Assembly (NCBI RefSeq): GCF_947090785.1
Contig: NZ_OX352320.1
Coordinates: forward strand, 1,488,001-1,552,000
Origin: Rheinheimera sp. MM224
Lineage (GTDB): Bacteria; Pseudomonadota; Gammaproteobacteria; Enterobacterales; Alteromonadaceae
Direction of reading: 5' to 3'
Length of the DNA: 64,000 nucleotides
The notes beneath the pieces are model-generated. The model searched no databases. It worked only from the letters and a program-made list of their open reading frames with translations, and was not told where the DNA came from. Both the position numbers and the translations under genes were made by a program. Below, one piece after another: positions 1 to 64,000 of this stretch (its first letter is position 1; every line of letters starts with the position of its first letter).

Positions 1-1
1 A

Positions 2-1384
2 TCAACCGTTGCCGCAGCTGTGATGCTAACAGCGCTCATCTTGTGCTGGCGTGAAGAAGAAGAGCATTTAATCATTGCTCCGACAAAGGAAATTGCTGAC
101 AACAGCTTTAAGCCAGCTGCTGCAATGATCCGAGCTGATCAAGAGTTAACCGATATATTCAACGTGCAGGACCATATAAGGACCATCACGCATCGGGTTT
201 ACAAAAACACTTTGAAAGTTGTGGCGGCTGATACAGATACGGTTTCCGGTAAAAAGGCTGGCCGCATCCTGATTGACGAGCTTTGGCTGTTTGGAAGCAA
301 AGCAAATGCTGAATCTATGTTAATGGAAGCTACAGGTGGCCAGGTATCACGTGATGAAGGTTTCATCATCTATCTGACAACGCAAAGTGATAAACCGCCA
401 GCTGGCGTATTTAAAGACAGGCTGAAGTATTTCAGGGATGTCCGTGACGGTTTGATCATAGACAAGAAGTCATTGCCTGTGATTTACGAATTTCCTGATG
501 ATATGGTCGAAGCTGAAGCTTATCTTCAGCCTGAAAATTTCTACATTACCAACCCAAATTTAGGCCGTTCTGTATCGAAAGAATGGATTAAAGACGAGCT
601 GATCAAGAAGCAGCAAAAAGATGATGGAACGCTGCAGGTGTTCTTGGCCAAGCATCTTAATGTCGAAATCGGCCTGAATTTACGTACAGATCGCTGGGCT
701 GGCTCCGAGTTTTGGCAGGAGTCAGTGGAACCATGCACTCTTGCTGATTTAATTAGTCGTTCTGAAGTTATTGATCTCGGTATAGATGGCGGCGGGTTGG
801 ACGACTTATTAGGTGCTTATGCAATAGGTCGCTGTAAAGAAACTCAGAATAAGCTGGGTTGGGGGTATGCATGGGCCCACCCTTCAGTTTTAGAGCGCCG
901 AAAAGAAATTGCACCCACTCTCAAGGATTTTGCAAAAGCAAAAGACCTCACACTAGTGAAGAGGGTTGGTGACGATATCGAAGAGCTGGCGGACATAGCT
1001 GAGCAAATCTATGCGTCCGGTTTACTTGATAAAATAGGGGTTGACCCTGCTGGCCTCGGTTCAATACTGGATAAGTTAGAAGAACGCGGCATACCTCAGG
1101 ATAAAATCATTGGCATTAGCCAGGGTTGGAAGCTTGGGTCAGCGATTAAAACAGCTGAGCGCTGGTTAGCTGACGGCTCCTTTAAACCAGCGAATCAACC
1201 GCTAATGGCTTGGTGTGTTAGTAACGCCAGAATAGAGCCAAGGGCCAACTCAATACTTATTACAAAACAAGCTTCTGGATCAGCAAAAATTGACCCATTG
1301 ATGGCAATGTTTAATGCCGTAACACTGATGGCTTTGAATCCAAAATCTGCAACACAGAAATTTCAGATGTTTGTGCTTGGCTAA
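2..1384 (+). CDS. Terminase large subunit, 3' part (second copy)
   Basis: An open frame enters from the left edge and gives the last 460 residues of the 553-residue terminase at 23699-25360, with identical protein sequence. The Walker B-like segment (ILIDELW) and the nuclease-domain acidic motifs (DLGIDGGGLDD, GVDPAG) are present. The Walker A region and the N-terminus lie left of the window, so completeness cannot be judged. Because the following protease gene is broken, this copy is unlikely to belong to an intact packaging and head module. Confidence 0.9.
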   Translation, partial: STVAAAVMLTALILCWREEEEHLIIAPTKEIADNSFKPAAAMIRADQELTDIFNVQDHIRTITHRVYKNTLKVVAADTDTVSGKKAGRILIDELWLFGSKANAESMLMEATGGQVSRDEGFIIYLTTQSDKPPAGVFKDRLKYFRDVRDGLIIDKKSLPVIYEFPDDMVEAEAYLQPENFYITNPNLGRSVSKEWIKDELIKKQQKDDGTLQVFLAKHLNVEIGLNLRTDRWAGSEFWQESVEPCTLADLISRSEVIDLGIDGGGLDDLLGAYAIGRCKETQNKLGWGYAWAHPSVLERRKEIAPTLKDFAKAKDLTLVKRVGDDIEELADIAEQIYASGLLDKIGVDPAGLGSILDKLEERGIPQDKIIGISQGWKLGSAIKTAERWLADGSFKPANQPLMAWCVSNARIEPRANSILITKQASGSAKIDPLMAMFNAVTLMALNPKSATQKFQMFVLG

Positions 1385-1401
1385 TACCCAGTTTGAATGA
1401 C

Positions 1402-1422
1402 AACCCGCTTCGGCGGGTTTTT
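1402..1422 (+). terminator. Intercistronic hairpin, copy A
   Basis: A 7-bp stem (AACCCGC / GCGGGTT) with a TTCG loop is followed by five T. The copy at 25378-25399 has six T. It lies between the terminase stop and the protease start. Confidence 0.75.
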
Positions 1423-1439
1423 GTTTCAGGAGAAACAAC

Positions 1440-1915
1440 ATGAATACGCTTAAAGAACTTGCTGAAAAGACTGATTTTGTTCACAGCGTTATCACCATCA
1501 AAGAAATCAGTGACGAAAAGCGCGAGTTCTTCGGTATTGCCACAACTCCAGCCACGGACCGGATGAATGATATTGTTGATCCTATGGGCGTTTATACATT
1601 GCCTGTCAGTTTGCTTTGGCACCACAGACGCTTTGAACCTGTAGGTATTGTTCTTACCGCTAAGGCTACAAAAAACGGCATCGAAATCAAAGGCAGCATA
1701 CCGATGATCGAGAAGCCAGCAGCGTTGGCCGCTCGCTTAGAAGAAGCCTGGCAGTCTATTAAGCATAAACTCGTCAGAGGCCTGTCTATTGGATTCCGGC
1801 CTATTGAATACAGTTTCCTCGACAATGGCGGCATCCACTTTCATAAGTGGGAATGGCTTGAACTCTCACTCGTGACTATTGCAGCGAATGCAGAAGCCAC
1901 TATTACCTCAATTAA
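1440..1915 (+). pseudogene. Prohead protease-capsid gene, truncated 5' fragment
   Basis: From the ATG at 1440, preceded by CAGGAGA, the frame encodes about 158 residues of the HK97-type prohead protease domain found complete at 25417-27438. It then crosses the junction near 1916 and runs on to a stop at 2036 through unrelated antisense helicase DNA. One residue is missing relative to copy B (a GGC codon deletion). The fragment keeps the protease residues around LSIGFRP and the LSLVTIAANAEA segment but has no capsid domain, so it is a remnant. Confidence 0.9.
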
Positions 1916-2521
1916 AGTGTGGCAGATAGCCCTAATCTGTATTGTGATGAATCAGATAGTAGTTTTGCAGCTTCGCCTTTGCCGCTCTTGGTACCGGTCC
2001 GCAACTCCTGAATTTCGTCGTACACAACGGTTTTAAAGTAAGTGGGTTTGCATGACGACAGCAGCTGGCACGGTACCAGCTTCGAGCAGCAAGCCAGCTG
2101 TCGTGTAGGTTTTACCAAGGCCAACATCATCACCCAGCAAAAGAGCTAACCGCGCCAGCGTTAAATCTATAGCTTGGCCCTGATACTGCCGGATCTGTTG
2201 CCCTTCTTTTAAACCATGGCGATCCGCAGGCTTATAATCCGGCCGCAGTATCACTTCCATTCGAGCCTGAGTATTTTCGAAACTAATCCGGCCATTGTTC
2301 AGAGTTATGTTATCGCTGCATGACATCTGCATAGGGTAGCGCTGCTGGAACCACGACAGATCAGCGCAGTGTGCTGAGTCGTTAGGAAAGGTGAATTCGC
2401 CTGACTGCCACTTCGGGATCCGTGGGAATAAATGCTTTAGTCTTATTGCTACATGAGGCGGAATGGCTGTCATGATCCATTTGTTATCCACCAAGCTTAA
2501 CTTACCGTAAGTTTTTATCAT
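1916..2521 (-). pseudogene. SNF2/DEAD-type helicase, frame-broken and truncated
   Basis: The frame starts at the ATG at 2521, which overlaps the upstream nuclease gene stop by 4 bases (ATGA). It encodes an N-terminal region, a Q-motif-like segment (RQYQGQAIDL) and motif I (DDVGLGKTY). The frame stops at 2033. In another frame the DNA continues with motif II (VVYDEIQEL) and motif III (LGLSAT), ending at the junction at 1916. Only about 20 residues separate motif I from motif II, far fewer than in SNF2 proteins, so an internal segment that is not a multiple of three appears lost as well as the whole C-terminal half. An intact allele probably encoded a phage SNF2-like helicase. Confidence 0.8.
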
Positions 2522-2895
2522 AACCAGCCGGCTCCCATCGATGATACAAACGCTGGCTTACCTTCAATAGATGCAGGCAATTGCATAGCTGTTGCGGTAA
2601 GCAGTACTACAGCGTCCACAGATTCATGTTTTGCATAGCGCTCAAGTTGGCGGTATATCCGCATGCGCTGAGCTTTTGCCTTCAGCTCTAAAGCAACGTT
2701 GCAGCCGTCAATAGTTAAGTAAAAATCAACGATATCGCTTTCAGACAGGCGTTTTTCACGAACGAATGAATAGCCACTTTCAGTAAGTGCGTTTTCTAAC
2801 TGGCCCTGAGCTTTCTTCTCTACAGTTGCATCCAGCCTTTGGTTTGAAAGCCAGACCAGCAAAACAGAAACTGGGGTTGTTTTTTCCAAGCTCAT
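2518..2895 (-). CDS. Putative PD-(D/E)XK nuclease-like protein
   Basis: This encodes 125 residues from the ATG at 2895, which overlaps the stop of the preceding gene (ATGA). The central segment DIVDFYLTIDG...ALELKAK has the spacing of an Asp followed by E-x-K, as in PD-(D/E)XK nucleases or VRR-like phage nucleases. The gene sits directly upstream of the SNF2-type helicase with a 4-base overlap, a pairing seen in phages for DNA-processing functions. Catalysis is inferred only from this motif. A longer start at 2907 is possible but lacks the overlap logic. Confidence 0.55.
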   Translation of the reverse strand: MSLEKTTPVSVLLVWLSNQRLDATVEKKAQGQLENALTESGYSFVREKRLSESDIVDFYLTIDGCNVALELKAKAQRMRIYRQLERYAKHESVDAVVLLTATAMQLPASIEGKPAFVSSMGAGWL

Positions 2896-3095
2896 GCTGC
2901 ACCCCACGGGAAAAGCCGGAACACAAAAAAGGCAGATCCAGCACTGATGGCTATCACTCCGTAAAACGTCCAGCGTTCAATGCTGCTCAGAAAGCGCTTG
3001 CTTTGGCTGATGCGTGAATATTTGTGCATCCAGATAGCGATAACGCCGGTTACTAACATCAATATCAGGGCCAAAGCCCAAAGGAATATGTTCAT
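2892..3095 (-). CDS. Small two-helix membrane protein
   Basis: This encodes 67 residues with a hydrophobic helix at about residues 3-23 and a second at about 43-62, separated by a basic stretch (HKYSRISQSKR). The start at 3095 overlaps the stop of the DUF550 gene (ATGA). I do not recognise the family. Inner-membrane location is inferred from hydrophobicity. Confidence 0.6.
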   Translation of the reverse strand: MNIFLWALALILMLVTGVIAIWMHKYSRISQSKRFLSSIERWTFYGVIAISAGSAFFVFRLFPWGAA

Positions 3096-3889
3096 GCTGC
3101 ACCTGCCTCTTGATCACGTTTATGCTCAATAGCTTTGTCTTCACCCAGCAACCGCCAGTCTGGCCAGTCACGCTTTTCATTCTTTACGAGTTTGGCTTGT
3201 AGCGTATCAACAACCTGTTCAGCTATTTCTTCGTCTGATACTCCATCCCTAATCGCGTGGCGCCATGCACCATCTAAAGCCAGCATCGCAACATCGATCC
3301 ATTCGCTGAGGTCGTGTGGTTTTTCTGCCACTTCCTTCAGTTCCTTGGCTATGTGGTCAAGGATTCCACCTGTGCGAAGACCGGGGCCAAAAGCTTTTTG
3401 GCTGAAAGCTATTTGCCGGACTAAGTGAGCAATCAACGGGTAACCATCGTGGGATTCCAGTAACTGACTAATATCAGTCTTACCTGTCAATTCAGCAGCA
3501 TACTTATCTGCAAAGTCCTGCCACTCAGCAAATTCAGGGTCGACATTGACTGTTGCCCAGCTAATAAACTCACTAACAGCCTTTGCCGACACTTGCGCAT
3601 CGTGGGCGGCAAGGTCTTGTTCAGGAGAACTCCTTAAAACTGCCTCCATTTGGTAAACTGCCGCTGCTTGTCCCTCTGGAATGAGATCAATCACATTTAC
3701 AGCATTGGTCATTGCTCCACGCATTACTTCGGCTTGAGCAGCTAAAGCATCCACCAGAGATTTAAGTTCCCGCACTTCAGCCTCTGATTTAAGTGCTCTT
3801 ATGATTGCCAGCAGGTACATTTCACGTTGACTGCCGCTACCGAACTCTTGCTCAAGTTCTTTTTCGTAGATTTCAATGGATTGGCTCAT
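3092..3889 (-). CDS. DUF550 / dATP-dGTP pyrophosphohydrolase-like protein
   Basis: This 265-residue protein has a variable, partly coiled N-terminal half. Its C-terminal domain from about residue 165 carries the all-alpha MazG-like signature: FGPGLRTGGILDHIAKEL, then EVAE, then EWIDVAMLALDGAWR with the acidic ExxE...D pattern that binds metal, ending KNEKRDWPDWR. This matches phage DUF550 proteins, some of which hydrolyse dATP/dGTP to monophosphates. Start and stop overlap neighbours by 4 bases. It may adjust the nucleotide pool during infection. There is no PurZ-like gene in the window, so a 2-aminoadenine genome is not supported. Confidence 0.75.
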   Translation of the reverse strand: MSQSIEIYEKELEQEFGSGSQREMYLLAIIRALKSEAEVRELKSLVDALAAQAEVMRGAMTNAVNVIDLIPEGQAAAVYQMEAVLRSSPEQDLAAHDAQVSAKAVSEFISWATVNVDPEFAEWQDFADKYAAELTGKTDISQLLESHDGYPLIAHLVRQIAFSQKAFGPGLRTGGILDHIAKELKEVAEKPHDLSEWIDVAMLALDGAWRHAIRDGVSDEEIAEQVVDTLQAKLVKNEKRDWPDWRLLGEDKAIEHKRDQEAGAA

Positions 3890-4719
3890 GCTGCTTGCTC
3901 CTGAGGAAAAAACGATGCGATTAGTTCTTTTGCTTTGCCACGGTTTTGGCCGTTCTGGGAAATGTTCCGCTGAACGTCAAAGCATTGCAGTGTGGCGCCT
4001 GAATAAAGTGCCCGGGTTTCGGGCGTGTTGTGGTTGGATAAAACCACAGGGACCTTGCAGGCCATTGCCAGTTTTGCCAGCTGGTGTTGTTGAGCTAGCG
4101 AAAAACCACCGGCTGAATAGCTGGTAAAGTTTGCTGTGCTGGTAAGTGGCACGTAAGGCGGATCGCAGTACACAACGCAGTCACTGGGTAAGTTGGTGAA
4201 TGCATCTTCAAAACTGCGGCATAGCACCTCAGCTCTGTCTAAGCGGCTTGCGAACGCAGCCAATTCAGCTTTAGGGAAGTAGGGCTCTTTGTATTTACCA
4301 AAAGACACATTGAACTTGCCGCTCTGGTTATAGCGGCACAGGCCGTTAAAGCAGAACCGGTTCAGATAAACAAACAGCAAGGCCTTTTCGTACTGATCCG
4401 CAGTCGAATTGAACAGAGCTCTAAGCAACCTGAATTGCTCGTCTGTGTTGTTCGCCGGCCCAAAGAACCCTGCAGCATCTGCAATAAAAGCTGCTGGTGC
4501 CTGTTTCAGTTGTGCGAATGTATTAATCAGGTCCGGGTTAATGTCACTCAGTATGTAGTGGTCATAATCTGTGTTTAAGAAAATCGAACCTGCTCCAACG
4601 AACGGTTCTACCAGGCACTGATCTTTTGGAAGAATAGCGCTGATCCTTGCTGCCAATTTTGCTTTGCCGCCTGCCCATTTCAGGAATGGGCGATTGATTA
4701 CTGGTTGTGGTGCATTCAC
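3886..4719 (-). CDS. dam: DNA adenine methylase (Dam family)
   Basis: This encodes 277 residues with all expected N6-adenine methylase motifs: FLKWAGGK at residues 12-19, the SAM-binding PFVGAGSIF, and the catalytic DPPY followed by VPLTSTANFTSY. Length is typical of Dam/D12-class enzymes. The start is a GTG at 4719 that overlaps the preceding stop as GTGA; no in-frame ATG is close. As a phage orphan methylase it probably modifies GATC, protecting phage DNA or affecting regulation. No cognate nuclease gene is beside it. Confidence 0.9.
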   Translation of the reverse strand: MNAPQPVINRPFLKWAGGKAKLAARISAILPKDQCLVEPFVGAGSIFLNTDYDHYILSDINPDLINTFAQLKQAPAAFIADAAGFFGPANNTDEQFRLLRALFNSTADQYEKALLFVYLNRFCFNGLCRYNQSGKFNVSFGKYKEPYFPKAELAAFASRLDRAEVLCRSFEDAFTNLPSDCVVYCDPPYVPLTSTANFTSYSAGGFSLAQQHQLAKLAMACKVPVVLSNHNTPETRALYSGATLQCFDVQRNISQNGQNRGKAKELIASFFPQEQAA

Positions 4720-4928
4720 TTTGCCACCTCACTGACTTCAATAGGCCAGCCGACCCAACTTACACAATTACGTGATTCAACCAGGCGATCATTCGTTACT
4801 TTGCGGCTTACCATTTCTTCGGCGCAGTATTCCGCTCTGGTAGACACAGGGCGAGGGTAGACGGCAATCACTATTACCGCGGCGAATCCGGCAATGCCGA
4901 TGGCAACCAATAGAACTGGGCGTTTCAT
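4716..4928 (-). CDS. Small membrane-anchored protein
   Basis: This encodes 70 residues from the ATG at 4928, which overlaps the upstream stop (ATGA). A single hydrophobic segment lies at about residues 5-23, followed by a polar tail with three cysteines. A Cys-rich tail after one membrane helix suggests an extracytoplasmic C-terminus, but the family is not recognised. Confidence 0.6.
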   Translation of the reverse strand: MKRPVLLVAIGIAGFAAVIVIAVYPRPVSTRAEYCAEEMVSRKVTNDRLVESRNCVSWVGWPIEVSEVAK

Positions 4929-5380
4929 GCTAAAACCTCGCCATATTTGCTTAGTAAAAATTCCACACATTCGCTTTCAATGGTTAATCGCTCACTTTCG
5001 CTTAGTGGCACTGGTGGTGTGACTTCATAGACAAAAACTGGCACGCCTTTGCTAAGCCAAAACTGTCTGGCGGACTCGTAAGCTTCTCTGGCTGCAGGGC
5101 TATCTATATGAAAGCTACGGTCATGCTTTTGCAGTCGACCTAGCTCTATTAGCTTGTACACTCGCTTGCGGCGTTGGGTTTCACTTAACCTGGTTGTGAT
5201 ATTGGCAAGCTCACCACCCCACATATAGGACGAGTAAAAGAAATGGCTGAAGCGCTCTCCTTTATCAGCGTCATTTACCGCATATCTTCCACCAACAAAA
5301 TTAGTGATTACGCGCTTTGCCATCTGTTTTAACTGGTACAGCCATATCGATTGAATTAATTCGTCATCAGTCATTTTCAT
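4925..5380 (-). CDS. Hypothetical phage protein
   Basis: This encodes 151 residues, starting ATG at 5380 and overlapping the preceding gene (ATGA). The middle contains a basic segment (RLSETQRRKRVYKLIELGRLQKH) that reads like a winged-helix or DprA-type DNA-binding turn, but this is weak. No catalytic motif was found. It is translationally coupled on both sides in the DGR operon. Confidence 0.6.
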   Translation of the reverse strand: MKMTDDELIQSIWLYQLKQMAKRVITNFVGGRYAVNDADKGERFSHFFYSSYMWGGELANITTRLSETQRRKRVYKLIELGRLQKHDRSFHIDSPAAREAYESARQFWLSKGVPVFVYEVTPPVPLSESERLTIESECVEFLLSKYGEVLA

Positions 5381-6015
5381 GCTGCCACCTCACCAGCTTT
5401 CAGCGTGTCGTACATGTGGATCGCATGCACAATGGCGTAGCAGCACCAGATATAGTGAAAGCGAAACTTGTCTAAGCCACCGTCCCAAAAGTCGACAAGC
5501 TCCATACCGCCAGCATCTGAGCTGTCCCAATCGTTTATGCGATATGCAACGTCATATTCACTTCTTTCGTAAGAGTTAATGAAGTCTTTCACGGCATCCG
5601 TTGCTTCTTCAATTCTCTGAGCTTCGCTTTCGTCTTGCGGGTCTAAACTCTCTACAAACTCAGCAAGGTATTCTTTAAGCCTTGTTTCGTATGCGTCGAA
5701 ATCAGGCTCTGAGGTGATAGCGTTGGCGCCAGAATGACCAGCTCCTGCTTGAACCTTTTCTTCCCAGTAAGTCGGGTTTATTGAACCAGGCGTACCACGA
5801 AAAAATTCAAACATGTCGGTCAAACGGTAAAAAGTAAAACAACCCATATCGCCACTTATGCAAAGGTAACCAGGCCATGTTGTGATGTTGTAGTGCATGC
5901 TATTGGTGTTTGGCTTTGCTACCTTTAAATGACGATAAAGCCCATCATCTTTAAGAACCGTTAGTTGGTGCAGCTCTACATCTTTGGTAAAGCGCTCAAA
6001 AGTGCAACTGGTCAT
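5377..6015 (-). CDS. Hypothetical acidic phage protein
   Basis: This encodes 212 residues, rich in Asp and Glu, with no signal peptide. An AGAGG ribosome site lies upstream of the ATG at 6015. Recognisable phrases include WPGYLCISGDMGCFTFYR and a C-terminal HYIWCCYAIVHAIHMYD helix. It looks like a conserved tailed-phage early protein, but I cannot name it. It follows the DGR reverse transcriptase after a 60-base gap, the widest gap in this operon apart from the ends. Confidence 0.65.
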   Translation of the reverse strand: MTSCTFERFTKDVELHQLTVLKDDGLYRHLKVAKPNTNSMHYNITTWPGYLCISGDMGCFTFYRLTDMFEFFRGTPGSINPTYWEEKVQAGAGHSGANAITSEPDFDAYETRLKEYLAEFVESLDPQDESEAQRIEEATDAVKDFINSYERSEYDVAYRINDWDSSDAGGMELVDFWDGGLDKFRFHYIWCCYAIVHAIHMYDTLKAGEVAA

Positions 6016-6075
6016 AAAATTAACCTCTGAACATTGTTAGTCTTTATCTCAACCAGCTGACCTTCGAGCCGGTAA

Positions 6076-7320
6076 TCAAACTTGCGGTTTACTGTGACTG
6101 AGCTGATCCACGGATAACGGTCCAGAATCTTGCCCATCAGCCTGGTACTGTTCGATTGCTTGATATGGCTCTGTGTAGCTGGCAACGACAGAGCGAATAT
6201 GCCGGATATCTTCTGGCGTTGCGGTGATTACATCAGAGGTGACGAACTGATTTTCAAAGCTGGCCAGCGCCTCTTGGAAGTGAGTCACTACACGACGGCG
6301 TGTTTGTGTGTGGGTAGGTCTTAAGACATAACCCAGAAAGTCGATACCGTCTGAAAGTGGCCGCAGCTTAATATCCGGCTTCAGCTTGAGTTTTAACTTC
6401 TCAGCAATGAAGCGTTCTATTTCGGCCTGCCAGCGCTGCAGCTGGGCTTTGTCGTGATGGATAATCACAAAGTCATCCACGTAACGCAGATAGCGCTTGG
6501 CTTTTAAAGTGTGTTTAACGAATTGATCCAGCTCGTTCAAATAGACGTTTGCGAAGAACTGCGAACTCAGGTTGCCAATAGGTAGGCCGCAACCAGGTGC
6601 TGAGTTTTCAAGGCGCTTATGCATTGGCACTATGGCGCGCTCTGCATCTGAACACAGGTATCTAACACCTTGCTGTAGCGGGTGGTTTTTCAATAGGGCG
6701 TGAGTGGCATGCATCACCTGGTTGGATGCACCAGATTTCACCAGCTTCGTTTTTAACTGGGCCCACAGCGTAGGGCGATGGATTGAGTTAAAGAAGTTGT
6801 GAATATCCAGCTGCAGGTAAAATGCTTTAGGTACCTGCCGGATAAACTGCTGCAAACGCTCAACTGCTTTATGTGAGCCTTTACCTGTTTGGTTTGCATA
6901 GCTGTCGTAGATAAACGCCGGCTGCCAAAGTTTTTCCAGCTGTGGTACCAGCCAATGGTGCACAACACGGTCTGAAAAATCAGGCGCGTGTATTTCCCGG
7001 GCTTTTGGCCGGGCCGCAATAAAGCAGGTGCTTTGCTTTGGCTGCCATGAACAGTCGTTAATGCTGTGCTGCAATTCCAGTAAGCCACTTGACCAGCTGG
7101 TATCGAAATGGAGCTGGTTTGCGCTTGGTTTTTTGCCTTTACGGGCCTTTACCCAAGCGCTATAAATTTGCTGGAGAGAAACGACTTCATTACACTGACA
7201 CTCACCGCCGCGAACCGCACGGACGCACGCGTTGTTGTTGATGTCGTTGTTGTTGACATTGCCGTTGTTGAAATTGACCACCCAGCGGGCAGACTTGTTA
7301 CCGTTAGCTTGAAGCGTCAT
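6076..7320 (-). CDS. DGR reverse transcriptase
   Basis: This 414-residue group-II-intron-like reverse transcriptase is of the diversity-generating retroelement type. Motifs in order are KAREIHAPDFSDRVV at 106-120, the first catalytic Asp in LQLDIHNFFNSI at 169-180, the DGR-type GLPIGNLSSQFFANV at 245-259, the active site YVDD at 280-283 and FLGY at 328-331. The ATG at 7320 overlaps the Avd stop (ATGA). Starting there, residues 9-39 are encoded by the template repeat itself, so TR is translated as an Asn-rich N-terminal peptide. The enzyme should copy TR RNA into mutagenised cDNA for transfer to the two VRs. No maturase or endonuclease domain is present, as expected for a DGR. Confidence 0.95.
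   Translation of the reverse strand: MTLQANGNKSARWVVNFNNGNVNNNDINNNACVRAVRGGECQCNEVVSLQQIYSAWVKARKGKKPSANQLHFDTSWSSGLLELQHSINDCSWQPKQSTCFIAARPKAREIHAPDFSDRVVHHWLVPQLEKLWQPAFIYDSYANQTGKGSHKAVERLQQFIRQVPKAFYLQLDIHNFFNSIHRPTLWAQLKTKLVKSGASNQVMHATHALLKNHPLQQGVRYLCSDAERAIVPMHKRLENSAPGCGLPIGNLSSQFFANVYLNELDQFVKHTLKAKRYLRYVDDFVIIHHDKAQLQRWQAEIERFIAEKLKLKLKPDIKLRPLSDGIDFLGYVLRPTHTQTRRRVVTHFQEALASFENQFVTSDVITATPEDIRHIRSVVASYTEPYQAIEQYQADGQDSGPLSVDQLSHSKPQV
7204..7294 (-). repeat. DGR template repeat (TR)
   Basis: This 91-base segment matches VR1 (7829-7919) and VR2 (8241-8331). On the coding strand it contains 22 adenines, all inside a 45-base core that encodes NFNNGNVNNNDINNN with ten AAY codons. 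AAY codons can mutate at both adenines to 15 amino acids without making a stop. The 3' part on the coding strand (GCGTGCGTCCG...CGGCGGT) has no adenine, is identical in TR and both VRs, and fits the initiation-of-mutagenic-homing (IMH) region. TR lies inside the 5' coding part of the reverse transcriptase gene. Confidence 0.95.
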
Positions 7321-7790
7321 TGCACATCCCCTTGGGTAGCACAATGTTGCCGATGTTTTGGCCCCGATTGAGAGGCGTAACGGTCACTCAGTATCTGAGC
7401 ACGCTCCTGCTGTGACACAGCAGAATTCTGGCCCTTATCATGCAATGCGCGTTTCCACCCACCAGCACAGCGGCCTAAATCATCAGCTGCACGAATAATC
7501 ACTTCAAACTGATTGAAGCTTTTAAACGCATGCAGCTGCTTGGCCAGCTGTAAAACTACTTTCAGTTCGTCAATCACCCAAACTAGTTCGTTTACCCAGT
7601 GAATTTGACGGCTACGGTCACGCCAGGCGCGGTTGCATACCTGAACAACCAGCATCACTGCTGTTCTCAGGTTTGCTCCGATCGCATACTTGTTGTACTT
7701 GGCAAAACCCCTGACTGCGTTTTCAATAGCAACAGCCAGGCTTTCTGCCTTACGAGCAATTTCTGGTAATCCGTTTCTGTTAGCCGTCAT
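7317..7790 (-). CDS. avd: Avd-like DGR accessory protein
   Basis: This encodes 157 residues, mostly alpha-helical and basic, between the second target gene and TR/RT, the usual place for the accessory variability determinant. Segments such as IARKAESLAVAIENAVRGF, KYNKYAIGANLR and CAGGWKR fit the four-helix-bundle family that forms a pentameric barrel and binds the RT and RNA. I chose the ATG at 7790; a GTG at 7799 would add three residues. The stop overlaps the RT start. The tail (residues after about 120) is longer than the bundle needs and is of unknown role. Confidence 0.85.
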   Translation of the reverse strand: MTANRNGLPEIARKAESLAVAIENAVRGFAKYNKYAIGANLRTAVMLVVQVCNRAWRDRSRQIHWVNELVWVIDELKVVLQLAKQLHAFKSFNQFEVIIRAADDLGRCAGGWKRALHDKGQNSAVSQQERAQILSDRYASQSGPKHRQHCATQGDVQ

Positions 7791-7822
7791 AGCATTCACT
7801 CACAAATCAAAAAGACAAAAAG

Positions 7823-8194
7823 TTACTGACCGCCGCGAACCGCACGGACGCACGCGTAGTCGTAGACGTCGTAGCCGCCGACAAGGCCGCTGCTGAAACC
7901 GACCACCCAGCGGGCAGACTCTGGGCGTCTGGCCCATGGTGTACTTGTCCAGTAGCAGTCGCTTTCTGTATCTGGGAAAGCTTCTGTATCGATTGCTGGG
8001 TCGTATTTGGTGCGGTCAACAATGGTTTGCAGCTCGTCTACCGTAGGTAAACGCCAGCCTTCGCCTAAGGCCTCAACAGCCTTTACTGCATCTTCAAAAG
8101 TGACATCACTCGCCACTGTGTTTTGGCTCCACACCAGACCTGTTAAGGTGTCTGCTACTGTTTTGCCATCTTCGCTTTTAGTAAAACGTGACAT
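7823..8194 (-). CDS. DGR target protein 2 (DUF1566, C-type-lectin-like)
   Basis: This encodes 123 residues, with an AGAAGGA ribosome site before the ATG at 8194. It consists of little more than a DUF1566/Lcl_C-like domain: GLVWSQ near residue 20, then EALGEGWRLPTVDELQTIVD, then CYWTSTPWARRPESARWVVGF, ending in ACVRAVRGGQ. The last 31 residues are VR1, with variable residues GFSSGLVGGYDVYDY. There is no signal peptide, membrane helix or tail-attachment domain. It is paralogous to target 1 and should be a ligand-binding protein with a diversified surface. Confidence 0.92.
   Translation of the reverse strand: MSRFTKSEDGKTVADTLTGLVWSQNTVASDVTFEDAVKAVEALGEGWRLPTVDELQTIVDRTKYDPAIDTEAFPDTESDCYWTSTPWARRPESARWVVGFSSGLVGGYDVYDYACVRAVRGGQ
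7829..7919 (-). repeat. DGR variable repeat 1 (VR1)
   Basis: This has the same 91-base length as TR. It differs at 15 positions, and all 15 fall on TR adenines (coding strand); none of the 69 other positions differs. The adenine-free 3' segment is identical to TR and to VR2. After the last GGT codon, TR has G and the VRs have C (GGTGAGT against GGTCAGT). VR1 forms the 3' end of target gene 2. Confidence 0.95.
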
Positions 8195-8234
8195 TGGTTT
8201 TTCCTTCTGGGTTGGTTAAATCAAAAAACAGAAA

Positions 8235-8672
8235 CTACTGACCGCCGCGAACCGCACGGACGCACGCGTAGTAGTTGATGCCGTTGCCGTAGACAACGCC
8301 GTCGCCGAAACCGACCACCCAGCGGGCAGACTCTGGACGCCATGCGCATGGAGTAGCAGTCCAGTACCAGGTGCTTTTAGTGTCTGGATACTTGTTGGTA
8401 TCAATGCATGGGTCGTGGCGCTCTAAGTCGACCAGCGTTAGCAGTTCTTCGCGGGTTGGCAGGCGCCAGCCTTCGCCTAAATCGGCCACTGCCTTTTCGG
8501 CTTTTTCGAAGTTCACCTTCTCGCCGTCCAACAGTGTTTTGCTCCACTCAAGGCCTGTGGCTGGCTCAAGTACTGAAGCAGTGGCAGCGGGAGCGTCAGC
8601 AGCTGGAGAGCCGATAGCAGTTAAGTGGATGTTTAACGTTGCACCCTTTTCACATGTGATATGTAAATTCAT
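8235..8672 (-). CDS. DGR target protein 1 (DUF1566, C-type-lectin-like)
   Basis: This encodes 145 residues. The ATG at 8672 overlaps the stop of the upstream frame (ATGA). After a short N-terminal extension (about residues 1-37) comes a DUF1566-like domain: GLEWSK, ADLGEGWRLPTREELLTLVD, TWYWTATPCAWRPESARWVV, ending ACVRAVRGGQ. Residues 115-145 are VR2, with variable residues GFGDGVVYGNGINYY. Compared with target 2 it has a longer N-terminus but the same core, so a duplication is likely. No secretion signal is visible. The ligand is unknown. Confidence 0.92.
   Translation of the reverse strand: MNLHITCEKGATLNIHLTAIGSPAADAPAATASVLEPATGLEWSKTLLDGEKVNFEKAEKAVADLGEGWRLPTREELLTLVDLERHDPCIDTNKYPDTKSTWYWTATPCAWRPESARWVVGFGDGVVYGNGINYYACVRAVRGGQ
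8241..8331 (-). repeat. DGR variable repeat 2 (VR2)
   Basis: This aligns without gaps to TR. It has 13 substitutions, all at TR adenines, at a set of sites different from VR1. The flanks downstream of VR1 and VR2 also share a T-rich stretch (TTTTTGATTT) that TR lacks, which may help mark the recipient site. Confidence 0.95.
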
Positions 8673-9051
8673 AGTGTTGAACCTTTCAGTTGATAATCAT
8701 TGCCCGGCACAAACTGCACATAACGCTGCACGGTTTTGCTGCGGCCTCTTTTGTCTTTCGATACGGCTGGTGCTTTGATAAACACAGCGCACCGGATGAA
8801 GCCCTGTTTCTCTGCCATGGCTATGTACTGTTCGCACGTAGTCGGCATGCTGTATTCGGGGCTGACGCGAATGGGGGGGTAGACTCAAGCAATTTTGTTA
8901 AAAGCTCTGCTTCCACCACTTCAACAGCCGGAACCTTGGTTTTACCCTTTGTATCCTTCGCCTTTTTCTGCGCTTTACCGACAACAGCCAGAGCCTGCTT
9001 ATGGGCTTTCTCTTTCACTTTTTTAGGGTCGATACCGAATACAGCGAACAT
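8669..9051 (-). CDS. Hypothetical protein, frame interrupted at a G7/C7 run
   Basis: From the ATG at 9051 a Lys/Ala-rich frame runs 76 residues to 8821. In the next frame an open stretch continues (PPIRVSPEYSMPTT, then MAEKQGFIRCAVFIKAP) to a TGA at 8669-8671 that overlaps the target 1 ATG. One extra C in the C7 run (plus strand G7 at 8873-8879) would fuse both into one protein of about 127 residues. A homopolymer sequencing error is the simplest reading. If the break is real, the second part could start at 8848 or 8818. The function is unknown; its position suggests a DGR-operon partner. Confidence 0.6.
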
Positions 9052-9053
9052 GG

Positions 9054-9392
9054 TTAAAACTCCGTCGTAGTGGTGTTTTGTTGTGGAAGCCCGATACGTC
9101 GAACGCCATTTGCCACCAACCAGTTGATTGCTTTTGGTGAAGGCTTAAAGCATCCCTCGTGTACCAACAGCCAGCCGTTATCAGCCAGTTCGTTAATTTG
9201 GTAAACGGCCTGAGCATGACTGTGGAAAATCCCCAGGCGTTTAATGGCGCCGATACCAATCACGGTTTCAGTGTTAATGCAGTTCTGGTCTATCAGGTAA
9301 ATGACAGTGCGTTGTTGCAGCGTCAGCTCTGAATCTGTCGACACAGCAAAAACCGAAGTAGGGCATATCTGTGCTGTCTGAACTGCGCTCAT
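9054..9392 (-). CDS. Hypothetical protein, possible winged-helix fold
   Basis: This encodes 112 residues, starting at 9392 with an ATGA overlap. The pattern LTLQQRTVIYLIDQN...INELADNGWLLVHEGCFKPSPKAINWL looks like helix-turn-wing DNA-binding architecture. No close family is recognised. It could regulate the operon, but this is inference. Confidence 0.55.
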   Translation of the reverse strand: MSAVQTAQICPTSVFAVSTDSELTLQQRTVIYLIDQNCINTETVIGIGAIKRLGIFHSHAQAVYQINELADNGWLLVHEGCFKPSPKAINWLVANGVRRIGLPQQNTTTTEF

Positions 9393-9589
9393 GCTGCTTC
9401 ACCGTTAAATTGCTGCTTCGATACTTCAATGGCATGCATTAAGTCGCCAACAGTCAGGTCGTAAACCGCTACTCCGTTCGCCTCAATTTTCTCTGCTACT
9501 AAATCTGTGAAGCCTGCGCTGCAGTGAGGAACCGCGCCCATTTCAGCGCATACATGCAGCAGTGCCTCCATAACCATTGAATTGCTCAT
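9389..9589 (-). CDS. Small hypothetical protein
   Basis: This encodes 66 residues. I chose the ATG at 9589 because it overlaps the stop of the previous gene (ATGA); the longer frame from 9649 would overlap that gene heavily. It is a mixed-charge, soluble sequence without motifs. Confidence 0.55.
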   Translation of the reverse strand: MSNSMVMEALLHVCAEMGAVPHCSAGFTDLVAEKIEANGVAVYDLTVGDLMHAIEVSKQQFNGEAA

Positions 9590-9912
9590 GCACCACCTCT
9601 TAAGAACTGGTGAACATTGGCCAGAGTGCTGGTGCGCAAAACAGTGCAATGCGTCATATCGTCGTTGATGTGCAAAGCAAAGCGGCCGTCTGTTCCAATC
9701 GTTCCCATGTGATCCATGTAGTTGGCCTGAAACTCTGGGCTTGGTAGTGCGCGTTTGATTTGGTTGAGCAGGCGCTGCTGCGTGGCCTTAACCTTCGGGT
9801 CTTGGCTCACATCAACATAGGTACTCATAAAGCAACGGAAGCGCAGGCTTAACAAATGCAGCTCTTCCATAGCGTGTTTGCGGCGGTGGGTGGTTTTTGT
9901 TAAGACTGACAT
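9586..9912 (-). CDS. Hypothetical protein, first gene of the minus-strand operon
   Basis: This encodes 108 residues from the ATG at 9912, preceded by AAGGAGACAGCT, a strong ribosome site. The open frame extends upstream to 9981, but that part lies in the promoter region and is unlikely to be translated. It is rich in Arg and His near the start (TTHRRKHAMEEL), with no recognised domain. It leads the 8-kb operon that contains the DGR. Confidence 0.6.
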   Translation of the reverse strand: MSVLTKTTHRRKHAMEELHLLSLRFRCFMSTYVDVSQDPKVKATQQRLLNQIKRALPSPEFQANYMDHMGTIGTDGRFALHINDDMTHCTVLRTSTLANVHQFLRGGA

Positions 9913-10222
9913 AGCTGTCTCCTTATCGATAAAATATCTAATACGATACCAATATAGATAAAAATATCGAAAAAGCAACAATAAATATCGAAAAAGAAAT
10001 TTAGGGGTTTACATGGCCAATTATTTAGCTATATTGGGTAGAAGTTGTTAAGTGAAGGTTGTTATAGGATTTTGTTTCACGAGGATTTGGAAAAATACCG
10101 GGTTTATTCTCTTATTAGTTGTGCCAAGTGATAAAAATATAAAGTTTTTTGACTGGTATTAATTTTACATTAGTGGAATTATTGCTCTAGTTCGTAACAC
10201 TTGGTTCTAAATGGAGATAATC
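9913..10222. promoter_or_regulatory. Divergent promoter/operator region
   Basis: This AT-rich region separates the minus-strand DGR operon from the plus-strand gene at 10223. On the minus strand TTGCTT and TATATT, 16 bases apart, form a possible sigma-70 promoter. Motif AATATCGAAAAAG occurs twice (9963-9975 and 9984-9996). ATACGATA at 9941-9948 is the half-site of the palindrome at 12854-12871. These look like repressor operators that would keep the DGR operon off in the lysogen. This is inferred from repeats only. Confidence 0.5.
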
Positions 10223-10507
10223 ATGAACGGTATTGGCCTTAACGATTCGTTAGCGACAGCTGCTTATAGCTCACAACTAAGCTCTGTAAACAACGGTGTA
10301 GAAGTGAAATCAGCAGCTGAAGTGACAACTCAGACATCTAGCGTAGACAAAGTGACTCTGAGCCAAGAGGCTTTAAACTTATCTGCTACTTCAAATGAAC
10401 CTACAGAGCCAGATGATGAGCCGGTAGCTGAAACTAATAACACAGGCATTGAGCCGCCAAAGGTGGCGCCTTTTAACACAGGTATAGAGCCACCAAAACC
10501 TAAATAG
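10223..10507 (+). CDS. Hypothetical small protein with NTGIEPPK repeats
   Basis: This encodes 94 residues from the ATG at 10223, preceded by GGAG; an upstream ATG at 10211 would contain that ribosome site. The middle has VDKVTLSQEALNLSA, which resembles the DSVSLTSQAQQ segment of the flagellar FlgM encoded at 50848-51189. The C-terminus is acidic and Pro-rich with NTGIEPPK twice. It may be a lysogenic-conversion gene. Any link to motility is speculative. Confidence 0.5.
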   Translation: MNGIGLNDSLATAAYSSQLSSVNNGVEVKSAAEVTTQTSSVDKVTLSQEALNLSATSNEPTEPDDEPVAETNNTGIEPPKVAPFNTGIEPPKPK

Positions 10508-10524
10508 TCTATAGAGGGGTCAAT

Positions 10525-11022
10525 ATGTGGGGTGAAATTGAAAGTTTGCTGATGGCCATAAATAGCGTAACTTGGCTGTCTTATTTAGCGGCTTCCTTTG
10601 CGGCAGTATTTTTGGTTAGAGATCTGTCATTTAAAGCAACTCTAATTGCTTGGTCAGTCGCTGACTTAGTGAACTTAGTTTTCACCCCAATTCTTTTTAG
10701 CCTAAGCGAGGTTGATAGAGAGTTAGCCAGGCTAGTATGGTATCCAGCATTTTCAATGCTCAGCTTGTTAACTATTTTCTTCATCTATCAGGTCCATATA
10801 AAGGCATCAATCCAAGTATCTAGGTTTTCTAAACCGATAGTTTTATGGCTTTTGATGATGGTAGCGCTTAATGTTGTAAGGTTTTTCGATAGAGTAGTTT
10901 TTGAAACTAATTTCACCAGTGAGCTTTTTAAGTTTGGGCTATTAGCTGTTAAGGTTTGGGCTTCTGTGGCTGTATGGATTTATCTCTATCAGATGTGTAG
11001 TAGGTCAAGGAGGGCTGCATAA
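10525..11022 (+). CDS. Polytopic membrane protein
   Basis: This encodes 165 residues with about four to five hydrophobic helices (near 15-30, 37-60, 70-92, 105-120 and 133-155) and an Arg-rich end. The DNA is AT-rich compared with the structural genes. It follows the preceding gene by 17 bases and precedes the next by one base. A role in superinfection exclusion is possible, but no family was recognised. Confidence 0.6.
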   Translation: MWGEIESLLMAINSVTWLSYLAASFAAVFLVRDLSFKATLIAWSVADLVNLVFTPILFSLSEVDRELARLVWYPAFSMLSLLTIFFIYQVHIKASIQVSRFSKPIVLWLLMMVALNVVRFFDRVVFETNFTSELFKFGLLAVKVWASVAVWIYLYQMCSRSRRAA

Positions 11023-11023
11023 A

Positions 11024-11368
11024 ATGGATATTTTAATAAGTGCATTTTTAATAGTGTTAGTACTTTTCTTTTCTGCTTATTTTGGTTTAGCTCTAATAAA
11101 ATCAGAGAAAAACCTTAACGAAAGCCCTGAGCGGATCGCTGAAAAAAATATGGGCAATCGAGCTCATTACATGATTATCAAGTACTGCGAATTAATTACT
11201 TCACCTGACAGCATATCTAAGGCGATAGCATTAAAGAATTTTCAGGAAAACGCTCTGAAATATAGTGAAGACTATGAGCATTCAATTATGGAAGTAATAT
11301 CTAGATCAGAGGAAGGCGCAAATAAAATACACTTGTTACGACCAGAAGCTGAGACCAATAAAGGTTAA
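11024..11368 (+). CDS. Membrane-anchored hypothetical protein
   Basis: This encodes 114 residues with one N-terminal membrane helix (about 4-26) followed by a soluble, helical, charged domain. It starts two bases after the previous stop, suggesting coupling. It is convergent with the repressor-like gene and overlaps its end by 4 bases. The family is unknown. Confidence 0.55.
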   Translation: MDILISAFLIVLVLFFSAYFGLALIKSEKNLNESPERIAEKNMGNRAHYMIIKYCELITSPDSISKAIALKNFQENALKYSEDYEHSIMEVISRSEEGANKIHLLRPEAETNKG

Positions 11369-11868
11369 GCAGATTTATCTGTACTCAGCTTTAAATTCGT
11401 TTTAACCACTTCGAAACCATAGTTTTTAAAAGTCAGAACAGCAAAATCAGTTATCGTTTCTAAAGACATATCAGATTTCAGGCTGCACCAACTCAATTCG
11501 TGCAGGTCTATAAGATACTTTGCCATAACGTTCTTAAGGTCTGCTGCGTCAATTTGCGCCTTAGGTTCTGACCCTGACTTAGCCAACAAATCAGGGTTTA
11601 GTAGGTCAGCAGCCGTTACCGACTTATATTCTTCGTATAAGTTTATGCCTTTCACCATTTCATCGAGTTTATCCATTCCCATGACTTGTCCGTTGTCGTG
11701 CCTGGTGAAAATGCTTTTATCGATTTTAATTCCATTTTCTTTGCACATCTCAGAAAAGTTGGACTTATTCTTTCCAACGCTTTCAAGTATTTGCAATACG
11801 TTAGTTATTACAACGTCCTGTACTCGCTTGTGCATAGTATTACCATCAGTGTTATTTACTGAATCCAA
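11365..11868 (-). CDS. Putative prophage repressor (HTH-like)
   Basis: This encodes 167 residues. The N-terminal part (VITNVLQILESVGKNKSNF, SEMCKENGIKIDKSIFTR, then MDKLDEMVKGINLY) follows the five-helix pattern of Cro/CI-type HTH domains. No peptidase (S24) motif is present in the C-terminal part, so it is not a classical self-cleaving CI. The start at 11868 or the ATG at 11835 are both possible. Its position between the two operator-like regions fits a lysogeny regulator. Confidence 0.55.
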   Translation of the reverse strand: MDSVNNTDGNTMHKRVQDVVITNVLQILESVGKNKSNFSEMCKENGIKIDKSIFTRHDNGQVMGMDKLDEMVKGINLYEEYKSVTAADLLNPDLLAKSGSEPKAQIDAADLKNVMAKYLIDLHELSWCSLKSDMSLETITDFAVLTFKNYGFEVVKTNLKLSTDKSA

Positions 11869-12040
11869 ATATATATCTAAAAGGAAACAAGATAAACCTA
11901 AAAAGGCGAAAAAGTCATTTAAAATAGATGTTTTAAGAGGGTTTTAGGATATTAAGCTGATTCTGAGTGGTAATATTCTTTTAAAGGATAATTTGCGAAT
12001 TAAGTAACCCTAATTCGCAACGGTGATTTAGTTATTTCAA

Positions 12041-12673
12041 TTAATTAATCCCACAATCAGATAGTGCTTTTTGGAGGCTGCTGTTTAACTGAACTTCCCC
12101 AACTGTAGATTTAAGTCCTGGTAGGCCACCTGTTTGGTAAATCATATTTTTACCGCTAAGTAGTTCTTTCAATATCTGTTCAGCTTTACTATCAGTAGCG
12201 GCCGTAAATGTAGAAAGCATCTGAGCTGTATATTGCTGTTGGTTTTTAATCGTGCTTTCAACCATATCCTTAGTTTTCTGATCCATGTTTGCCGTTAAAG
12301 TGTTTACGTAATCCGGTGACATTGCACTTCCAATTGATTTGAGATCGGCGGGGGTCTCGCTCACTGTAATGTCCCATGCTTTATTCTGATCTATACGTAT
12401 TTTCACATCACCAACAGGTATGGGAAACTTTCCACCACTTCGCAATCCGACCCTAAGCTGACCATCTTTTTTCTGAATGTATGGGTAGTAGTGATTTTGC
12501 CTTGTATATAGATAATCCCCGCCCCAGTATTCTGCTACTGAAACAAAGCACTCTACTTCATCGGTAAACCTATCTGCGGTTACTGAAGCTCTCCATGGCC
12601 CTGAATTATCAGTGCTTGAACACCCGGATATGAGCAGACCTAAAGCTATATAGATTAGTTTATTTACCTGCAT
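12041..12673 (-). CDS. Putative lipoprotein
   Basis: This encodes 210 residues with a lipoprotein signal peptide: a short basic start, a hydrophobic core and lipobox LISGC. The mature part has no recognised enzymatic motif. As a lone gene beside the repressor in the lysogeny region it looks like a lysogenic-conversion gene whose product would sit in the envelope. The family is unknown. Confidence 0.65.
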   Translation of the reverse strand: MQVNKLIYIALGLLISGCSSTDNSGPWRASVTADRFTDEVECFVSVAEYWGGDYLYTRQNHYYPYIQKKDGQLRVGLRSGGKFPIPVGDVKIRIDQNKAWDITVSETPADLKSIGSAMSPDYVNTLTANMDQKTKDMVESTIKNQQQYTAQMLSTFTAATDSKAEQILKELLSGKNMIYQTGGLPGLKSTVGEVQLNSSLQKALSDCGIN

Positions 12674-12853
12674 TTTCAGCCCCTTTAACTGAACTTGTTA
12701 GTTGTTATAAATCCTAAATTACCTCAATAGGCGACAGCATTACAACTAGTCTGACTTCATAGCCTGTGTTGCGACCTAACCAGCCGAATGAAAAGTCTTA
12801 ACCCTGCCTGCGTAATTATCTAAAAAGAGAATAAATGGATCTTAAAGTTGCTA

Positions 12854-12871
12854 ATACGATATTTATCGTAT
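12854..12871. promoter_or_regulatory. Operator-like palindrome
   Basis: ATACGATA and its exact complement TATCGTAT are separated by two T. It lies 35 bases before the ATG of the small HTH-like gene at 12907. The same half-site occurs in the other regulatory region at 9941-9948, suggesting one repressor controls both leftward and rightward transcription. Confidence 0.6.
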
Positions 12872-12906
12872 ATTTTTAGTCTGATTGTTTTCAGAGAGAT
12901 ATTTAT

Positions 12907-13110
12907 ATGACGGTTTCAGAATTAAGAGGTGTTTTGGCTTCCATGCTGCAAATCCGTGGAAAGCTCAGGAAAACGTGCGAGGAATTGAACGTTGATTATT
13001 TGAAGGTTTGGAAGTTCGCTAAGAACAAAACCAAAAAAATTGATCACGACTTGGCGCAGCGATTAATTAGCCACCTAAATCCAGAGATTGATACGAGAGG
13101 TGCTGCATGA
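12907..13110 (+). CDS. Small Cro/CII-like DNA-binding protein
   Basis: This encodes 67 residues. The segment KTCEELNVDYLKVWKFAKNKTKKIDHDLAQRLI resembles a short helix-turn-helix of phage Cro/transcriptional regulators. It is the first gene of the rightward early operon, directly after the palindromic operator, and its stop overlaps the next start (ATGA). Confidence 0.55.
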   Translation: MTVSELRGVLASMLQIRGKLRKTCEELNVDYLKVWKFAKNKTKKIDHDLAQRLISHLNPEIDTRGAA

Positions 13111-13301
13111 ATTCAACATCATCAGCAGCTGACTCACAATTAACGGACCTATCCGTACCTCTGCAAAGCTTCACGTTGGACGTTATTCAACAGTGCACTT
13201 GCCTTTGGTGCGGTAAGCCTGTACCGGAATCTACTTTGTTTTGCAGCAGCATCTGCAGGAACGAAAACACGCAGCAAGTTCGACTGAACGGTGGGTTTTG
13301 A
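13107..13301 (+). CDS. Small zinc-finger-like protein
   Basis: This encodes 64 residues with the pattern CLWCGKPVPESTLFCSSIC, two CxxC/CxxxC pairs that should bind one zinc ion. It overlaps the preceding gene by 4 bases. The function is unknown; such small proteins are common in phage early regions. Confidence 0.6.
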   Translation: MNSTSSAADSQLTDLSVPLQSFTLDVIQQCTCLWCGKPVPESTLFCSSICRNENTQQVRLNGGF

Positions 13302-13346
13302 CCAGCATCGGTAAGCGCTTTTGTAAGAGTGTTTACCGATGCTGGT
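13301..13346. terminator. Perfect 14-bp inverted repeat
   Basis: ACCAGCATCGGTAA at 13301-13314 and its exact complement at 13333-13346 flank an 18-base loop. It begins on the last base of the preceding stop codon. There is no T run after it, so it may be a processing or attenuation hairpin and not a simple terminator. Confidence 0.5.
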
Positions 13347-13364
13347 GCTGGGGGCTGATAGCAG

Positions 13365-13481
13365 ATGCCTCAGCCAGTCAAACCTTCGGTGCTGCATCAC
13401 AAGTCCATTAACCCTGATGGGTTTAACGGATTGTTAAACGGCTCGGCAGCTTGGGAAGACAAGCACGTTATTCGCCGCTAA
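13365..13481 (+). CDS. Possible 38-residue protein
   Basis: An ATG at 13365 opens a 38-codon frame (MPQPVKPSVLHHKSINPDG...) ending at TAA 13479-13481. The sequence is compositionally protein-like, but the ribosome site is weak. From here to 13598 I see no other gene. Confidence 0.3.
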   Translation: MPQPVKPSVLHHKSINPDGFNGLLNGSAAWEDKHVIRR

Positions 13482-13598
13482 TCCGGCTAAGCGCACGGGG
13501 TTCATTAGATGGCCGACTTAACCGACTGGTAATGATGTAACCAGTCACTGGGAGGCACCCAGGGTGGCGAATAACAAACACTACAACAGGAACTGATC

Positions 13599-13889
13599 AT
13601 GAGTACCTCAACACCGATATTAATGTCTGCTGATAATCCAACTGGCTGGAAGCTCGAAGAGTTGCTGGCTCAGGTTCGCAAGGAACTGCTGGTTAAAACA
13701 GAAAAGATCACTGGTGACGAAAGCACTGAGAGCATGAAAGTACAGTGCAACAACTTATCAATTCTGCGTCAGCTATTTAACGCTGAAGCTTTGCAGCGAG
13801 AAAGTATTGCTGTTCTAGAGGCCAAGTCCCCTGATCAAGGCCCAACAGGGCAGGCGCGTATTGGAGCAACAGCTCATGCAAACACGTAG
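13599..13889 (+). CDS. Hypothetical protein
   Basis: This encodes 96 residues. ACAGGAACTGATC precedes the ATG. It has a charged helical centre (KLEELLAQVRKELLVKTEK) and a flexible Gly/Thr tail. No motif is recognised. It overlaps the next frame. Confidence 0.5.
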   Translation: MSTSTPILMSADNPTGWKLEELLAQVRKELLVKTEKITGDESTESMKVQCNNLSILRQLFNAEALQRESIAVLEAKSPDQGPTGQARIGATAHANT

Positions 13890-14103
13890 AGCTATGCAGC
13901 GCCTATTCAGCCGCAAGTGCACCATGTTCTCTACCTGGTGTTCGTATTTGGTGTTTCTGTTCGGCTTTATGCCCATGTTCCCACCACAGTCGACACTGCT
14001 AGCTTGGCTGTTCATTGCCGCTACAGTTGTGCTTTTAGTCGTTACGGCTGCGTGGGCATACCTGCTGGAGCAAAACCTTCAATTACTCGAGGGTGAGAAG
14101 TGA
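13861..14103 (+). CDS. Small membrane protein
   Basis: This encodes about 75-80 residues, with a TTG start at 13861 or an ATG at 13876. Two hydrophobic segments (WCSYLVFLFGFMPMF and LLAWLFIAATVVLLVVTAAW) span the membrane. It overlaps the convergent gene on the other strand by about 25 bases. Confidence 0.45.
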   Translation: MEQQLMQTRRAMQRLFSRKCTMFSTWCSYLVFLFGFMPMFPPQSTLLAWLFIAATVVLLVVTAAWAYLLEQNLQLLEGEK

Positions 14104-14390
14104 TGCTCAGCCACATCAGCCAGAACCTGCCTAGCATCGTCGGGCATGGTCCACAATTCAAACTCTTCAGACATAGCAAAGAGAATATCGGCCTGCGTCA
14201 TGGCTTGAATTTGGCCGCGGGTCCAGTGGTGCTTTTGCATCAGGAAGTAATGCACGGCATCAAGGCCTGTGTGTTTTTCATAGCCTTGCTGTGCAGCCAG
14301 GTGGTCGCCAAAAATCGCCAGCGTATAGCCTATACGGGCTTCTTCCAGCACTTTGCGGTAAAGGTCAAGGTAATAGGGTTTGCGGTCCAT
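14079..14390 (-). CDS. Hypothetical protein on the opposite strand
   Basis: This encodes 103 residues from the ATG at 14390, preceded by GGAGGC. Its composition is protein-like (YYLDLYRKVLEEARIGYTLA, KHHWTRGQIQAMTQADILF) and no competing plus-strand gene covers the region. It is antisense to the early transcript, which is unusual. No family is recognised. Confidence 0.55.
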   Translation of the reverse strand: MDRKPYYLDLYRKVLEEARIGYTLAIFGDHLAAQQGYEKHTGLDAVHYFLMQKHHWTRGQIQAMTQADILFAMSEEFELWTMPDDARQVLADVAEHHFSPSSN

Positions 14391-14461
14391 AAGCGCCTCC
14401 AATCGTGGAATAGCTTTCTGTTTCTGAATAAAGAACATAGTTCACTTATGGGAGGTCTGCA

Positions 14462-15196
14462 ATGAGTGAAAAAGTGAAGACAAATCCGATGTTTGATTCT
14501 GTTAACGCAAGCATTCGTAATTCCTGGGCGAGAACTATCCCACAAAACGCACACGGCATATCACGTACTATTGCTGATTTACCCGAGCGTATTAATGCGG
14601 CTATTCAAGTCGCTTTGGGTGGCCCAATGCTAACAGGCCACAGACCAAATCATTCCGTGATGTGGGATCTGCCTGCATATACTGGTTTTGAAGTGGCGCT
14701 GGAGTCTGCATTTCTGCTTAGCGATGTCCTTGGCGAAGTTTTAGGTTTGTTAAGTGAAACGCAGATTGATGAAATTAACGTGAAGTCTTTTACCAGGCGT
14801 TCAGAATATTTAGCGAATAAAAGGAAACTGATTAGCGCAGACCCGGAAGATTTTTATGATGAAAAAACTTTCTGCAAATTGGATATTCATACTGGCACAA
14901 CCTTAAAGCGGTCGGTAGGGCAGTGCGTTCAATTTATGTTTGATCCTAGAACAGGAAAGCTGTTGCTGGTGTCGATACCTATTCTGTGTACTCAGGTTGC
15001 CTTTATTCAGGCCACTGAGGCTCAGATTGAAATATTTCAAAGAGATAGGGATTCTTTAAGGCTTAACTGCAGCTACAAAGATGCCGTATTTGCAATGCTG
15101 CTTACTTCGCTGGCTGATTTAAAAGTACTGCTGAAATCAGACGTAGTAGACGCCTATTTTGAAGCTTGCAGTGGAGGAGCTGATGAACAGGTTTAG
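14462..15196 (+). CDS. Hypothetical phage early protein
   Basis: This encodes 244 residues, with GGGAGG upstream of the ATG at 14462. It is soluble, with long hydrophobic and helical stretches (GFEVALESAFLLSDVLGEVLGLL). No known motif was found. It lies just before the replication module. Confidence 0.6.
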   Translation: MSEKVKTNPMFDSVNASIRNSWARTIPQNAHGISRTIADLPERINAAIQVALGGPMLTGHRPNHSVMWDLPAYTGFEVALESAFLLSDVLGEVLGLLSETQIDEINVKSFTRRSEYLANKRKLISADPEDFYDEKTFCKLDIHTGTTLKRSVGQCVQFMFDPRTGKLLLVSIPILCTQVAFIQATEAQIEIFQRDRDSLRLNCSYKDAVFAMLLTSLADLKVLLKSDVVDAYFEACSGGADEQV

Positions 15197-15429
15197 TCTA
15201 TTAGCCCATGCTGTTGTGCCAGCAGTATTGCTTCTTCTGCGTCCATTCCATCTGGACCCACGTTTAGCTGTGCCTGGTTGTTCTTATGCTGCACTGATAT
15301 TACGTGATACCAGTTACCGTCAGAAGCCTCAATGGTATGTCCTGCATCAAGCTGCCTGGTTGAGCTATGTGTTTTTGGCTGCGGGTAGGCTGTTTTTATT
15401 ACCTGCTTTAGCGTGTATGTGTAAACCAT
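15193..15429 (-). CDS. Small hypothetical protein on the opposite strand
   Basis: This encodes 78 residues. The text (TIEASDGNWYHVISVQHKNNQAQLNVGPDG, split here by my reading) has the balance of a real beta-rich protein ending in an EEAILLAQQHG helix. The plus-strand frame over the same bases is Leu/His-rich and looks like a shadow. The ribosome site is weak. Confidence 0.45.
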   Translation of the reverse strand: MVYTYTLKQVIKTAYPQPKTHSSTRQLDAGHTIEASDGNWYHVISVQHKNNQAQLNVGPDGMDAEEAILLAQQHGLID

Positions 15430-15483
15430 GGTTAATCCCTAATCCACATTCGATAGTTCTACTCATTCACTTCCACAAAAACA

Positions 15484-15507
15484 AAAGCCCTGCGCTAACA
15501 GGGCTTT
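15484..15507. terminator. Hairpin terminator
   Basis: AAAGCCCTG and CAGGGCTTT form a 9-bp stem with a 6-base loop, between the opposite-strand gene and the replication initiator. It works structurally in both directions. Confidence 0.55.
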
Positions 15508-15538
15508 CCAGAACACTAACCACTACGACGAGGTTTTA

Positions 15539-16546
15539 ATGTCCATGCCGCAAAATGTAGCTGATTTAACTAAATATCGCAAGCAGAAGGAGCGTCCTGT
15601 GGTAGCTCAGATTGAAGACGGCTACACGATGATTTCTAACACCTTAATGGATGCAGCTGGCGCCACAGATTTGTCTGGCTCTGAGTTGAGTGTGTTGCTG
15701 TTGATAATTCGTCACACCTACGGCTTTAAACGCAAAGTATGGGGCCTGACAAACACCTATCTTGCAGCCAAATCTGTCTACTGCGTTAAGTCGATTAGTA
15801 AGGCTAAGAAGTCGTTGATCGACAGAAACATGATATGGGAAGACGAACAGGGTTTAGTTGGTCCTAATCCAGTGATCAGTGATTGGGTGATGACTGACGG
15901 CAAGTCAGAAAAAAGAGCAAAAGCAGCAAATTCGATGCGGGAACAATTGCTCCAGCAGGTGGAACAAATGCTCCAGTCAGATGGAACAAATGCTCCAGTT
16001 GACGGGAACAATTGCTCCAGCAGTAAAGAAAGAACTAAAGAAAGAACTAAAGAAATAGATCTACCTTCGTCGCCGCAAGCGGACGACGAGACGATCACTA
16101 AGCCAAATGCTGTTATTCAGAAAGGGAAGAACTGGGGTGCTCAGATAGATCTGGATGTGGTTAATCAGATGGAATCAGTTTTAGCAGTATGGCAAGGGGA
16201 GGATTACAGACCCCCAAAACCAGCAGCTCTGGCAAAGAAATGTAATGACGTTCGAATGATGCGCACTGCTGATGACCGCAAGCCAGAGCACATCCTAACG
16301 CTTTTCAAAATCGCCCAGGCTGATCAGTTCTGGCGGAAAAACTGTATGGCCCCAAGTTCCGTTCGTCGGCATTGGGCAACGCTATGTGATATCCGGAATA
16401 AGCTCAAAGAATCCATGCAGAAACCCCAACCAAAGACCATTGGCGCAGATGGTCAGGTAAGAACTGCTGGAGATTGGGATAAGCACATCCAACAGAACTG
16501 CGTTCCTCAGTTTAACGAAAAAGGGGAGCTGATAACTCATGCGTAA
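15539..16546 (+). CDS. Replication initiator, lambda O-like
   Basis: This encodes 335 residues. The N-terminal domain (about 25-115) reads like the phage replication O winged helix: DGYTMISNTLMDA, LSGSELSVLLLIIRHTYGF, then TNTYLAAKS and KAKKSLIDRNMI. The middle is low-complexity because the DNA there carries four iterons. The C-terminal part would contact the helicase loader, whose gene follows with a short overlap. It should bind the internal origin and start theta replication of the phage. Confidence 0.85.
   Translation: MSMPQNVADLTKYRKQKERPVVAQIEDGYTMISNTLMDAAGATDLSGSELSVLLLIIRHTYGFKRKVWGLTNTYLAAKSVYCVKSISKAKKSLIDRNMIWEDEQGLVGPNPVISDWVMTDGKSEKRAKAANSMREQLLQQVEQMLQSDGTNAPVDGNNCSSSKERTKERTKEIDLPSSPQADDETITKPNAVIQKGKNWGAQIDLDVVNQMESVLAVWQGEDYRPPKPAALAKKCNDVRMMRTADDRKPEHILTLFKIAQADQFWRKNCMAPSSVRRHWATLCDIRNKLKESMQKPQPKTIGADGQVRTAGDWDKHIQQNCVPQFNEKGELITHA
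15940..16020. other. Phage replication origin: four iterons inside the O-like gene
   Basis: GGAACAAWTGCTCCAG occurs at 15940, 15961, 15983 and 16005, spaced 21, 22 and 22 bases (two helical turns). The outer pair carries AATT and the inner pair AAAT. Each is an imperfect palindrome (GGAnCAATTGnTCC). They are followed at about 16021-16060 by an A-rich tract with a repeated AAAGAAAGAACTA, like the lambda origin layout of iterons plus an unwinding region. Confidence 0.85.
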
Positions 16547-17315
16547 CTCACAGCAATACACCGCTACAATCAGCGCTAAAGTGCAGCAGATCATGAAAGA
16601 ACGTGGTTTAAAACCTGCTTTTTCCCCGGATCAATATCTGGAATTTCAGCGCAAGGAACAGGCTGCAGCCACTGAGGTGGTTATGGCGAAGCAACGCCAG
16701 CAACGAATTGAAAACCTGCTGAAGCGTGATGGCATTCGTCCACTTCACCAGCAATGCAGCTTAGGTAATTTTGAAGTGAAGATACCAGCGCAGCAGCAGG
16801 CTGTTTACTCATGTAATGCCTACCTGCAGGAATTCCACAGGCGCGATGGTGTTCGTCATATGGTTTTTTGTGGTGAAACCGGCACTGGGAAAAACCACTT
16901 AGCATCAGCTGTATGCAAAGAAATAATCGCACGAGGTTTATCTGCAGCTGTGATTAGCGTTGCTGAATACCAGGCAAAGCTTCGGGCAACAATGAACAAG
17001 AACGCTAAACAAACCGAGGAGCAGATCCTTGAGGAATTTACACAGCTTGATTTGTTGGTTTTGGATGAAGTGGATTTAGGTTCAAAAAGTGCTTTTGCAG
17101 AAGGTGCGCTGAACTTACTTCTGGACAAGCGGATCACCAACTTAGGCCGCACCATTTTAATCTCTAACCTCAATACAGCAGAGCTACATGACGTGCTGCA
17201 GGCTCGGATTTACGACCGTATTTTTCAAAGTTGCTTTGTTGTGAATTTTAACTGGCCATCACACAGAACAGGACTTAACCACTCTGCTGGTCGCGGCCAA
17301 AACGGGCCAGTATGA
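16539..17315 (+). CDS. Helicase loader, DnaC-like AAA+ ATPase
   Basis: This encodes 258 residues. The Walker A is GETGTGKNHLA, with Asn at the usual Thr position just as in DnaC. The Walker B is LLVLDEVD. ISNLN (sensor 1) and the terminal NFNWPSHR are also DnaC-like. It overlaps the initiator gene by 8 bases and should load the host DnaB helicase at the phage origin. Confidence 0.85.
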   Translation: MRNSQQYTATISAKVQQIMKERGLKPAFSPDQYLEFQRKEQAAATEVVMAKQRQQRIENLLKRDGIRPLHQQCSLGNFEVKIPAQQQAVYSCNAYLQEFHRRDGVRHMVFCGETGTGKNHLASAVCKEIIARGLSAAVISVAEYQAKLRATMNKNAKQTEEQILEEFTQLDLLVLDEVDLGSKSAFAEGALNLLLDKRITNLGRTILISNLNTAELHDVLQARIYDRIFQSCFVVNFNWPSHRTGLNHSAGRGQNGPV

Positions 17316-17521
17316 TGTTTGTGAATTTGGCTGCTGATCCGGCTCTGGCTGAAGCAGAGGCAGTAAATAAGGTTGCATGCCTTTGGCTCCATAGCTGGCG
17401 AAACAACCTCATGACAAAGCCTGAAATAGACCGAAAGTTGGCAGCAATGCCAGAACCAGAGCGCGGGCGGATGGTTGAAGCGTTAAACCGGAATAAAAAG
17501 CTGTTTAAGCAGGGGGTCTGA
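17312..17521 (+). CDS. Small hypothetical protein of the replication operon
   Basis: This encodes 69 residues. Its start overlaps the loader stop by 4 bases, and its own stop overlaps the recombinase ATG by one base. It has a helical, charged C-terminus (MPEPERGRMVEALNRNKKLF). The family is not recognised. Confidence 0.55.
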   Translation: MMFVNLAADPALAEAEAVNKVACLWLHSWRNNLMTKPEIDRKLAAMPEPERGRMVEALNRNKKLFKQGV

Positions 17522-18717
17522 TGCAGTCGTTATCTGTCGTTATATCTGATGCTGCTATCACCCGGTATGCAGCTGATGCTGATGTAGGCGAACTGCGTGA
17601 TCAGCGTCACCCTTTGGCGTTTCGTTTTCACAAAAGCCGTCAGAAGGGCACATGGTATTTAGTCCGCTATGAGAAGCGTACGAAAAGACGCCACCGCCTT
17701 GGCTACTGGCCAACGCTGAGAACGAAAGATGCAGTGGCTATGGTGCCGGATACCCTTCAAAGAATTAACCGCTCTGAAGTTGTTTCCGCTGATAAGTTCG
17801 ACACAGTAGGGGAGCTTTTAGCCTGGTACCGCGACAGATGCCAGGCTGAGAAGTTTAAAGCGCTAAGCCGGAAGAGAGCCATTAAAAGCCACATGGACTG
17901 TCATCTGATCCCGAAGCTTGGCAGCATCCGGTTGTGTGAACTGGATAAAAAACTGATTGATGAAAAACTGTTTTTACCACTGCAGGCTGAAGCGTTAAAA
18001 GCGTCGACGATTAAGCATATGTTCTACACGTTAAAGCCGGCCTTTAAACGTGCTGCGGATCTTGGATATATCACCAGAAACCCGATGTTAGGCATTGTAT
18101 TTGGTGAGCATGTGACAAAACGCATCAAGCCAAAAGAGGCAAAGCTGCATGTGTCTGACAGAGACCTGGTGATAGAGCAGCTGTTTAATCAGCCTAACCC
18201 TTTACGCATGTTCTTGCTGTTTATGATCATGTTTGGTACCCGCATTGGTGAAACCAGAAACCTCCAGTGGTCGCATATTCAACTTAAAGAACGCCGCATC
18301 GTCATTCCTGCTGAGCTAACCAAAACCGAAGATAGCCACGTGCTGCCAATTACTGAAGCAGTGTTTGAGCTGCTGAGTGAGTACCAGCAGCACTTTGGCA
18401 GCCGCTCAGGAAACCTGTTTGAGCATAAAGGTTATCCACTGACTGCAGGTCAGGCTCAGAGGTGGGTAAGGCAAGCAGGCAAGGGTAAATGGAGCGCTCA
18501 CGATTTGCGTAAATTCGCCAGAAGCAGCTGGGCAGAGCTCGGCATTGATTACTGGGTAGGCGAGCGTTTACTGAACCACAAACCAAAGGGTCTGGATGCT
18601 GTGTACATAAAAGCAGGTGCTATCGATGTGAAGTTGGCTGCGCTGAATATGTATCACAACTGGCTTCTTTCATGTAGGCCAAGCACAGGCATTGACGCTC
18701 AGAGCAAAGCAGCTTAA
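17521..18717 (+). CDS. Tyrosine recombinase within the replication module
   Basis: This encodes 398 residues. The N-terminal arm-binding-like domain (FRFHKSRQKGTWYLVRY) is followed by a core-binding SAM-like domain and a catalytic domain with Arg in FGTRIGETRNLQW, HDLRK, an LLNHKP box and a following Tyr (AVYIK). It is a full-length P4/lambda-type integrase that is not next to the att site. Another integrase is at 46968-48206. It may resolve multimers, replace a Holliday resolvase, or be a remnant of another element. Confidence 0.85.
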   Translation: MQSLSVVISDAAITRYAADADVGELRDQRHPLAFRFHKSRQKGTWYLVRYEKRTKRRHRLGYWPTLRTKDAVAMVPDTLQRINRSEVVSADKFDTVGELLAWYRDRCQAEKFKALSRKRAIKSHMDCHLIPKLGSIRLCELDKKLIDEKLFLPLQAEALKASTIKHMFYTLKPAFKRAADLGYITRNPMLGIVFGEHVTKRIKPKEAKLHVSDRDLVIEQLFNQPNPLRMFLLFMIMFGTRIGETRNLQWSHIQLKERRIVIPAELTKTEDSHVLPITEAVFELLSEYQQHFGSRSGNLFEHKGYPLTAGQAQRWVRQAGKGKWSAHDLRKFARSSWAELGIDYWVGERLLNHKPKGLDAVYIKAGAIDVKLAALNMYHNWLLSCRPSTGIDAQSKAA

Positions 18718-18795
18718 TGCGATATGCAGCAAGGCTTGCAGCGCGATTAAGAATTGTAATACATGAACATTACTAATTAGGAAAAGGGGTAAGTC

Positions 18796-19281
18796 ATGTT
18801 GGTAGTTGGGATTGATCCGGACAGTAAGAAGCATGGGGTTGCATGGGTATGTAACGGCAAGATAGTTGATCTTATGAGCATGACGACTGCCGCATTGGTT
18901 CAACGGTTATCCATGGAGGCCACCCAGCACCAGCTACTGATTAAACTGGAAGATATCAATGCCTTTAAGCCGGTTATTCAAAGGCCTGGGCAAAACCGCA
19001 ATCAGATGCTGAGGATTGCTCAGAACATTGGTGCTGCCAAGTTGGCTGCAGTTCAAGTATATGAGGCATTAACTGAAGCAGGTCTCATTGTGAATATGGT
19101 TAATCCATTGGTTAAAGCAATGAGTGGTAAGGCTTATAAAGCACCTCAGTTTAATCGCTACACAGGCTGGGTTGGCACCAGTAACGCTGATACACGCGAT
19201 GCTGCAATGATTGCTTTGAATGGTAAAGCTAAAGGCCGTGGACAGTTTGAATATTGTGGTGTTCAACCATGCAGCTCTTAG
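18796..19281 (+). CDS. RuvC-like Holliday junction resolvase
   Basis: This encodes 161 residues. The RNase H-like fold starts with VVGIDPDSKKHGVAW (first catalytic Asp), has LIKLEDI (second acidic residue) and ends with SNADTRDAAMIAL (final acidic pair). AGGAAAAGGGG precedes the ATG. It would cut junctions or branched replication intermediates before packaging. Confidence 0.7.
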   Translation: MLVVGIDPDSKKHGVAWVCNGKIVDLMSMTTAALVQRLSMEATQHQLLIKLEDINAFKPVIQRPGQNRNQMLRIAQNIGAAKLAAVQVYEALTEAGLIVNMVNPLVKAMSGKAYKAPQFNRYTGWVGTSNADTRDAAMIALNGKAKGRGQFEYCGVQPCSS

Positions 19282-19532
19282 TGCTGTTCGTAGTTACTTT
19301 CTTTAATGTTTTCCTGCTTGGTTTAAGCAGTCAGATAGTTCGCGATCAACAGGTGGCAAAAGCCTTTGTGATCAGTTGGGGTATTACTTTATGCCAGTTT
19401 GTATTTAGCAGGGTTTCAGCAAACACCACTGATCCTGTGCTGGCGTTTATATGCAGTGGGTTTGGTGGTTCTATTGGCATTGTTGCCAGTATTTATGCTT
19501 ACAAATGGTTCATTAATTTGCGGAGTAAATAG
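19269..19532 (+). CDS. Small membrane protein
   Basis: This encodes 87 residues from the ATG at 19269. It has three hydrophobic segments (MQLLVLFVVTFFNVFLLGL, AFVISWGITLCQFVF, SIGIVASIYAYKWF). It overlaps the resolvase end by 13 bases. The function is unknown. Confidence 0.55.
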   Translation: MQLLVLFVVTFFNVFLLGLSSQIVRDQQVAKAFVISWGITLCQFVFSRVSANTTDPVLAFICSGFGGSIGIVASIYAYKWFINLRSK

Positions 19533-19534
19533 CT

Positions 19535-20287
19535 ATGATAAGTCCAGAACGTTTATACGCCAGCCAAGCCGCAAAGAGCATAAGTGCTGAACCTCGTTCA
19601 CCAGGTATGGTTTCAACCACTCAGGAAGAGAAGCTATTCATCATAGGTCAGGTACAGCGTTGCCAGCCCGTTGGTAGTGCAATACTGGATGCACAGATAG
19701 CCGGTGATACTGTTGCCCGGGCAAAGGTTGTGGCGGCTGTCTATGAGTGCTTGTTGAAGTCTGGTATGTCCGACGCTACTTCGTTCGCATTAGCTGAGGT
19801 TGCTGCTCGTGAGGTAATTGATAGCCCTGCTTGCAAATGCTGTAAAGGTGTTGGCAGTATCGATAAAAGCAAACTGCTGCTTAAGAACCAGGTGGAGCAA
19901 AGAAAGTTAAAAGAAGAGATTCAAGGCCATCGATGGAATGTCTCTCCGTTTGCTCATACTAATGATGGATCTCCTGAAACTGGCATGCTGATGGTTACAG
20001 AAGCCAACCTTAGCAAATTAGAAAAAGATGCTTCCGATTTAAAGGAAAGCATGGCTTCAGGTGACATCATTAGCGATTGCCCTAGATGCAATGGTGTAGG
20101 CCGACAGATATCATCTAAGAACAGTGTCCACCATCAGCTGACAGAGTTGCTGCCAAGCAACGAACAGGTTTCATACAACACCTTCGTCAAGCGTCAATAC
20201 GACAGTTATATGGATGTCGTCGACTCACTTCATCAGCATGCTTCCAAAGCAGCTGATGCCGCAAAGCATATCACCGACCAGTTATAA
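19535..20287 (+). CDS. Antitermination protein Q-like regulator
   Basis: This encodes 250 residues with two CxxCxGxG-type zinc motifs, CKCCKGVGS near residue 98 and CPRCNGVGR near 186, flanking a coiled region. This is the arrangement of lambda-type Q antiterminators. It is the last early gene, directly before a promoter-plus-terminators region and the lysis genes, exactly where Q acts. It should let RNA polymerase read through the late terminators. Confidence 0.75.
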   Translation: MISPERLYASQAAKSISAEPRSPGMVSTTQEEKLFIIGQVQRCQPVGSAILDAQIAGDTVARAKVVAAVYECLLKSGMSDATSFALAEVAAREVIDSPACKCCKGVGSIDKSKLLLKNQVEQRKLKEEIQGHRWNVSPFAHTNDGSPETGMLMVTEANLSKLEKDASDLKESMASGDIISDCPRCNGVGRQISSKNSVHHQLTELLPSNEQVSYNTFVKRQYDSYMDVVDSLHQHASKAADAAKHITDQL

Positions 20288-20431
20288 ATTTACACGTTCC
20301 ACTATAGGTAGTGGGGGGCTTTAAAAAGGCGTATGGACGTCTAAACGGAAACCGCGCCCCTCCACACGCACAGAAAATATCCCTAAACAGGAAATTGTTA
20401 ACCCTTAACATCAGCTGTTTTAGCCTTCAAT

Positions 20432-20460
20432 TTGACAGTTGAAAACTTTTAGGGTACTTT
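20432..20460 (+). promoter_or_regulatory. Candidate late promoter (pR'-like)
   Basis: TTGACA at 20432-20437 and TACTTT at 20455-20460 are separated by 17 bases. Transcription would start before the two terminators at 20494 and 20545, as at lambda pR'-tR'. The rest of 20288-20603 holds no gene that I can see. Confidence 0.5.
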
Positions 20461-20493
20461 TTCCCATAGTCGCAGAGTTATGCCTGTTGACAG

Positions 20494-20519
20494 AAACCCG
20501 CTCACAAGGCGGGTTTTTT
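20494..20519 (+). terminator. Terminator tR'-like 1
   Basis: AAACCCGC and GCGGGTTT pair around a 7-base loop, followed by further T. The hairpin is a relative of the AACCCGC hairpins repeated between late genes. Confidence 0.75.
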
Positions 20520-20544
20520 GTTGCCTTGAATAAATTCTGCCCCT

Positions 20545-20574
20545 AAAGCCCCAAGCATTTGCCTGGGGCTTTTT
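20545..20574 (+). terminator. Terminator tR'-like 2
   Basis: AAAGCCCC and GGGGCTTT form the stem, with a T run after it, 26 bases downstream of the first terminator and just before the first late gene. Confidence 0.75.
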
Positions 20575-20603
20575 CATTTAATTAACTAAATAGGTAAGTA
20601 AAC

Positions 20604-20873
20604 ATGTTCACACTCAGATTTTTTAAAGACCCGTTTGAAAACGGGGCACTAAGCAACACCGTTGTATGTGCCAAAAGCTATCAAAACTACACGCGTCCAG
20701 ACGGTAGTCATGAAGTGGTTTTATTCGAATCAATGGTGCAAGTAGATGGTGTTGCCTACAACGTGTCCAAAGATGAAAAGGACTTTCAGCACTGTTACGT
20801 TGAAAATTCGGAAGGCAAGACTATCGATCACATTAAGCACACAAGTCATGGTGTAGCTCTGGCGGCCAGCTAG
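20604..20873 (+). CDS. Hypothetical protein, first late gene
   Basis: This encodes 89 residues, beta-rich (FTLRFFKDPFENG, HEVVLFESMVQVDG). It is located between the late terminators and the endolysin gene. The family is not recognised. Confidence 0.6.
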   Translation: MFTLRFFKDPFENGALSNTVVCAKSYQNYTRPDGSHEVVLFESMVQVDGVAYNVSKDEKDFQHCYVENSEGKTIDHIKHTSHGVALAAS

Positions 20874-20876
20874 ATT

Positions 20877-21422
20877 ATGAAAAACCTGAAAGGAGCGTTG
20901 CTGGCACTGGGTTTGTCAGCTGCCGCTGCTTTTTCTGGTTACTTTTTGATTGCCCCTTCTGAGGGAGGGCCTGAGGAAGGGCAACACAGTACAGTTTATT
21001 TGGATCCTGCAAATATACCTACCAGTTGCTTTGGACACACGGGGTCGGAAGTAAAATTAGGTCAAACCTATTCATATCAGCAATGTCTGCACAAACTTGC
21101 GATTGATATTGCTGAAGCAGAGCGTCAAATGCTTTCTGTAGTAAAAGTGCCACTATCCGATGGCGAACATGCTGCATATACCAGTTTTATCTATAACGTT
21201 GGCTATGGACGTAAAGATGGTATTCGTCCTGGGCGTGATGGCTTTGCTGTTCTTCGAAATGGCAAACCTTCAACAATACTCACTTATCTCAATGCTGGCA
21301 TGAGGCATCAAGCATGCGATCAGCTACTGGCATGGATCAAGATAAACGGAAAGGTTTCTAACGGTCTACGCACACGCCGTGCAAAAGAGCGAACTGTGTG
21401 CCTCAGGGATTTACAGCCATGA
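20877..21422 (+). CDS. Endolysin, GH24 lysozyme with SAR-type N-terminus
   Basis: This encodes 181 residues. A weakly hydrophobic Ala/Gly-rich N-terminal helix (residues 6-26) suggests a signal-arrest-release anchor. The lysozyme part has the catalytic Glu in APSEGG, Asp in YLDP and Thr in IPTSCFGHTG, then YTSFIYNVGYG and the C-terminal LRTRRAKER helix. It should cut peptidoglycan after membrane depolarisation by the holin. Confidence 0.88.
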   Translation: MKNLKGALLALGLSAAAAFSGYFLIAPSEGGPEEGQHSTVYLDPANIPTSCFGHTGSEVKLGQTYSYQQCLHKLAIDIAEAERQMLSVVKVPLSDGEHAAYTSFIYNVGYGRKDGIRPGRDGFAVLRNGKPSTILTYLNAGMRHQACDQLLAWIKINGKVSNGLRTRRAKERTVCLRDLQP

Positions 21423-21904
21423 AAATTAGTTTAACTGGTTCGTTATTAGGCATTGCCGCTCTGGCTTTAGTTGGTTTAGGTGCTGCTGTTGCCGTTCTGG
21501 ATTCAGAATTAACGGCACAAAGCGCAGTTGTAGATAAACAGGTTATTCAGTTGGCCAACTATAAGTTGGAAGTGAAGGGCCTGATTTCTGATGTTGATTT
21601 TCTGAATGGTCAGGTTTCTGGGCTGAAAGGCGAAGCTGAATTTGTAGCCGGCTTAAATGCCGGGCACGAACAAGAAAGCCAGTTCTTGGTGGGTGAACAG
21701 CAAGACTGGCAAACGAACTCGAACAAACTGCAGGTATCACCCGATGAAATTACACGAACTTGGGCTAGTACTTCTTTGCCTCCTGATGCTTTGCAACTGC
21801 TCCACACCGCCAGTCGAAGTTCGTACGGTGACAGTGACAAAAACAGTCACGCTTTTACCGCCAGCGAATTTCCTCAGCTCGGGCTGCCCAACTCGGCCCT
21901 TTAG
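21419..21904 (+). CDS. Inner-membrane spanin (Rz-like)
   Basis: This encodes 161 residues from the ATG at 21419, overlapping the endolysin stop (ATGA). It has an N-terminal membrane helix (about 6-27) and then a periplasmic helical region. The Rz1-like lipoprotein gene lies in another frame within its 3' part, the classic spanin architecture. Confidence 0.75.
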   Translation: MKISLTGSLLGIAALALVGLGAAVAVLDSELTAQSAVVDKQVIQLANYKLEVKGLISDVDFLNGQVSGLKGEAEFVAGLNAGHEQESQFLVGEQQDWQTNSNKLQVSPDEITRTWASTSLPPDALQLLHTASRSSYGDSDKNSHAFTASEFPQLGLPNSAL

Positions 21905-22031
21905 TGGTTCAACTAATCTTGACCATCATCGGTATACGCTGCAGCTGATCACTGATTTAAAACTATGCAACTCGGATGTGCAGCGATACCGCCTGTGGCG
22001 GGAGGCTCAAGCCAATGAACGCGATAAGTAA
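21744..22031 (+). CDS. Outer-membrane spanin lipoprotein (Rz1-like)
   Basis: This encodes 95 residues. It has a signal peptide with lipobox LCNC, then a Pro/Thr/Val segment. The start lies 160 bases inside the Rz-like gene in a different frame and the gene extends past its end. Together the two would fuse inner and outer membranes at lysis. Confidence 0.75.
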   Translation: MKLHELGLVLLCLLMLCNCSTPPVEVRTVTVTKTVTLLPPANFLSSGCPTRPFSGSTNLDHHRYTLQLITDLKLCNSDVQRYRLWREAQANERDK

Positions 22032-22275
22032 GGCAATTATGGACAAGTCAACCACACTGGCCAGTTACGTTTCGTCCATTTCAACAGCCATTGGTGGACT
22101 TCTTTCATTAAACAATATTGCGTTACTGATTGGTATTGTTGTGACACTTGGATTAGGCATTGTTCAATACCAGGTGTGGAATCAGCGCAAGAAGAATGAA
22201 GCAGAGAAAAAGCGGCAGGATGATGAATATCATGCGGCTAGAATGAGTGTTTTCAAACCAAATTCTCCAGTTTAA
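22015..22275 (+). CDS. Holin
   Basis: This encodes 86 residues from the ATG at 22015, overlapping the Rz1 end. It has hydrophobic segments at about 15-33 and 36-52 followed by a strongly charged tail (NQRKKNEAEKKRQDDE), typical of a class II holin. It is in the lysis cluster, although placed after the spanins. Confidence 0.75.
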   Translation: MNAISKAIMDKSTTLASYVSSISTAIGGLLSLNNIALLIGIVVTLGLGIVQYQVWNQRKKNEAEKKRQDDEYHAARMSVFKPNSPV

Positions 22276-22336
22276 GGCCACGCTGAGAAGCGTCGCTTGC
22301 CCGGCAGGATGCTGGGCACCTATTCAAAGGTCATTT

Positions 22337-22561
22337 ATGAAAACTATGCCTCACATCCATACACCAGATGATGGTAGAGGTCGTAGAAAAATTTTCGTAA
22401 ATGGCAACCTGATAGAAAAAGTCTTTTATGCAGATAGCCAGCTTGGAATAGTCAAATTTTTCCCTTCTCCAATTCGGAAGCATCGCAATAAAGATGAAGC
22501 TTACAGCAGAAAGCTGAAAGGAAAAGTAACGGTAGAGTACTTAAAGGATTGTCATGATTAA
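22337..22561 (+). CDS. Conserved small phage protein
   Basis: This encodes 74 residues from the ATG at 22337. It has a beta-hairpin-like sequence (KIFVNGNLIEKVFYAD, GIVKFFPSPIR) of a type common beside phage terminase genes. The function is unknown. Its end overlaps the next small gene. Confidence 0.55.
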   Translation: MKTMPHIHTPDDGRGRRKIFVNGNLIEKVFYADSQLGIVKFFPSPIRKHRNKDEAYSRKLKGKVTVEYLKDCHD

Positions 22562-22700
22562 GTTCAGTTGCTCTGGCTGTGATCAAAGACGCAAGTGGTT
22601 AGCTAAGTGGAGCAAAATAGCGTATGAACGAACCAGAAAAGCCTTTATTAGTAATAAAGTTAAACCAGCCGTTAAGTCCAGATCGGATGGCGTCGATTAA
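22554..22700 (+). CDS. Small CxxC protein
   Basis: This encodes 48 residues, MIKFSCSGCDQRRKWLAKW at the start, then a basic helix. One CxxC pair followed by RRKWL is typical of tiny proteins found between lysis and terminase genes of HK97-like phages. Both ends overlap neighbouring genes. Confidence 0.5.
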   Translation: MIKFSCSGCDQRRKWLAKWSKIAYERTRKAFISNKVKPAVKSRSDGVD

Positions 22701-22920
22701 GAACCATGTCCAAACCCTCACTGGCTTTCCTTGCCTTATAGTTGATGCTGATACGGTGGTCGAATTACACCACCCAACGATGCAGCCACTGATAGACGCT
22801 ATCAGTAAGCAGACTGATGCGATCAACAAATTGGCTGACAGCAATATGGCTATTGTTGATGAAATTGCCGGAATGAACGATGCAGACGGTTTAGCTGAGC
22901 CGGCTTCCCTTGATGGCTAA
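22624..22920 (+). CDS. Hypothetical protein
   Basis: This encodes 98 residues with an alpha/beta N-terminal half (LLVIKLNQPLSPDRMASIKNHV, FPCLIVDADTVVEL) and a helical C-terminal half. It overlaps the CxxC gene before it and the HNH gene after it. The family is not recognised. Confidence 0.55.
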   Translation: MNEPEKPLLVIKLNQPLSPDRMASIKNHVQTLTGFPCLIVDADTVVELHHPTMQPLIDAISKQTDAINKLADSNMAIVDEIAGMNDADGLAEPASLDG

Positions 22921-23239
22921 ATTAAAAATGCTGCAGCCGCGGCTTTCTTCTTCTGCGGCAAAGGTTATTAAAACCACAACTACAAAAGACAACCGCATTA
23001 CAGGCCGTCGCCTGCAAAACCGCAGATTTAACATGTGGAAGAAAGATCCGCACTGCGCTTTGTGCGGTCGCCTGGTTGATTATCCATCCGGTTTTGAATT
23101 GGATCATAAAGTGCCACTGGTATTAGGTGGCGAAGATTTGGAGCAAAACTGCCAAATATTATGCTGTGGCGGCAAGGATACCTGTCACGAACAAAAAACA
23201 AAGCAAGATTTGAAGGATGCTGGCATAACAAAGAATTAG
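22913..23239 (+). CDS. HNH endonuclease
   Basis: This encodes 108 residues with zinc/HNH signature CALCG, ELDHKVPLVLGG, NCQILC and CHEQKT. An HNH nuclease directly before the terminase genes is standard in HK97-type phages, where it assists packaging cleavage of cos or DNA ends. Confidence 0.85.
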   Translation: MAKLKMLQPRLSSSAAKVIKTTTTKDNRITGRRLQNRRFNMWKKDPHCALCGRLVDYPSGFELDHKVPLVLGGEDLEQNCQILCCGGKDTCHEQKTKQDLKDAGITKN

Positions 23240-23246
23240 GTGATCT

Positions 23247-23699
23247 ATGGCATTAACAGACAAAAAGCGAAAATTCGCTGATGCCATATTGTCAGGTAAA
23301 TTCGACTCTAATCACAAAGGCGCTGCAATACTCGCTGGCTACAGCGAAAAAACTGCAGTGTCAGCTGCCAGCAGGCTAATGAAAGATCCTGACGTGCTGG
23401 CTCATATATCTCGTAAAAAGATAGTTGAAGCAGCAAAACAGCAAGCAGTTGAGTCTGGAATACCTTTAAACCTTCCAGATTTAAGCAGAATGTTCAGCGA
23501 CCCGAAGGACTTCCTAAAAGCTGTGATGAACGACCCGGGCGAACATATCAGTATGCGTGTCGATGCAGCTAAAACCTTAATGCCCTACGTGCATGGGAAA
23601 GTTGCTGATAAAGGTGTTAAGGCTAGTAAAGATGATGCTGCTAAAAAAGCGGTTAGCAGATTCTCTCCGGTTCGACCGCCTTTAAAAGTTGTTAAATAA
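23247..23699 (+). CDS. Terminase small subunit
   Basis: This encodes 150 residues. The start DKKRKFADAILSGKFDSNHKGAAILAGYSEKTA (spacing as in Terminase_2 proteins) contains a DNA-binding HTH, and the middle SMRVDAAKTLMPYVHGK is typical. Its stop overlaps the large-subunit start (TAATG). It recognises the packaging site. Confidence 0.85.
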   Translation: MALTDKKRKFADAILSGKFDSNHKGAAILAGYSEKTAVSAASRLMKDPDVLAHISRKKIVEAAKQQAVESGIPLNLPDLSRMFSDPKDFLKAVMNDPGEHISMRVDAAKTLMPYVHGKVADKGVKASKDDAAKKAVSRFSPVRPPLKVVK

Positions 23700-25360
23700 T
23701 GGTCGATTGGTCAACTTCATGCCCTGATTGGGCAGAAAAGCTTAAACGAAAGCACTCGATCATACCTCCACCCATATTTAAGGATGAAGGCGAAGCTGCT
23801 CTTCAAATATTCAAAGAACTCAGAATACCGGATTTACCTGGTAAACCAACATTTGGCGAATGTAGTGAGCAATGGGTTTTCGATTTTGTGCTTGCTATTT
23901 TCGGTGCATATGACGCTGAGTCCGGCAATCAGCTGATCAGAGAGTTTTTCCTTCTCATATCGAAGAAAAACACAAAATCAACCGTTGCCGCAGCTGTGAT
24001 GCTAACAGCGCTCATCTTGTGCTGGCGTGAAGAAGAAGAGCATTTAATCATTGCTCCGACAAAGGAAATTGCTGACAACAGCTTTAAGCCAGCTGCTGCA
24101 ATGATCCGAGCTGATCAAGAGTTAACCGATATATTCAACGTGCAGGACCATATAAGGACCATCACGCATCGGGTTTACAAAAACACTTTGAAAGTTGTGG
24201 CGGCTGATACAGATACGGTTTCCGGTAAAAAGGCTGGCCGCATCCTGATTGACGAGCTTTGGCTGTTTGGAAGCAAAGCAAATGCTGAATCTATGTTAAT
24301 GGAAGCTACAGGTGGCCAGGTATCACGTGATGAAGGTTTCATCATCTATCTGACAACGCAAAGTGATAAACCGCCAGCTGGCGTATTTAAAGACAGGCTG
24401 AAGTATTTCAGGGATGTCCGTGACGGTTTGATCATAGACAAGAAGTCATTGCCTGTGATTTACGAATTTCCTGATGATATGGTCGAAGCTGAAGCTTATC
24501 TTCAGCCTGAAAATTTCTACATTACCAACCCAAATTTAGGCCGTTCTGTATCGAAAGAATGGATTAAAGACGAGCTGATCAAGAAGCAGCAAAAAGATGA
24601 TGGAACGCTGCAGGTGTTCTTGGCCAAGCATCTTAATGTCGAAATCGGCCTGAATTTACGTACAGATCGCTGGGCTGGCTCCGAGTTTTGGCAGGAGTCA
24701 GTGGAACCATGCACTCTTGCTGATTTAATTAGTCGTTCTGAAGTTATTGATCTCGGTATAGATGGCGGCGGGTTGGACGACTTATTAGGTGCTTATGCAA
24801 TAGGTCGCTGTAAAGAAACTCAGAATAAGCTGGGTTGGGGGTATGCATGGGCCCACCCTTCAGTTTTAGAGCGCCGAAAAGAAATTGCACCCACTCTCAA
24901 GGATTTTGCAAAAGCAAAAGACCTCACACTAGTGAAGAGGGTTGGTGACGATATCGAAGAGCTGGCGGACATAGCTGAGCAAATCTATGCGTCCGGTTTA
25001 CTTGATAAAATAGGGGTTGACCCTGCTGGCCTCGGTTCAATACTGGATAAGTTAGAAGAACGCGGCATACCTCAGGATAAAATCATTGGCATTAGCCAGG
25101 GTTGGAAGCTTGGGTCAGCGATTAAAACAGCTGAGCGCTGGTTAGCTGACGGCTCCTTTAAACCAGCGAATCAACCGCTAATGGCTTGGTGTGTTAGTAA
25201 CGCCAGAATAGAGCCAAGGGCCAACTCAATACTTATTACAAAACAAGCTTCTGGATCAGCAAAAATTGACCCATTGATGGCAATGTTTAATGCCGTAACA
25301 CTGATGGCTTTGAATCCAAAATCTGCAACACAGAAATTTCAGATGTTTGTGCTTGGCTAA
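23699..25360 (+). CDS. Terminase large subunit
   Basis: This encodes 553 residues, the usual length for HK97-type (Terminase_1) enzymes. The ATPase domain shows a Walker A-like SKKNTKST at about residues 87-94 and the Walker B ILIDELW. The nuclease domain has DLGIDGGGLDD and GVDPAG. It pumps DNA into the prohead at the portal. Its last 460 codons are duplicated at the left edge of the window. Confidence 0.93.
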   Translation: MVDWSTSCPDWAEKLKRKHSIIPPPIFKDEGEAALQIFKELRIPDLPGKPTFGECSEQWVFDFVLAIFGAYDAESGNQLIREFFLLISKKNTKSTVAAAVMLTALILCWREEEEHLIIAPTKEIADNSFKPAAAMIRADQELTDIFNVQDHIRTITHRVYKNTLKVVAADTDTVSGKKAGRILIDELWLFGSKANAESMLMEATGGQVSRDEGFIIYLTTQSDKPPAGVFKDRLKYFRDVRDGLIIDKKSLPVIYEFPDDMVEAEAYLQPENFYITNPNLGRSVSKEWIKDELIKKQQKDDGTLQVFLAKHLNVEIGLNLRTDRWAGSEFWQESVEPCTLADLISRSEVIDLGIDGGGLDDLLGAYAIGRCKETQNKLGWGYAWAHPSVLERRKEIAPTLKDFAKAKDLTLVKRVGDDIEELADIAEQIYASGLLDKIGVDPAGLGSILDKLEERGIPQDKIIGISQGWKLGSAIKTAERWLADGSFKPANQPLMAWCVSNARIEPRANSILITKQASGSAKIDPLMAMFNAVTLMALNPKSATQKFQMFVLG

Positions 25361-25896
25361 TACCCAGTTTGAATGACAACCCGCTTCGGCGGGTTTTTTG
25401 TTTCAGGAGAAACAACATGAATACGCTTAAAGAACTTGCTGAAAAGACTGATTTTGTTCACAGCGTTATCACCATCAAAGAAATCAGTGACGAAAAGCGC
25501 GAGTTCTTCGGTATTGCCACAACTCCAGCCACGGACCGGATGAATGATATTGTTGATCCTATGGGCGGCGTTTATACATTGCCTGTCAGTTTGCTTTGGC
25601 ACCACAGACGCTTTGAACCTGTAGGTATTGTTCTTACCGCTAAGGCTACAAAAAACGGCATCGAAATCAAAGGCAGCATACCGATGATCGAGAAGCCAGC
25701 AGCGTTGGCCGCTCGCTTAGAAGAAGCCTGGCAGTCTATTAAGCATAAACTCGTCAGAGGCCTGTCTATTGGATTCCGGCCTATTGAATACAGTTTCCTC
25801 GACAATGGCGGCATCCACTTTCATAAGTGGGAATGGCTTGAACTCTCACTCGTGACTATTGCAGCGAATGCAGAAGCCACTATTACCTCAATTAAA
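23977..25896. repeat. Direct repeat copy B (duplicate of 1-1916)
   Basis: This is the intact-locus copy of the repeat at the left edge. The two differ by a 1-base homopolymer indel and a 3-base indel. They diverge at 25896, inside the protease part of the capsid gene. Confidence 0.95.
25378..25399 (+). terminator. Intercistronic hairpin (AACCCGC type)
   Basis: The stem AACCCGC/GCGGGTT with a TTCG loop ends in six T, followed by the capsid gene ribosome site. The same hairpin occurs at 1402, 35261 and 43348. Confidence 0.75.
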
Positions 25897-27438
25897 TCTC
25901 TCGATCAGCAACAGTTGGCCGCGATTGGCCAAAGAACTGTAGTTGCCCGATTAATAAACCCAGCCGGCGCTTCGGCACAAAAATCCTTAACTATTATCCC
26001 GAAGTCCCAGGAGGACCAAATGAAAACTATTGCTGAACAAATTGCAGAGTTCGAAGGCACACTGCAACAAAAGTCTGTTGAAATGCAGACCATCATGCAA
26101 AAAGCCGGTGAGCAAGGTGTGACACTGGACGCGCAGGAATCTGAGTTGTTTGACAACTTAGAAGCAGAATGCACAGCCATCAAAAAGCATATCGACCGCT
26201 TAAAAGTAACTCAAAAAAACCAGGTTTCTACGGTAAAGTCTGTGACTGAAGACCCGCGCGGTAAAGCCCATGAAGACAACGTAGGTGGTTTAGGTCGTCA
26301 TTTCGCTCAGGCCAAAAATACTCAAAAGCTGGAACCTGGTATCGCGTTTGCCCGGGCTGCAAAATGTCTGGCTTTAGGTCACTTAGAGCATCGTGACGCG
26401 ATCTCTATAGCTAAATCCTTGTATGACGGTCAGGATTCGGTCATCAGCGCTACACAACGTTTAGTCACTAAGGCCCCTGTTGCAGCTGCAACTACAACAG
26501 ATTCAACCTGGGCAAAACCTTTAGTTGGTAGTGAAACAGACGTATTTGCTGACTTCGTTGAATTCCTGCGTCCTCAAACGATCCTTGGTCGTTTTGGCCA
26601 GGCAGGTATTCCTAATCTGCGTCGTGTTCCGTTCCGCGTAGCGCTGGTTGGACAAACCTCTGGTGGTGACGGCTATTGGGTTGGGGAAGGTAAACCAAAA
26701 CCATTAACTAAATTCGACTTTTCACGAACTACACTGACACCTTTGAAGGTTGCAAACATAGCAGTTGCAACTATGGAGACTATCCGTGATAGCTCTCCTT
26801 CAGCAGATATCATCATTCGTGATCAGTTGGCAGCCGCTTTGGGCGAGCGTTTAGATATTGATTTCATCGATCCAAACAAAGCCGCAGTTGCTGACATTTC
26901 ACCGGCATCTGTGCTTAATGGTGTTGCTGGAATTCCATCATCTGGTAACGATGCTGACGCGGTTCGGGCGGACTTGAAAGCTATTTTTTCCCAGTTCATC
27001 GCGGCCAACAATGCACCTACTTCAGGCGTATGGATCATGTCAGCAACTACAGCGCTGGCGTTGAGTTTGATGGTTAATGCTTTAGGTCAACCAGAATTTC
27101 CAGACATCGATATGATGACTGGCGGCAAGCTCTCCAAAATCCCTGTAATCGTTAGTGAGTACATTCCAACTACTTCTGATGGTTCCATTGTGGCTTTAGT
27201 AAACGCCAGTGACATCTATTTAGGTGATGAAGGTGGTATTGACCTGTCTATGTCTTCAGAAGCTTCCCTGCAGATGAACAATGCGCCAGATAGTCCTGCA
27301 ACAGCCAGCACAGTGATGGTCAGCTTATGGCAAACCAATATGGTTGGCTTCCGCGCTGAACGGGCTATTAACTGGTCACGTCGTCGTGCATCTGCGGTTG
27401 CTTATTTGACCGGAGTCAATTGGGGGGCTGGCATTTAA
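25417..27438 (+). CDS. Fused prohead protease-major capsid protein (HK97 fold)
   Basis: This encodes 673 residues from the ATG at 25417, with CAGGAGA upstream; the longer frame from 25369 would read through the hairpin. Residues 1 to about 165 form the prohead protease (LLWHHRRFEPVG with the catalytic His, LSIGFRP with the Ser). Then comes a linker and a coiled delta domain (about 215-270), then the HK97 capsid fold from about 325 (TWAKPLVGS, VGEGKPKP, TMETIRDSSPSA). Fusion places protease, scaffold and shell in one chain, to be self-processed during maturation. Confidence 0.9.
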   Translation: MNTLKELAEKTDFVHSVITIKEISDEKREFFGIATTPATDRMNDIVDPMGGVYTLPVSLLWHHRRFEPVGIVLTAKATKNGIEIKGSIPMIEKPAALAARLEEAWQSIKHKLVRGLSIGFRPIEYSFLDNGGIHFHKWEWLELSLVTIAANAEATITSIKSLDQQQLAAIGQRTVVARLINPAGASAQKSLTIIPKSQEDQMKTIAEQIAEFEGTLQQKSVEMQTIMQKAGEQGVTLDAQESELFDNLEAECTAIKKHIDRLKVTQKNQVSTVKSVTEDPRGKAHEDNVGGLGRHFAQAKNTQKLEPGIAFARAAKCLALGHLEHRDAISIAKSLYDGQDSVISATQRLVTKAPVAAATTTDSTWAKPLVGSETDVFADFVEFLRPQTILGRFGQAGIPNLRRVPFRVALVGQTSGGDGYWVGEGKPKPLTKFDFSRTTLTPLKVANIAVATMETIRDSSPSADIIIRDQLAAALGERLDIDFIDPNKAAVADISPASVLNGVAGIPSSGNDADAVRADLKAIFSQFIAANNAPTSGVWIMSATTALALSLMVNALGQPEFPDIDMMTGGKLSKIPVIVSEYIPTTSDGSIVALVNASDIYLGDEGGIDLSMSSEASLQMNNAPDSPATASTVMVSLWQTNMVGFRAERAINWSRRRASAVAYLTGVNWGAGI

Positions 27439-27453
27439 TCCAGTCGTCTGGTT

Positions 27454-27479
27454 TAAAGGGCTGCTTTTGCGGCCCTTTA
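27454..27479. terminator. Hairpin after the capsid gene
   Basis: TAAAGGGC and GCCCTTTA flank a 10-base loop, 15 bases after the capsid stop. There is no long T run, so it may protect the abundant capsid mRNA or act as a weak terminator. Confidence 0.5.
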
Positions 27480-27501
27480 TGCAAGCCGACAGGAGGCCAT
27501 T

Positions 27502-27819
27502 ATGAAAGTACCATTTACCTACAAGAACGGACGAGTGGTTAGTCTGCGCAGAAATTATGCAGTTGTTTTGATGAAACTTGGAAAAGGTTCATTTCAAGAC
27601 CAGACAGCCTTATCAGAATCAGCTGAAGTTCAAGCCTCATTAAGCGATGCAAAAACGGAACTCGACCAATTAAAGCGTGTGCCAGCCAATTCCATTGAAT
27701 TAGAGGCGATGGAGGAACCTGAGCTAAGAGAATATGCAAAGAAGCTGGGAGTTTCAGTGCATTACAAAGCTGGAAAGGAAAAAATCATCAAAGCTATTAA
27801 CGAGTTCCTGGCTAAATAG
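27502..27819 (+). CDS. Hypothetical head-module protein with SAP/HeH-like tail
   Basis: This encodes 105 residues, with GGAGG before the ATG. The last 36 residues (EEPELREYAKKLGVSVHYKAGKEKIIKAI, with spacing as in SAP/HeH/Rho-N helices) suggest a small nucleic-acid-binding helix pair. It lies between capsid and portal. The role is unknown. Confidence 0.55.
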   Translation: MKVPFTYKNGRVVSLRRNYAVVLMKLGKGSFQDQTALSESAEVQASLSDAKTELDQLKRVPANSIELEAMEEPELREYAKKLGVSVHYKAGKEKIIKAINEFLAK

Positions 27820-27822
27820 CAT

Positions 27823-28056
27823 ATGAAGTCAAAATTGATACAAGCGGCATCCTTCATCAGCTTATGGTCCATTCGATGCATTAGTTTACTGCTGTCTGCA
27901 TGGATCTGGTTTGGTGTCCTGCTGGGTGGTGGATCAGTAGCTGTCTCATATGGCATTGCCTTGGAGTTCGGGTTTGGATATGGACTGATAGCTGGCGGAT
28001 TGATAGCCATAGGCGCCAGTTTGAAAATACTAAAGGGATTAAGCCATGGCGATTAA
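27823..28056 (+). CDS. Small membrane protein
   Basis: This encodes 77 residues, Gly-rich with two or three hydrophobic segments (SLLLSAWIWFGVLLGGGSVA, YGIALEFGFGYGLIAGGLIA). It overlaps the portal start by 11 bases. A membrane protein inside the head module is unexpected, and no family is recognised. Confidence 0.5.
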   Translation: MKSKLIQAASFISLWSIRCISLLLSAWIWFGVLLGGGSVAVSYGIALEFGFGYGLIAGGLIAIGASLKILKGLSHGD

Positions 28057-29407
28057 GAGTGTGTTTAGCGCTCTAACTAAGGCTGCCGGTCTCTCTATGG
28101 TGCCTCATAGCAGTCGTGGTTGGTCTTCACTAATTCATGAGCCATTTACTGGCGCATGGCAGAAAAACAAAGAAGACAAGCACACGACTTTAGTCAGCTA
28201 CCCGACGTTATACGCATGTATCTCACGTATTGTTCAGGATATTGGCAAGCTTCCATTCGTGGTTAAGCGTAAAACATCGGATGGTATTTGGGTTTCGGAT
28301 GACAATAATGAACTGTTAAAGCTGCTGGAAAAGCCGAACCACTACCAAACTGGCCAGCAGTATCGTGAGTGCTACATCCTCAGTAAGATCACTCAGGGTA
28401 ATACCTACGTTCTGAAAGAGCGTCACAGCATTACTCGTAAGGTTGTAGCTTTGCACGTATTAGACCCTTACAGGGCAATTCCACTAGTCTCAGAATCTGG
28501 GGAAGTGTTTTACCAACTGTACATCGATAACCTGAACTTGCTGACCAACCAAAGTGAGTTAATAGTTCCGGCCAGCGAGATCATTCACGACCGTTGCATA
28601 TGCCTGTTTCATCCGTTGATTGGAGTTCCTCCAATAGCTGCAGCTAACTTGCCTGCGCTTAAAAATTTACGGATCCTAAGGTCGTCCGCAGATTTTTTTG
28701 GTAACAATGCAAACCCATCAGGAATATTGTCTGCACCCGGCGCAATTAGTGACGAAACCGCTAAACGATTGTCTGAATACTGGAACCAGAACTTTAGTGG
28801 TAAAAATTCAGGAAAAGTTGCCGTAGTAGGTGATGATCTGAAGTTTGTCCCTATGTCCACTTCGTCAATAGATGCCCAAATGGTTGAGCAACTGCGTTAT
28901 TCTGATGTACAGGTGTGTCAACCTTTTGGTATTCACCCGTATAAAGTAGGTATAGGCTCGTTACCTGCAGGCCTAAAAGTAGATGATATTAATCAGCTTT
29001 ATTATTCAGATGCCCTTCAAACACATATTGAATCAATGGAAAACCTGCATGTTGATGGCTTAAAGCCACCGGTTGGTACAACGATAGAACTTAATCTTTG
29101 GCCTCTGCTTCGGATGGATCCATCGAAACAGGCCGATGTTGAATCGATCTTGGTCAAAGCCACTATTAAGGCACCGAATGAAGCCAGAAAAACCTTTGAT
29201 CTACCGCCAAAAGACGGTGGCAACTCTCTTTACATGCAGCAACAAAACTATTCATTAGAGGCATTGGCTAAGCGGGACGCTAAAGATGACCCGTTTGAAA
29301 AGTCTACGCCAACAAATCCTGAACCGAAAAAATCAGCTCCAGAAGAAAATGCAGCGTTGCTGGCCTTATTTTTAGAAAAGGAGTTAACCAGTGTCGAACA
29401 TTCTTGA
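28046..29407 (+). CDS. Portal protein, HK97 type
   Basis: This encodes 453 residues. Typical phrases are SYPTLYACISRIVQDIGKLP, EKPNHYQTGQQYRE, IIHDRCICLFHPLIGVPPI and VCQPFGIHPYKVG. Twelve copies form the DNA channel at the head vertex. The portal follows the capsid here, while in most HK97-type phages it precedes the protease and capsid. Confidence 0.92.
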   Translation: MAIKSVFSALTKAAGLSMVPHSSRGWSSLIHEPFTGAWQKNKEDKHTTLVSYPTLYACISRIVQDIGKLPFVVKRKTSDGIWVSDDNNELLKLLEKPNHYQTGQQYRECYILSKITQGNTYVLKERHSITRKVVALHVLDPYRAIPLVSESGEVFYQLYIDNLNLLTNQSELIVPASEIIHDRCICLFHPLIGVPPIAAANLPALKNLRILRSSADFFGNNANPSGILSAPGAISDETAKRLSEYWNQNFSGKNSGKVAVVGDDLKFVPMSTSSIDAQMVEQLRYSDVQVCQPFGIHPYKVGIGSLPAGLKVDDINQLYYSDALQTHIESMENLHVDGLKPPVGTTIELNLWPLLRMDPSKQADVESILVKATIKAPNEARKTFDLPPKDGGNSLYMQQQNYSLEALAKRDAKDDPFEKSTPTNPEPKKSAPEENAALLALFLEKELTSVEHS

Positions 29408-30452
29408 AATGCAAGCTCTGGCAAAAGAGTTAGCACCAGTGTTCTCTAAACTGCTGCAGAACATGAAGCATGATATTGAATCTTGTTTTGAAAAAAGGCT
29501 TGATGAACGTGATCAAAGAATTTCTCAGTTGGAAAAAGCATTAAGTGATCAAAAAAGTGTAACTGCAGCCGAAGAACAAGCCGTTCAGCAAGAAAAGTTA
29601 TTAAAAGCTGAAGACGTATTACCAGAGCTAAAATTATATGTTGACGATTGTCTTAAACAGCTTCCTCCGCCAAAGGATGGAGAAAGTGTCACTGTCGACG
29701 ATTTAAAGCCGGTAATTGAATCCATGCTTGCTGAGGCGTTAAAAGCAATACCAGCTCCTAAAGATGGGGAGCCAGGCAAAGACGCAGATATGGAAGTACT
29801 GCAACATACCCTTAAGGAATTGATTGCAGAATTACCAACGGCGAAAGATGGGCAGTCAGTTAAATTAGAAGACGTTCTGCCAGAGCTAAAGCAGCAGGTC
29901 GAAGATTACCTGAAACAAATTCCAACACCGAAAGATGGGGAGCCTGTCAAAGATGCAGTTGCTCCGTCTGTTGATGAAATTGCAGCCACATTCGAACGTC
30001 GCTTCTCAGACCTGTCATTGTCGTGGGAACGCCAAGCCCGTGAAGTATTCGAAAAAGCAGCAGATAAAATGCCGGTACCAAGAAATGGTGAAAACGGCAG
30101 AGACGCTTTACCACTCGAAACTTTTGATTTAACTCTTGGTGAAGATTTAAGAACAGTCACTGTGAAAATGGTGGCCGGCGAAACTGTGATAGAAAAATCA
30201 ATTCGCATCCCAGCACTCATCGACCAAGGCGTATTTACTACAGAAAAAACCTACGAAGCTGGTGATGGTGTTTCATACGGCGGTTGCTATTGGATAGCAA
30301 AGTGTGACAAACCACAAGGTGTACCAGGCACTGGAGAAACAGATTGGAGAAGAGCTGTGAACCGCGGCCGTGATGGTAAGGATCTGAGAAGTAACGCATC
30401 CACAATCGATCCTACCAAAGGTATTTCTATCAGGAAGGACCAATCACAATGA
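29391..30452 (+). CDS. Collagen-like protein with carbohydrate-binding-like end (putative head fibre)
   Basis: This encodes 353 residues from a GTG at 29391 that overlaps the portal end. A short coiled coil (about 30-60) is followed by repeated P-x-PKDGE-type units near residues 95, 120, 145 and 180, each joined to a helix such as EDVLPELK. The C-terminal part (about 280-325) reads FTTEKTYEAGDGVSYGGCYW, then WIAKCDKPQGVPG, then TDWRRAV, like small carbohydrate-binding CBM5/12-type modules. It is probably a virion surface fibre or decoration that touches glycans; this is inferred. Confidence 0.6.
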   Translation: MSNILEMQALAKELAPVFSKLLQNMKHDIESCFEKRLDERDQRISQLEKALSDQKSVTAAEEQAVQQEKLLKAEDVLPELKLYVDDCLKQLPPPKDGESVTVDDLKPVIESMLAEALKAIPAPKDGEPGKDADMEVLQHTLKELIAELPTAKDGQSVKLEDVLPELKQQVEDYLKQIPTPKDGEPVKDAVAPSVDEIAATFERRFSDLSLSWERQAREVFEKAADKMPVPRNGENGRDALPLETFDLTLGEDLRTVTVKMVAGETVIEKSIRIPALIDQGVFTTEKTYEAGDGVSYGGCYWIAKCDKPQGVPGTGETDWRRAVNRGRDGKDLRSNASTIDPTKGISIRKDQSQ

Positions 30453-30838
30453 TGCTGGTAACCTTGCAAGAGGCAAAAGCTCATATCAACATGGGTGAAG
30501 ACGACACTTATGCTGACGCCACCATCACTCTGAAAATTCAAGCTGCATCAGGTGCGGTGCTTAACTACATGAAAGGTTCACCTATTGGGCAGCCAGACCG
30601 TGACGAGCAGGGGCGCATTGTAAAAGACAGCAACGGTGATGTTGTGTACCAGTACGACAGCAATGGCTTAATTATCCGCTACGAAATAAAAGCTGTTGTG
30701 CTGCTGTATACCGCTGAGCTCTACAAAAACCGTGAAGCAAAACAGGATGGAACTATTCCATCTCAGCACGGCTATGGGTATTTACCAGCTCCTTTTATTG
30801 CCATGCTTTATCCACTTCGTGATCCGGCACTGGCCTGA
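30449..30838 (+). CDS. Head-tail connector (gp6-like)
   Basis: This encodes 129 residues. MLVTLQEAKAHINMGEDDTY (first helices) and IKAVVLLYTAELYKNRE are typical of the HK97 gp6/QLRG connector family. The start overlaps the previous stop (ATGA). It forms the ring below the portal. Confidence 0.85.
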   Translation: MMLVTLQEAKAHINMGEDDTYADATITLKIQAASGAVLNYMKGSPIGQPDRDEQGRIVKDSNGDVVYQYDSNGLIIRYEIKAVVLLYTAELYKNREAKQDGTIPSQHGYGYLPAPFIAMLYPLRDPALA

Positions 30839-30846
30839 GAAATACC

Positions 30847-31203
30847 ATGTCATTATCAGCTGGCGAACTAAGGCACAGGGTTAACATTCAAAGGAAAGTG
30901 CCTGGGCAAAACCAAGTATCAGGATCACCGACCCATACGTGGGAAACCTTGTTTTCCATGGTTCCGGCCAAAATCGTTTTTTTAAGTGTGAAAGATCTCA
31001 TAGCAGCACAGGCCATCCAATCAAAAGTCACCTGCAGAATAACCATCCGGTATCGTGATGGTTTAGATGCAACCATGCGTATCGTGGGAGCATCTGGCTG
31101 CTACAAAGATAAAATATTCAACCCTGCAGGCTGGTTAAATGATCAAGAAAGCAGTGTGGAGTATCTTACAGCCCCATGTTCACAAGGCGTGAATCAAGGT
31201 TAA
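30847..31203 (+). CDS. Head closure / head-tail joining protein
   Basis: This encodes 118 residues. SAGELRHRVNIQRKV at the start and the beta-rich body with TWETLFSMVPAKI match the phage head-tail joining (SPP1 gp16-like) family. It is followed by an overlapping start (TAATG). Confidence 0.85.
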   Translation: MSLSAGELRHRVNIQRKVPGQNQVSGSPTHTWETLFSMVPAKIVFLSVKDLIAAQAIQSKVTCRITIRYRDGLDATMRIVGASGCYKDKIFNPAGWLNDQESSVEYLTAPCSQGVNQG

Positions 31204-31766
31204 TGGCTGATAAGCTTTGGCCTAATGGCTTAGTAGTTTGCATAGCCAGCGGCCCATCACTGTCAGCTGCTGATTGCGAATTGGTTCGCAAAGCTGAATT
31301 ACCCACTATCGCAGTAAATAGCAGTTACAAACTGGCCAGCTTCGCGCAGGTTGTTTATGGCGGCGATAAATGCTGGTGGGATGCATACGGTCAGGCAGTG
31401 CCAGAAAAAGCAATTAAAGTCACCTGTACGCAGCAAGCGGCATTACATCACGACCTGTATTTGCACCGCTGTTATGGTGAATACAATTCAGGAATGAGAG
31501 CAATACAATACGCAGTTGATCAGGGTGCAAGCAAAGTGGTGCTGTTGGGTTACGACTGCTCATTAAAATATGGCAGCCATTGGCACGGCGATCACCAAAA
31601 AACTGCCAACCCTAATCTTATTAAAGTAAAACTATGGCATAAGCAGTTTGCCACTGTAGCTGCACAAGCGAAGGCGCTGGGTGTTTGTGTCGTTAATTGC
31701 TCGGCTTATACCGAGCTGCAATGTTTTCCAACAGGAAAATTAACGGATCATTTAAGCCATGCTTAA
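31203..31766 (+). CDS. MptE/DUF115-like enzyme, possible glycan or sugar-nucleotide function
   Basis: This encodes 187 residues. It starts VVCIASGPSLSAADCELV, a Rossmann-like P-loop (ASGPSL) as in DUF115/MptE-like and sialyltransferase-associated proteins. It continues TIAVNSSYKLA and VVLLGYDCSLKYGSHWHGDH. It is the first of three coupled genes ending in a glycosyltransferase, inserted between head closure and the gp10-like gene. The substrate is unknown. Confidence 0.55.
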   Translation: MADKLWPNGLVVCIASGPSLSAADCELVRKAELPTIAVNSSYKLASFAQVVYGGDKCWWDAYGQAVPEKAIKVTCTQQAALHHDLYLHRCYGEYNSGMRAIQYAVDQGASKVVLLGYDCSLKYGSHWHGDHQKTANPNLIKVKLWHKQFATVAAQAKALGVCVVNCSAYTELQCFPTGKLTDHLSHA

Positions 31767-32358
31767 ACCGTGCATTATCGTTGCAAGTGGACCAAGTGCA
31801 TCTGGATTTGTGGCTCCAGCTCATATTCCCGTTATTGCTGTGAATGGCGCCATTGAATGGCTGAATCGTGCAGATTATGCATTTACGTTGGACCCATCCA
31901 AAGTAAATACGGCTCGCATGTTGCCACACAACCAAAGACCTGGTGTGAACTATGTAGCAGCTGTTCCTGTTGGATATCCATTGCCGGCTAACGTTACTCG
32001 CTATAACCGAGTGGCGAAGCGTGGAGCAGAACCAACTGATAAAAAAAGTGTTGAATGGGTGCTTTGGCGGTATTCCTGTGTAAAGGGAATTAATACGACA
32101 CCAGGCCACATCAATACAGGTAATAGCAGCTGGGGCGCTTTAGGTCTGGCATATCACCTTGGATTTACTGACGTTGCATTAATTGGTGTTGATGGCAGTA
32201 CGGATCTGAAAGTGGATGGCGGCAATAGTTATGAACTTCGCCATTTAAACCCGTTGTTTGCTTCGGCCTTACCGCAAATAAATGTTGTTAGTTGCGGAAA
32301 GTTGAACAGCATTCCTCAAATGAGCTTTGATCAATGGTTAGCGAAAATAAACCTCTGA
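31759..32358 (+). CDS. Second ASGPS-loop protein, paralogue of the previous gene
   Basis: This encodes 199 residues. IIVASGPSASGF at the start, IPVIAVNGAIEWL, and VALIGVDGSTDL near the end give the same fold pattern as the previous product, so the two are probably paralogues acting together. It overlaps both neighbours. Confidence 0.55.
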   Translation: MLKPCIIVASGPSASGFVAPAHIPVIAVNGAIEWLNRADYAFTLDPSKVNTARMLPHNQRPGVNYVAAVPVGYPLPANVTRYNRVAKRGAEPTDKKSVEWVLWRYSCVKGINTTPGHINTGNSSWGALGLAYHLGFTDVALIGVDGSTDLKVDGGNSYELRHLNPLFASALPQINVVSCGKLNSIPQMSFDQWLAKINL

Positions 32359-33005
32359 TAGCTACTGTGCTGCGATCTGGTGGTGACTATAAGCCAGAGC
32401 ATGTGCAATGGCTGCATAAGCAGCTACCAAAGTATTTTGATTCTGTATGCTTTTCCGATGTTGTTATCCCGGGTGTAACCACTATCCCGCTCATTCACAA
32501 CTGGCCTGGTTGGTGGAGCAAATTAGAGTTGTTCAGGCCTGACATTACTTCTGATATTTTCTATCTGGATCTGGATACGGTAATCACTGGTGACATTACC
32601 CAGCTGATTGAAACTGCAGCTGGTAAAAGCACTGTCTTATGTGACTTTTACCACGAAAGAACCAGCATGATTGGTTCAGGTCTTATGTACATATCCAACA
32701 GCGACAAGGCGGCAATATGGGCCGATTTCACTTCAAATCCAGCCCAGCATATGGCTTGTTGTAAAACCCGTGAGAAATGGGGTGACCAAGGCTATTTGCA
32801 GCATTTCCTTGGTCATGTCCAGCGCTGGCAACACATTGCTCAGTCACAGGTTGTTAGTTACAAAAAAGATGTAGCCAGCCGAGGCAGTTATCCAAAGGCT
32901 ATCGGCAATGGCCAGGTACCAAGCACAGCCAAAATAGTCTGCTTTCATGGCAATCCACGGCCTTGGCAGATAAAGGCTAATTGGATCCCTTCGGTTAAAG
33001 TTTAG
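32334..33005 (+). CDS. Glycosyltransferase (GT8/GT-A-like)
   Basis: This encodes 223 residues. DIFYLDLDTVITGDI contains the DxD metal-binding motif. MIGSGLMYISN, a WGDQGYLQ segment and a VCFHGNPRPW end are typical of GT-A glycosyltransferases such as GT8. With its two upstream partners it may modify a virion protein or host surface glycan. Confidence 0.75.
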   Translation: MVSENKPLIATVLRSGGDYKPEHVQWLHKQLPKYFDSVCFSDVVIPGVTTIPLIHNWPGWWSKLELFRPDITSDIFYLDLDTVITGDITQLIETAAGKSTVLCDFYHERTSMIGSGLMYISNSDKAAIWADFTSNPAQHMACCKTREKWGDQGYLQHFLGHVQRWQHIAQSQVVSYKKDVASRGSYPKAIGNGQVPSTAKIVCFHGNPRPWQIKANWIPSVKV

Positions 33006-33013
33006 GAAAAGCC

Positions 33014-33484
33014 ATGGCAGCCAGATCTGAATTCAGCTTAGTTGGCATGAAACCAATAGCAGGCAAGCTGAAAAAATTAACCCAAGAACTTTCATTTAAA
33101 GCCAGTAGAGCGGCTATGCGTGAAGCATTTAGGCCAGTTGCTAAAGCAGCCAGACAAAATGCAGCGGCTGTAGACAGTCCTTTTACTGCACGAAAGATAC
33201 GTGACAATGTTCGCCTGCAGTTTGCCACCCGTTTTTATCGGGAAACTGGGTTGCTGATGTACAGAGTTGGTGTTGCCAGTAAAAGAGGCCCAATACCTCG
33301 CGGCAATCCTGATGAAGGTAAAGGTGGAAACACTCCACATTGGCACCTGTTGGAGATTGGTACTGAAAAAATGAGAGCGCAGCCAATGTTAAGGCCAGCT
33401 TTAGCAAATAACGTAGGTGTCGTTTTAGATAAGCTTGCCACAGGCCTTGAAGAACAAATTAATAAAATAGTGACCGGACTATGA
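33014..33484 (+). CDS. HK97 gp10-like tail/neck protein
   Basis: This encodes 156 residues. The start FSLVGMKPIAGKLKKLTQEL and the end HWHLLEIGTEKMRAQPMLRPAL are the two hallmarks of the HK97-gp10-like family. It overlaps the tail terminator gene by 4 bases. Confidence 0.88.
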   Translation: MAARSEFSLVGMKPIAGKLKKLTQELSFKASRAAMREAFRPVAKAARQNAAAVDSPFTARKIRDNVRLQFATRFYRETGLLMYRVGVASKRGPIPRGNPDEGKGGNTPHWHLLEIGTEKMRAQPMLRPALANNVGVVLDKLATGLEEQINKIVTGL

Positions 33485-33849
33485 TTCTTCCACCAATTTT
33501 TACCGTCTGCAAAGCATCAACTGCAGTCACAGCATTACTCGGTTCAAACCCAGTACGGTTTTATCCTTTTGGTACAGCCCCGCAAGACGGTGAAACGCCT
33601 TACGCTGTATGGCAGGGAATAAACGGTCAGCCAATCAATTCACTATCCGACAGGCCAGACATCGAAGACCATAGCTTGCAAATCGATGTGTATGGAACTA
33701 CAGCAGAAGAAACTCTCGCAGTAGCGGCAGCTATAGAGTATGCCATCGAAACTGAAAGCCATATAACACGCTACAGTGACCAAGGTCAGGACCAAGAAAC
33801 GCTTAAATTCCGCATCAGTTTTGATGTCGACTGGTTTGTAAGTCGTTAA
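33481..33849 (+). CDS. Tail terminator (DUF3168-like)
   Basis: This encodes 122 residues. It has RFYPFGTAPQDGETPYAVWQ, then HSLQIDVYG and a terminal ISFDVDWFV strand, fitting DUF3168/HK97 gp11-type proteins that cap the tail tube. Confidence 0.85.
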   Translation: MILPPIFTVCKASTAVTALLGSNPVRFYPFGTAPQDGETPYAVWQGINGQPINSLSDRPDIEDHSLQIDVYGTTAEETLAVAAAIEYAIETESHITRYSDQGQDQETLKFRISFDVDWFVSR

Positions 33850-33867
33850 CCCCATTCAACGAATAAG

Positions 33868-33893
33868 AGCCCTGGCAAATGCCGGGGCTTTTT
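33868..33893 (+). terminator. Hairpin terminator
   Basis: AGCCCTGGC and GCCGGGGCT pair (one G-T) around AAAT and are followed by TTTTT. It is located after the tail terminator gene. Confidence 0.75.
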
Positions 33894-33981
33894 GTTTCCT
33901 TGCGCAAGGAAATAGACCGGCTGCTTTTGCAGTCTTTAATACCGTCGTGAGGCGGTGCGATCCAGTATTGGAGCAACACAA

Positions 33982-34470
33982 ATGGCAATCAGAACCCAAG
34001 GAACACAGCTTTACACCATTGACCCTGAAAACGGCTTAGTGCTGAAAGTTAACTGTGTAACTTCCATTGATGGTATCGACGCTACCATCGGCGATATCGT
34101 CACTTCATGTCTTGAGGCGGAATCAAACACTTATGAACCCGGCATGTCTGAACCAGGCACTGTTACTTTTGGTGTTAATCCAGACCCTCGCGACACTTCA
34201 CATTTCCGTCTGCACGCCCTTAAAACTGGCAAAGTTGTACTGCCGTGGGCAATCGGTTGGTCAGACGGTAAAGATATCGAGCCTGAAGTAGCCACCGATA
34301 GTAACGGTGAATACATGTTCGATTTACCAGAAGACCGTTCGTGGATTGTGTTCGAAGGTTTTATGAACAGCTTTCCATTCTCGTTCGCGGCCAACGCGGT
34401 GGTGGCTTCAACTGTTGGTATCCGCATTTCAGGCGGTGATCCAATCCCTGTTCCAAAATCAGCATCATAA
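33982..34470 (+). CDS. Major tail tube protein
   Basis: This encodes 162 residues from the ATG at 33982. MAIRTQGTQLYTID, the acidic middle and the FNSFPFSFAANAVVASTVGIRISG-type end (split over about residues 128-150) fit siphophage tail tube proteins. It is placed between terminator and chaperone genes as expected. Confidence 0.8.
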   Translation: MAIRTQGTQLYTIDPENGLVLKVNCVTSIDGIDATIGDIVTSCLEAESNTYEPGMSEPGTVTFGVNPDPRDTSHFRLHALKTGKVVLPWAIGWSDGKDIEPEVATDSNGEYMFDLPEDRSWIVFEGFMNSFPFSFAANAVVASTVGIRISGGDPIPVPKSAS

Positions 34471-34478
34471 GGTGAAGC

Positions 34479-34919
34479 ATGGAACTTACGTTACAAACAC
34501 TTCAGGAGGCTGGGGCATTCACCCCAGCTCAGCCTGTAAAGCAAGAAATCAGCTGGGTAAATGATAAAGGCGAAACTGTTACTTGTGACACTTATATTCG
34601 CCTGAAGAGTTACGCTACTGTTGTCCAGGAAAGCCTGCATCATAACCAAGGTATCGATGCTGTCGCTGCCAAAATTGCCGCAAGCGTGGTAGATCAAAAC
34701 AACAAAACTGTGTTCTCTGCCGCCGATATAGTTGGTAGTGCCGAACGAGGTCCTATTTGCTCAGGTCTAACATTTGCCCTGCTTGGCGCAATAAGTAAAG
34801 CGAACGGTGTGGGTGAATCAGCAGACCCAAAGTCATTAGTTCCGACGAAGAATTCTGGGCAGACCTTGTCCTCGCCGGAGTCGGCGGCCGAACAATCAAC
34901 GAAGCCAAGCGAAACCTAA
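34479..34919 (+). CDS. Tail assembly chaperone G (0-frame product)
   Basis: This encodes 146 residues. It lies directly between tail tube and tape measure, the lambda G position. The last 31 residues after the slippery site are in the 0 frame (PTKNSGQTLSSPES...). Most ribosomes would make this form. Confidence 0.8.
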   Translation: MELTLQTLQEAGAFTPAQPVKQEISWVNDKGETVTCDTYIRLKSYATVVQESLHHNQGIDAVAAKIAASVVDQNNKTVFSAADIVGSAERGPICSGLTFALLGAISKANGVGESADPKSLVPTKNSGQTLSSPESAAEQSTKPSET

Positions 34920-35209
34920 CATATAAAGAAGCTCTGATATGGATGTCATTCAGAAAAAAACATGGGCCCTTGTCCGCTCAGCACAGGATGGTAGACATAG
35001 CTGCAGCGCAAATGCATTTGTTGAGCAGTGTTAACGGCGGGAAAATGGAACTTAATAAGTTCCGGATATACGCAACTCAAGATGCTGCCAGCGAAGAACC
35101 AGTTAGTTTTGAAACAGCCTTTAAGTTTATCGCTGCTCAAGCATCAGGAAAATCAGCTAATAGCTCTAAAGTAAAATTCAGGCGCTCAACAAAGAAAGTG
35201 TCCCAATGA
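34479..35209 (+). CDS. Tail assembly chaperone GT (frameshift product)
   Basis: A -1 shift at 34826-34832 joins the G frame to SSDEEFWADLVLAGVGG, then INEAKRNLTYKEALIW and onward to the stop at 35209. The result is a G-T fusion of about 243 residues. The T part has no independent ribosome site near the ATG at 34943, and its coding quality extends upstream of that ATG to just after the slip site. GT recruits tail tube subunits to the tape measure. Confidence 0.85.
34826..34832 (+). other. Programmed -1 frameshift site CCCAAAG
   Basis: The site is in frame as C CCA AAG, the X XXY YYZ form, and would slip to CCC AAA G. It is equivalent to GGGAAAG in lambda G/GT. The first -1-frame stop upstream (TGA about 15 bases before) forces the shift to occur close to this site. 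Confidence 0.88.
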
Positions 35210-35260
35210 TGCTCATCAGCTATATCGATCTCAGTCTCTGGAAAATTCAAAAATAAATAG

Positions 35261-35282
35261 AACCCGCTTCGGCGGGTTTTTT
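35261..35282 (+). terminator. Intercistronic hairpin (AACCCGC type)
   Basis: The stem AACCCGC/GCGGGTT with a TTCG loop and a T run lies between the chaperones and the tape measure gene. Confidence 0.75.
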
Positions 35283-35324
35283 ATTGGAAAATAATTAAGT
35301 CAATGCCGGGAGGCATAGCAATCT

Positions 35325-38300
35325 ATGTCAAATAAGTCGCTTGGCAATTTAACTGTTAATCTGGTACTGAACACCGGCAGTTTTACCGAGGGTTATACCA
35401 GTGCTGACCGTGTATTCAATCAAATGAATGCCCAGGTAGAACGCCAGCAAAAGGCTTTAGAAAAACTAACCAAGCAGTTTGATCCTACAACAGCAAAGCT
35501 ACGTGAATTAGCAGATTCGCAGCGCGTTTTAAATGATTTAATGGCAGGTGGTGCGGTCAGTAATCAAACTTACGATCGCTTGTCGTCTCAACTTCAAAAA
35601 ATGAGTGATGAGGTTTATTCAGCTAATTCAGCATTGGCTGAGCAAGCCAGGCAAGTAAGCCAGCTCGTCAATCAGCTGGATCCAGCCATTGCGAAGTATG
35701 CAGAGTTAGACATCATGCAAAACCGCTTGCAGGAAGGGTTAAAAGCAGGCCTGGTTTCGACTGATGATTTTGAACGCTATTCGGCCAAGCTAGCCAGTAC
35801 CAGAGAGGAATATGACAAGCTTTATACCTCTGCTGGCAAGCTAGCTACGGAGCAAGAAAAGCAGCAACAAGAGCTATCCAATATTTTACGGCTTTTAGAC
35901 CCGGTAAACACAAAGCTTGCAGAATTAGACGTTCAGCAACAAAAGCTGGTATCTGGTTTAAGTGCAGGAACTATAAACCAGACTCAATATGATCAGGCCA
36001 CGGCTAAGCTAAATGAAATGCGCAATGCCATTGATGGCACCACAGAAGCGCAGCGTTTGGCTGAAGTAGAAACAAGTAAACAGGTTACTGAATTACAAAG
36101 GCTTTCAGCGCGGTTAGATCCGTTAACTTATGAATTTAAAGAACTAGATAAAGCACAGCGGTTGCTTCAGTCGGGTTTAGATAAAGGTCTAATAAATTCT
36201 ACTGAATTCGAAAGAATGTCAGCAGAGGTTAATCGTTCAAAAAAGGCATTAAACGACTTAACCAATACCAACAAAGCTACAGAGCTTTCAGCAAAACAAT
36301 TAAAGCAATCGCTTGCTGGTTTACCAGCCCAATTCACAGACATTGTTGTATCACTGCAGGGCGGGCAGAATCCATTCACTGTATTTTTACAACAGGGTGG
36401 TCAAATTAAAGACCAGTTTGGCGGCGGGTTGCCTGCGGTTAAAGCAATGGCGGGTTATATTGCGGGTTTAATCAATCCATTCACAGTAGCAGCAGGTGCA
36501 GCAGGTGTTTTAGGTTACGCCTACTACAAAGCCAGCATTGAGCAGGATAAGTTCCGTGACTCAATTATTTTTACGGGTAATGCAGCCGGAGTAACGGTTG
36601 ATGGCCTTAATGAAATGAGTAAGCAACTGTCAGCCACAATAGGAACGCAGGGCAAAGCAGCTGAAGCAATAGCCGCCGCCGCGACAACCGGAAAATTCAC
36701 TGCAGCTCAGTTGGCGCTAGTTTCAGAATCCGCCGTTCGCATGGAGAAAGTTACCGGAAAGGCCATTGACGATACAGTCAAAGAATTTGAGAAATTAGCC
36801 AAAGAACCAGCTAAGGAAATAGCCAAACTAAACGAAGAGCAAAATTTTCTGACTGTAGCTATTTATGAGCAGATTAAAGCTTTAGAGGATCAGGGTAGAA
36901 CGCAGGAAGCGGCAACTCTTGCTATGAAAACCTATTCAGATGTGACTGAAGATAGAACATCAAAAGTTCTGGAAAGTCTCGGCTACATAGAAAGCGCTTG
37001 GAACAGTATTAAAAGTGCTTCTTCAGGTGCTTTAAACTCAATAATGGATATTGGCCGGCCGGAGCAAATATCAGAACAACTTGAAAAATTACGTGCAGAG
37101 CTAGAACGTGCAAAAAATCCAACCACGTCTTCAACACCAATAATTACTGGTGCAGGTTTAGCACCTGCAGCCCCACTGGGAGTCGTTGATCAGCAAAGAA
37201 TAAAGTACTTAGAAAAAGAAATAAACCTGCTTGAAACCAAGCAGAGCAAGATGGAGCTGGACGCAAACGGAGAGCGCCTTCGGGCAGAGTTAACGAAAAT
37301 AGGCATTGAAGCATCACAGCGACTATCTAAAGAAATGGATAGTCTTGCCAGTAAAACTGAGAAAAAAATAAAGAACTAAAGGAATTTTGGCAGACGGTAC
37401 AAGACTTGAGAAGGGCTGACCCTACTAATGAACTGGTATCAGACGAATCAATTGCAAAGTTTCTGGCCAACATAAACAAAAAATACGAAGAAACAAAAAG
37501 CAAAATAACCGACACAGCAGCTCAGCGCCTGCTTATGCAGCTAAACGAGCAGCAGGCCGCTTTATCAGCACAGTTGGAAAGCAGCGAAAATCTTACTAAA
37601 TCACAAAAAGCATTGGCTGAGTTTGAACAGCAAATAGCCGATATTAAAGAAAAGAAAATCCTTACCGCAGATCAAAAGAGCCTGCTTGCCAACGAGCAGC
37701 AATTACGGATAGAGCATCAGCAGAATGTTGCACTAGATGAACAGCTTAAAAAGAAAAACGAACTGATTGACCTGGATAATCAGAGGGCAGGTTTGGATGC
37801 AATGCTGAGAAATCAGCAACAGGGTTACACTGATCAGTTGGCAGCCTATGGAGGTAGCGATAAAGAGATCCAGCGTTTAAAAGAAGAACAAAAAATCAGG
37901 GAAGAAACCAACAAGATGATAGCTCAGTTGAATGCGGAAAAATCCAGCATGTCTTCAGAGACTTATCAGGCCCAACTAGAAGAACTTCAAAACTACCAAG
38001 ATAAGAGTTTGGAAATCTATAAAAACTCTTACGAACAAATTGCAGAAGTTGAAGCGGACTGGGCTGCTGGAGCAAATAAAGCGCTGCTTAATTATGCAGA
38101 GGAATACGAAAATCAGTTTCAAAGCATGGCGGATGCAGTAAATGGAATTTTAAGCAGTTCCACTTCTGCTATCAGTGATGGATTGGCCGATATTATTACT
38201 GGCACATCAAGTGTTGAAGATGCTTTCAAAAGCATGGCTCTTGGCATGTCTAACGCTGTTATTAATGCATTAACAGAGATGGCTGCTGAATGGTTGGTTT

Positions 38301-38956
38301 ATCAGGCAGTTCAGATGATTGTTGGTAAAAGTACTCAAGCTGGCGCCGCAACAGCTATGACTTTTAATGCTTTGGCATCACAACAAATGGCAGCAATCAA
38401 TGCTTTTGCATCTACAGCTGCAATACCAATAGTCGGACCAGCTCTTGCGCCCGCAGCAGCAGCCACGGCTATCGGTTTAACCGCACCATTTGTAACTGCT
38501 GTTACAGCCTTCTCTACTTCAGGCATCGCTGGTATGGCTCACGATGGTATAGACAATATACCAAGAGAGGGCACTTGGTTACTTGATGCTGGAGAGCGTG
38601 TTCTTAGCCCTAATCAGAATAAAGACCTTACCAACTTTTTAAACTTAAATAATGAAATGATGAAAGGCTACAACGAAGGCTTAGCGACTATGCCAAAGTT
38701 CGATGATGGTATCCCAGCTATGCGAGGTGCATCAGCTGCTGAGATAGGCTCAGTAAACCGTAACGACATCTCCATATCAGTACCAGTAGTAATACACGGC
38801 GATCCGGACGAGAAAACCTTGAGGCTAATTCAAAAGGCTACCGCGGATGGCGCTGCTATGGCCTACCGGAAAATATCCGGCGATTTAGCTACTGGCCGTG
38901 GCGATGTGAGCAAAGCGGTGCAGGGTGGTTGGTCAGTTAGCAGGAGAAAAAGATAA
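35325..38956 (+). CDS. Tape measure protein, frame interrupted at an A7 run
   Basis: The first frame runs 684 residues to a stop at 37379. The second starts in effect at 37369 and runs to 38956. One more A in the run at 37362-37368 would join them into about 1210 residues (EKKNKELKEFW across the site). The N-terminal 340 residues contain four units of about 75-85 residues with the pattern DP-x-AKLxELDxxQ...GLxxGxI. Hydrophobic tape-measure segments follow (AGYIAGLINPFTVAAGAAGV), and a C-terminal part has Ala-rich helices. The length sets the tail length. A sequencing indel is likely. Confidence 0.85.
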
Positions 38957-39426
38957 TGGCCGATTTGCCGGAATATCCACACGACCTGCTGCCACTGCCA
39001 TTGCGTGAAGGTTATGGCCTTACCCCAGTTAGCCCGCTGATGCGCACTGACATGCAATCTGGCAGGGCAAAACAAAGACGCCGCTATCAAAGTACTCCAA
39101 CTCAGGCCCCCATTAATTGGATTTTCATTCAGCCCGGACAAGCGTTGCTTTTCGAGCAGTGGTACCAACACGTGCTGATGGACGGTGTGCTTTGGTTCAA
39201 TATGAAGTTACGCACCCCTGAAGGCGTTAAATTTTACAAATGTCGATTCATGGATATCTATAAAGGCGGAGAGCTTGACGGTCCAAACTACTGGCGATAC
39301 TCGGCAGAACTCGAACTCTGGGAGCGCCCAACAATGGATCCTATGTGGGTGACTTATTACCCTGCAGCTATCCGGTATATGAATGTGATCGACCTGGCTT
39401 TAAACAGGGAGTGGCCTGAGGCATGA
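38956..39426 (+). CDS. Minor tail protein
   Basis: This encodes 156 residues. INWIFIQPGQALLFEQWYQH and FYKCRFMDIYKGGELDG, YWRYSAELELWERP are features of the distal tail/minor tail proteins that follow the tape measure. The start overlaps the tape measure stop (TAATG). Confidence 0.7.
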   Translation: MADLPEYPHDLLPLPLREGYGLTPVSPLMRTDMQSGRAKQRRRYQSTPTQAPINWIFIQPGQALLFEQWYQHVLMDGVLWFNMKLRTPEGVKFYKCRFMDIYKGGELDGPNYWRYSAELELWERPTMDPMWVTYYPAAIRYMNVIDLALNREWPEA

Positions 39427-39905
39427 CGGTATTAGATACCCTGTATGTGAGTGGTGGCGAAGAAGTTATTTTAACCACGCTTGAATTCAATGACGGTGTT
39501 AATCACTTCTTTTTAGTCGACGGATTCACCGATATAACAGCCACTCTCGAAAATGCTGAAGTAAAAGAATTTGAAGCTTTCCCGCTACAGGTGGCTAGGC
39601 CAGCACGAAATGCTGATGGTACTCAAGATCTGCAAATAGCTATTTGTAATGTGGCTGGCATGGTAAGCACCTACTTAAGAGAAATGATCGAGGCTGATCG
39701 AAAGGGCGTTGTTGTATGCCGTTTCTATAGCTCTGCTGATTTGGCAGCGCCTGCAGAACCGCCGTTAACGCTGACGGTAAAAGGTGGCGCTTGGACACCC
39801 ATGCAGGCAGATATTGTTGCCGGCTACATGAATATTTTAGATACAGCCTGGCCACGGAAGTTATTCACTCCAAACACTCACCCCGGACTACGGTACATCC
39901 CATGA
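39423..39905 (+). CDS. Tail protein, DUF1833 type
   Basis: This encodes 160 residues. It is beta-rich, with EVILTTLEFND, FEAFPLQVARPARNADGTQDL and NILDTAWPRKLFTPNTHPGL, matching DUF1833 proteins (lambda L-like position). It is coupled by 4-base overlaps on both sides. Confidence 0.8.
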   Translation: MTVLDTLYVSGGEEVILTTLEFNDGVNHFFLVDGFTDITATLENAEVKEFEAFPLQVARPARNADGTQDLQIAICNVAGMVSTYLREMIEADRKGVVVCRFYSSADLAAPAEPPLTLTVKGGAWTPMQADIVAGYMNILDTAWPRKLFTPNTHPGLRYIP

Positions 39906-40282
39906 TCAATGTAGAACACTACCTCTACGGCAAATACGTGGAGGGTGGCCGCGCTTGGCCTGAAGTTGACTGTTACGGCATCATCATGAAGCTACGTGAA
40001 GACCTTGGCTTAAAGCCATGGCCGATTTTTGATGGTGTAACCAAACGCGAAAACGGCCTTCACAAAATGGGTAAACAATTAATACAAAACCTCACCCCAT
40101 GTGAGCCGCAAGAGGGCGCCGGAGTGGCTTGTTATAAAGGCTCTTGCATGGTGCATGTGGCTATGGTTGTGAATACTCCAACTGGCTTAGAGGTAGCTGA
40201 ATGTAACCCGGGCACCAATGTCACATTTACCCCACTCAGACGGTTCAAGCGCAGGTATTTGCGGCTGGAGTTTTACTTATGA
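39902..40282 (+). CDS. NlpC/P60-like tail tip peptidase
   Basis: This encodes 126 residues from the ATG at 39902 (ATGA overlap). The catalytic Cys lies in EVDCYGIIMKL and the His in SCMVHVAMVV, the NlpC/P60 order. It resembles the peptidase part of lambda K, which cuts peptidoglycan during DNA entry or helps tail tip assembly. Confidence 0.8.
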   Translation: MINVEHYLYGKYVEGGRAWPEVDCYGIIMKLREDLGLKPWPIFDGVTKRENGLHKMGKQLIQNLTPCEPQEGAGVACYKGSCMVHVAMVVNTPTGLEVAECNPGTNVTFTPLRRFKRRYLRLEFYL

Positions 40283-43200
40283 TCAGGGTGTATCCGTCCC
40301 GCCATCCAATTAACCTTTACCCTGAAAATGGCGTACCCATTGAAACGCATGTGAATTACTGCACTATTTCTATTGCAGAGTGGTTAAGGCGCACGGTAAA
40401 AGGCTTTGATCTTGACCGTGATCATCACCCTATAAGCATCGATGTAAATGGTGTGACGATAGAGCCAAAAGACTGGGACAAGCATATTATTGATGCAGCT
40501 CAGGATATTAGGGTTTATCCGGTACCAAAGGGCATTGAAGCAGCCACCTTGGCTTGGATAGCAATAGCTGTGGCTGCTGTTGCCATTGTGTATTCATTGT
40601 CGATGATGCCTGACGGCATGGGTGGGCAAGAGCAGGGGGATCAACTAAAGCTCGGCACAGCTCAGGCCAATACTGTGCGGCTTTATGAGCCCATCCGCGA
40701 AGTATTTGGCCGTGACCGTATTTATCCGGATTACATAGTGCAGCCAGTAACCCGGTTCGTTGGTCCTCGTGATGTGCGCACTTACATGTTTTTAAGTGTT
40801 GGTATTGGGCCGATGGCCCTGCCTGGTGGGGATATGAAAGTGGGGCAAACCCCATTTGCAGCCTTTGGTAGTGACATTTCCTACACAGTTTACCCACCTG
40901 GTGCTGACGTATCCGGCGATAGCCGATCTGAAAACTGGTATATAGCGCCGGAGGTTGGTTCTTCAAAATCCGCTACTGCTGGCTTAGATTTGGATTCGCC
41001 AGTGGATATCACAGCTTCTAACGCTGATGGCCTGGCACTGAGCGACAACACCATTACGCTGGTAGGCAATAACGCATCGGTTTACAGTGGCTGGACCGTT
41101 GGTACCATTATCAATTTAATCACGCCAAATAATTATTTGGTCGGAATGAGCGGAGCTTACAGCACTATTGCTGGCCCATTAGACGACCTTGAGCCTTTTG
41201 TTGGTATGGCTGTTTCTCTGGATACACCGACAGAAGATGTGGATTTAGTGATCACGTCCTACTCACCTTATGTCGCACCGGTGCCAGGTGCCGGTGGTAG
41301 CGCCTCTTATGTACTGGCCAGTGCAGCGCCAACTACCTATGATTTTGAAACTGTGCCTGTGACCTGGTCATTAACTTATCAAGGTGTAACCCGGTCACTG
41401 TCACTGATCGACGACTATATCAACATGAGTGGGTTAGTTTCAGAACTCACAGCTCAGTTATCCGGTATGGGGTTGGTGGCTCAGGACCATTCAGGTCAGG
41501 TTCGGATCATCGAACCATCTAGCCCATTTCAAGGTGGCGCCATAGCGCAAAGCGGGGCGCCAGCAGCGGTGTTTGGTTCTTCACCAACGTATTCAACTGG
41601 TTCTCCTTCATCAGGCGGTACAGCCGAGCAATTGGCGTTTATTACTCTCGAGTACGAAGGTGGAACACCGTTCTCTGGATTGCCACTAGGCCAGCAGCGT
41701 CTGGCGTTAGGTTATCGTGGCAACAACTATGCAATCACTGATATAGATGATTTAACAATCAGCCTGAACCGTTTAACGGATGCTGGTTTAGTGGATTCTG
41801 GCTGGTCGGGTTTTGTAGATAGAACCTTGTTGGATTTTACGCTCAATGCAACAGCCTCAATTTCTGACAATTGGATAGGGCCCTTTATGGTATGCCCTGA
41901 AGGTGAAGTGATCGACCGCATGGAATGGGATGTGTTTTTTCCAGCTGGACTTATCCATGTCGACAAAAAAGGCCGTGATCACGAGTATAAATCCATTGTC
42001 ATTGTAGAGTGGGCAGATGTAGACACCGGCATCTGGAATACAATTGTTAAAACCTATGCAGGCATAACCCGTGACGGTTTTGGTGTAACTGAATACGAAG
42101 ACTTTGAAACCCCAATCCGCCCGATGATCCGCATGCGCAGGCAGGAATACAACGACTGGTCCAACAGTCAGGATAAAACCCAGTGGTTTGCACTTCGTGG
42201 TCGTCTACTAAGCAGACCTTCATCTTATCCGGACGAAACCACTATTGCCCTGACAATTCGCACAGGGGAACGGCTTTCAGCCATGTCTGACCGTAAAGTG
42301 AGCGTTGTTGCCACCAAGCTTTACGAAAATGGTGACAATCAATCTGTGTATGGAGCAACCCGCTATATCTGCGAAAGTGCAGGCATGCAGCTCAGCGAAA
42401 TAGATATCGAACAGCTGGAACAGCTGGAGGAAGATTATTGGACCCCAAGGGGAGAAAAGTTCGACTTTAGCTTTAGTAAACAAGTCACGGTTAAAGAAGC
42501 GCTTCAGATGGCCTTGGGTGCTGGTATGTCTTTACCTGTGCTTGAAAGCGGAATGCTATCAGCTGTGCGTGAAGGAAATCAGACACCCAAGGGGCTTATT
42601 ACGCCACACGATCAAGCTTCAGAGTTAAAAGTATCGTTTACTTCAGCAGGCCCTGATGACTACAGCGGTGTTGATGTGAAATACATTAACCCGGTTACAT
42701 TTACGGAAGAAATAGTCGAATGCCGGTTGCCAGGCTTAACTGCACTTAAAACTGAAACCTTTGAGTTAGCCGGCGTTCACGACAGAACAAGAGCATGGCG
42801 CATAGGCATGCGTAGGCTGATGAAGTATCGCCTGCAGCGCCTGAAAGTTGACACCAGTACGGAAATGGATGCGCTGGCTTACCAATTCATGGACTTAATC
42901 ATATTCGCCAATGATATACCTGGTGATCAGAACATCAGCTGCTTAATTGAAAACATCATCATTGGCGGTGGCACAGCAACATTACTGGTTTCAGAGCCGT
43001 TAGATTGGACCTTTAGCAACACTCGCTGCGTGATCCGCAGGCAAGACGGTACAGTCACTAATTTACTTACACCAACTGAAGTTGATTTCTGGCCAGAATA
43101 CAGAGGTAGGGCACTTACTTTACCAGCATCAGCCATCGATTTTGAACCAAATTGGAAAATAGAGCCACCGCGCCTGCTGTTCTGTTCATCCGACAAAGTC

Positions 43201-43314
43201 GGCTACCCGATGATCATCGAATCTATTGACCCGGACGAAGAGGGGCGCTGCTCTGTACGCGGGGTTAATTACTCTGCAGACTTGTATCAGTACGACGACA
43301 GCAGCCCAACTTAA
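40279..43314 (+). CDS. Tail tip / host specificity protein (gpJ-like)
   Basis: This encodes 1011 residues. The first 110 residues resemble lambda gpI (a small domain plus a hydrophobic stretch LAWIAIAVAAVAIVYSLSM), fused to a central tail-hub J-like region: RLYEPIREVFGRDRIYPDY, DVRTYMFLSVGIG, RTRAWRIGMRRLMKYRLQR. It forms the tail tip hub that carries fibres and contacts the receptor. There is no VR-like sequence here. Confidence 0.8.
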   Translation: MIRVYPSRHPINLYPENGVPIETHVNYCTISIAEWLRRTVKGFDLDRDHHPISIDVNGVTIEPKDWDKHIIDAAQDIRVYPVPKGIEAATLAWIAIAVAAVAIVYSLSMMPDGMGGQEQGDQLKLGTAQANTVRLYEPIREVFGRDRIYPDYIVQPVTRFVGPRDVRTYMFLSVGIGPMALPGGDMKVGQTPFAAFGSDISYTVYPPGADVSGDSRSENWYIAPEVGSSKSATAGLDLDSPVDITASNADGLALSDNTITLVGNNASVYSGWTVGTIINLITPNNYLVGMSGAYSTIAGPLDDLEPFVGMAVSLDTPTEDVDLVITSYSPYVAPVPGAGGSASYVLASAAPTTYDFETVPVTWSLTYQGVTRSLSLIDDYINMSGLVSELTAQLSGMGLVAQDHSGQVRIIEPSSPFQGGAIAQSGAPAAVFGSSPTYSTGSPSSGGTAEQLAFITLEYEGGTPFSGLPLGQQRLALGYRGNNYAITDIDDLTISLNRLTDAGLVDSGWSGFVDRTLLDFTLNATASISDNWIGPFMVCPEGEVIDRMEWDVFFPAGLIHVDKKGRDHEYKSIVIVEWADVDTGIWNTIVKTYAGITRDGFGVTEYEDFETPIRPMIRMRRQEYNDWSNSQDKTQWFALRGRLLSRPSSYPDETTIALTIRTGERLSAMSDRKVSVVATKLYENGDNQSVYGATRYICESAGMQLSEIDIEQLEQLEEDYWTPRGEKFDFSFSKQVTVKEALQMALGAGMSLPVLESGMLSAVREGNQTPKGLITPHDQASELKVSFTSAGPDDYSGVDVKYINPVTFTEEIVECRLPGLTALKTETFELAGVHDRTRAWRIGMRRLMKYRLQRLKVDTSTEMDALAYQFMDLIIFANDIPGDQNISCLIENIIIGGGTATLLVSEPLDWTFSNTRCVIRRQDGTVTNLLTPTEVDFWPEYRGRALTLPASAIDFEPNWKIEPPRLLFCSSDKVGYPMIIESIDPDEEGRCSVRGVNYSADLYQYDDSSPT

Positions 43315-43347
43315 CGAACTACAAAACCACTTATTAAAAGACCACTA

Positions 43348-43368
43348 AACCCGCTTCGGCGGGTTTTT
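43348..43368 (+). terminator. Intercistronic hairpin (AACCCGC type)
   Basis: This is the same stem and TTCG loop as at 25378 and 35261, with a T run, between the tail tip gene and the tail fibre gene. Confidence 0.75.
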
Positions 43369-43387
43369 GCATTTATGGAGCATTCAA

Positions 43388-45640
43388 ATGCGTTACAACA
43401 CCAAAAACCCTTTAGGTACTGACGGTTCCTCAGATCCTCGTGACTTGTACGACAATGCTGGCAACTTAGATTTACTGTCTAACTCCAAGACGCTAATTAG
43501 TGTCCCGGATCGTTTAGGTCTGTCACGAACAACATTACACGGTTACGATTTGAAGTTTAAAAATGCACTTGAGGCATTAGGTTTATACCCAGTGCCAGGG
43601 AGCTTTGAATCAGGTGGGGTAATCACAAATATCAATCAGGTTTTACAACGAACAACACCGCCAGAGGGTTTTTTTAGTTGGGGCGGAGAAATACCTCCAG
43701 GTGGAAAAGTAGTTCCTGCGGGTAGCACAGTTGCTGGAACAGGCGGGGAGGGTGTCACTGCCTGGACAAACAGAAACGACGCTACTTTCAGAGCTGCATT
43801 GGCACTGCTTGGCAGTAATGTTCTGATTGCTGGACTGCCAGCGGCAGATATACGATATGCCAGTTTCAATGATAGGTTAGGTATCATTGCTGCAAGAATG
43901 CAAGCAGGTGAAGATGTAGCAATTGCTTGTTATGGTGATTCTACAGTAGAAGGTATAAATACAACTCCGCTAGTAAGAAACCCTACATCACCTGTTGGTA
44001 GCGCTGACCAGAACTTGAACGCCCCGAATGCGTGGCCAGCTAAGTTGCAGTCAATACTGCGCGAAATATATAACAACAGCAATATCAAAACTTATAACGC
44101 TGGGTATGCTAATCAGCGAATGGACAACGGTTGGGCGGTTGCCAACTATGACGCAGCTGTAATAAATAACCCGTTCTATGGTGTTCCAGATGTAACTATA
44201 GTCGCGTTCGGCTTAAATGATATTGCGATATCCGGATCCCAAATAGCTGACCATGTTACTCAAACTCGCATTTTACTCAGGAAAATTATAGATGATGGTA
44301 CTGTGCCAGTGTTGGCAACAACTGATGCAGAAGCCCAAAACGGTCAGTTCGGTAACACCCGTGACCATAAAGAAGCTAGACGGGAGCTTGACTCTGCTAA
44401 GAAAAGTTTAGCTATTGAGTTTGGTATACCGTTAATTGACTTCGGCCAATTGCTAAAAGATTGGATTCAGAACAACACAGACGGCTATGTCTGGACAACT
44501 GAACAAGATGACAATCTACATTTTAGTAATGATGGTCATGCATATAAAGCCCAATGCGCTACAAAGCTATTCTTTAACGATTTTGTTGAATTCAATGGCG
44601 GTCAGCAGTCTATTAACTCGTGGAGCAGTCAAACCGCTTATGTTGGCGACTCGGCTAGTTTTTTCAAACTTTCAAATAACGCCCAAGGCGGAAACGTTGT
44701 TTACGCATCTGGTGCGCCAGCTTTAACAGACATGATGACTTTATGGGTATGGTCATCAGTACCAAATGCACACTTAATCTATTTGGGTACTGATAATGAA
44801 TTCTACAGTGCGGGGACTTATACAATCCCACCGAAAATATCAGTTAAGGAATTTTTTAATGGATCAGTCTTATCAAAAAACATAATTTCGGCCGGTGGTT
44901 CTCTGCCGACATCAGGCATAAATTATCGCAGAAGTGATGAACCGTTCATCCATAGTAAGCTTAAATATGGTCTAAACAAAGTCACGTACGTGTCAGGTGA
45001 CGCAGCTACGCTTTTTTATGCAGGATTTAAAATAGTAGAATCTGAAATGGTGTTACCGGGTAATGTGTTAGCTGGCGTTGGGCGGTTCGCTAAAAGTTTC
45101 GTCGTTGCAGATGGACATTCAATAAAAAACATACCGGCAAAGTCTGACTTATCTAATACAGCTGGCTGCTTTGATGGCGAAAAAGTATCGATCAGCTTTG
45201 ATGTATCCATAGCAACCAGATCAGCAGGTGTTTTCCTTCTGAGAGGGCAAGGCTTTACAGGATTAGAAGCTGCTGTAACAAATAATCAACAGACTGCAAT
45301 CATGCTATTGCGGTCTATTACAAACAACAGGCTTGAACTATACAGGGTTACATATAGTAGTGCCACAAACCCATCTAGCTCACTGATAGGCGTATCAGCC
45401 GATGGTACATGGGCCACTCCGAGAAAAGAGGGGCGTTTTGAGATAGAGAAAGTTGCCGGAGTCCAACGTCTAACTGTTTACGATGCTTGGGCTGGAGGTA
45501 ATGCAATACTTACAGCTGACTTGACCGGCACATCAACAGCAAGATGGGCAGGTTTGGTCGGAGGATTCTATTACAACGGCACAGCTCCGAGCCAAGTCGA
45601 CACAACAATGGAAATACATAACATGGTTATTAATAGATAA
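43388..45640 (+). CDS. Tail fibre/tailspike with SGNH hydrolase domain
   Basis: This encodes 750 residues. The N-terminal 60 residues (NPLGTDGSSDPRDLYDNAG...) are a common virion-attachment start. Residues about 170-400 form an SGNH/GDSL esterase: block I CYGDSTVEG, block II NAGYANQRMDN, block III FGLNDI, block V DDNLHFSNDGH. The beta-rich C-terminus (after about 450) probably binds or trimerises. The enzyme likely deacetylates a surface polysaccharide during adsorption. Confidence 0.85.
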   Translation: MRYNTKNPLGTDGSSDPRDLYDNAGNLDLLSNSKTLISVPDRLGLSRTTLHGYDLKFKNALEALGLYPVPGSFESGGVITNINQVLQRTTPPEGFFSWGGEIPPGGKVVPAGSTVAGTGGEGVTAWTNRNDATFRAALALLGSNVLIAGLPAADIRYASFNDRLGIIAARMQAGEDVAIACYGDSTVEGINTTPLVRNPTSPVGSADQNLNAPNAWPAKLQSILREIYNNSNIKTYNAGYANQRMDNGWAVANYDAAVINNPFYGVPDVTIVAFGLNDIAISGSQIADHVTQTRILLRKIIDDGTVPVLATTDAEAQNGQFGNTRDHKEARRELDSAKKSLAIEFGIPLIDFGQLLKDWIQNNTDGYVWTTEQDDNLHFSNDGHAYKAQCATKLFFNDFVEFNGGQQSINSWSSQTAYVGDSASFFKLSNNAQGGNVVYASGAPALTDMMTLWVWSSVPNAHLIYLGTDNEFYSAGTYTIPPKISVKEFFNGSVLSKNIISAGGSLPTSGINYRRSDEPFIHSKLKYGLNKVTYVSGDAATLFYAGFKIVESEMVLPGNVLAGVGRFAKSFVVADGHSIKNIPAKSDLSNTAGCFDGEKVSISFDVSIATRSAGVFLLRGQGFTGLEAAVTNNQQTAIMLLRSITNNRLELYRVTYSSATNPSSSLIGVSADGTWATPRKEGRFEIEKVAGVQRLTVYDAWAGGNAILTADLTGTSTARWAGLVGGFYYNGTAPSQVDTTMEIHNMVINR

Positions 45641-45674
45641 AAAATGATCAACGGCTTTGCTGGGAACAAATCGG

Positions 45675-45795
45675 GGTGTAACTGAGTCCGCTTTAGTCCT
45701 TCTCTGTCCAAGCGCTAAGCTACAGAACTCAGTCAGCAAAGGAATGCGGCGGACTGAGTAATACATTAGTGAGGGTTCGAATCTTTCATTAGCAG
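45675..45795 (+). ncRNA. Structured repeat with tRNA T-arm-like end, copy 1
   Basis: AGTCCGC at 45685-45691 can pair with GGCGGACT at 45748-45755. A T-arm-like hairpin follows (GAGGG TTCGAAT CTTTC at about 45771-45787). Copy 2 at 46838-46960 is about 80% alike and preserves both stems with compensating changes (CTTTC to CCCTC). The orientation is a guess. It could be a phage small RNA, a decayed tRNA-like element, or an attachment/recombination site. Confidence 0.5.
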
Positions 45796-46475
45796 TCAGC
45801 GGCGATAAAAACCAGATCACCTATTTTGTTAAACGCACTGGGTTTATCAATCGGCATTGCAGTCAGTTGCACCGGAATATTTGGAGCTAACAACTTTTCG
45901 AACTCCTCAACATTCTGATCAGCTGAAAGCCAAGATTCAAACAAATCAGGAGTCAGCATTAACGGGCTGGCTTTACTGTGATAAGGGATTAGCTTAGGGT
46001 GGGGCGGAAGTGTGATCACTGAGCAGGAGTAGGTTGGTTCGCCAGTCTCTTTGTTTAGCCAGGTGCGGTAAAGTCCACCGAAAGCCAATCCAGTCTGACC
46101 AATAAAATCTGTGTACTGATTTTTACCGTCAACAACTTCCGTCTCTCCAAAGCCAGCTGCAGGAATAATACAGCGCTGAGTCCGATACGCTGCATAGCCG
46201 GCGCTTCCTTTTACATTCAGTTTGTCATACCTGGTATTAAAGCTGGTGTACTGGCTGGGTTTGAATCCGTGTTCAGTTTTATCAAGTAGTAACCACCAGA
46301 TCGCATCCTGTAATCGCCTCTGGCCGTTTTGCTCAATCACTATGCTGATTTTATTTGTAGCCCGGATAAAACGATTAGTACGTAGTGGCATAACCTGATC
46401 TTGCAGGTTAATACCTAGCTGTCCACAAAGGTCAATAACCTCAGGGCAATCAATTACGTTCAATCTTCCGCACAT
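45789..46475 (-). CDS. SRAP domain protein (YedK/HMCES-like)
   Basis: This encodes 228 residues from the ATG at 46475, so that the catalytic Cys is residue 2 (MCGRLNV). Other family residues are NTRYDKL, IIPAAGFGETE with its Glu, and IPYHSKASPLML with the active His. Such proteins crosslink to abasic sites in single-stranded DNA and shield them. The LexA box 49 bases upstream supports SOS induction. Confidence 0.88.
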   Translation of the reverse strand: MCGRLNVIDCPEVIDLCGQLGINLQDQVMPLRTNRFIRATNKISIVIEQNGQRRLQDAIWWLLLDKTEHGFKPSQYTSFNTRYDKLNVKGSAGYAAYRTQRCIIPAAGFGETEVVDGKNQYTDFIGQTGLAFGGLYRTWLNKETGEPTYSCSVITLPPHPKLIPYHSKASPLMLTPDLFESWLSADQNVEEFEKLLAPNIPVQLTAMPIDKPSAFNKIGDLVFIAADC

Positions 46476-46523
46476 TTTCCTACCTACCCAGCTTGTCAAA
46501 AATTCATATTGCCTAAATAATAA

Positions 46524-46539
46524 CTGTAAATAAATACAG
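46524..46539. promoter_or_regulatory. LexA box
   Basis: CTGTAAATAAATACAG is a perfect CTGT-N8-ACAG SOS box. It lies between the divergent SRAP gene and the gene at 46551 and can control both. Confidence 0.85.
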
Positions 46540-46550
46540 TGTGATTTTAT

Positions 46551-46817
46551 ATGGCTTGGTTTATATCAGTTCAAATCAGGACTCTAGCATTATTCAAGGA
46601 TGGCCGACTTGTTCAGCAAGTGACGTTTCAGCGCACCAGGTCTCATGGAAGAATGCCGTTCTTGGCATGGACACCAACAAATTTTGACCGTACTAAGTTT
46701 TTGCCCTTCACTTTCCATGAAAATGACAAGCTAAAAAGGATCGAAGAAGCTGGCATGACTTACGAATGGAGCCCAGTACAAAACCAGTATAGTTACTATA
46801 ACGAGCAGTATCAGTAA
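46551..46817 (+). CDS. Hypothetical SOS-controlled protein
   Basis: This encodes 88 residues, basic, with a beta-rich start (FISVQIRTLALFKDGRLVQQV) and an aromatic tail (YSYYNEQY). The ATG is 12 bases after the LexA box, leaving room for only a weak ribosome site (GTGA). No family is recognised. Confidence 0.5.
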   Translation: MAWFISVQIRTLALFKDGRLVQQVTFQRTRSHGRMPFLAWTPTNFDRTKFLPFTFHENDKLKRIEEAGMTYEWSPVQNQYSYYNEQYQ

Positions 46818-46837
46818 TGAGGTCTTGGGACAAAATT

Positions 46838-46960
46838 GGGGCGGAACTGAGTCCGCCTTAGTCCTTTTCTGTCCATCTGCTTAAATGCAGAACGCAGCCA
46901 GCAAAGGACTGTGGCGGACTGAGCAATACATAAGAGAGGGGTCGAATCCCTCGTTAGGCA
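46838..46960 (+). ncRNA. Structured repeat with tRNA T-arm-like end, copy 2
   Basis: AGTCCGCCTTAGTCCTTT (46850-46867) pairs with the matching arm ending at 46920 at 16 of 18 positions. A small hairpin TCTGC/GCAGA lies inside. The 3' end has GAGGG GTCGAAT CCCTC, a perfect T-arm. It lies between the SOS gene and the integrase end. No acceptor stem or anticodon arm was found, so it is not a normal tRNA. Confidence 0.5.
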
Positions 46961-46967
46961 AATATAG

Positions 46968-48206
46968 CTAAACCACTTTCAGCCCTTTGTATCCGGACAT
47001 AGCAAAGTTGCCAGTTGCTGCTTGCTCTATATGGTTACTCCACCATTCCATTAGTTTCCGGCGCCGCTCTAAGTAGGTTGCTCTGTTGTATGCGGAACGA
47101 ACTTGGTTTTTATCCTGGTGAGCAAGAGCAGCCTCTATCACATCATCATCAAAGCCTTGTTCGTTTAATGTGGTGCTGGCCAGAGCTCGCAAGCCGTGAG
47201 AAACCAAAATATCCTTATAGCCCATTCTTTGTAGAGCCCGGTTAGCTGTTTCAGAATGAGTAGGCTGGTTATGGCGCCGTTCTGATGGAAAGATGAAAGG
47301 AGAGTTGCCACTAATTGGCTTTAACATATCCAGCAGGGCCATTGTTTGTGGTGTCAGCGGAACAATGTGTTCTTTCTTCTTTTTCATGCGCTCAGCCGGC
47401 ACAGTCCAAACCTGCTGCTCAAAATCAATTTCATCCCAGCTAGCGCCAGCGGCTTCTGACGGCCTGACCATAGTATGAAGTTGCCACTCGAGAAGGCAGC
47501 GCGTGACGATGCGGATCTGTGCATAGCTGATAGCCTTCATCAGTTCCGGCAATTCGTCAGGTTTAATGGTTGGCATGTTCACAGGTTTGGCTGCTATAAA
47601 TGCCGCCTTAATGCCGGCCAACTGATTGTGCTGAACAATACCGGTATTCACACACCAGGTCATAAGTTCATTTAAGCGCTGGCATACCCGGGTGATCGTT
47701 TCCAGCTTCTTAGCTGACTCAAGTGGTTTTAGTGTGTCAATTACCAGCGGGGCTGTTAGCTCTTTGATAGGTAACTTGCCCAGCCTTGGGTAAAGATACA
47801 TTTCGAAGGTTCGGCGAATATTAAACGCATGCCGCTCACCGACCGCTGCAAACTTCACGAGGAACCATTTTGCCGCTACGTCGGCAAGAGAAGTACTTAT
47901 TTCCTTTCTTCGGCTTTCGTCGTTTTCCTCGATCCACTTCGCCGGATCAATCTTTTGATCTAATAGCTCACGGTATTGGGCTCGCAACTTTCTGGCCTGT
48001 GACAAAGTTGTGTCAGGGTAGGTGCCGATCTTAATTGTGTTTGGGGTGTCGAGGTATGGACGTTTATATCTAAATAACCAAGATTTATTGCCTGCAGTAG
48101 TTACTCTGAGCTCTAAACCAGCCCCGTCATACAGGGAATAGAGCTTATCCTGAGGCTTGGCTGATTTAACTTCAGTATCGCTCAGAGGCGTTGTTTTACG
48201 GGCCAT
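46968..48206 (-). CDS. int: Phage integrase, P4-type tyrosine recombinase
   Basis: This encodes 412 residues from the ATG at 48206, with GGAG upstream. The N-terminal DUF4102-like arm-binding domain has TTPLSDTEVKSAKPQDKLYSL and LYDGAGLELRV. The catalytic domain has Arg in HTMVRPSEAAG, SHGLRALAST, ALAHQDKNQVRSAYNRA with the nucleophile Tyr. It faces away from the tRNA-Arg gene, which is the probable attachment site about 190 bases upstream. Confidence 0.92.
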   Translation of the reverse strand: MARKTTPLSDTEVKSAKPQDKLYSLYDGAGLELRVTTAGNKSWLFRYKRPYLDTPNTIKIGTYPDTTLSQARKLRAQYRELLDQKIDPAKWIEENDESRRKEISTSLADVAAKWFLVKFAAVGERHAFNIRRTFEMYLYPRLGKLPIKELTAPLVIDTLKPLESAKKLETITRVCQRLNELMTWCVNTGIVQHNQLAGIKAAFIAAKPVNMPTIKPDELPELMKAISYAQIRIVTRCLLEWQLHTMVRPSEAAGASWDEIDFEQQVWTVPAERMKKKKEHIVPLTPQTMALLDMLKPISGNSPFIFPSERRHNQPTHSETANRALQRMGYKDILVSHGLRALASTTLNEQGFDDDVIEAALAHQDKNQVRSAYNRATYLERRRKLMEWWSNHIEQAATGNFAMSGYKGLKVV

Positions 48207-48242
48207 AATGTACTCCATAATACTACAGCGTTTGGCACTCAT

Positions 48243-48391
48243 GAGCTGTAGTATTAACCGTGGTATTAAAAACGTTGGTTGTCCTCGAACTATAATGAAC
48301 GAAAACGAACGAACTGATCAACTGAATACGGCATTTTTACTGAGTTTGGCGAACGTTAACGGGCTTTAACGAGCTTTACTGAACGTGGTGG
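48243..48391. other. Probable attachment-site arm region
   Basis: This non-coding stretch between integrase and tRNA carries several GAACG-type short repeats (48296-48316) and a doubled GGGCTTTA/GAGCTTTA segment (48361-48378). Such repeats fit integrase arm binding. The core site is expected within the tRNA 3' half; the left att copy is not in the window. Confidence 0.4.
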
Positions 48392-48466
48392 TGGCCGCCC
48401 CAACAGGAATCGAACCTGTAACTGCCCCTTAGGAGGGGGCCGTTATATCCATTTAACTATGGAGCG
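48392..48466 (-). tRNA. tRNA-Arg (CCU)
   Basis: On the minus strand the gene begins CGCTCCA, which pairs with TGGGGCG at the 3' end, followed by G and encoded CCA. The D-arm region is TAGTTAAATGGATATAACG. The anticodon loop CTCCTAA gives anticodon CCT. The T arm is ACAGG TTCGATT CCTGT. Its 3' end faces the prophage, the usual integration arrangement. Confidence 0.92.
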
Positions 48467-48573
48467 GACTTGTAGCAGGCACTAAACTAGCACAGCTGGC
48501 GAATCCTGTGAACTCCAGTCGAATCAACAGGTTCTTTATTGAACAATAAGCCGTGGTTTTAGCCGGGATTTTA

Positions 48574-49737
48574 TTAAGGTTGTTCTTTATCGTTAATCAA
48601 GGTTGCAGCATCACCCACTTGCACATTGGCTAACAAATCCATATTGATACTCTCAGCCCAGGCATTTTTGTGGTTCAGCTCAGTGATCTTTACTTTGAGT
48701 TCGCTGACAGTCAGTTGGTCTTGTAATTGACCAAAGCTGTCTTTGTGTTGGCGACGAAATAAAATGGTTAGCTCATCACCGATTTTTAAGCCTTGTTTAC
48801 TACCCAGGTTCAGCAGCACTTTATGCTGTTGTACCAGTGTGATATCTGCCAGTATAGTTTCGCAGCGCAGTGCTTCTTCCACGTCCTGAGCTGCGGCATT
48901 TAATACCCGCTCGATAGACTTACCATAATCGGTTTGCCAGAAGCGCTGTGTTTTTGGGCTAATGACTGTGGTACTGCGAAAGCCCCAAACAGCAGATGTC
49001 TGGTATTTTTGGCTGAATAACACTTTTTGTTCCTGAATGTCGGTCAGCTCCAGTTGCAGCTGATAAAAACGTTCTCTGTCCTGATCAGACCAAAATGACC
49101 AGTTGGTACCCACACGCTCACCCAGCGAAACATCGTCCAGACTGGCTTTGAGCAAATAGCGGCCACCATAGTTACGTTGCAAAGCGCCACGGTCGGCATA
49201 ACTCAGTTCTTTTTGCCGGATAGGTTGGGGCAGCAGTTTGATTAAGCTGGAACCAGAGGACTCCTCCAGCTTTTGTATAAACAAACTGGTGCTGGCTTCA
49301 TCCAGCTCATACAGCTGCCCTGTAATAGCCTGTTCCCGGTTTTCAATGACAAAAGGGCTGATCAACAGCTCCTTTTTTAATTGCAGGTTGGCGCATTGGT
49401 TTTGATCCGGATAAATATCAGCTCTGATCGTGACGTTGATATAACCGTTTTCTTCAGTTTCAGAGACGATTTGCACATTATGTACTTCCCCCTGAGTCTG
49501 TAAAAACATCGATTCCTGAGTCAATAAACCGTCGGTTACCTGTTGCACAGTGCGAATAGAAGCACCTGAATACAGCAGCGCTTTACGTACAGCATCTTCA
49601 GTGGCTGCAGTTCTGGCTGCATGGGTATCGCCGGCACGCAGTGCGGCCTGGCCTGTTGCTTCATACCAATCTGCGTTGGCATGGCCAGAAAGCAGTGGCA
49701 AAGCCATCAGTGATACGCAAAGCGCAGATAGACGCAT
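48574..49737 (-). CDS. flgT: Flagellar H-ring protein FlgT
   Basis: This encodes 387 residues with a signal peptide (LMALPLLSGHANA). WYEATGQAAL, ARTAATEDAVRKALLYSGA and the later SKQGLKIGDELTILFRR segment fit FlgT. It builds the H ring around the outer-membrane L ring of polar sheathed or fast flagella. It is divergent from flgP. Confidence 0.85.
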   Translation of the reverse strand: MRLSALCVSLMALPLLSGHANADWYEATGQAALRAGDTHAARTAATEDAVRKALLYSGASIRTVQQVTDGLLTQESMFLQTQGEVHNVQIVSETEENGYINVTIRADIYPDQNQCANLQLKKELLISPFVIENREQAITGQLYELDEASTSLFIQKLEESSGSSLIKLLPQPIRQKELSYADRGALQRNYGGRYLLKASLDDVSLGERVGTNWSFWSDQDRERFYQLQLELTDIQEQKVLFSQKYQTSAVWGFRSTTVISPKTQRFWQTDYGKSIERVLNAAAQDVEEALRCETILADITLVQQHKVLLNLGSKQGLKIGDELTILFRRQHKDSFGQLQDQLTVSELKVKITELNHKNAWAESINMDLLANVQVGDAATLINDKEQP

Positions 49738-49827
49738 GACAAACCCTCAATAGAAGAACTAACAGGGTAGAAGCAAAAGCTATGCCTGAATTAAGGTTTT
49801 CTCAAAAAATAGGCATTTATTTAGAAA

Positions 49828-49843
49828 AGGCACGGATTGTGCA
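49828..49843 (+). promoter_or_regulatory. Sigma-54 promoter-like site before flgP
   Basis: AGGCACGGATTGTGCA has GG and GC with exactly 10 bases between, as at -24/-12 sites. It lies about 50 bases before the flgP start. Confidence 0.6.
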
Positions 49844-49891
49844 TTATTTACTGCAATGAACCTAAGCAGAAATGTGCAGAGGCACGCCATC

Positions 49892-50347
49892 ATGAACAAA
49901 CTGACAATCAGCGCCTTATTGCTGACGTTATTACCAGGCTGTAGTCTGGTATCTGATCGCCATGTGGAGTGGGAAACAGTCGAACCTCAACGTTTTCCAG
50001 TGTTAAAAGCGGTCGGCTACGCGCCCCTGAGTCAGCAGCCAGGTGCTAGTGAGCAGGAGCGTATGCTGATGGCGATGAAAGCCTCTAAACTCGAAGCCTA
50101 TAGAGAACTTGCAGAACAAGTTTATGGCCAAAGAATTGACGCCAAGGCCAATATGCAGCAAATGATGGTAGGCAACGACCAGTTAAGCTCGTCGGTAAGC
50201 GGTATTATTCGTGGCGCCCGCGTGGTGAAAACTTATCCTGTGGGTGATGTGTATGCCACTGAACTCGAGCTGGATTTTAAGCAGGTGTATGACTTGTATT
50301 TAAATAGCCAGCCAGCCCGCCGGATAAAAAATGTGAAGTACTACTGA
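49892..50347 (+). CDS. flgP: Flagellar lipoprotein FlgP
   Basis: This encodes 151 residues from the ATG at 49892. It has a lipoprotein signal with LLPGC. The body (LKAVGYAPLSQQPGASEQERMLMA, then AYRELAEQVYG) matches the LPP20/FlgP family, which forms an outer-membrane-associated ring with FlgT. Its gene is beside flgT as in Vibrio and Shewanella. Confidence 0.85.
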   Translation: MNKLTISALLLTLLPGCSLVSDRHVEWETVEPQRFPVLKAVGYAPLSQQPGASEQERMLMAMKASKLEAYRELAEQVYGQRIDAKANMQQMMVGNDQLSSSVSGIIRGARVVKTYPVGDVYATELELDFKQVYDLYLNSQPARRIKNVKYY

Positions 50348-50370
50348 TAACATCAGCCCTGCGCCACATA

Positions 50371-50398
50371 AAAAAAACCGTCAGATGACGGTTTTTTT
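50371..50398. terminator. Bidirectional terminator
   Basis: A7-CCGTC and GACGG-T7 flank AGAT, so the same hairpin ends flgP on the plus strand and flgN on the minus strand. Confidence 0.85.
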
Positions 50399-50416
50399 AT
50401 GTGCTGGATAAACAGA

Positions 50417-50851
50417 TCAGGCTTTAATGCCCGGGCCTTTATCGACTTGAGCTGCTTTGCCTTTATTAGTATAGGTTAAACCGGCGCGGCCACGGCTTTG
50501 CAACAACTCAGTTTTAAAACGTTCGATCACCAATTGGCTTTGCTCTACGCTTTGGCTGTTTACCTGATTTTGGAATTTACACTGTGCCAGTTTTTCTTCG
50601 AGGCGTTGCAAATGGTCTTTAAACCAGTCTTGCTGTTTGACCGCGTCGAGTTCTGGCGAGGCAGTTAATTGCACGTCTGTCGCCTGAACTAAATCAAGGA
50701 TTTGGATTTTTTCATCGGTATTGCTTTTCAATGCTTCAACATCACGGGTCCGGATGGCGTCCAGTTCGTTATGAAGCAACAAGAGCAACACATCAAGGTG
50801 CTGCTCTTGTTCATTTAACAGGGTGAGGATAGAAGAGTGGGCGCTACTCAT
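50417..50851 (-). CDS. flgN: Flagellar export chaperone FlgN
   Basis: This encodes 144 residues, entirely helical (LTLLNEQEQHLDVLLLLLHN, CKFQNQVNSQSVEQSQ, GRAGLTYTNKGK at the end). It overlaps flgM by 4 bases. It is the chaperone for hook-associated FlgK and FlgL. Confidence 0.88.
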   Translation of the reverse strand: MSSAHSSILTLLNEQEQHLDVLLLLLHNELDAIRTRDVEALKSNTDEKIQILDLVQATDVQLTASPELDAVKQQDWFKDHLQRLEEKLAQCKFQNQVNSQSVEQSQLVIERFKTELLQSRGRAGLTYTNKGKAAQVDKGPGIKA

Positions 50852-51189
50852 TTTTTACTGAAAAACTCGCCTTCGAACTGGACAATACGACGTGCCAGTT
50901 GTTCTACATTCACTTTGTATTTGCCTTCAGAAATCTCTTGTTTGATCTTATCAACTTTCTCTTGATCAACACCTGAACTGGCTTTCGCTTTTTCCTGGGC
51001 TTTGCTGAATTGCTGTGCCTGAGAAGTCAGCGAGACTGAATCCTGTTTTTGTGCAGCTGTGCCTGTAGTGCTTTGCTGCTGAACGGCCTGTTGCTGAGCA
51101 ACTTGCTGTTTTTGAACGTTTTGTTGCTCGGCTTTGTCAGCTTTCACTTGTTGAGTGACTGGCAGGCCTGTATTTACATTAATCGCCAT
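50848..51189 (-). CDS. flgM: Anti-sigma-28 factor FlgM
   Basis: This encodes 113 residues with a long Gln-rich N-terminus. The C-terminal sigma-binding part is VDKIKQEISEGKYKVN, EQLARRIVQFE. It is preceded by a near-perfect sigma-28 promoter at 51231-51257, giving feedback control of late flagellar genes. Confidence 0.92.
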   Translation of the reverse strand: MAINVNTGLPVTQQVKADKAEQQNVQKQQVAQQQAVQQQSTTGTAAQKQDSVSLTSQAQQFSKAQEKAKASSGVDQEKVDKIKQEISEGKYKVNVEQLARRIVQFEGEFFSKK

Positions 51190-51230
51190 TTTTCTACCCT
51201 CTTAATCCGGTTTCGGATCCCTTACTTTGT

Positions 51231-51257
51231 ATAACGGCAGCGACTGATAAAACTTTA
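51231..51257 (-). promoter_or_regulatory. Sigma-28 promoter of flgM
   Basis: On the minus strand TAAAGTTT, 11 bases, GCCGTTAT match the FliA consensus TAAAGTTT-N11-GCCGATAA at all but one position. Confidence 0.85.
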
Positions 51258-51265
51258 GACATTAT

Positions 51266-51967
51266 TTAAAATTTTATTGCAACTTTTTTCACCGCAACGA
51301 CTTCTGCTACTACGGTTCTGTTGGACTGTCTGTTCGTCACGCGGATCTGGTCACCCAGAATGCCATCCATTTGTGCTATACCGACAGTTCTTACTTCAAG
51401 GCCACTATTCAAACCACTAATTGTAACTATATCGCCTTTACATACAAGACAAAGATCCTGCAATGTCACAACTTGTCCTGCAGAGAGGCTCCTTTTTACC
51501 CGGGCTCCTATAACGGAAGCTGGGTTTTTCACTAAAGAGCCACGAGCTAAGCGCAGGTCGGCTTGCCCCAGCGTTAACATATCGGCAGTGATTAAAGAAC
51601 CTAAAGCTATATTTCGCACACTAAGCGTCGCGTCTGTTTGCTGAGTAAAGCGTGCTGATACATAAAGCTGCCAGGGTTGTGGGCTTTGACAGCGAATTTG
51701 TACAGTCGCCTGATTGTACACCGGGCCTGCAAAACTAAACTGCAAAGGTTCGTTGCATTCTTTATGAGCCAGACGTGAGTCCAGCGTAGAAATCTGACTT
51801 TGAGCACCTTCCGGTACTTCTTTTTGCTGACCTAACCACTCTATTGTTGCTGCGGTTAATTGCGCAGGGCTAAAACTTGCCGCCTGTAGTGAAAATGCCG
51901 CAAGAAAAACACTGGCAGTGAAAGCACAGAGCAGAGGGCACTTCAAAAATTTATCGTACATTTTCAT
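51266..51967 (-). CDS. flgA: P-ring assembly chaperone FlgA
   Basis: This encodes 233 residues with an N-terminal signal peptide ending LQAASF. The C-terminal SAF domain has RLARGSLVKNPASVIGARVKR, LSAGQVVTLQDL and GDQIRVTN. It is a periplasmic chaperone for FlgI. A GCCGATAA box on the minus strand at 51985-51992 suggests a sigma-28-type promoter with a less good -35. Confidence 0.92.
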   Translation of the reverse strand: MKMYDKFLKCPLLCAFTASVFLAAFSLQAASFSPAQLTAATIEWLGQQKEVPEGAQSQISTLDSRLAHKECNEPLQFSFAGPVYNQATVQIRCQSPQPWQLYVSARFTQQTDATLSVRNIALGSLITADMLTLGQADLRLARGSLVKNPASVIGARVKRSLSAGQVVTLQDLCLVCKGDIVTISGLNSGLEVRTVGIAQMDGILGDQIRVTNRQSNRTVVAEVVAVKKVAIKF

Positions 51968-52113
51968 ATGGTTTCAGCTATGCTTTATCGGCAAAGGGTT
52001 ATAACATACTTAAGTATGTCAATTTTCAGTCATTTTTCATCCTAGAGTGGACCAAGCAAGAATCGTTCCCGATTTTTTAGGATCACTAATTCTTTCAGGC
52101 AAGGGAGTCTTCT

Positions 52114-53043
52114 ATGGCGGGTATTCTGGATTCAGTCAATCAGCGCACTCAATTGGTGGGGCAGAACAGACTGGAGCTTTTATTATTCCGCTTACAGGGT
52201 CGTCAACGTTTTGGTATTAACGTATTTAAAGTGCGTGAAGTACTGCAATGTCCACCTTTAACCGCCATTCCCAAACGTAATAAATATGTCAGAGGCATCG
52301 CCCACATTCGGGGTCAGACAATCTCTGTGATTGATTTGAGTCTGGCTACAGGGGGCCGTGCAATAGAAAACACCAAAGACTGCTTTATTATCATCGCGGA
52401 ATACAACCGCTCTGTGCAGGGTTTTTTAGTGCAGTCGGTCGAGCGCATCATTAATATCAATTGGGCCTCTATCATGCCGCCGCCAAAAGGCACTGGTGGT
52501 AAACAGAGTTACCTGACAGCTATTACTGAAATAGATAAAGAACTGGTTGAAATTATTGATGTTGAAAAAATTCTGGAAGAAATTTCACCGTCACCTACTA
52601 CTATAAGCAGTAATATCGCAACCTCGACTATCAGTGAAGATTTGGGTGACAGACTCATTCTGATTGCAGATGACTCAGCTGTTGCGAGGAATCAGGTGAA
52701 ACGAGCGTTGGAAGGCTTAGGGGTGCAGATGCATCTGGTGAACAATGGCCGTGAAGCGCTTAACTACTTGCAGGAAACTGCAGCGGCTTGTCAAAATTCA
52801 GTCACTGACAAAGTGGGTTTGCTGATTTCTGATATTGAAATGCCGGAAATGGATGGGTACACCCTGACCGCAGAAATTCGCCTGGATCCAAGACTCAAGC
52901 CATTGCATGTGATTTTACATACCTCGCTCAGCGGTGTATTTAACCAGCAGATGGTGCAGAAAGTTGGCGCTGATGATTTCATTGCGAAATTTAACCCGGA
53001 TGAATTAGCCGAATCCGTGCGGAAATGGTTGCATACTGATTAG
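52114..53043 (+). CDS. cheV: Chemotaxis protein CheV
   Basis: This encodes 309 residues with a CheW-like domain (about 20-160; FGINVFKVREVLQCP, HIRGQTISVIDL). A receiver domain (about 185-305) has LIADDSAV, the phospho-acceptor Asp in LLISDIEMPEMDGY and Lys in DFIAKFNP. It couples receptors to CheA and may buffer phosphate. It is followed by cheR. Confidence 0.93.
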   Translation: MAGILDSVNQRTQLVGQNRLELLLFRLQGRQRFGINVFKVREVLQCPPLTAIPKRNKYVRGIAHIRGQTISVIDLSLATGGRAIENTKDCFIIIAEYNRSVQGFLVQSVERIININWASIMPPPKGTGGKQSYLTAITEIDKELVEIIDVEKILEEISPSPTTISSNIATSTISEDLGDRLILIADDSAVARNQVKRALEGLGVQMHLVNNGREALNYLQETAAACQNSVTDKVGLLISDIEMPEMDGYTLTAEIRLDPRLKPLHVILHTSLSGVFNQQMVQKVGADDFIAKFNPDELAESVRKWLHTD

Positions 53044-53050
53044 AGGTTTT

Positions 53051-53890
53051 ATGTTAGTGGCAAACAAAGAGCTGCAGGAAAGTGAGTATCGTCTGTTTCG
53101 GGATTTTCTCGAACAACAGTGTGGTATTGTGCTGGGTGACAATAAACAATATCTGGTGAAAAGCCGCCTGGCGCCTTTGATGCAGCGCTTTGGTTTGTCG
53201 TCGCTGTCAGAATTATTAAATAAGACCTTAAGTCCTTTTGAACGGCAACTACGTTCCGCTGTTATTGATGCGATGACCACCAACGAAACTTTATGGTTTC
53301 GTGACAATTACCCTTATGAGCTTTTAAAAAAGCAAATTCTGCCCGAATTTGAGAAAGATCATAAAACCGTCAAGATTTGGTCGGCGGCCAGTTCGTCTGG
53401 TCAGGAACCTTATTCTATTGCTATGTCAGGGCTGGAGTACCAGCAGGGCCGGCCTTCAGCCTTTCCTATGGGGCTACATATTTTAGGCACTGATATTTCG
53501 AATGCTATGCTCGAACATTGCCAACGTGCTGAATATGATGGTTTGGCGTTGTCCCGCGGTTTGTCACCTGAGCGGCGGAGTAAATTTTTTGACGATTCTG
53601 GAAACGGCATGATGCGGCTAAAAGATGCCGTTCGAAAAAACGTTTCGTTCCGTCATTTAAACTTACTTGATAGCTATACCTTGCTTGGTAAGTTTGACAT
53701 TATTTTTTGTCGTAATGTACTGATTTACTTTTCACCTGAAGTAAAAATGAAAATAATTAAACAGTTTTCTCAAGCCCTGAACCCGCGTGGTTACTTGTTT
53801 CTTGGCGCTTCTGAGTCCCTTTCCAGCCTGAACAACGACTTTGATATGGTGCGTTGTAATCCAGGCATAGTGTACCGCAAAAAAGTCTGA
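53051..53890 (+). CDS. cheR: Chemotaxis methyltransferase CheR
   Basis: This encodes 279 residues. The N-terminal helical domain contains FLEQQCGIVLGDNKQYLV. The SAM-binding domain contains WSAASSSGQEPYSIAM, ILGTDIS and IIFCRNVLIYF. It methylates chemoreceptor glutamates. The cheV-cheR-flgB order is typical of polar-flagellate gammaproteobacteria. Confidence 0.94.
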   Translation: MLVANKELQESEYRLFRDFLEQQCGIVLGDNKQYLVKSRLAPLMQRFGLSSLSELLNKTLSPFERQLRSAVIDAMTTNETLWFRDNYPYELLKKQILPEFEKDHKTVKIWSAASSSGQEPYSIAMSGLEYQQGRPSAFPMGLHILGTDISNAMLEHCQRAEYDGLALSRGLSPERRSKFFDDSGNGMMRLKDAVRKNVSFRHLNLLDSYTLLGKFDIIFCRNVLIYFSPEVKMKIIKQFSQALNPRGYLFLGASESLSSLNNDFDMVRCNPGIVYRKKV

Positions 53891-53900
53891 TCAAAAATTC

Positions 53901-53916
53901 TGGCCTGAGTTTTGCT
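53901..53916 (+). promoter_or_regulatory. Sigma-54 promoter-like site before flgB
   Basis: TGGCCTGAGTTTTGCT has GG and GC 10 bases apart, 36 bases before the flgB ATG. It fits FlrC/sigma-54 control of the rod and hook operon. Confidence 0.7.
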
Positions 53917-53952
53917 TAGTATTTGCCATCTCTGAAAGACAGGATGGCAATA

Positions 53953-54354
53953 ATGGCAATCAGCTTCGATAACGCATTTGGACTTCACCCCGATGCACTA
54001 CTGATCCGCGACAAACGTTCTCAAGTCTTGGCCGAAAATATCGCAAATGCTGATACTCCGGGCTACAAGGCAAAGGACATGGATTTTCAAACTGCATTAG
54101 CCGGTGCTCAGTCGCGCCAATCAGGTTCGCTTGGCCGGACTGATCCTAAGCATTTTGAAATCTCTACAGCCCGCCATGCTGACTCTCAATACCGTATTCC
54201 TAATCAGCCGGATACCGGGGATGGCAACACTGTTGACATTCACGAAGAGCGAAATGCTTTTACACGCAATAGCATGGAGTATCAAACAACGCTGAATTTT
54301 CTGAACAGTCGTATTAGCGGCCTGAAAAAAGCCATTACCGGAGGGTCTCAATAA
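53953..54354 (+). CDS. flgB: Proximal rod protein FlgB
   Basis: This encodes 133 residues from the ATG at 53953, with AGGAT upstream (53944 is an alternative). It has SQVLAENIANADTPGYKAKD and the C-terminal EYQTTLNFLNSRISGLKKAI helix typical of FlgB. Confidence 0.93.
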   Translation: MAISFDNAFGLHPDALLIRDKRSQVLAENIANADTPGYKAKDMDFQTALAGAQSRQSGSLGRTDPKHFEISTARHADSQYRIPNQPDTGDGNTVDIHEERNAFTRNSMEYQTTLNFLNSRISGLKKAITGGSQ

Positions 54355-54430
54355 TGAACCTTTATAACGTTTTTGATAGTGCCGTTATTGGAGGGTTTCA
54401 ATCATGAGCCTTTATAACGTTTTTGATATT
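54331..54430. repeat. 50-bp tandem duplication at the flgB-flgC junction
   Basis: The segments 54331-54380 and 54381-54430 are close copies that include the ribosome site (GGAGGGT), an ATG and the first eight codons of flgC. The copies differ at a few bases. The period of 50 is not a multiple of three. Confidence 0.9.
54354..54407 (+). CDS. 17-residue leader peptide made by the duplication
   Basis: The first ATG opens MNLYNVFDSAVIGGFQS and stops at a TGA that overlaps the true flgC ATG (ATGA). It has the same strong ribosome site as flgC. It could couple flgC translation to flgB, or be a neutral relic. Confidence 0.5.
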   Translation: MNLYNVFDSAVIGGFQS

Positions 54431-54820
54431 GCTGGTAGTGGAATGTCTGCACAGCAAGTGCGGTTAAATACCACCGCCAGTAATATGGCGAATGCCAACA
54501 GCATCAGCAGCAGCATCGACCAAACTTACAGAGCACGTCACCCTGTTTTTGCAACAGCTCTTGAACAAGCTCAGCAAGGTCAGGAAGGAGCTAAGGTTCA
54601 GGTCTTAGGCATAGTTGAATCTGACGCCCCATTAAATGTGGAGTATGCGCCACATCATCCGTTGTCTGACGACAAAGGCTATATCTACAAGCCTAATGTC
54701 AACATTATGGAAGAAATGGCCAATATGATTTCAGCTTCGCGCTCTTACGAGACCAATGTGCAGGTGGCTGATGCCGCTAAACAAATGGTCAGCCGTACGC
54801 TGATGCTTGGTCAACGCTAA
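54404..54820 (+). CDS. flgC: Proximal rod protein FlgC
   Basis: This encodes 138 residues. It has MSLYNVFDIAGSGMSAQQVR at the start, ASNMANANS and the end MISASRSYETNVQVADAAK. It starts at the second copy of the duplicated start region. Confidence 0.94.
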   Translation: MSLYNVFDIAGSGMSAQQVRLNTTASNMANANSISSSIDQTYRARHPVFATALEQAQQGQEGAKVQVLGIVESDAPLNVEYAPHHPLSDDKGYIYKPNVNIMEEMANMISASRSYETNVQVADAAKQMVSRTLMLGQR

Positions 54821-54830
54821 GGGGTAGGGC

Positions 54831-55574
54831 ATGAGTAAAGTAGATAATTCGGGCAGTGCTTTAGATGGGGCGTATTGGGGCGATAAACCTACGACCCCTG
54901 AATCAGATGGCAATGGTGCTTTAACCCAGTCAGATTTTTTCGCGTTACTAACACAGCAGTTGGCTTATCAGGATCCAACCAAACCGGTTGAGAATAATGA
55001 GATGATCGCGCAGATGACGCAATTTACTATGGCCGACGGTATTGCTTCGCTGAACACCAACTTTAAAGATTTTGCCACCACCATGAACTCCAGCCAGGCA
55101 CTGCAGGCCTCTTCTTTGGTTGGGCAGTATGTATTGGTCAAATCGAAGGATATGGTATTTGACGGCGAAAATGCTGTGGTTGCCAGCGCTAATTTCCCTG
55201 AAGACGCGACTAATGTCAAAGTCCAGATTAAAAATGCTGATGGTGTTGTCGTGCGTTCCGTCACCATAGACAAAGCTGATGCAGGGCGTTTGCAACTGCC
55301 ATGGGATGGTACGACGGATACCCAAGAGGTTGATGCAGATGGTAAGCCAAAAGTAGATAAAGATGGCAACCCTGTGATGGTGGTCGCACCTAAAGGTGCT
55401 TACACCATTTCAGTTGAAGCCAGTATCGCAGGTAAAAACGAAGCCATAACTACCTCTGTTTACGCCCCTGTGACCAGTATTACGTTGGGCAATGGCACCA
55501 CTCAGGGCCTGCTATTGAATGTCTATGGCCAAGGCCAGAAAAAATTATCTGATATTGAAGAAATTGCAACCTAA
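54831..55574 (+). CDS. flgD: Hook capping protein FlgD
   Basis: This encodes 247 residues. LTQSDFFALLTQQLAYQDPT and KPVENNEMIAQMTQFT are the FlgD core. The C-terminal FlgD Ig-like/Tudor parts include LPWDGTTD. It caps the growing hook and is not in the mature organelle. Confidence 0.93.
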   Translation: MSKVDNSGSALDGAYWGDKPTTPESDGNGALTQSDFFALLTQQLAYQDPTKPVENNEMIAQMTQFTMADGIASLNTNFKDFATTMNSSQALQASSLVGQYVLVKSKDMVFDGENAVVASANFPEDATNVKVQIKNADGVVVRSVTIDKADAGRLQLPWDGTTDTQEVDADGKPKVDKDGNPVMVVAPKGAYTISVEASIAGKNEAITTSVYAPVTSITLGNGTTQGLLLNVYGQGQKKLSDIEEIAT

Positions 55575-55594
55575 TCAATGAATTGAGGTGAACT

Positions 55595-56896
55595 ATGAGT
55601 TTTAATATAGCGTTAAGCGGCCTGGCTGCGGCCCAAAAGGATATTGATACCACGGCGAATAACATCGCAAACGTCAATACTACGGGCTTTAAAGAATCCC
55701 GCGCTGAATTTGCTGATGTGTATGCAGCTTCGGTATTTAGTTCGAACAAAACCAAAGTGGGTGATGGTGTAACTACTTCTAAAGTGGCCCAGCAGTTTTC
55801 TCAGGGCTCTTTGAAATTTACCAACAACTCACTGGATTTAGCCATCACGGGTGACGGTTTTTTTGCCATAGCGCCTGAAATTGGTAACCGTGATTATTCG
55901 TACACCAGAGCCGGTGCTTTTAAACTGGATAAAAACAACTTTATCTCTGATAACAATGGTGGCTTTTTACAAGGCTTCCCGGTGAACCCGGCCACAGGTG
56001 AAACGACCTCTGTCAGTTTAAGTACAACTTCACCTATCCAGATCCCAAATACAGCGGGTGCACCACGTGCGACGCAAAATGTGTTTCTGACCATGAACCT
56101 GGATTCACGTCAGCAGCCAAAGGCTGTGCCGCTGCCGGCCTTTGACGCGACCAATGCGGCCACTTATAACAATCAAACCTCTACCACTGTATATGACAGT
56201 TTGGGTGAGCCGCATATTTTATCTATGTATTTCCGCCGTACTGATCCTGTGACAGATAATGACTGGGAAGTTTATGCGGTGCTCGATGACAATACCGGCA
56301 CGCCTTTTACTTTACCCGCGGCCACCCCTGTACTGGATTTTGATTTAAACGGTAATCCAGCAACAACACCTATGCCTTCATTGGTGATGCCTAAAGCTAC
56401 ATTAGATGGTTTATTGGCGAACGGCGCGCAGTTTACTACGGACGTTTCAATCAATTTTACTGACCCGGCAGGCACAAAAAATCCAACTCAGTACTCCTCG
56501 AAGTTTGAGTTAGGCAGTTTAGACGGTGACGGCACTACAGTGGGTCGTTTAACCAGCGTTGATATCGATGCGGCGGGCAAGGTGATGGCGTCATACTCCA
56601 ATGGTGATCAAACCTATTTGGCTCAGGTTGCTATGGTGAAGTTTGCTAACCCACAAGGTTTAACTCAAGCTGGTAACACCTCATGGCGTCAAAGTTTAAT
56701 GTCAGGTGAAGCTTTAGCTGGTGAAGCGAACTCCGGTACTTTTGGTGCTATTAACTCTTCAGCACTGGAGAGTTCGAACGTCAACCTGACGAACGAGTTG
56801 GTCGATTTGATTGCAGCTCAGCGTAACTTCCAGGCGAACTCAAGAGCGCTTGAAGTGAACAGTACATTACAAAATACCGTACTGCAGATCCGATAA
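55595..56896 (+). CDS. flgE: Hook protein FlgE
   Basis: This encodes 433 residues. The start is FNIALSGLAAAQKDIDTT and TANNIANVNTTGFKESRAEF. The end is VDLIAAQRNFQANSRALEV. The length is typical. It polymerises into the hook and is followed by a terminator. Confidence 0.95.
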   Translation: MSFNIALSGLAAAQKDIDTTANNIANVNTTGFKESRAEFADVYAASVFSSNKTKVGDGVTTSKVAQQFSQGSLKFTNNSLDLAITGDGFFAIAPEIGNRDYSYTRAGAFKLDKNNFISDNNGGFLQGFPVNPATGETTSVSLSTTSPIQIPNTAGAPRATQNVFLTMNLDSRQQPKAVPLPAFDATNAATYNNQTSTTVYDSLGEPHILSMYFRRTDPVTDNDWEVYAVLDDNTGTPFTLPAATPVLDFDLNGNPATTPMPSLVMPKATLDGLLANGAQFTTDVSINFTDPAGTKNPTQYSSKFELGSLDGDGTTVGRLTSVDIDAAGKVMASYSNGDQTYLAQVAMVKFANPQGLTQAGNTSWRQSLMSGEALAGEANSGTFGAINSSALESSNVNLTNELVDLIAAQRNFQANSRALEVNSTLQNTVLQIR

Positions 56897-56906
56897 AGAG
56901 CTCGTT

Positions 56907-56943
56907 AAAAAGCCCAAAGTGTTGTTACTTTGGGTTTTTTTGT
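56907..56943 (+). terminator. Terminator after flgE
   Basis: CCCAAAGT and ACTTTGGG form the stem around GTTGTT, with A before and a long T run after it. Confidence 0.8.
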
Positions 56944-57020
56944 TTCTTGTATTTTATTTTTCTCTGTGAATACTCAGACAAATTTATGTACCCAAGGCTC
57001 GTCGGGCTAATACGGAGGTG

Positions 57021-57428
57021 ATGGTGAGGTTCAGAACTCTTCTGACGTCATGCATGTTTGCGATATTCTCTTGTGTGGCATCCGAGCAGGAAGTGCTGGT
57101 CACGACCGATTTTGTCCTGAAAGCAGGCGCGTCTGAAATCCGTACTTTACATATACACAAGCCTGAACATTTGGAGCAGTTAGCGATGATTGGATTTAAT
57201 CCGGTCAAAGCCTTGTCGGTTGACTGCGTATTGCGGTTATATACTGCATCCGATGTATTACTGGGCAGCTATAATTGTGCTGAACGTCAGAACCATAGTT
57301 TTCAGCAGTCATTGTCTGGCGCAACTAAGTTTAAGGCGCAGATTGAAGTGACCAATAATAATTTTACCGAAGCCAATACCAGCTTTTCCGTAATCAATAG
57401 ATTTAAGTTTGTATCATTAGCCCGCTAG
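57021..57428 (+). CDS. Secreted hypothetical protein between flgE and flgF
   Basis: This encodes 135 residues from the ATG at 57021, with GGAGG upstream. A signal peptide (LLTSCMFAIFSCVASE) precedes a beta-rich body with two cysteines in VDCVLRLYTASDVLLGSYNC. It is not a known flagellar part. It lies in the transcriptional gap between the flgB-E and flgF-J units. Confidence 0.6.
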   Translation: MVRFRTLLTSCMFAIFSCVASEQEVLVTTDFVLKAGASEIRTLHIHKPEHLEQLAMIGFNPVKALSVDCVLRLYTASDVLLGSYNCAERQNHSFQQSLSGATKFKAQIEVTNNNFTEANTSFSVINRFKFVSLAR

Positions 57429-57528
57429 TCAACGCCGCACATTATAAATAACCTCCGTCTTAGTTTTTCTATTAAATACAGACATATAGTTTTTATTCAC
57501 TCCATCTGAATATACTGCGCTCCCTTCT

Positions 57529-57544
57529 TGGCATCAGTCTTGCT
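57529..57544 (+). promoter_or_regulatory. Sigma-54 promoter-like site before flgF
   Basis: TGGCATCAGTCTTGCT has GG and GC 10 bases apart, 33 bases before the flgF start. It marks a second rod/ring operon. Confidence 0.75.
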
Positions 57545-57576
57545 TTACTTAACTTATCTCAAGTGGAGGCCTGACT

Positions 57577-58320
57577 ATGGACCATTTACTTTATATCGCG
57601 ATGAGCGGTGCCAAAGAGAATATGAATGGCATCAGTATCAAAGCGAATAACCTTGCAAACAGCACTACTACGGGCTTTAAGGCTGATTTAGAGCAAGCTC
57701 GTGCTATGCAGGCTTTTGGTGAAGGTTTGCCCAGCCGGGTGTTTTCACTGACTGAACGACCAGGTCAAAATTTTGACGATGGCTCTTTTATTATTACAGA
57801 ACGTGAACTGGATGTAGCTGTACAAGGGAAAGGCTGGTTGTCAGTACAAGACGCTGATGGCAACGAAGCGTACACCAGAGCCGGCAATTTACAGCTCAGC
57901 CCAACAGGAGTTCTACAAACTGCTTCGGGTTTAGATGTCATAGGCGAAGATGGTCCGATACAGATCCCTCTACCTATTGCGAAAATGGAAATTGGTACCG
58001 ACGGTACTATCAGCATCAGACCTCAAGGTGCCCCGGCTAACGTCATGCAGGAAGTGGCACGGTTCAAGCTGGTAAAACCTGAATTCCAGGACATTGAGAA
58101 AGGCACAGACGGTTTATTCCGGCGCAAAGATGGTGAAGTCGCAGAATTAGATGCAACGGTCAGAGTGCTGAGCGGTGCAGTAGAAGGCAGTAATGTCAAT
58201 GCTGTGGGTGAAATGACCCAGATGATCAGTTTACAACGTCAGTTTGAAGTACAGGTCAAAATGATGAAAACCGCCGAAGAGATTGATCGGCAACACAACC
58301 AAATTATGAGAGTAGTCTAA
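57577..58320 (+). CDS. flgF: Proximal rod protein FlgF
   Basis: This encodes 247 residues. It starts LYIAMSGAKENMNGISIKAN, then NLANSTTTGFKADL. The end is MTQMISLQRQFEVQVKMM. These are the hallmarks of FlgF. Confidence 0.94.
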   Translation: MDHLLYIAMSGAKENMNGISIKANNLANSTTTGFKADLEQARAMQAFGEGLPSRVFSLTERPGQNFDDGSFIITERELDVAVQGKGWLSVQDADGNEAYTRAGNLQLSPTGVLQTASGLDVIGEDGPIQIPLPIAKMEIGTDGTISIRPQGAPANVMQEVARFKLVKPEFQDIEKGTDGLFRRKDGEVAELDATVRVLSGAVEGSNVNAVGEMTQMISLQRQFEVQVKMMKTAEEIDRQHNQIMRVV

Positions 58321-58342
58321 GGCTTAAGCCTGGGAGGTTAGC

Positions 58343-59131
58343 ATGCATCCAGCTTTATGGATCAGTAAAACCGGTTTGGACGCGAAGCAGCGTGATATTT
58401 CGGTGATTTCAAATAACCTGGCCAACGCCAGTACTATTGGTTTTAAGAAAAGCCGCGCTGTATTTGAAGATTTGTTGTATCAAAACATCAATCAGCCAGG
58501 CGGGCGTTCCTCACAGAACTCAGAGCTGCCAAATGGTTTGATGTTAGGTGCTGGTACCAAGGTCGTAGCGACCCAGAAAAGCTTTACTCAAGGCAATATG
58601 ATCACTACTGAAGGCAGTCTGGACGTGATGATTCAGGGCCATGGCTTTTTTGAGGTGCTGATGCCAGATGGCACCACCTCCTACAGCCGCAACGGTCAGT
58701 TCACGACGGACAGCGACGGCAATATGGTGACCTCAGGCGCTGGCTATCAAATTCAGCCCAACATCGTTATTCCTGAAGATGCCCAAAGCATCACTATTTC
58801 GCAAGATGGTGAAGTGTCTGTGCGTCTGCCAGGTCAGATTGATCAGGCTGTAGTCGGACAGCTTACTGTAACTAACTTTGTGAATCCGGCAGGTTTAGAG
58901 CCTGTAGGTCAAAACTTATTTACTGCAACCGCGGCCAGCGGTGATCCGGTGCAAGGTATTCCGGGTCTTGAAGGGCGCGGGATTTTAGTTCAGGGCGCGT
59001 TGGAAACTTCAAACGTCAATGTGACGGAAGAGCTGGTCAGTCTGATTGAAAGTCAGCGTGTGTATGAAATGAATTCCAAAGTAATCTCAACTGTTGATCA
59101 GATGCTGGGTACTGCTATTCAGCAGCTGTAG
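58343..59131 (+). CDS. flgG: Distal rod protein FlgG
   Basis: This encodes 262 residues. It contains LWISKTGLDAKQRDISVISN, NLANASTIGFKKSRA, DLLYQNINQPGG and the end LVSLIESQRVYEMNSKVI. It forms the drive-shaft rod through the L and P rings. Confidence 0.95.
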   Translation: MHPALWISKTGLDAKQRDISVISNNLANASTIGFKKSRAVFEDLLYQNINQPGGRSSQNSELPNGLMLGAGTKVVATQKSFTQGNMITTEGSLDVMIQGHGFFEVLMPDGTTSYSRNGQFTTDSDGNMVTSGAGYQIQPNIVIPEDAQSITISQDGEVSVRLPGQIDQAVVGQLTVTNFVNPAGLEPVGQNLFTATAASGDPVQGIPGLEGRGILVQGALETSNVNVTEELVSLIESQRVYEMNSKVISTVDQMLGTAIQQL

Positions 59132-59141
59132 GAGTAAGTGG

Positions 59142-59822
59142 ATGAACAAGTTAATTCTGCTGGTACTGACACTGCAACTTTGTGTAGGCTGCGCCGGTGG
59201 CTTCAATGAGCCTATGCCGGATGACCCTAACTTTGCGCCTTTGCCGCCTGAGCCACAAGCAGTACCCTTATCGAACAATGGTTCTTTGTTTGCTCAGGGC
59301 TTGTCTAACGGCTTGTACTCTGACAACAAAGCTCGTCGTCCGGGTGACATCATTACTGTGGTACTAAAAGAAAATACTCAGGCGTCTAAAACGGCTAAAA
59401 CTGAATTTGGTAAAGACAGCTCTGCCAGTTTTGATCCTATGGTGGGTTTAGGTGGTCGTGATGTCAGTGTGCTTGGTAATACGCTGCAATTTGGTGCTAA
59501 CTCAGCTTCAGACTTCAAAGGCGATTCTAAAGCAGACCAGAGCAACAGTTTAGTCGGTGATATTTCTGTCAACGTTTTACGTGTGATGGCCAATGGCAAT
59601 CTGGTGATCCGTGGCGAAAAATGGTTAACGCTGAATACGGGCAAAGAGTTTATCCGTTTAACAGGAGTAATTCGTGCCGAAGATATTGATTCGAGAAATA
59701 CAGTGGAATCGACCAAAATTGCCAATGCACGTATTGAATACAGCGGCACTGGTGCTACTCATGGCGGCCAGGGCCCAGGCTGGTTAACCCGATTCTTTAA
59801 TGGCGTGTTGTGGCCGTTTTAA
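59142..59822 (+). CDS. flgH: L-ring lipoprotein FlgH
   Basis: This encodes 226 residues from the ATG at 59142, with TAGGAG upstream. Its lipobox is [26 protein letters not shown] and [14 protein letters not shown] are typical of the outer-membrane L ring. Confidence 0.94.
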
Positions 59823-59832
59823 TGCAGGTGAA

Positions 59833-60933
59833 ATGATGAAACTTATCCAAAGCCTTTTTGTAGTCCTGTTGTCCGGCGCTTTGTGTTTGCCGGTTTCAGC
59901 TGCCCGTATTAAAGACTTAACCAGTGTACAAGGGGTTCGTAGTAACCAATTGGTTGGATACGGCCTGGTGGTGGGGTTGCCTGGTACAGGCGAGCAAAGC
60001 CCTTTTACTGAGCAAAGCTTCAGAACCATGCTGAGCAACTTTGGCATTAATATGCCGCCTGGTATGAAATCTCAGATTAAAAACGTCGCTGCTGTTGCAG
60101 TACATGCTGAGTTACCTGCGTTCAGTAAACCTGGTCAGACAATTGATATTACAGTTTCATCTATGGGCAGTGCTAAAGGCTTACGTGGTGGCACTTTATT
60201 GCAAACCTTTCTCAAAGGTTTAGACGGCAACGTCTATGCGGTAGCTCAAGGTTCGCTGATTGTCAGTGGTTTAGGCGCGGAAGGCGCTGATGGTTCAAAA
60301 ATTCTGGTGAATACGCCTACTGTAGGACGCATTCCTAATGGCGCTACGGTTGAACGTGAAGTTCCATCGCCTTTTGCTGACGGCGATTTTATTACTTTTA
60401 ATTTAAATAGTTCAGATTTCACCACCGCCAAAACGTTGGCTGAAACCATCAATAACTTTATTGGCCCAGGCACTGCTCAGTCACTGGACGCATCTTCTGT
60501 TCAGGTAAGAGCGCCGCGCGATATGGATCAGCGAGTATCCTATTTATCTACGCTGGAAAATTTAACGCTGGAGCCAGCCAGTCAGTCGGCTAAAATTATT
60601 ATCAACTCCAGAACCGGTACCATAGTGATAGGTAAAGACGTCAGACTGTTCCCAGCTGCTGTAACTCATGGTGGTTTAACTGTGACTATCGCAGAGAATC
60701 CAACCGTAGTGCAGCCCAATGTTTTAGCTGGCGGTGATACGGCTGTAGAACAAAACAGTATTATCGATGTGCGGCCAGATCAATCACGTATGTTTAAATT
60801 TGATCCGGGCACGACGCTGGATGATTTAGTCAGCACCATCAATGCAGTTGGCGCTGCGCCAGGTGATTTGATGGCCATTTTAGAAGCCTTAAAAGAAGCC
60901 GGCGCCATTCATGGTGAGCTTGTGGTGATCTAA
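59833..60933 (+). CDS. flgI: P-ring protein FlgI
   Basis: This encodes 366 residues with a signal peptide ([15 protein letters not shown]). [19 protein letters not shown] follows directly, and the end is [23 protein letters not shown] codons at 59833 and 59836 are both possible starts. It is a periplasmic ring assembled with FlgA. Confidence 0.95.
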
Positions 60934-61941
60934 ATGAGTAAAGTTGAGAACAAAGTCAATTATCATGATTTAACCGGCTTGGCGCAGCTGAAGCATAGCT
61001 CCGGTGGTGATGATGATGCGGCGCTGAAACAGGCGGCTAAACAATTCGAATCTATTTTTATGGGCATGTTACTTAGCAGTATGCGCAAAGCCAATGAAGT
61101 ATTCGAAGATGACGGTGTTCTCAACAGTAACGCGACCAAGTTTTATCAGGATATGTACGACAAACAGCTATCGACTGAACTGTCAGAGAAAGGCAGCTTA
61201 GGTTTAGCTGATTTGTTGGTGCAACAATTGCGGCCCACCAAAGGTAAAACCACACCGGCTTCCATGCTGAAAGTACCCACAGAAGCTGCACCCGTGCCAG
61301 ATAAAAAAGCCAGTGCAGATCCTGACGTTCCGGCTATAGCTCCAATTAAAAAACCAGTTGAAGTTGCACAGCCTTTAGTTACATCTGCACCACAGGTGAT
61401 TACCGAGACTTTGGCTTCTGAACCTGATCCTGATAACGAAGACTGGACTTTTGAGAGCCCTGGTGAGTTTATTCAAAAACTAATGCCAGCAGCCAAACAA
61501 GCAGCGCAAAAACTGGGGTTAGAGCCTTTAGCCTTATTGGCTCAAGCTGCGCTCGAAACAGGCTGGGGGCAACGTACTTTTAAAACCGCTGAAGGCAATA
61601 ACAGCTTTAACTTTTTTGGTATTAAAGCGCATAACAGCTGGCAAGGCGATGTCGCAGTCGTTGATACGCTGGAGTATCGTCAGGGTGTAGCGCAAAAAGA
61701 AAAAGCTAAGTTCCGTGCTTATGAGTCGCCAGAGCAAAGTCTGGGTGATTATGTCGACTTTATTAAATCTAACCCTCGTTATCAGCAGGCTGTGGCTATG
61801 GCTGATAACCCTAAAGCTTATTTTCAACAGCTGCAGGCGGCAGGTTATGCCACAGATCCAAACTACGCTCAGAAAATTTTATCGGTATTTAACAGCGAAA
61901 CCTTCAAACAGGCACGAAACCTGCTTACTAATAAAGAGTAA
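60934..61941 (+). CDS. flgJ: Rod-cap peptidoglycan hydrolase FlgJ
   Basis: This encodes 335 residues. The N-terminal rod-binding domain is about 25-110 (AAKQFESIFMGMLLSSMRKA). The C-terminal glucosaminidase domain starts at about 175 (LALLAQAALETGWGQRTF with the catalytic Glu, FNFFGIKA). The start follows the flgI stop directly. Confidence 0.94.
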   Translation: MSKVENKVNYHDLTGLAQLKHSSGGDDDAALKQAAKQFESIFMGMLLSSMRKANEVFEDDGVLNSNATKFYQDMYDKQLSTELSEKGSLGLADLLVQQLRPTKGKTTPASMLKVPTEAAPVPDKKASADPDVPAIAPIKKPVEVAQPLVTSAPQVITETLASEPDPDNEDWTFESPGEFIQKLMPAAKQAAQKLGLEPLALLAQAALETGWGQRTFKTAEGNNSFNFFGIKAHNSWQGDVAVVDTLEYRQGVAQKEKAKFRAYESPEQSLGDYVDFIKSNPRYQQAVAMADNPKAYFQQLQAAGYATDPNYAQKILSVFNSETFKQARNLLTNKE

Positions 61942-62016
61942 AAATAAATATTAAAGATTTAGCCGGTGCTGCCGGTTAACGAAGCTAAGATGCATGATGC
62001 ATCACTGGAGATTTAG

Positions 62017-64000
62017 ATGTCGGATAATTTACTTCGGATTGGAACCTCAGCCATACTGGCAAGTACTGCTTTGCTTTCGACCACAAGTAATAATATCGCC
62101 AACCTGAATACTCCAGGCTACACCAGACAGCGTACAGAGTTCGAATCCAATATCTTAGGGCTTGGTGTAGGTCGGGGCACGACAGAACGTTTAGTTAACG
62201 AGTTTGCCCAGAAGCAGTTATGGCGTGATGTTTCCTCTGTCAGTTACGCTAACCAGTATTTATCTGAAGCGGGCCGCGTTGATACGTTAATGTCTGATCA
62301 GTCGAACAGTATCTCCACAGGTATGTCTTCTTTTTTCAGTCAGTTGCAAACTGCTATTAACGATCCGACAAATGCATCTTCACGCCAGCTTGTTATGGGT
62401 GGAGCTCAAACTTTACTGAATAAATTCAATACATTATCAACTCAAATGACAGCGCAAAATAAGTATTTAAGTCAGCAACTGGAAACGGATGCGGCAGATG
62501 CTAATGAGCAAATTGGAGTGATAGCACGATTAAACCAGGAAATTCTGGCTTACGGCAATAACCCGGCTAAGCCACCGCCGCTGGACTTGCTCGACAAAAG
62601 GGATCAGGCCATTAAGGAGCTGTCTGCTCTGGTGGATATCAATGTATTGGATGCGGAAAACGGTGATAAACAAGTCTTTCTGGGCAGTGGCCAGTCTTTG
62701 GTTCTTGAAAACGGCAAGTTTAATTTATTCAGCGTGGCAGGCGAGCCTGATCCAAACCGCAAAACATTGCAGCTTAAGGCCGGTACCAATCAGAATGTTG
62801 TGATTAATATCTCTGAAACTGATTTGGGTGGAAAAATAGGTGCATCGCTTGAGTTCCGCACTAAAGTGCTGGACCCGGCACAAAGAGAGTTAGGTCAACT
62901 GGCGTTAGCCTTTACCGATGCCATGAACACCCAAAACCGTTTAGGTATGGATGCTGATGGTAATTTAGGTGGCAATCTTTTCACATTACCAGGCTTTAAC
63001 GCTTTGCCTTTTAGCAGCAACACCGGCAGCGGGGCAATTACTGCCTCTGTAGTGCCTGGACAAGGCAAAAATATTCCGGCTAACGATGTGCGTATTACCT
63101 TTACCGCTGCCGATGCCTTTACTGTTGAAGCTTTAGACGCTTCAGGTAATGTGATCCCAGGCACAGCCATTAGCCGTGCTGGTGTTACCTTTCCTGTGAC
63201 TGTCACCTCAGATGATACCAACGATTTTTTTGGCTTAAACATTACCTTAACCAATGGCGCGCCAGCTTTTGCCGCCGGAGATAAGTTTGATTTAAAACCT
63301 TTAAGCATTGCGGCTCAGAATATCAGTCTGGCGACCAGTCGTCCTGAAGCTATTGCTCTGGCGTCGCCACTGAAAGGTGAAAAAACGCTGACCAATATTG
63401 GTAATGCAGAAATAGATAAACTGACCATAAGCAGTGTAGGGCAGACAGGTAACAGATTATCGCAGCCGGCCAACTTTACAGACGGCCCAATTTCTATCAC
63501 TTATTTAGGTAATAACCAGTTTCTGATTGAAGACTCCGGCGCCCCTGTTGTCAGTGAAACCATCACCTTCGCTGGTACTGATTATCAGAACTTATTAGGT
63601 GGTTCTACCAACTTTGCTGATGCTGGCTTTGATTTTTCTGTTAAAGGTGTGCCGAAAGTGGGCGATACATTCAGTATCAGTTACAACACCGGTGGTTTCG
63701 AAGATAACAGAAACGGTCTGATGCTTGGGAATTTACAGAATGCTGATATGGTCCGTATTAACGCTGCAACAACAGCGAATGCAGACAAGTACCAGACGTT
63801 TAATCAGGCTTATTCGGAGTTGGTAGGGACTGTGGGTACTCAAACCAGTCAGGCTCGGGTTGCTGCGGCATCGTCTAAATCTTTGTTAGAACAAACCTCA
63901 GCATGGCATGAGTCTTTATCCGGTGTCAGCCTCGACGAAGAGGCTGCTGATCTGGTCAGGTTTCAACAAACTTATGCTGCAGCGGCTAAGATTTTGTCAA
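62017..64000 (+). CDS. flgK: Hook-filament junction protein FlgK, 3' end outside window
   Basis: The frame from the ATG at 62017 stays open for 661 codons to the right edge. It starts MSDNLLRIGTSAILASTALL, then TTSNNIANLNTPGYTRQR, and contains LDLLDKRDQAIKELS. Near the edge LDEEAADLVRFQQTYAAAAKI is the conserved FlgK end, so only a few codons should be missing. FlgN, encoded at 50417, is its export chaperone. Confidence 0.95.
   Translation, partial: MSDNLLRIGTSAILASTALLSTTSNNIANLNTPGYTRQRTEFESNILGLGVGRGTTERLVNEFAQKQLWRDVSSVSYANQYLSEAGRVDTLMSDQSNSISTGMSSFFSQLQTAINDPTNASSRQLVMGGAQTLLNKFNTLSTQMTAQNKYLSQQLETDAADANEQIGVIARLNQEILAYGNNPAKPPPLDLLDKRDQAIKELSALVDINVLDAENGDKQVFLGSGQSLVLENGKFNLFSVAGEPDPNRKTLQLKAGTNQNVVINISETDLGGKIGASLEFRTKVLDPAQRELGQLALAFTDAMNTQNRLGMDADGNLGGNLFTLPGFNALPFSSNTGSGAITASVVPGQGKNIPANDVRITFTAADAFTVEALDASGNVIPGTAISRAGVTFPVTVTSDDTNDFFGLNITLTNGAPAFAAGDKFDLKPLSIAAQNISLATSRPEAIALASPLKGEKTLTNIGNAEIDKLTISSVGQTGNRLSQPANFTDGPISITYLGNNQFLIEDSGAPVVSETITFAGTDYQNLLGGSTNFADAGFDFSVKGVPKVGDTFSISYNTGGFEDNRNGLMLGNLQNADMVRINAATTANADKYQTFNQAYSELVGTVGTQTSQARVAAASSKSLLEQTSAWHESLSGVSLDEEAADLVRFQQTYAAAAKILS

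What the first reader, a model, noticed from the sequence alone, without database searches (positions are those of the whole stretch)
6076..8672. Complete diversity-generating retroelement (DGR) in a prophage
Seen directly: RT with YVDD and GLPIGNLSSQ motifs, an Avd-like gene, an adenine-rich TR and two VRs at the 3' ends of two DUF1566-type genes, all on one strand. Known: this set defines DGRs, which diversify ligand-binding proteins by adenine-directed mutagenic retrohoming. Inference: the system is or was recently active, because the VRs differ from TR and from each other.
Basis: partly seen in the sequence, partly recalled or inferred. Interest (0 to 1): 0.95.

Follow-up and report, generated by a model that had tools for sequence, protein, structure and literature searches.

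The report
DGR whose template lies inside RT
A bacterial prophage carries a genuine protein-diversifying retroelement whose mutation template is part of the reverse-transcriptase gene itself and is preceded by a folded RNA element that the RNA library searched here does not list, which suggests that this branch organises its template RNA differently from the textbook example.

Summary
The DGR is real. On the minus strand, 8672-6076, lie two Lcl_C target genes with VRs, avd, TR and a DGR-clade RT. VR-TR mismatches are adenine-directed (13/14, 15/16). In three close relatives the VRs carry their own TR's non-A differences (25/25 cells), so VRs were overwritten after divergence.

Amendments. The prophage holds a 23.9-kb tandem duplication. 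The window copy's RT is out of frame over its C-terminus; the upstream copy is not. TR and VRs are identical in both copies.

(1) The TR lies inside the RT gene, in phase with the VRs; the avd stop overlaps the RT start (ATGA), so RT is read through its template (36/37 related loci; 60 of 64 with avd in a second set). (2) A structured RNA (7297-7428, no Rfam 15 match) sits directly 5' of TR, with strong covariation; 70 of 73 clade sources have it. 3' of TR no consensus structure was found, unlike BPP-1, whose RNA is the 3' spacer. In a related clade Rfam RT-15 RNA takes the same 5' place (16/16 loci tested). I propose a 5'-organised DGR RNA; recruitment and priming are inferred.

The parts
8235..8672 (-). 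Target gene 1, 145 aa, Lcl_C (PF07603) domain
   Evidence: Pfam E 1.5e-21
8237..8332 (-). VR1
   Evidence: 13 of 14 mismatches to TR at A
7823..8194 (-). Target gene 2, 123 aa, Lcl_C domain, predicted C-type lectin fold
   Evidence: Pfam E 1.5e-27; model pLDDT 85.7; best PDB match Legionella Lcl C-terminal domain 8q4e, E 1.2e-5
7825..7920 (-). VR2
   Evidence: 15 of 16 mismatches to TR at A
7317..7799 (-). avd, 160 aa; its stop codon overlaps the RT start (ATGA)
   Evidence: PHROG 3206 'Avd protein of DGR' E 1.8e-14; NCBIfam NF033474 E 7e-9 and Pfam bAvd E 1e-7, both below the curated cut-off
7297..7428 (-). Structured RNA element directly 5' of TR, overlapping the last 112 nt of avd and the first 24 nt of RT
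   Evidence: CM R1 72.2 bits, E 2.4e-16 in the window, no non-standard pair marked; covariation; no Rfam 15 match
7405..7425 (-). helix P0 (7417-7425 with 7405-7413), from the single-sequence fold
   Evidence: its core of 4 pairs covaries with 72.9% of cells paired
7300..7384 (-). helix P1 (7378-7384 with 7300-7306), closing just before TR
7361..7376 (-). helix P2 (7372-7376 with 7361-7365)
7318..7346 (-). helix P3 (7339-7346 with 7318-7325); the RT AUG (7318-7320) is paired in it in the predicted fold
7200..7295 (-). TR, in frame inside the RT gene; A by codon position 11, 13, 0
6076..7320 (-). DGR reverse transcriptase; TR-encoded N-terminus; out of frame over the C-terminus in this copy
   Evidence: RVT_1 E 2.5e-18; tree; comparison with copy A, 435 aa
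2038..25896 (.). second copy of a 23.9-kb tandem duplication inside the prophage; the first copy is C1:1466063-1489916, mostly upstream of the window
   Evidence: 99.966% identity
1917..2038 (.). duplication junction, truncating a head protease gene (1440-2036) and a helicase gene
46968..48242 (-). tyrosine integrase
   Evidence: NCBIfam NF007246 E 2e-134
48392..48409 (.). attR: 3' end of tRNA-Arg; attL at C1:1463909-1463926 outside the window

Best explanation
This is a diversity-generating retroelement of a phage lineage in which one transcript serves as both mRNA and template. avd and RT are translationally coupled (ATGA). The RT message runs straight through the TR, so the RT carries a TR-encoded, probably unstructured N-terminal tail. 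A conserved RNA fold of about 130 nt directly 5' of the TR (helices P0-P3, overlapping avd and the RT start) marks the transcript as template RNA and most likely recruits RT and Avd, a role the 3' spacer plays in BPP-1. In the folded state the RT start region is paired (AUG within P3 in the window's predicted fold), so folding as template and translating as mRNA probably exclude each other. cDNA made from the TR with adenine errors then replaces the VRs of two C-type-lectin-fold target proteins up to a one-base IMH/IMH* difference. Shown by computation: TR/VR relation, reading frame, conserved RNA fold, VR overwriting since divergence. Inferred: one transcript, recruitment, mRNA/template switch, protein function.
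For: A-specific mismatches and TR-difference sharing, 25 of 25 cells (counted by eye; 11 of them at sites where that genome's TR is unique among the four). RT clade: the RTs of 156 fetched loci and BPP-1 Brt share an ancestor that excludes 5 group II intron and 5 retron RTs, support 0.979; window clade support 1.0. In 36 of 37 clade loci an ATGA lies upstream of TR in the RT frame, and the avd stop, located separately by tblastn, is its TGA in 36 of 36. In a second set, where the avd stop was taken first, 60 of 64 loci with avd have an in-frame ATGA. ATG-to-TR-anchor distances run from 54 to 120 nt and are multiples of 3 in 33 of 35; the two exceptions, L015 and L100, are made good before the RT core. 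The +2 frame holds a stop in 34 of 36 loci (the +1 frame is closed by the ATGA itself), and no ATG lies from TR start to core+10 codons in 35 of 36. RNA: 17 pairs, 95.9% of cells paired, 66 double-change cells against 14.1 in shuffles (0/500) and at most 14 in slid controls. P1 and P3 come out again without the model in a second alignment of 48 stretches, which were picked with the model. CM hits in 70 of 73 clade sources, none of them in the model's alignment. Distance from RNA end to TR: median 2 nt in 63 loci, range -9 to 42.
Against: The window RT copy is out of frame at its C-terminus. GTG/TTG codons inside the TR or just after it could serve as internal starts in 33 of 36 loci. The N-terminal extension shows little protein-level purifying selection (syn:nonsyn single-base differences over sequence pairs 1452:1726, against 47616:13990 in the core) and is predicted disordered in a relative, P0001, so its translation, if real, may be of no use. 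The single-sequence fold energy of the window RNA with its TR is not unusual (z -0.22). 4 of 64 loci with avd in the second set lack the in-frame ATGA (L191, L209, L211, L248), and L023 of the first set has its ATG out of the RT frame. P0 is paired in only 72.9% of cells. Some contigs of the second set may be the same phages as in the first. In a class-wide draw of 369 genomes only the window's own has the RNA (strict filters).
Confidence: 0.72

Rival explanations
1. The 5' RNA is only a translational control element for RT (it pairs the ribosome-binding and start region) and has no role in template recognition.
For: It covers the RT start; the AUG is paired in the window's predicted fold, and a G-rich 3' arm of P2 lies just before the ATG in other clade members.
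Against: Its position follows the TR, not the start codon: in the window group the ATG is 25 nt before TR and inside P3, in most others about 50-80 nt before TR, while the RNA ends next to TR in both. In L118 the TR lies about 1 kb upstream of RT and a weak model match still ends exactly at TR. The RT-15 clade has its RNA in the same place, though its RT frame is not consistently open at the avd stop.
Confidence: 0.2
2. Ordinary BPP-1-type DGR: the RNA that matters lies 3' of TR, within the RT coding sequence, and the 5' structure is secondary.
For: BPP-1 has a 3' spacer, where Rfam Phage_DGR matches and which recruits bRT-Avd according to PMC12875486 (passage).
Against: In 32 clade loci RNAalifold finds no pair in the about 160-190 nt 3' of TR; synonymous variation is not reduced there; no Rfam match in window 6000-9500 at E 1; the TR ends 14 nt before the conserved RT core (codon 46) in the window.
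Confidence: 0.2
3. RT translation begins inside or after the TR, and the open frame through the TR is a by-product of its stop-poor sequence.
For: In-frame GTG/TTG codons lie in or just after the TR of 33 of 36 loci; the AAC-rich TR is stop-poor in any frame (inference).
Against: avd-ATGA coupling in two locus sets and frame keeping through varied lengths, with compensated indels in two separate branches.
Confidence: 0.1
4. The element is dead in this host: frame-shifted RT in one copy and no divergence of VRs between tandem copies.
Against: The upstream copy keeps a full-length RT frame, and TR, VRs and RNA are the same in both; the duplication may be too recent, or partly an assembly matter, to judge.
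Confidence: 0.2

Closest known systems
Bordetella phage BPP-1 DGR (NC_005357)
   Same: Order target-avd-TR-RT on one strand, RT relationship; A-directed TR-to-VR transfer and C-type lectin fold target (recalled for BPP-1)
   Different: In BPP-1 the TR is outside brt with a 144-nt 3' spacer that matches Rfam Phage_DGR. Here the TR is inside the RT gene, there is no 3' spacer, and the covarying RNA is 5' of TR. BPP-1's hairpin after the VR (recalled) has no counterpart in the window.
DGRs with Rfam RF03018 RT-15 RNA (Pseudomonas, Burkholderiales and others; clade II here)
   Same: Related RTs (37-41% core identity), structured RNA ending at TR start: 16 of 16 loci tested
   Different: avd ends 145-177 nt before TR in most, RT frame mostly out of phase with TR, RNA 192 nt; model R1 has no match at the TR in the 13 of these 16 loci tested
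DiGReF structural group 3 (Schillinger 2012, PMC3521204; section 13 read)
   Different: The section read gives position only and infers separate transcription of RT and TR RNAs; it says nothing of frame conservation, avd coupling or RNA structure
Retrons (msr-msd-RT)
   Same: Order structured RNA - template - RT (topology only, recalled)
   Different: RT falls with DGR RTs, not with the 5 retron RTs; a TR/VR relation is no part of retrons (recalled)

Membership tests
Diversity-generating retroelement | RT of the DGR clade | tested here: met
   Tree with BPP-1 Brt; best profile and fold match 8ub7; motif IGNLSSQ of the recalled DGR type
Diversity-generating retroelement | TR/VR pair with adenine-directed differences | tested here: met
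Diversity-generating retroelement | VR at the 3' end of a target gene with a C-type lectin fold | tested here: met
   (fold tested for target 2 only)
Diversity-generating retroelement | Accessory gene avd | tested here: met
   PHROG 3206 E 1.8e-14; Pfam and NCBIfam matches below their cut-offs
Diversity-generating retroelement | IMH/IMH* difference at the 3' end of the repeats | tested here: met
   one fixed G/C difference in 10 of 10 VRs, absent from 4 of 4 TRs
Diversity-generating retroelement | Mutagenic retrohoming takes place | tested here: inconclusive
   Evolutionary sign only: 25 of 25 cells; no sequencing of cultures possible
BPP-1-type DGR RNA (Rfam Phage_DGR, 3' spacer) | Structured spacer between TR and RT | tested here: not met
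   No spacer; no Rfam match at E 1; no consensus pairs 3' of TR in 32 loci
Rfam RT-15 RNA | Covariance model match | tested here: not met
   Window 6000-9500 at E 1; L094 at 0.1; 7 further clade loci at gathering
Retron | RT of the retron clade | tested here: not met
   (5 retron St85-type RTs)
Retron | cDNA branched from the 2'-OH of the 5' RNA part | not testable with these tools
   needs biochemistry

The most novel reading that the evidence does not exclude
DGRs come in two RNA topologies. Besides the BPP-1 type with its scaffold 3' of the template, a proteobacterial branch (this clade and the RT-15 clade) carries the scaffold 5' of the template, in the order structured RNA - template - RT known from retrons, and primes its mutagenic cDNA from that 5' element; in the window's clade the same molecule, when unfolded, is the RT mRNA, translated through its own template.
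Probability: 0.3. Interest if true: 0.88.

Novelty: new variant of a known kind. Interest (0 to 1): 0.66.

Why it matters
As far as I know, the understanding of DGR RNA rests largely on one phage, where the region 3' of the template recruits the enzymes and primes cDNA. If a whole branch keeps its structured RNA on the other side of the template, the priming rule is not universal, a listed RNA family (RT-15) gains a likely function, and DGRs and retrons become comparable in layout. A template that is also coding sequence makes a clear, testable prediction of competition between ribosomes and reverse transcription. It also warns annotators that the N-terminus of such RTs is template, not enzyme.

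Tried and rejected
Hairpin downstream of the VRs as in BPP-1: none seen (3 stretches, two of them after VRs). A BPP-1-like 3' RNA element hidden in the RT gene: no dip in synonymous variation, no pairs. Protein-level function of the TR-encoded tail: not supported. A first look at the short stretch before the ATG gave weak covariation (4 pairs, 1 compensated); the longer stretch showed the fold. SD sites at the RT start: inconsistent by a simple motif score. A defence-type or retron RT: NCBIfam hits are all below cut-off; PADLOC hits, 80 and 79 families, span many RT types. Avd by tblastn in phage records: no match. RT in the same genus and family: only the own genome, 1 of 22 (E 1e-30) and 1 of 295 (E 1e-60). 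RNA model in 42 loci of other clades: 4 matches up to E 1, of which only L117 and L118 lie at the TR. Papers: Wu 2018 and Weinberg 2017 (titles recalled) are not held, so I cannot say whether they describe the overlap or RT-15's context; searches listed no paper whose title or abstract start describes this RNA or in-frame translation of the TR, which is no proof of absence.

Left out of counts: clade loci without a detected TR/VR pair (L022, L048) are not among the 37; L023 and the four window-type loci were not in alignment A6; the identical second window copy was counted once; L121 was dropped from the clade II list; nine repeat contigs were dropped from the second locus set, and L258 lacked the RT N-terminus; one search used the same 32 loci as A6; one search left out RTs cut by contig ends or of unusual length; the 63 distances are the model hits for which a TR was found. 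In one search the ATG was chosen within the RT frame, so its frame alone is no evidence there; the separately located avd stop is.
Full report
OBSERVATION. The minus strand of the window between 8672 and 6076 holds, in order, target gene 1 (8235-8672), target gene 2 (7823-8194), avd (7317-7799), TR (7200-7295) and RT (6076-7320). Both targets are Lcl_C (PF07603) proteins. VR1 and VR2 are 96-nt repeats at their 3' ends. TR has 24 A; 13 of 14 (VR1) and 15 of 16 (VR2) mismatches are at A (P 7.6e-9 and 1.4e-10). The one other mismatch is the same in both VRs.

GENOME SETTING. The window is C1:1488001-1552000 of a 4.64-Mb genome. TR and VRs occur twice, 23,976 bp apart, because a stretch of about 23.9 kb is tandemly duplicated (C1:1466063-1489916 and 1490038-1513896, 99.966% identical). 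Eight alignment columns differ, one of them a substitution and the rest indels. The junction truncates a head protease and a helicase gene, and copy B lacks 151 bp near its start. TR, both VRs and the RNA element are identical in both copies. The prophage runs from an 18-bp attL at C1:1463909 to tRNA-Arg at window 48392-48409, next to an integrase. The window copy of RT (414 aa) leaves its frame near the C-terminus; the upstream copy reads 435 aa with the conserved C-terminus. The host is probably a Rheinheimera or a near relative, judged only from the name of one target homologue.

IS IT A DGR. A FastTree of 167 RTs puts those of 156 fetched loci and BPP-1 Brt apart from 5 group II intron and 5 retron RTs (support 0.979, rooted on the retrons). 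A profile of the RT hits 8ub7 at 4e-49, with the next entry, a group II RT, at 1e-18. The predicted structure of the relative P0001 has the same top match, whose entry title names a DGR ribonucleoprotein. Target 2 is predicted to have the fold of the Legionella Lcl C-terminal domain (8q4e, E 1.2e-5), followed by C-type lectins at E above 0.001.

HAS IT WORKED RECENTLY. Against L011, L012 and L013 (RT core 91-93% identical; locus DNA about 89-92%), 10 VRs show 126 mismatches at TR adenines, 10 times the fixed end difference, and 4 others. The three relatives' TRs differ from the window's at 2, 5 and 2 non-A sites, and the VRs of the same genome carry the same letters in 25 of 25 cells; 11 of these are at sites where that TR is unique among the four (L012 and L013). 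The markers reach to index 79 of 96, the fixed difference is at index 92 (by eye). That is the trace of VR overwriting after divergence. Against present activity: no difference between the tandem copies, and the frame shift in copy B.

TR INSIDE THE RT GENE. The RT ATG (7320) overlaps the avd stop as ATGA, and the TR begins 25 nt later, in the VR phase. I examined 37 loci of the window's clade (window once). The TR lies inside the open RT frame in all 37 and is in phase in 35. In 36 of 37 an ATGA in the RT frame lies upstream of TR, and the separately located avd stop is its TGA in 36 of 36; in L023 the ATG is out of the RT frame. The distances from ATG to a TR anchor vary from 54 to 120 nt and are multiples of three in 33 of 35 (L016 has no anchor). 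L015 and L100, which are not sisters in the tree, read the TR out of phase but keep ATG and core in frame, which I read as compensating indels. In a second set of 68 loci, 67 could be analysed, avd was found in 64, ATGA in 62, in-frame ATGA in 60; TR was found in 63 and was in phase in 62; L210 is a third out-of-phase case. So the frame is kept open although the encoded peptide is hardly conserved as protein, and its model confidence is below 50 for residues 1-43 of P0001. A different branch of seven loci (L040, L042, L043, L047, L056, L061, L063; support 1.0) also has the ATGA and an in-phase TR. In clade II the RT frame is mostly shifted against the TR and not consistently open at the avd stop.

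A STRUCTURED RNA 5' OF THE TEMPLATE. An alignment of the ~130 nt before TR from 32 clade loci gave 17 pairs in three helices, 12 with compensatory changes. Controls: 95.9% of cells paired against 82.3% in shuffles; 66 double-change cells against 14.1 (0 of 500 shuffles); slid versions at most 50.7% and 14. A covariance model built from it finds the window at 7297-7428 with no non-standard pair marked and 70 of 73 clade sources, none of them in the model's alignment, though some contigs may be the same phages (missed: L048, L203, L240; L206 is a partial match at a contig end). The RNA end is a median of 2 nt from the TR start in 63 loci. In a second alignment of 48 stretches, chosen with the model, P1 and P3 reappear in a fold made without it, with a further hairpin P0 and only two pairs of P2; 181 double-change cells against 51.8 in shuffles. 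The RNA keeps its place at the TR while the ORF boundary moves: in the window group the AUG lies in P3, elsewhere before it. In L118 the TR is about 1 kb before RT and a weak match ends exactly at the TR. Rfam 15 has no match in window 6000-9500 at E 1; tRNAs aside it has none in L094 at 0.1 or in seven further clade loci at gathering.

COMPARISON. In BPP-1 the TR lies outside brt with a 144-nt spacer, and Rfam Phage_DGR matches that spacer. A passage of PMC12875486 says that the spacer recruits bRT-Avd and primes cDNA, and that a motif in the 3' end of avd stops reverse transcription (passages only). In the window's clade the stretch 3' of TR shows no consensus pairs in 32 loci and no loss of synonymous variation. 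In clade II, Rfam RT-15 ends within 6 nt of the TR start in 16 of 16 loci tested. In one locus of the seven-locus branch a sub-threshold RT-14 match lies directly 3' of TR (E 0.043). So both sides of the template may carry the RNA in different branches.

MECHANISM. Most likely: one transcript; when translated it gives Avd and RT; when folded the 5' element hides the RT start, binds RT-Avd and makes the TR a template; error-prone cDNA then overwrites VRs as far as the IMH difference. The reading frame, the fold and the overwriting rest on sequence evidence; the single transcript, recruitment, priming site and switch are inference. The boldest reading, priming from the 5' element as in retrons, is open.

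NOVELTY. TR-RT overlap as a class is known (PMC3521204, section 13). The in-frame, avd-coupled arrangement with its covarying 5' RNA I did not find described in the searches listed under Tried and rejected; of the papers seen, PMC6642488 and PMC8144416 were looked at in passages only, and two key papers could not be read.

Noticed in passing
window 2038-25896 and upstream C1:1466063-1489916: A 23.9-kb direct tandem duplication inside one prophage, 99.97% identical, with a 151-bp loss at the junction; real or assembly-made is not settled.
   Followed up: partly
L011 3176-3268, L012 3175-3270: Two close relatives have a third VR about 2.4 kb further upstream that the window's phage lacks.
   Followed up: partly
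L127, L122, L141, L132, L036, L037, L039, L041, L045, L046, L123, L125, L126, L128, L130, L150: Rfam RT-15 RNA (RF03018) ends at the TR start of a DGR in all 16 loci tested, which suggests that RT-15 is a DGR RNA.
   Followed up: yes
L040 6083-6202: A sub-threshold match to Rfam RT-14 RNA (E 0.043) lies directly 3' of a TR and inside the RT open frame.
   Followed up: no
C1:3684034-3684687 (outside the window): A third RT in the genome resembles retron St85-type RTs below the family cut-off, with a stop inside one match.
   Followed up: no
window 8821-9051: A small ORF upstream of the targets differs between the tandem copies by a homopolymer length, so its frame differs.
   Followed up: no
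L118 1693-1818: A weak match to the new RNA model ends exactly at a TR that lies about 1 kb upstream of its RT, outside the RT gene.
   Followed up: partly
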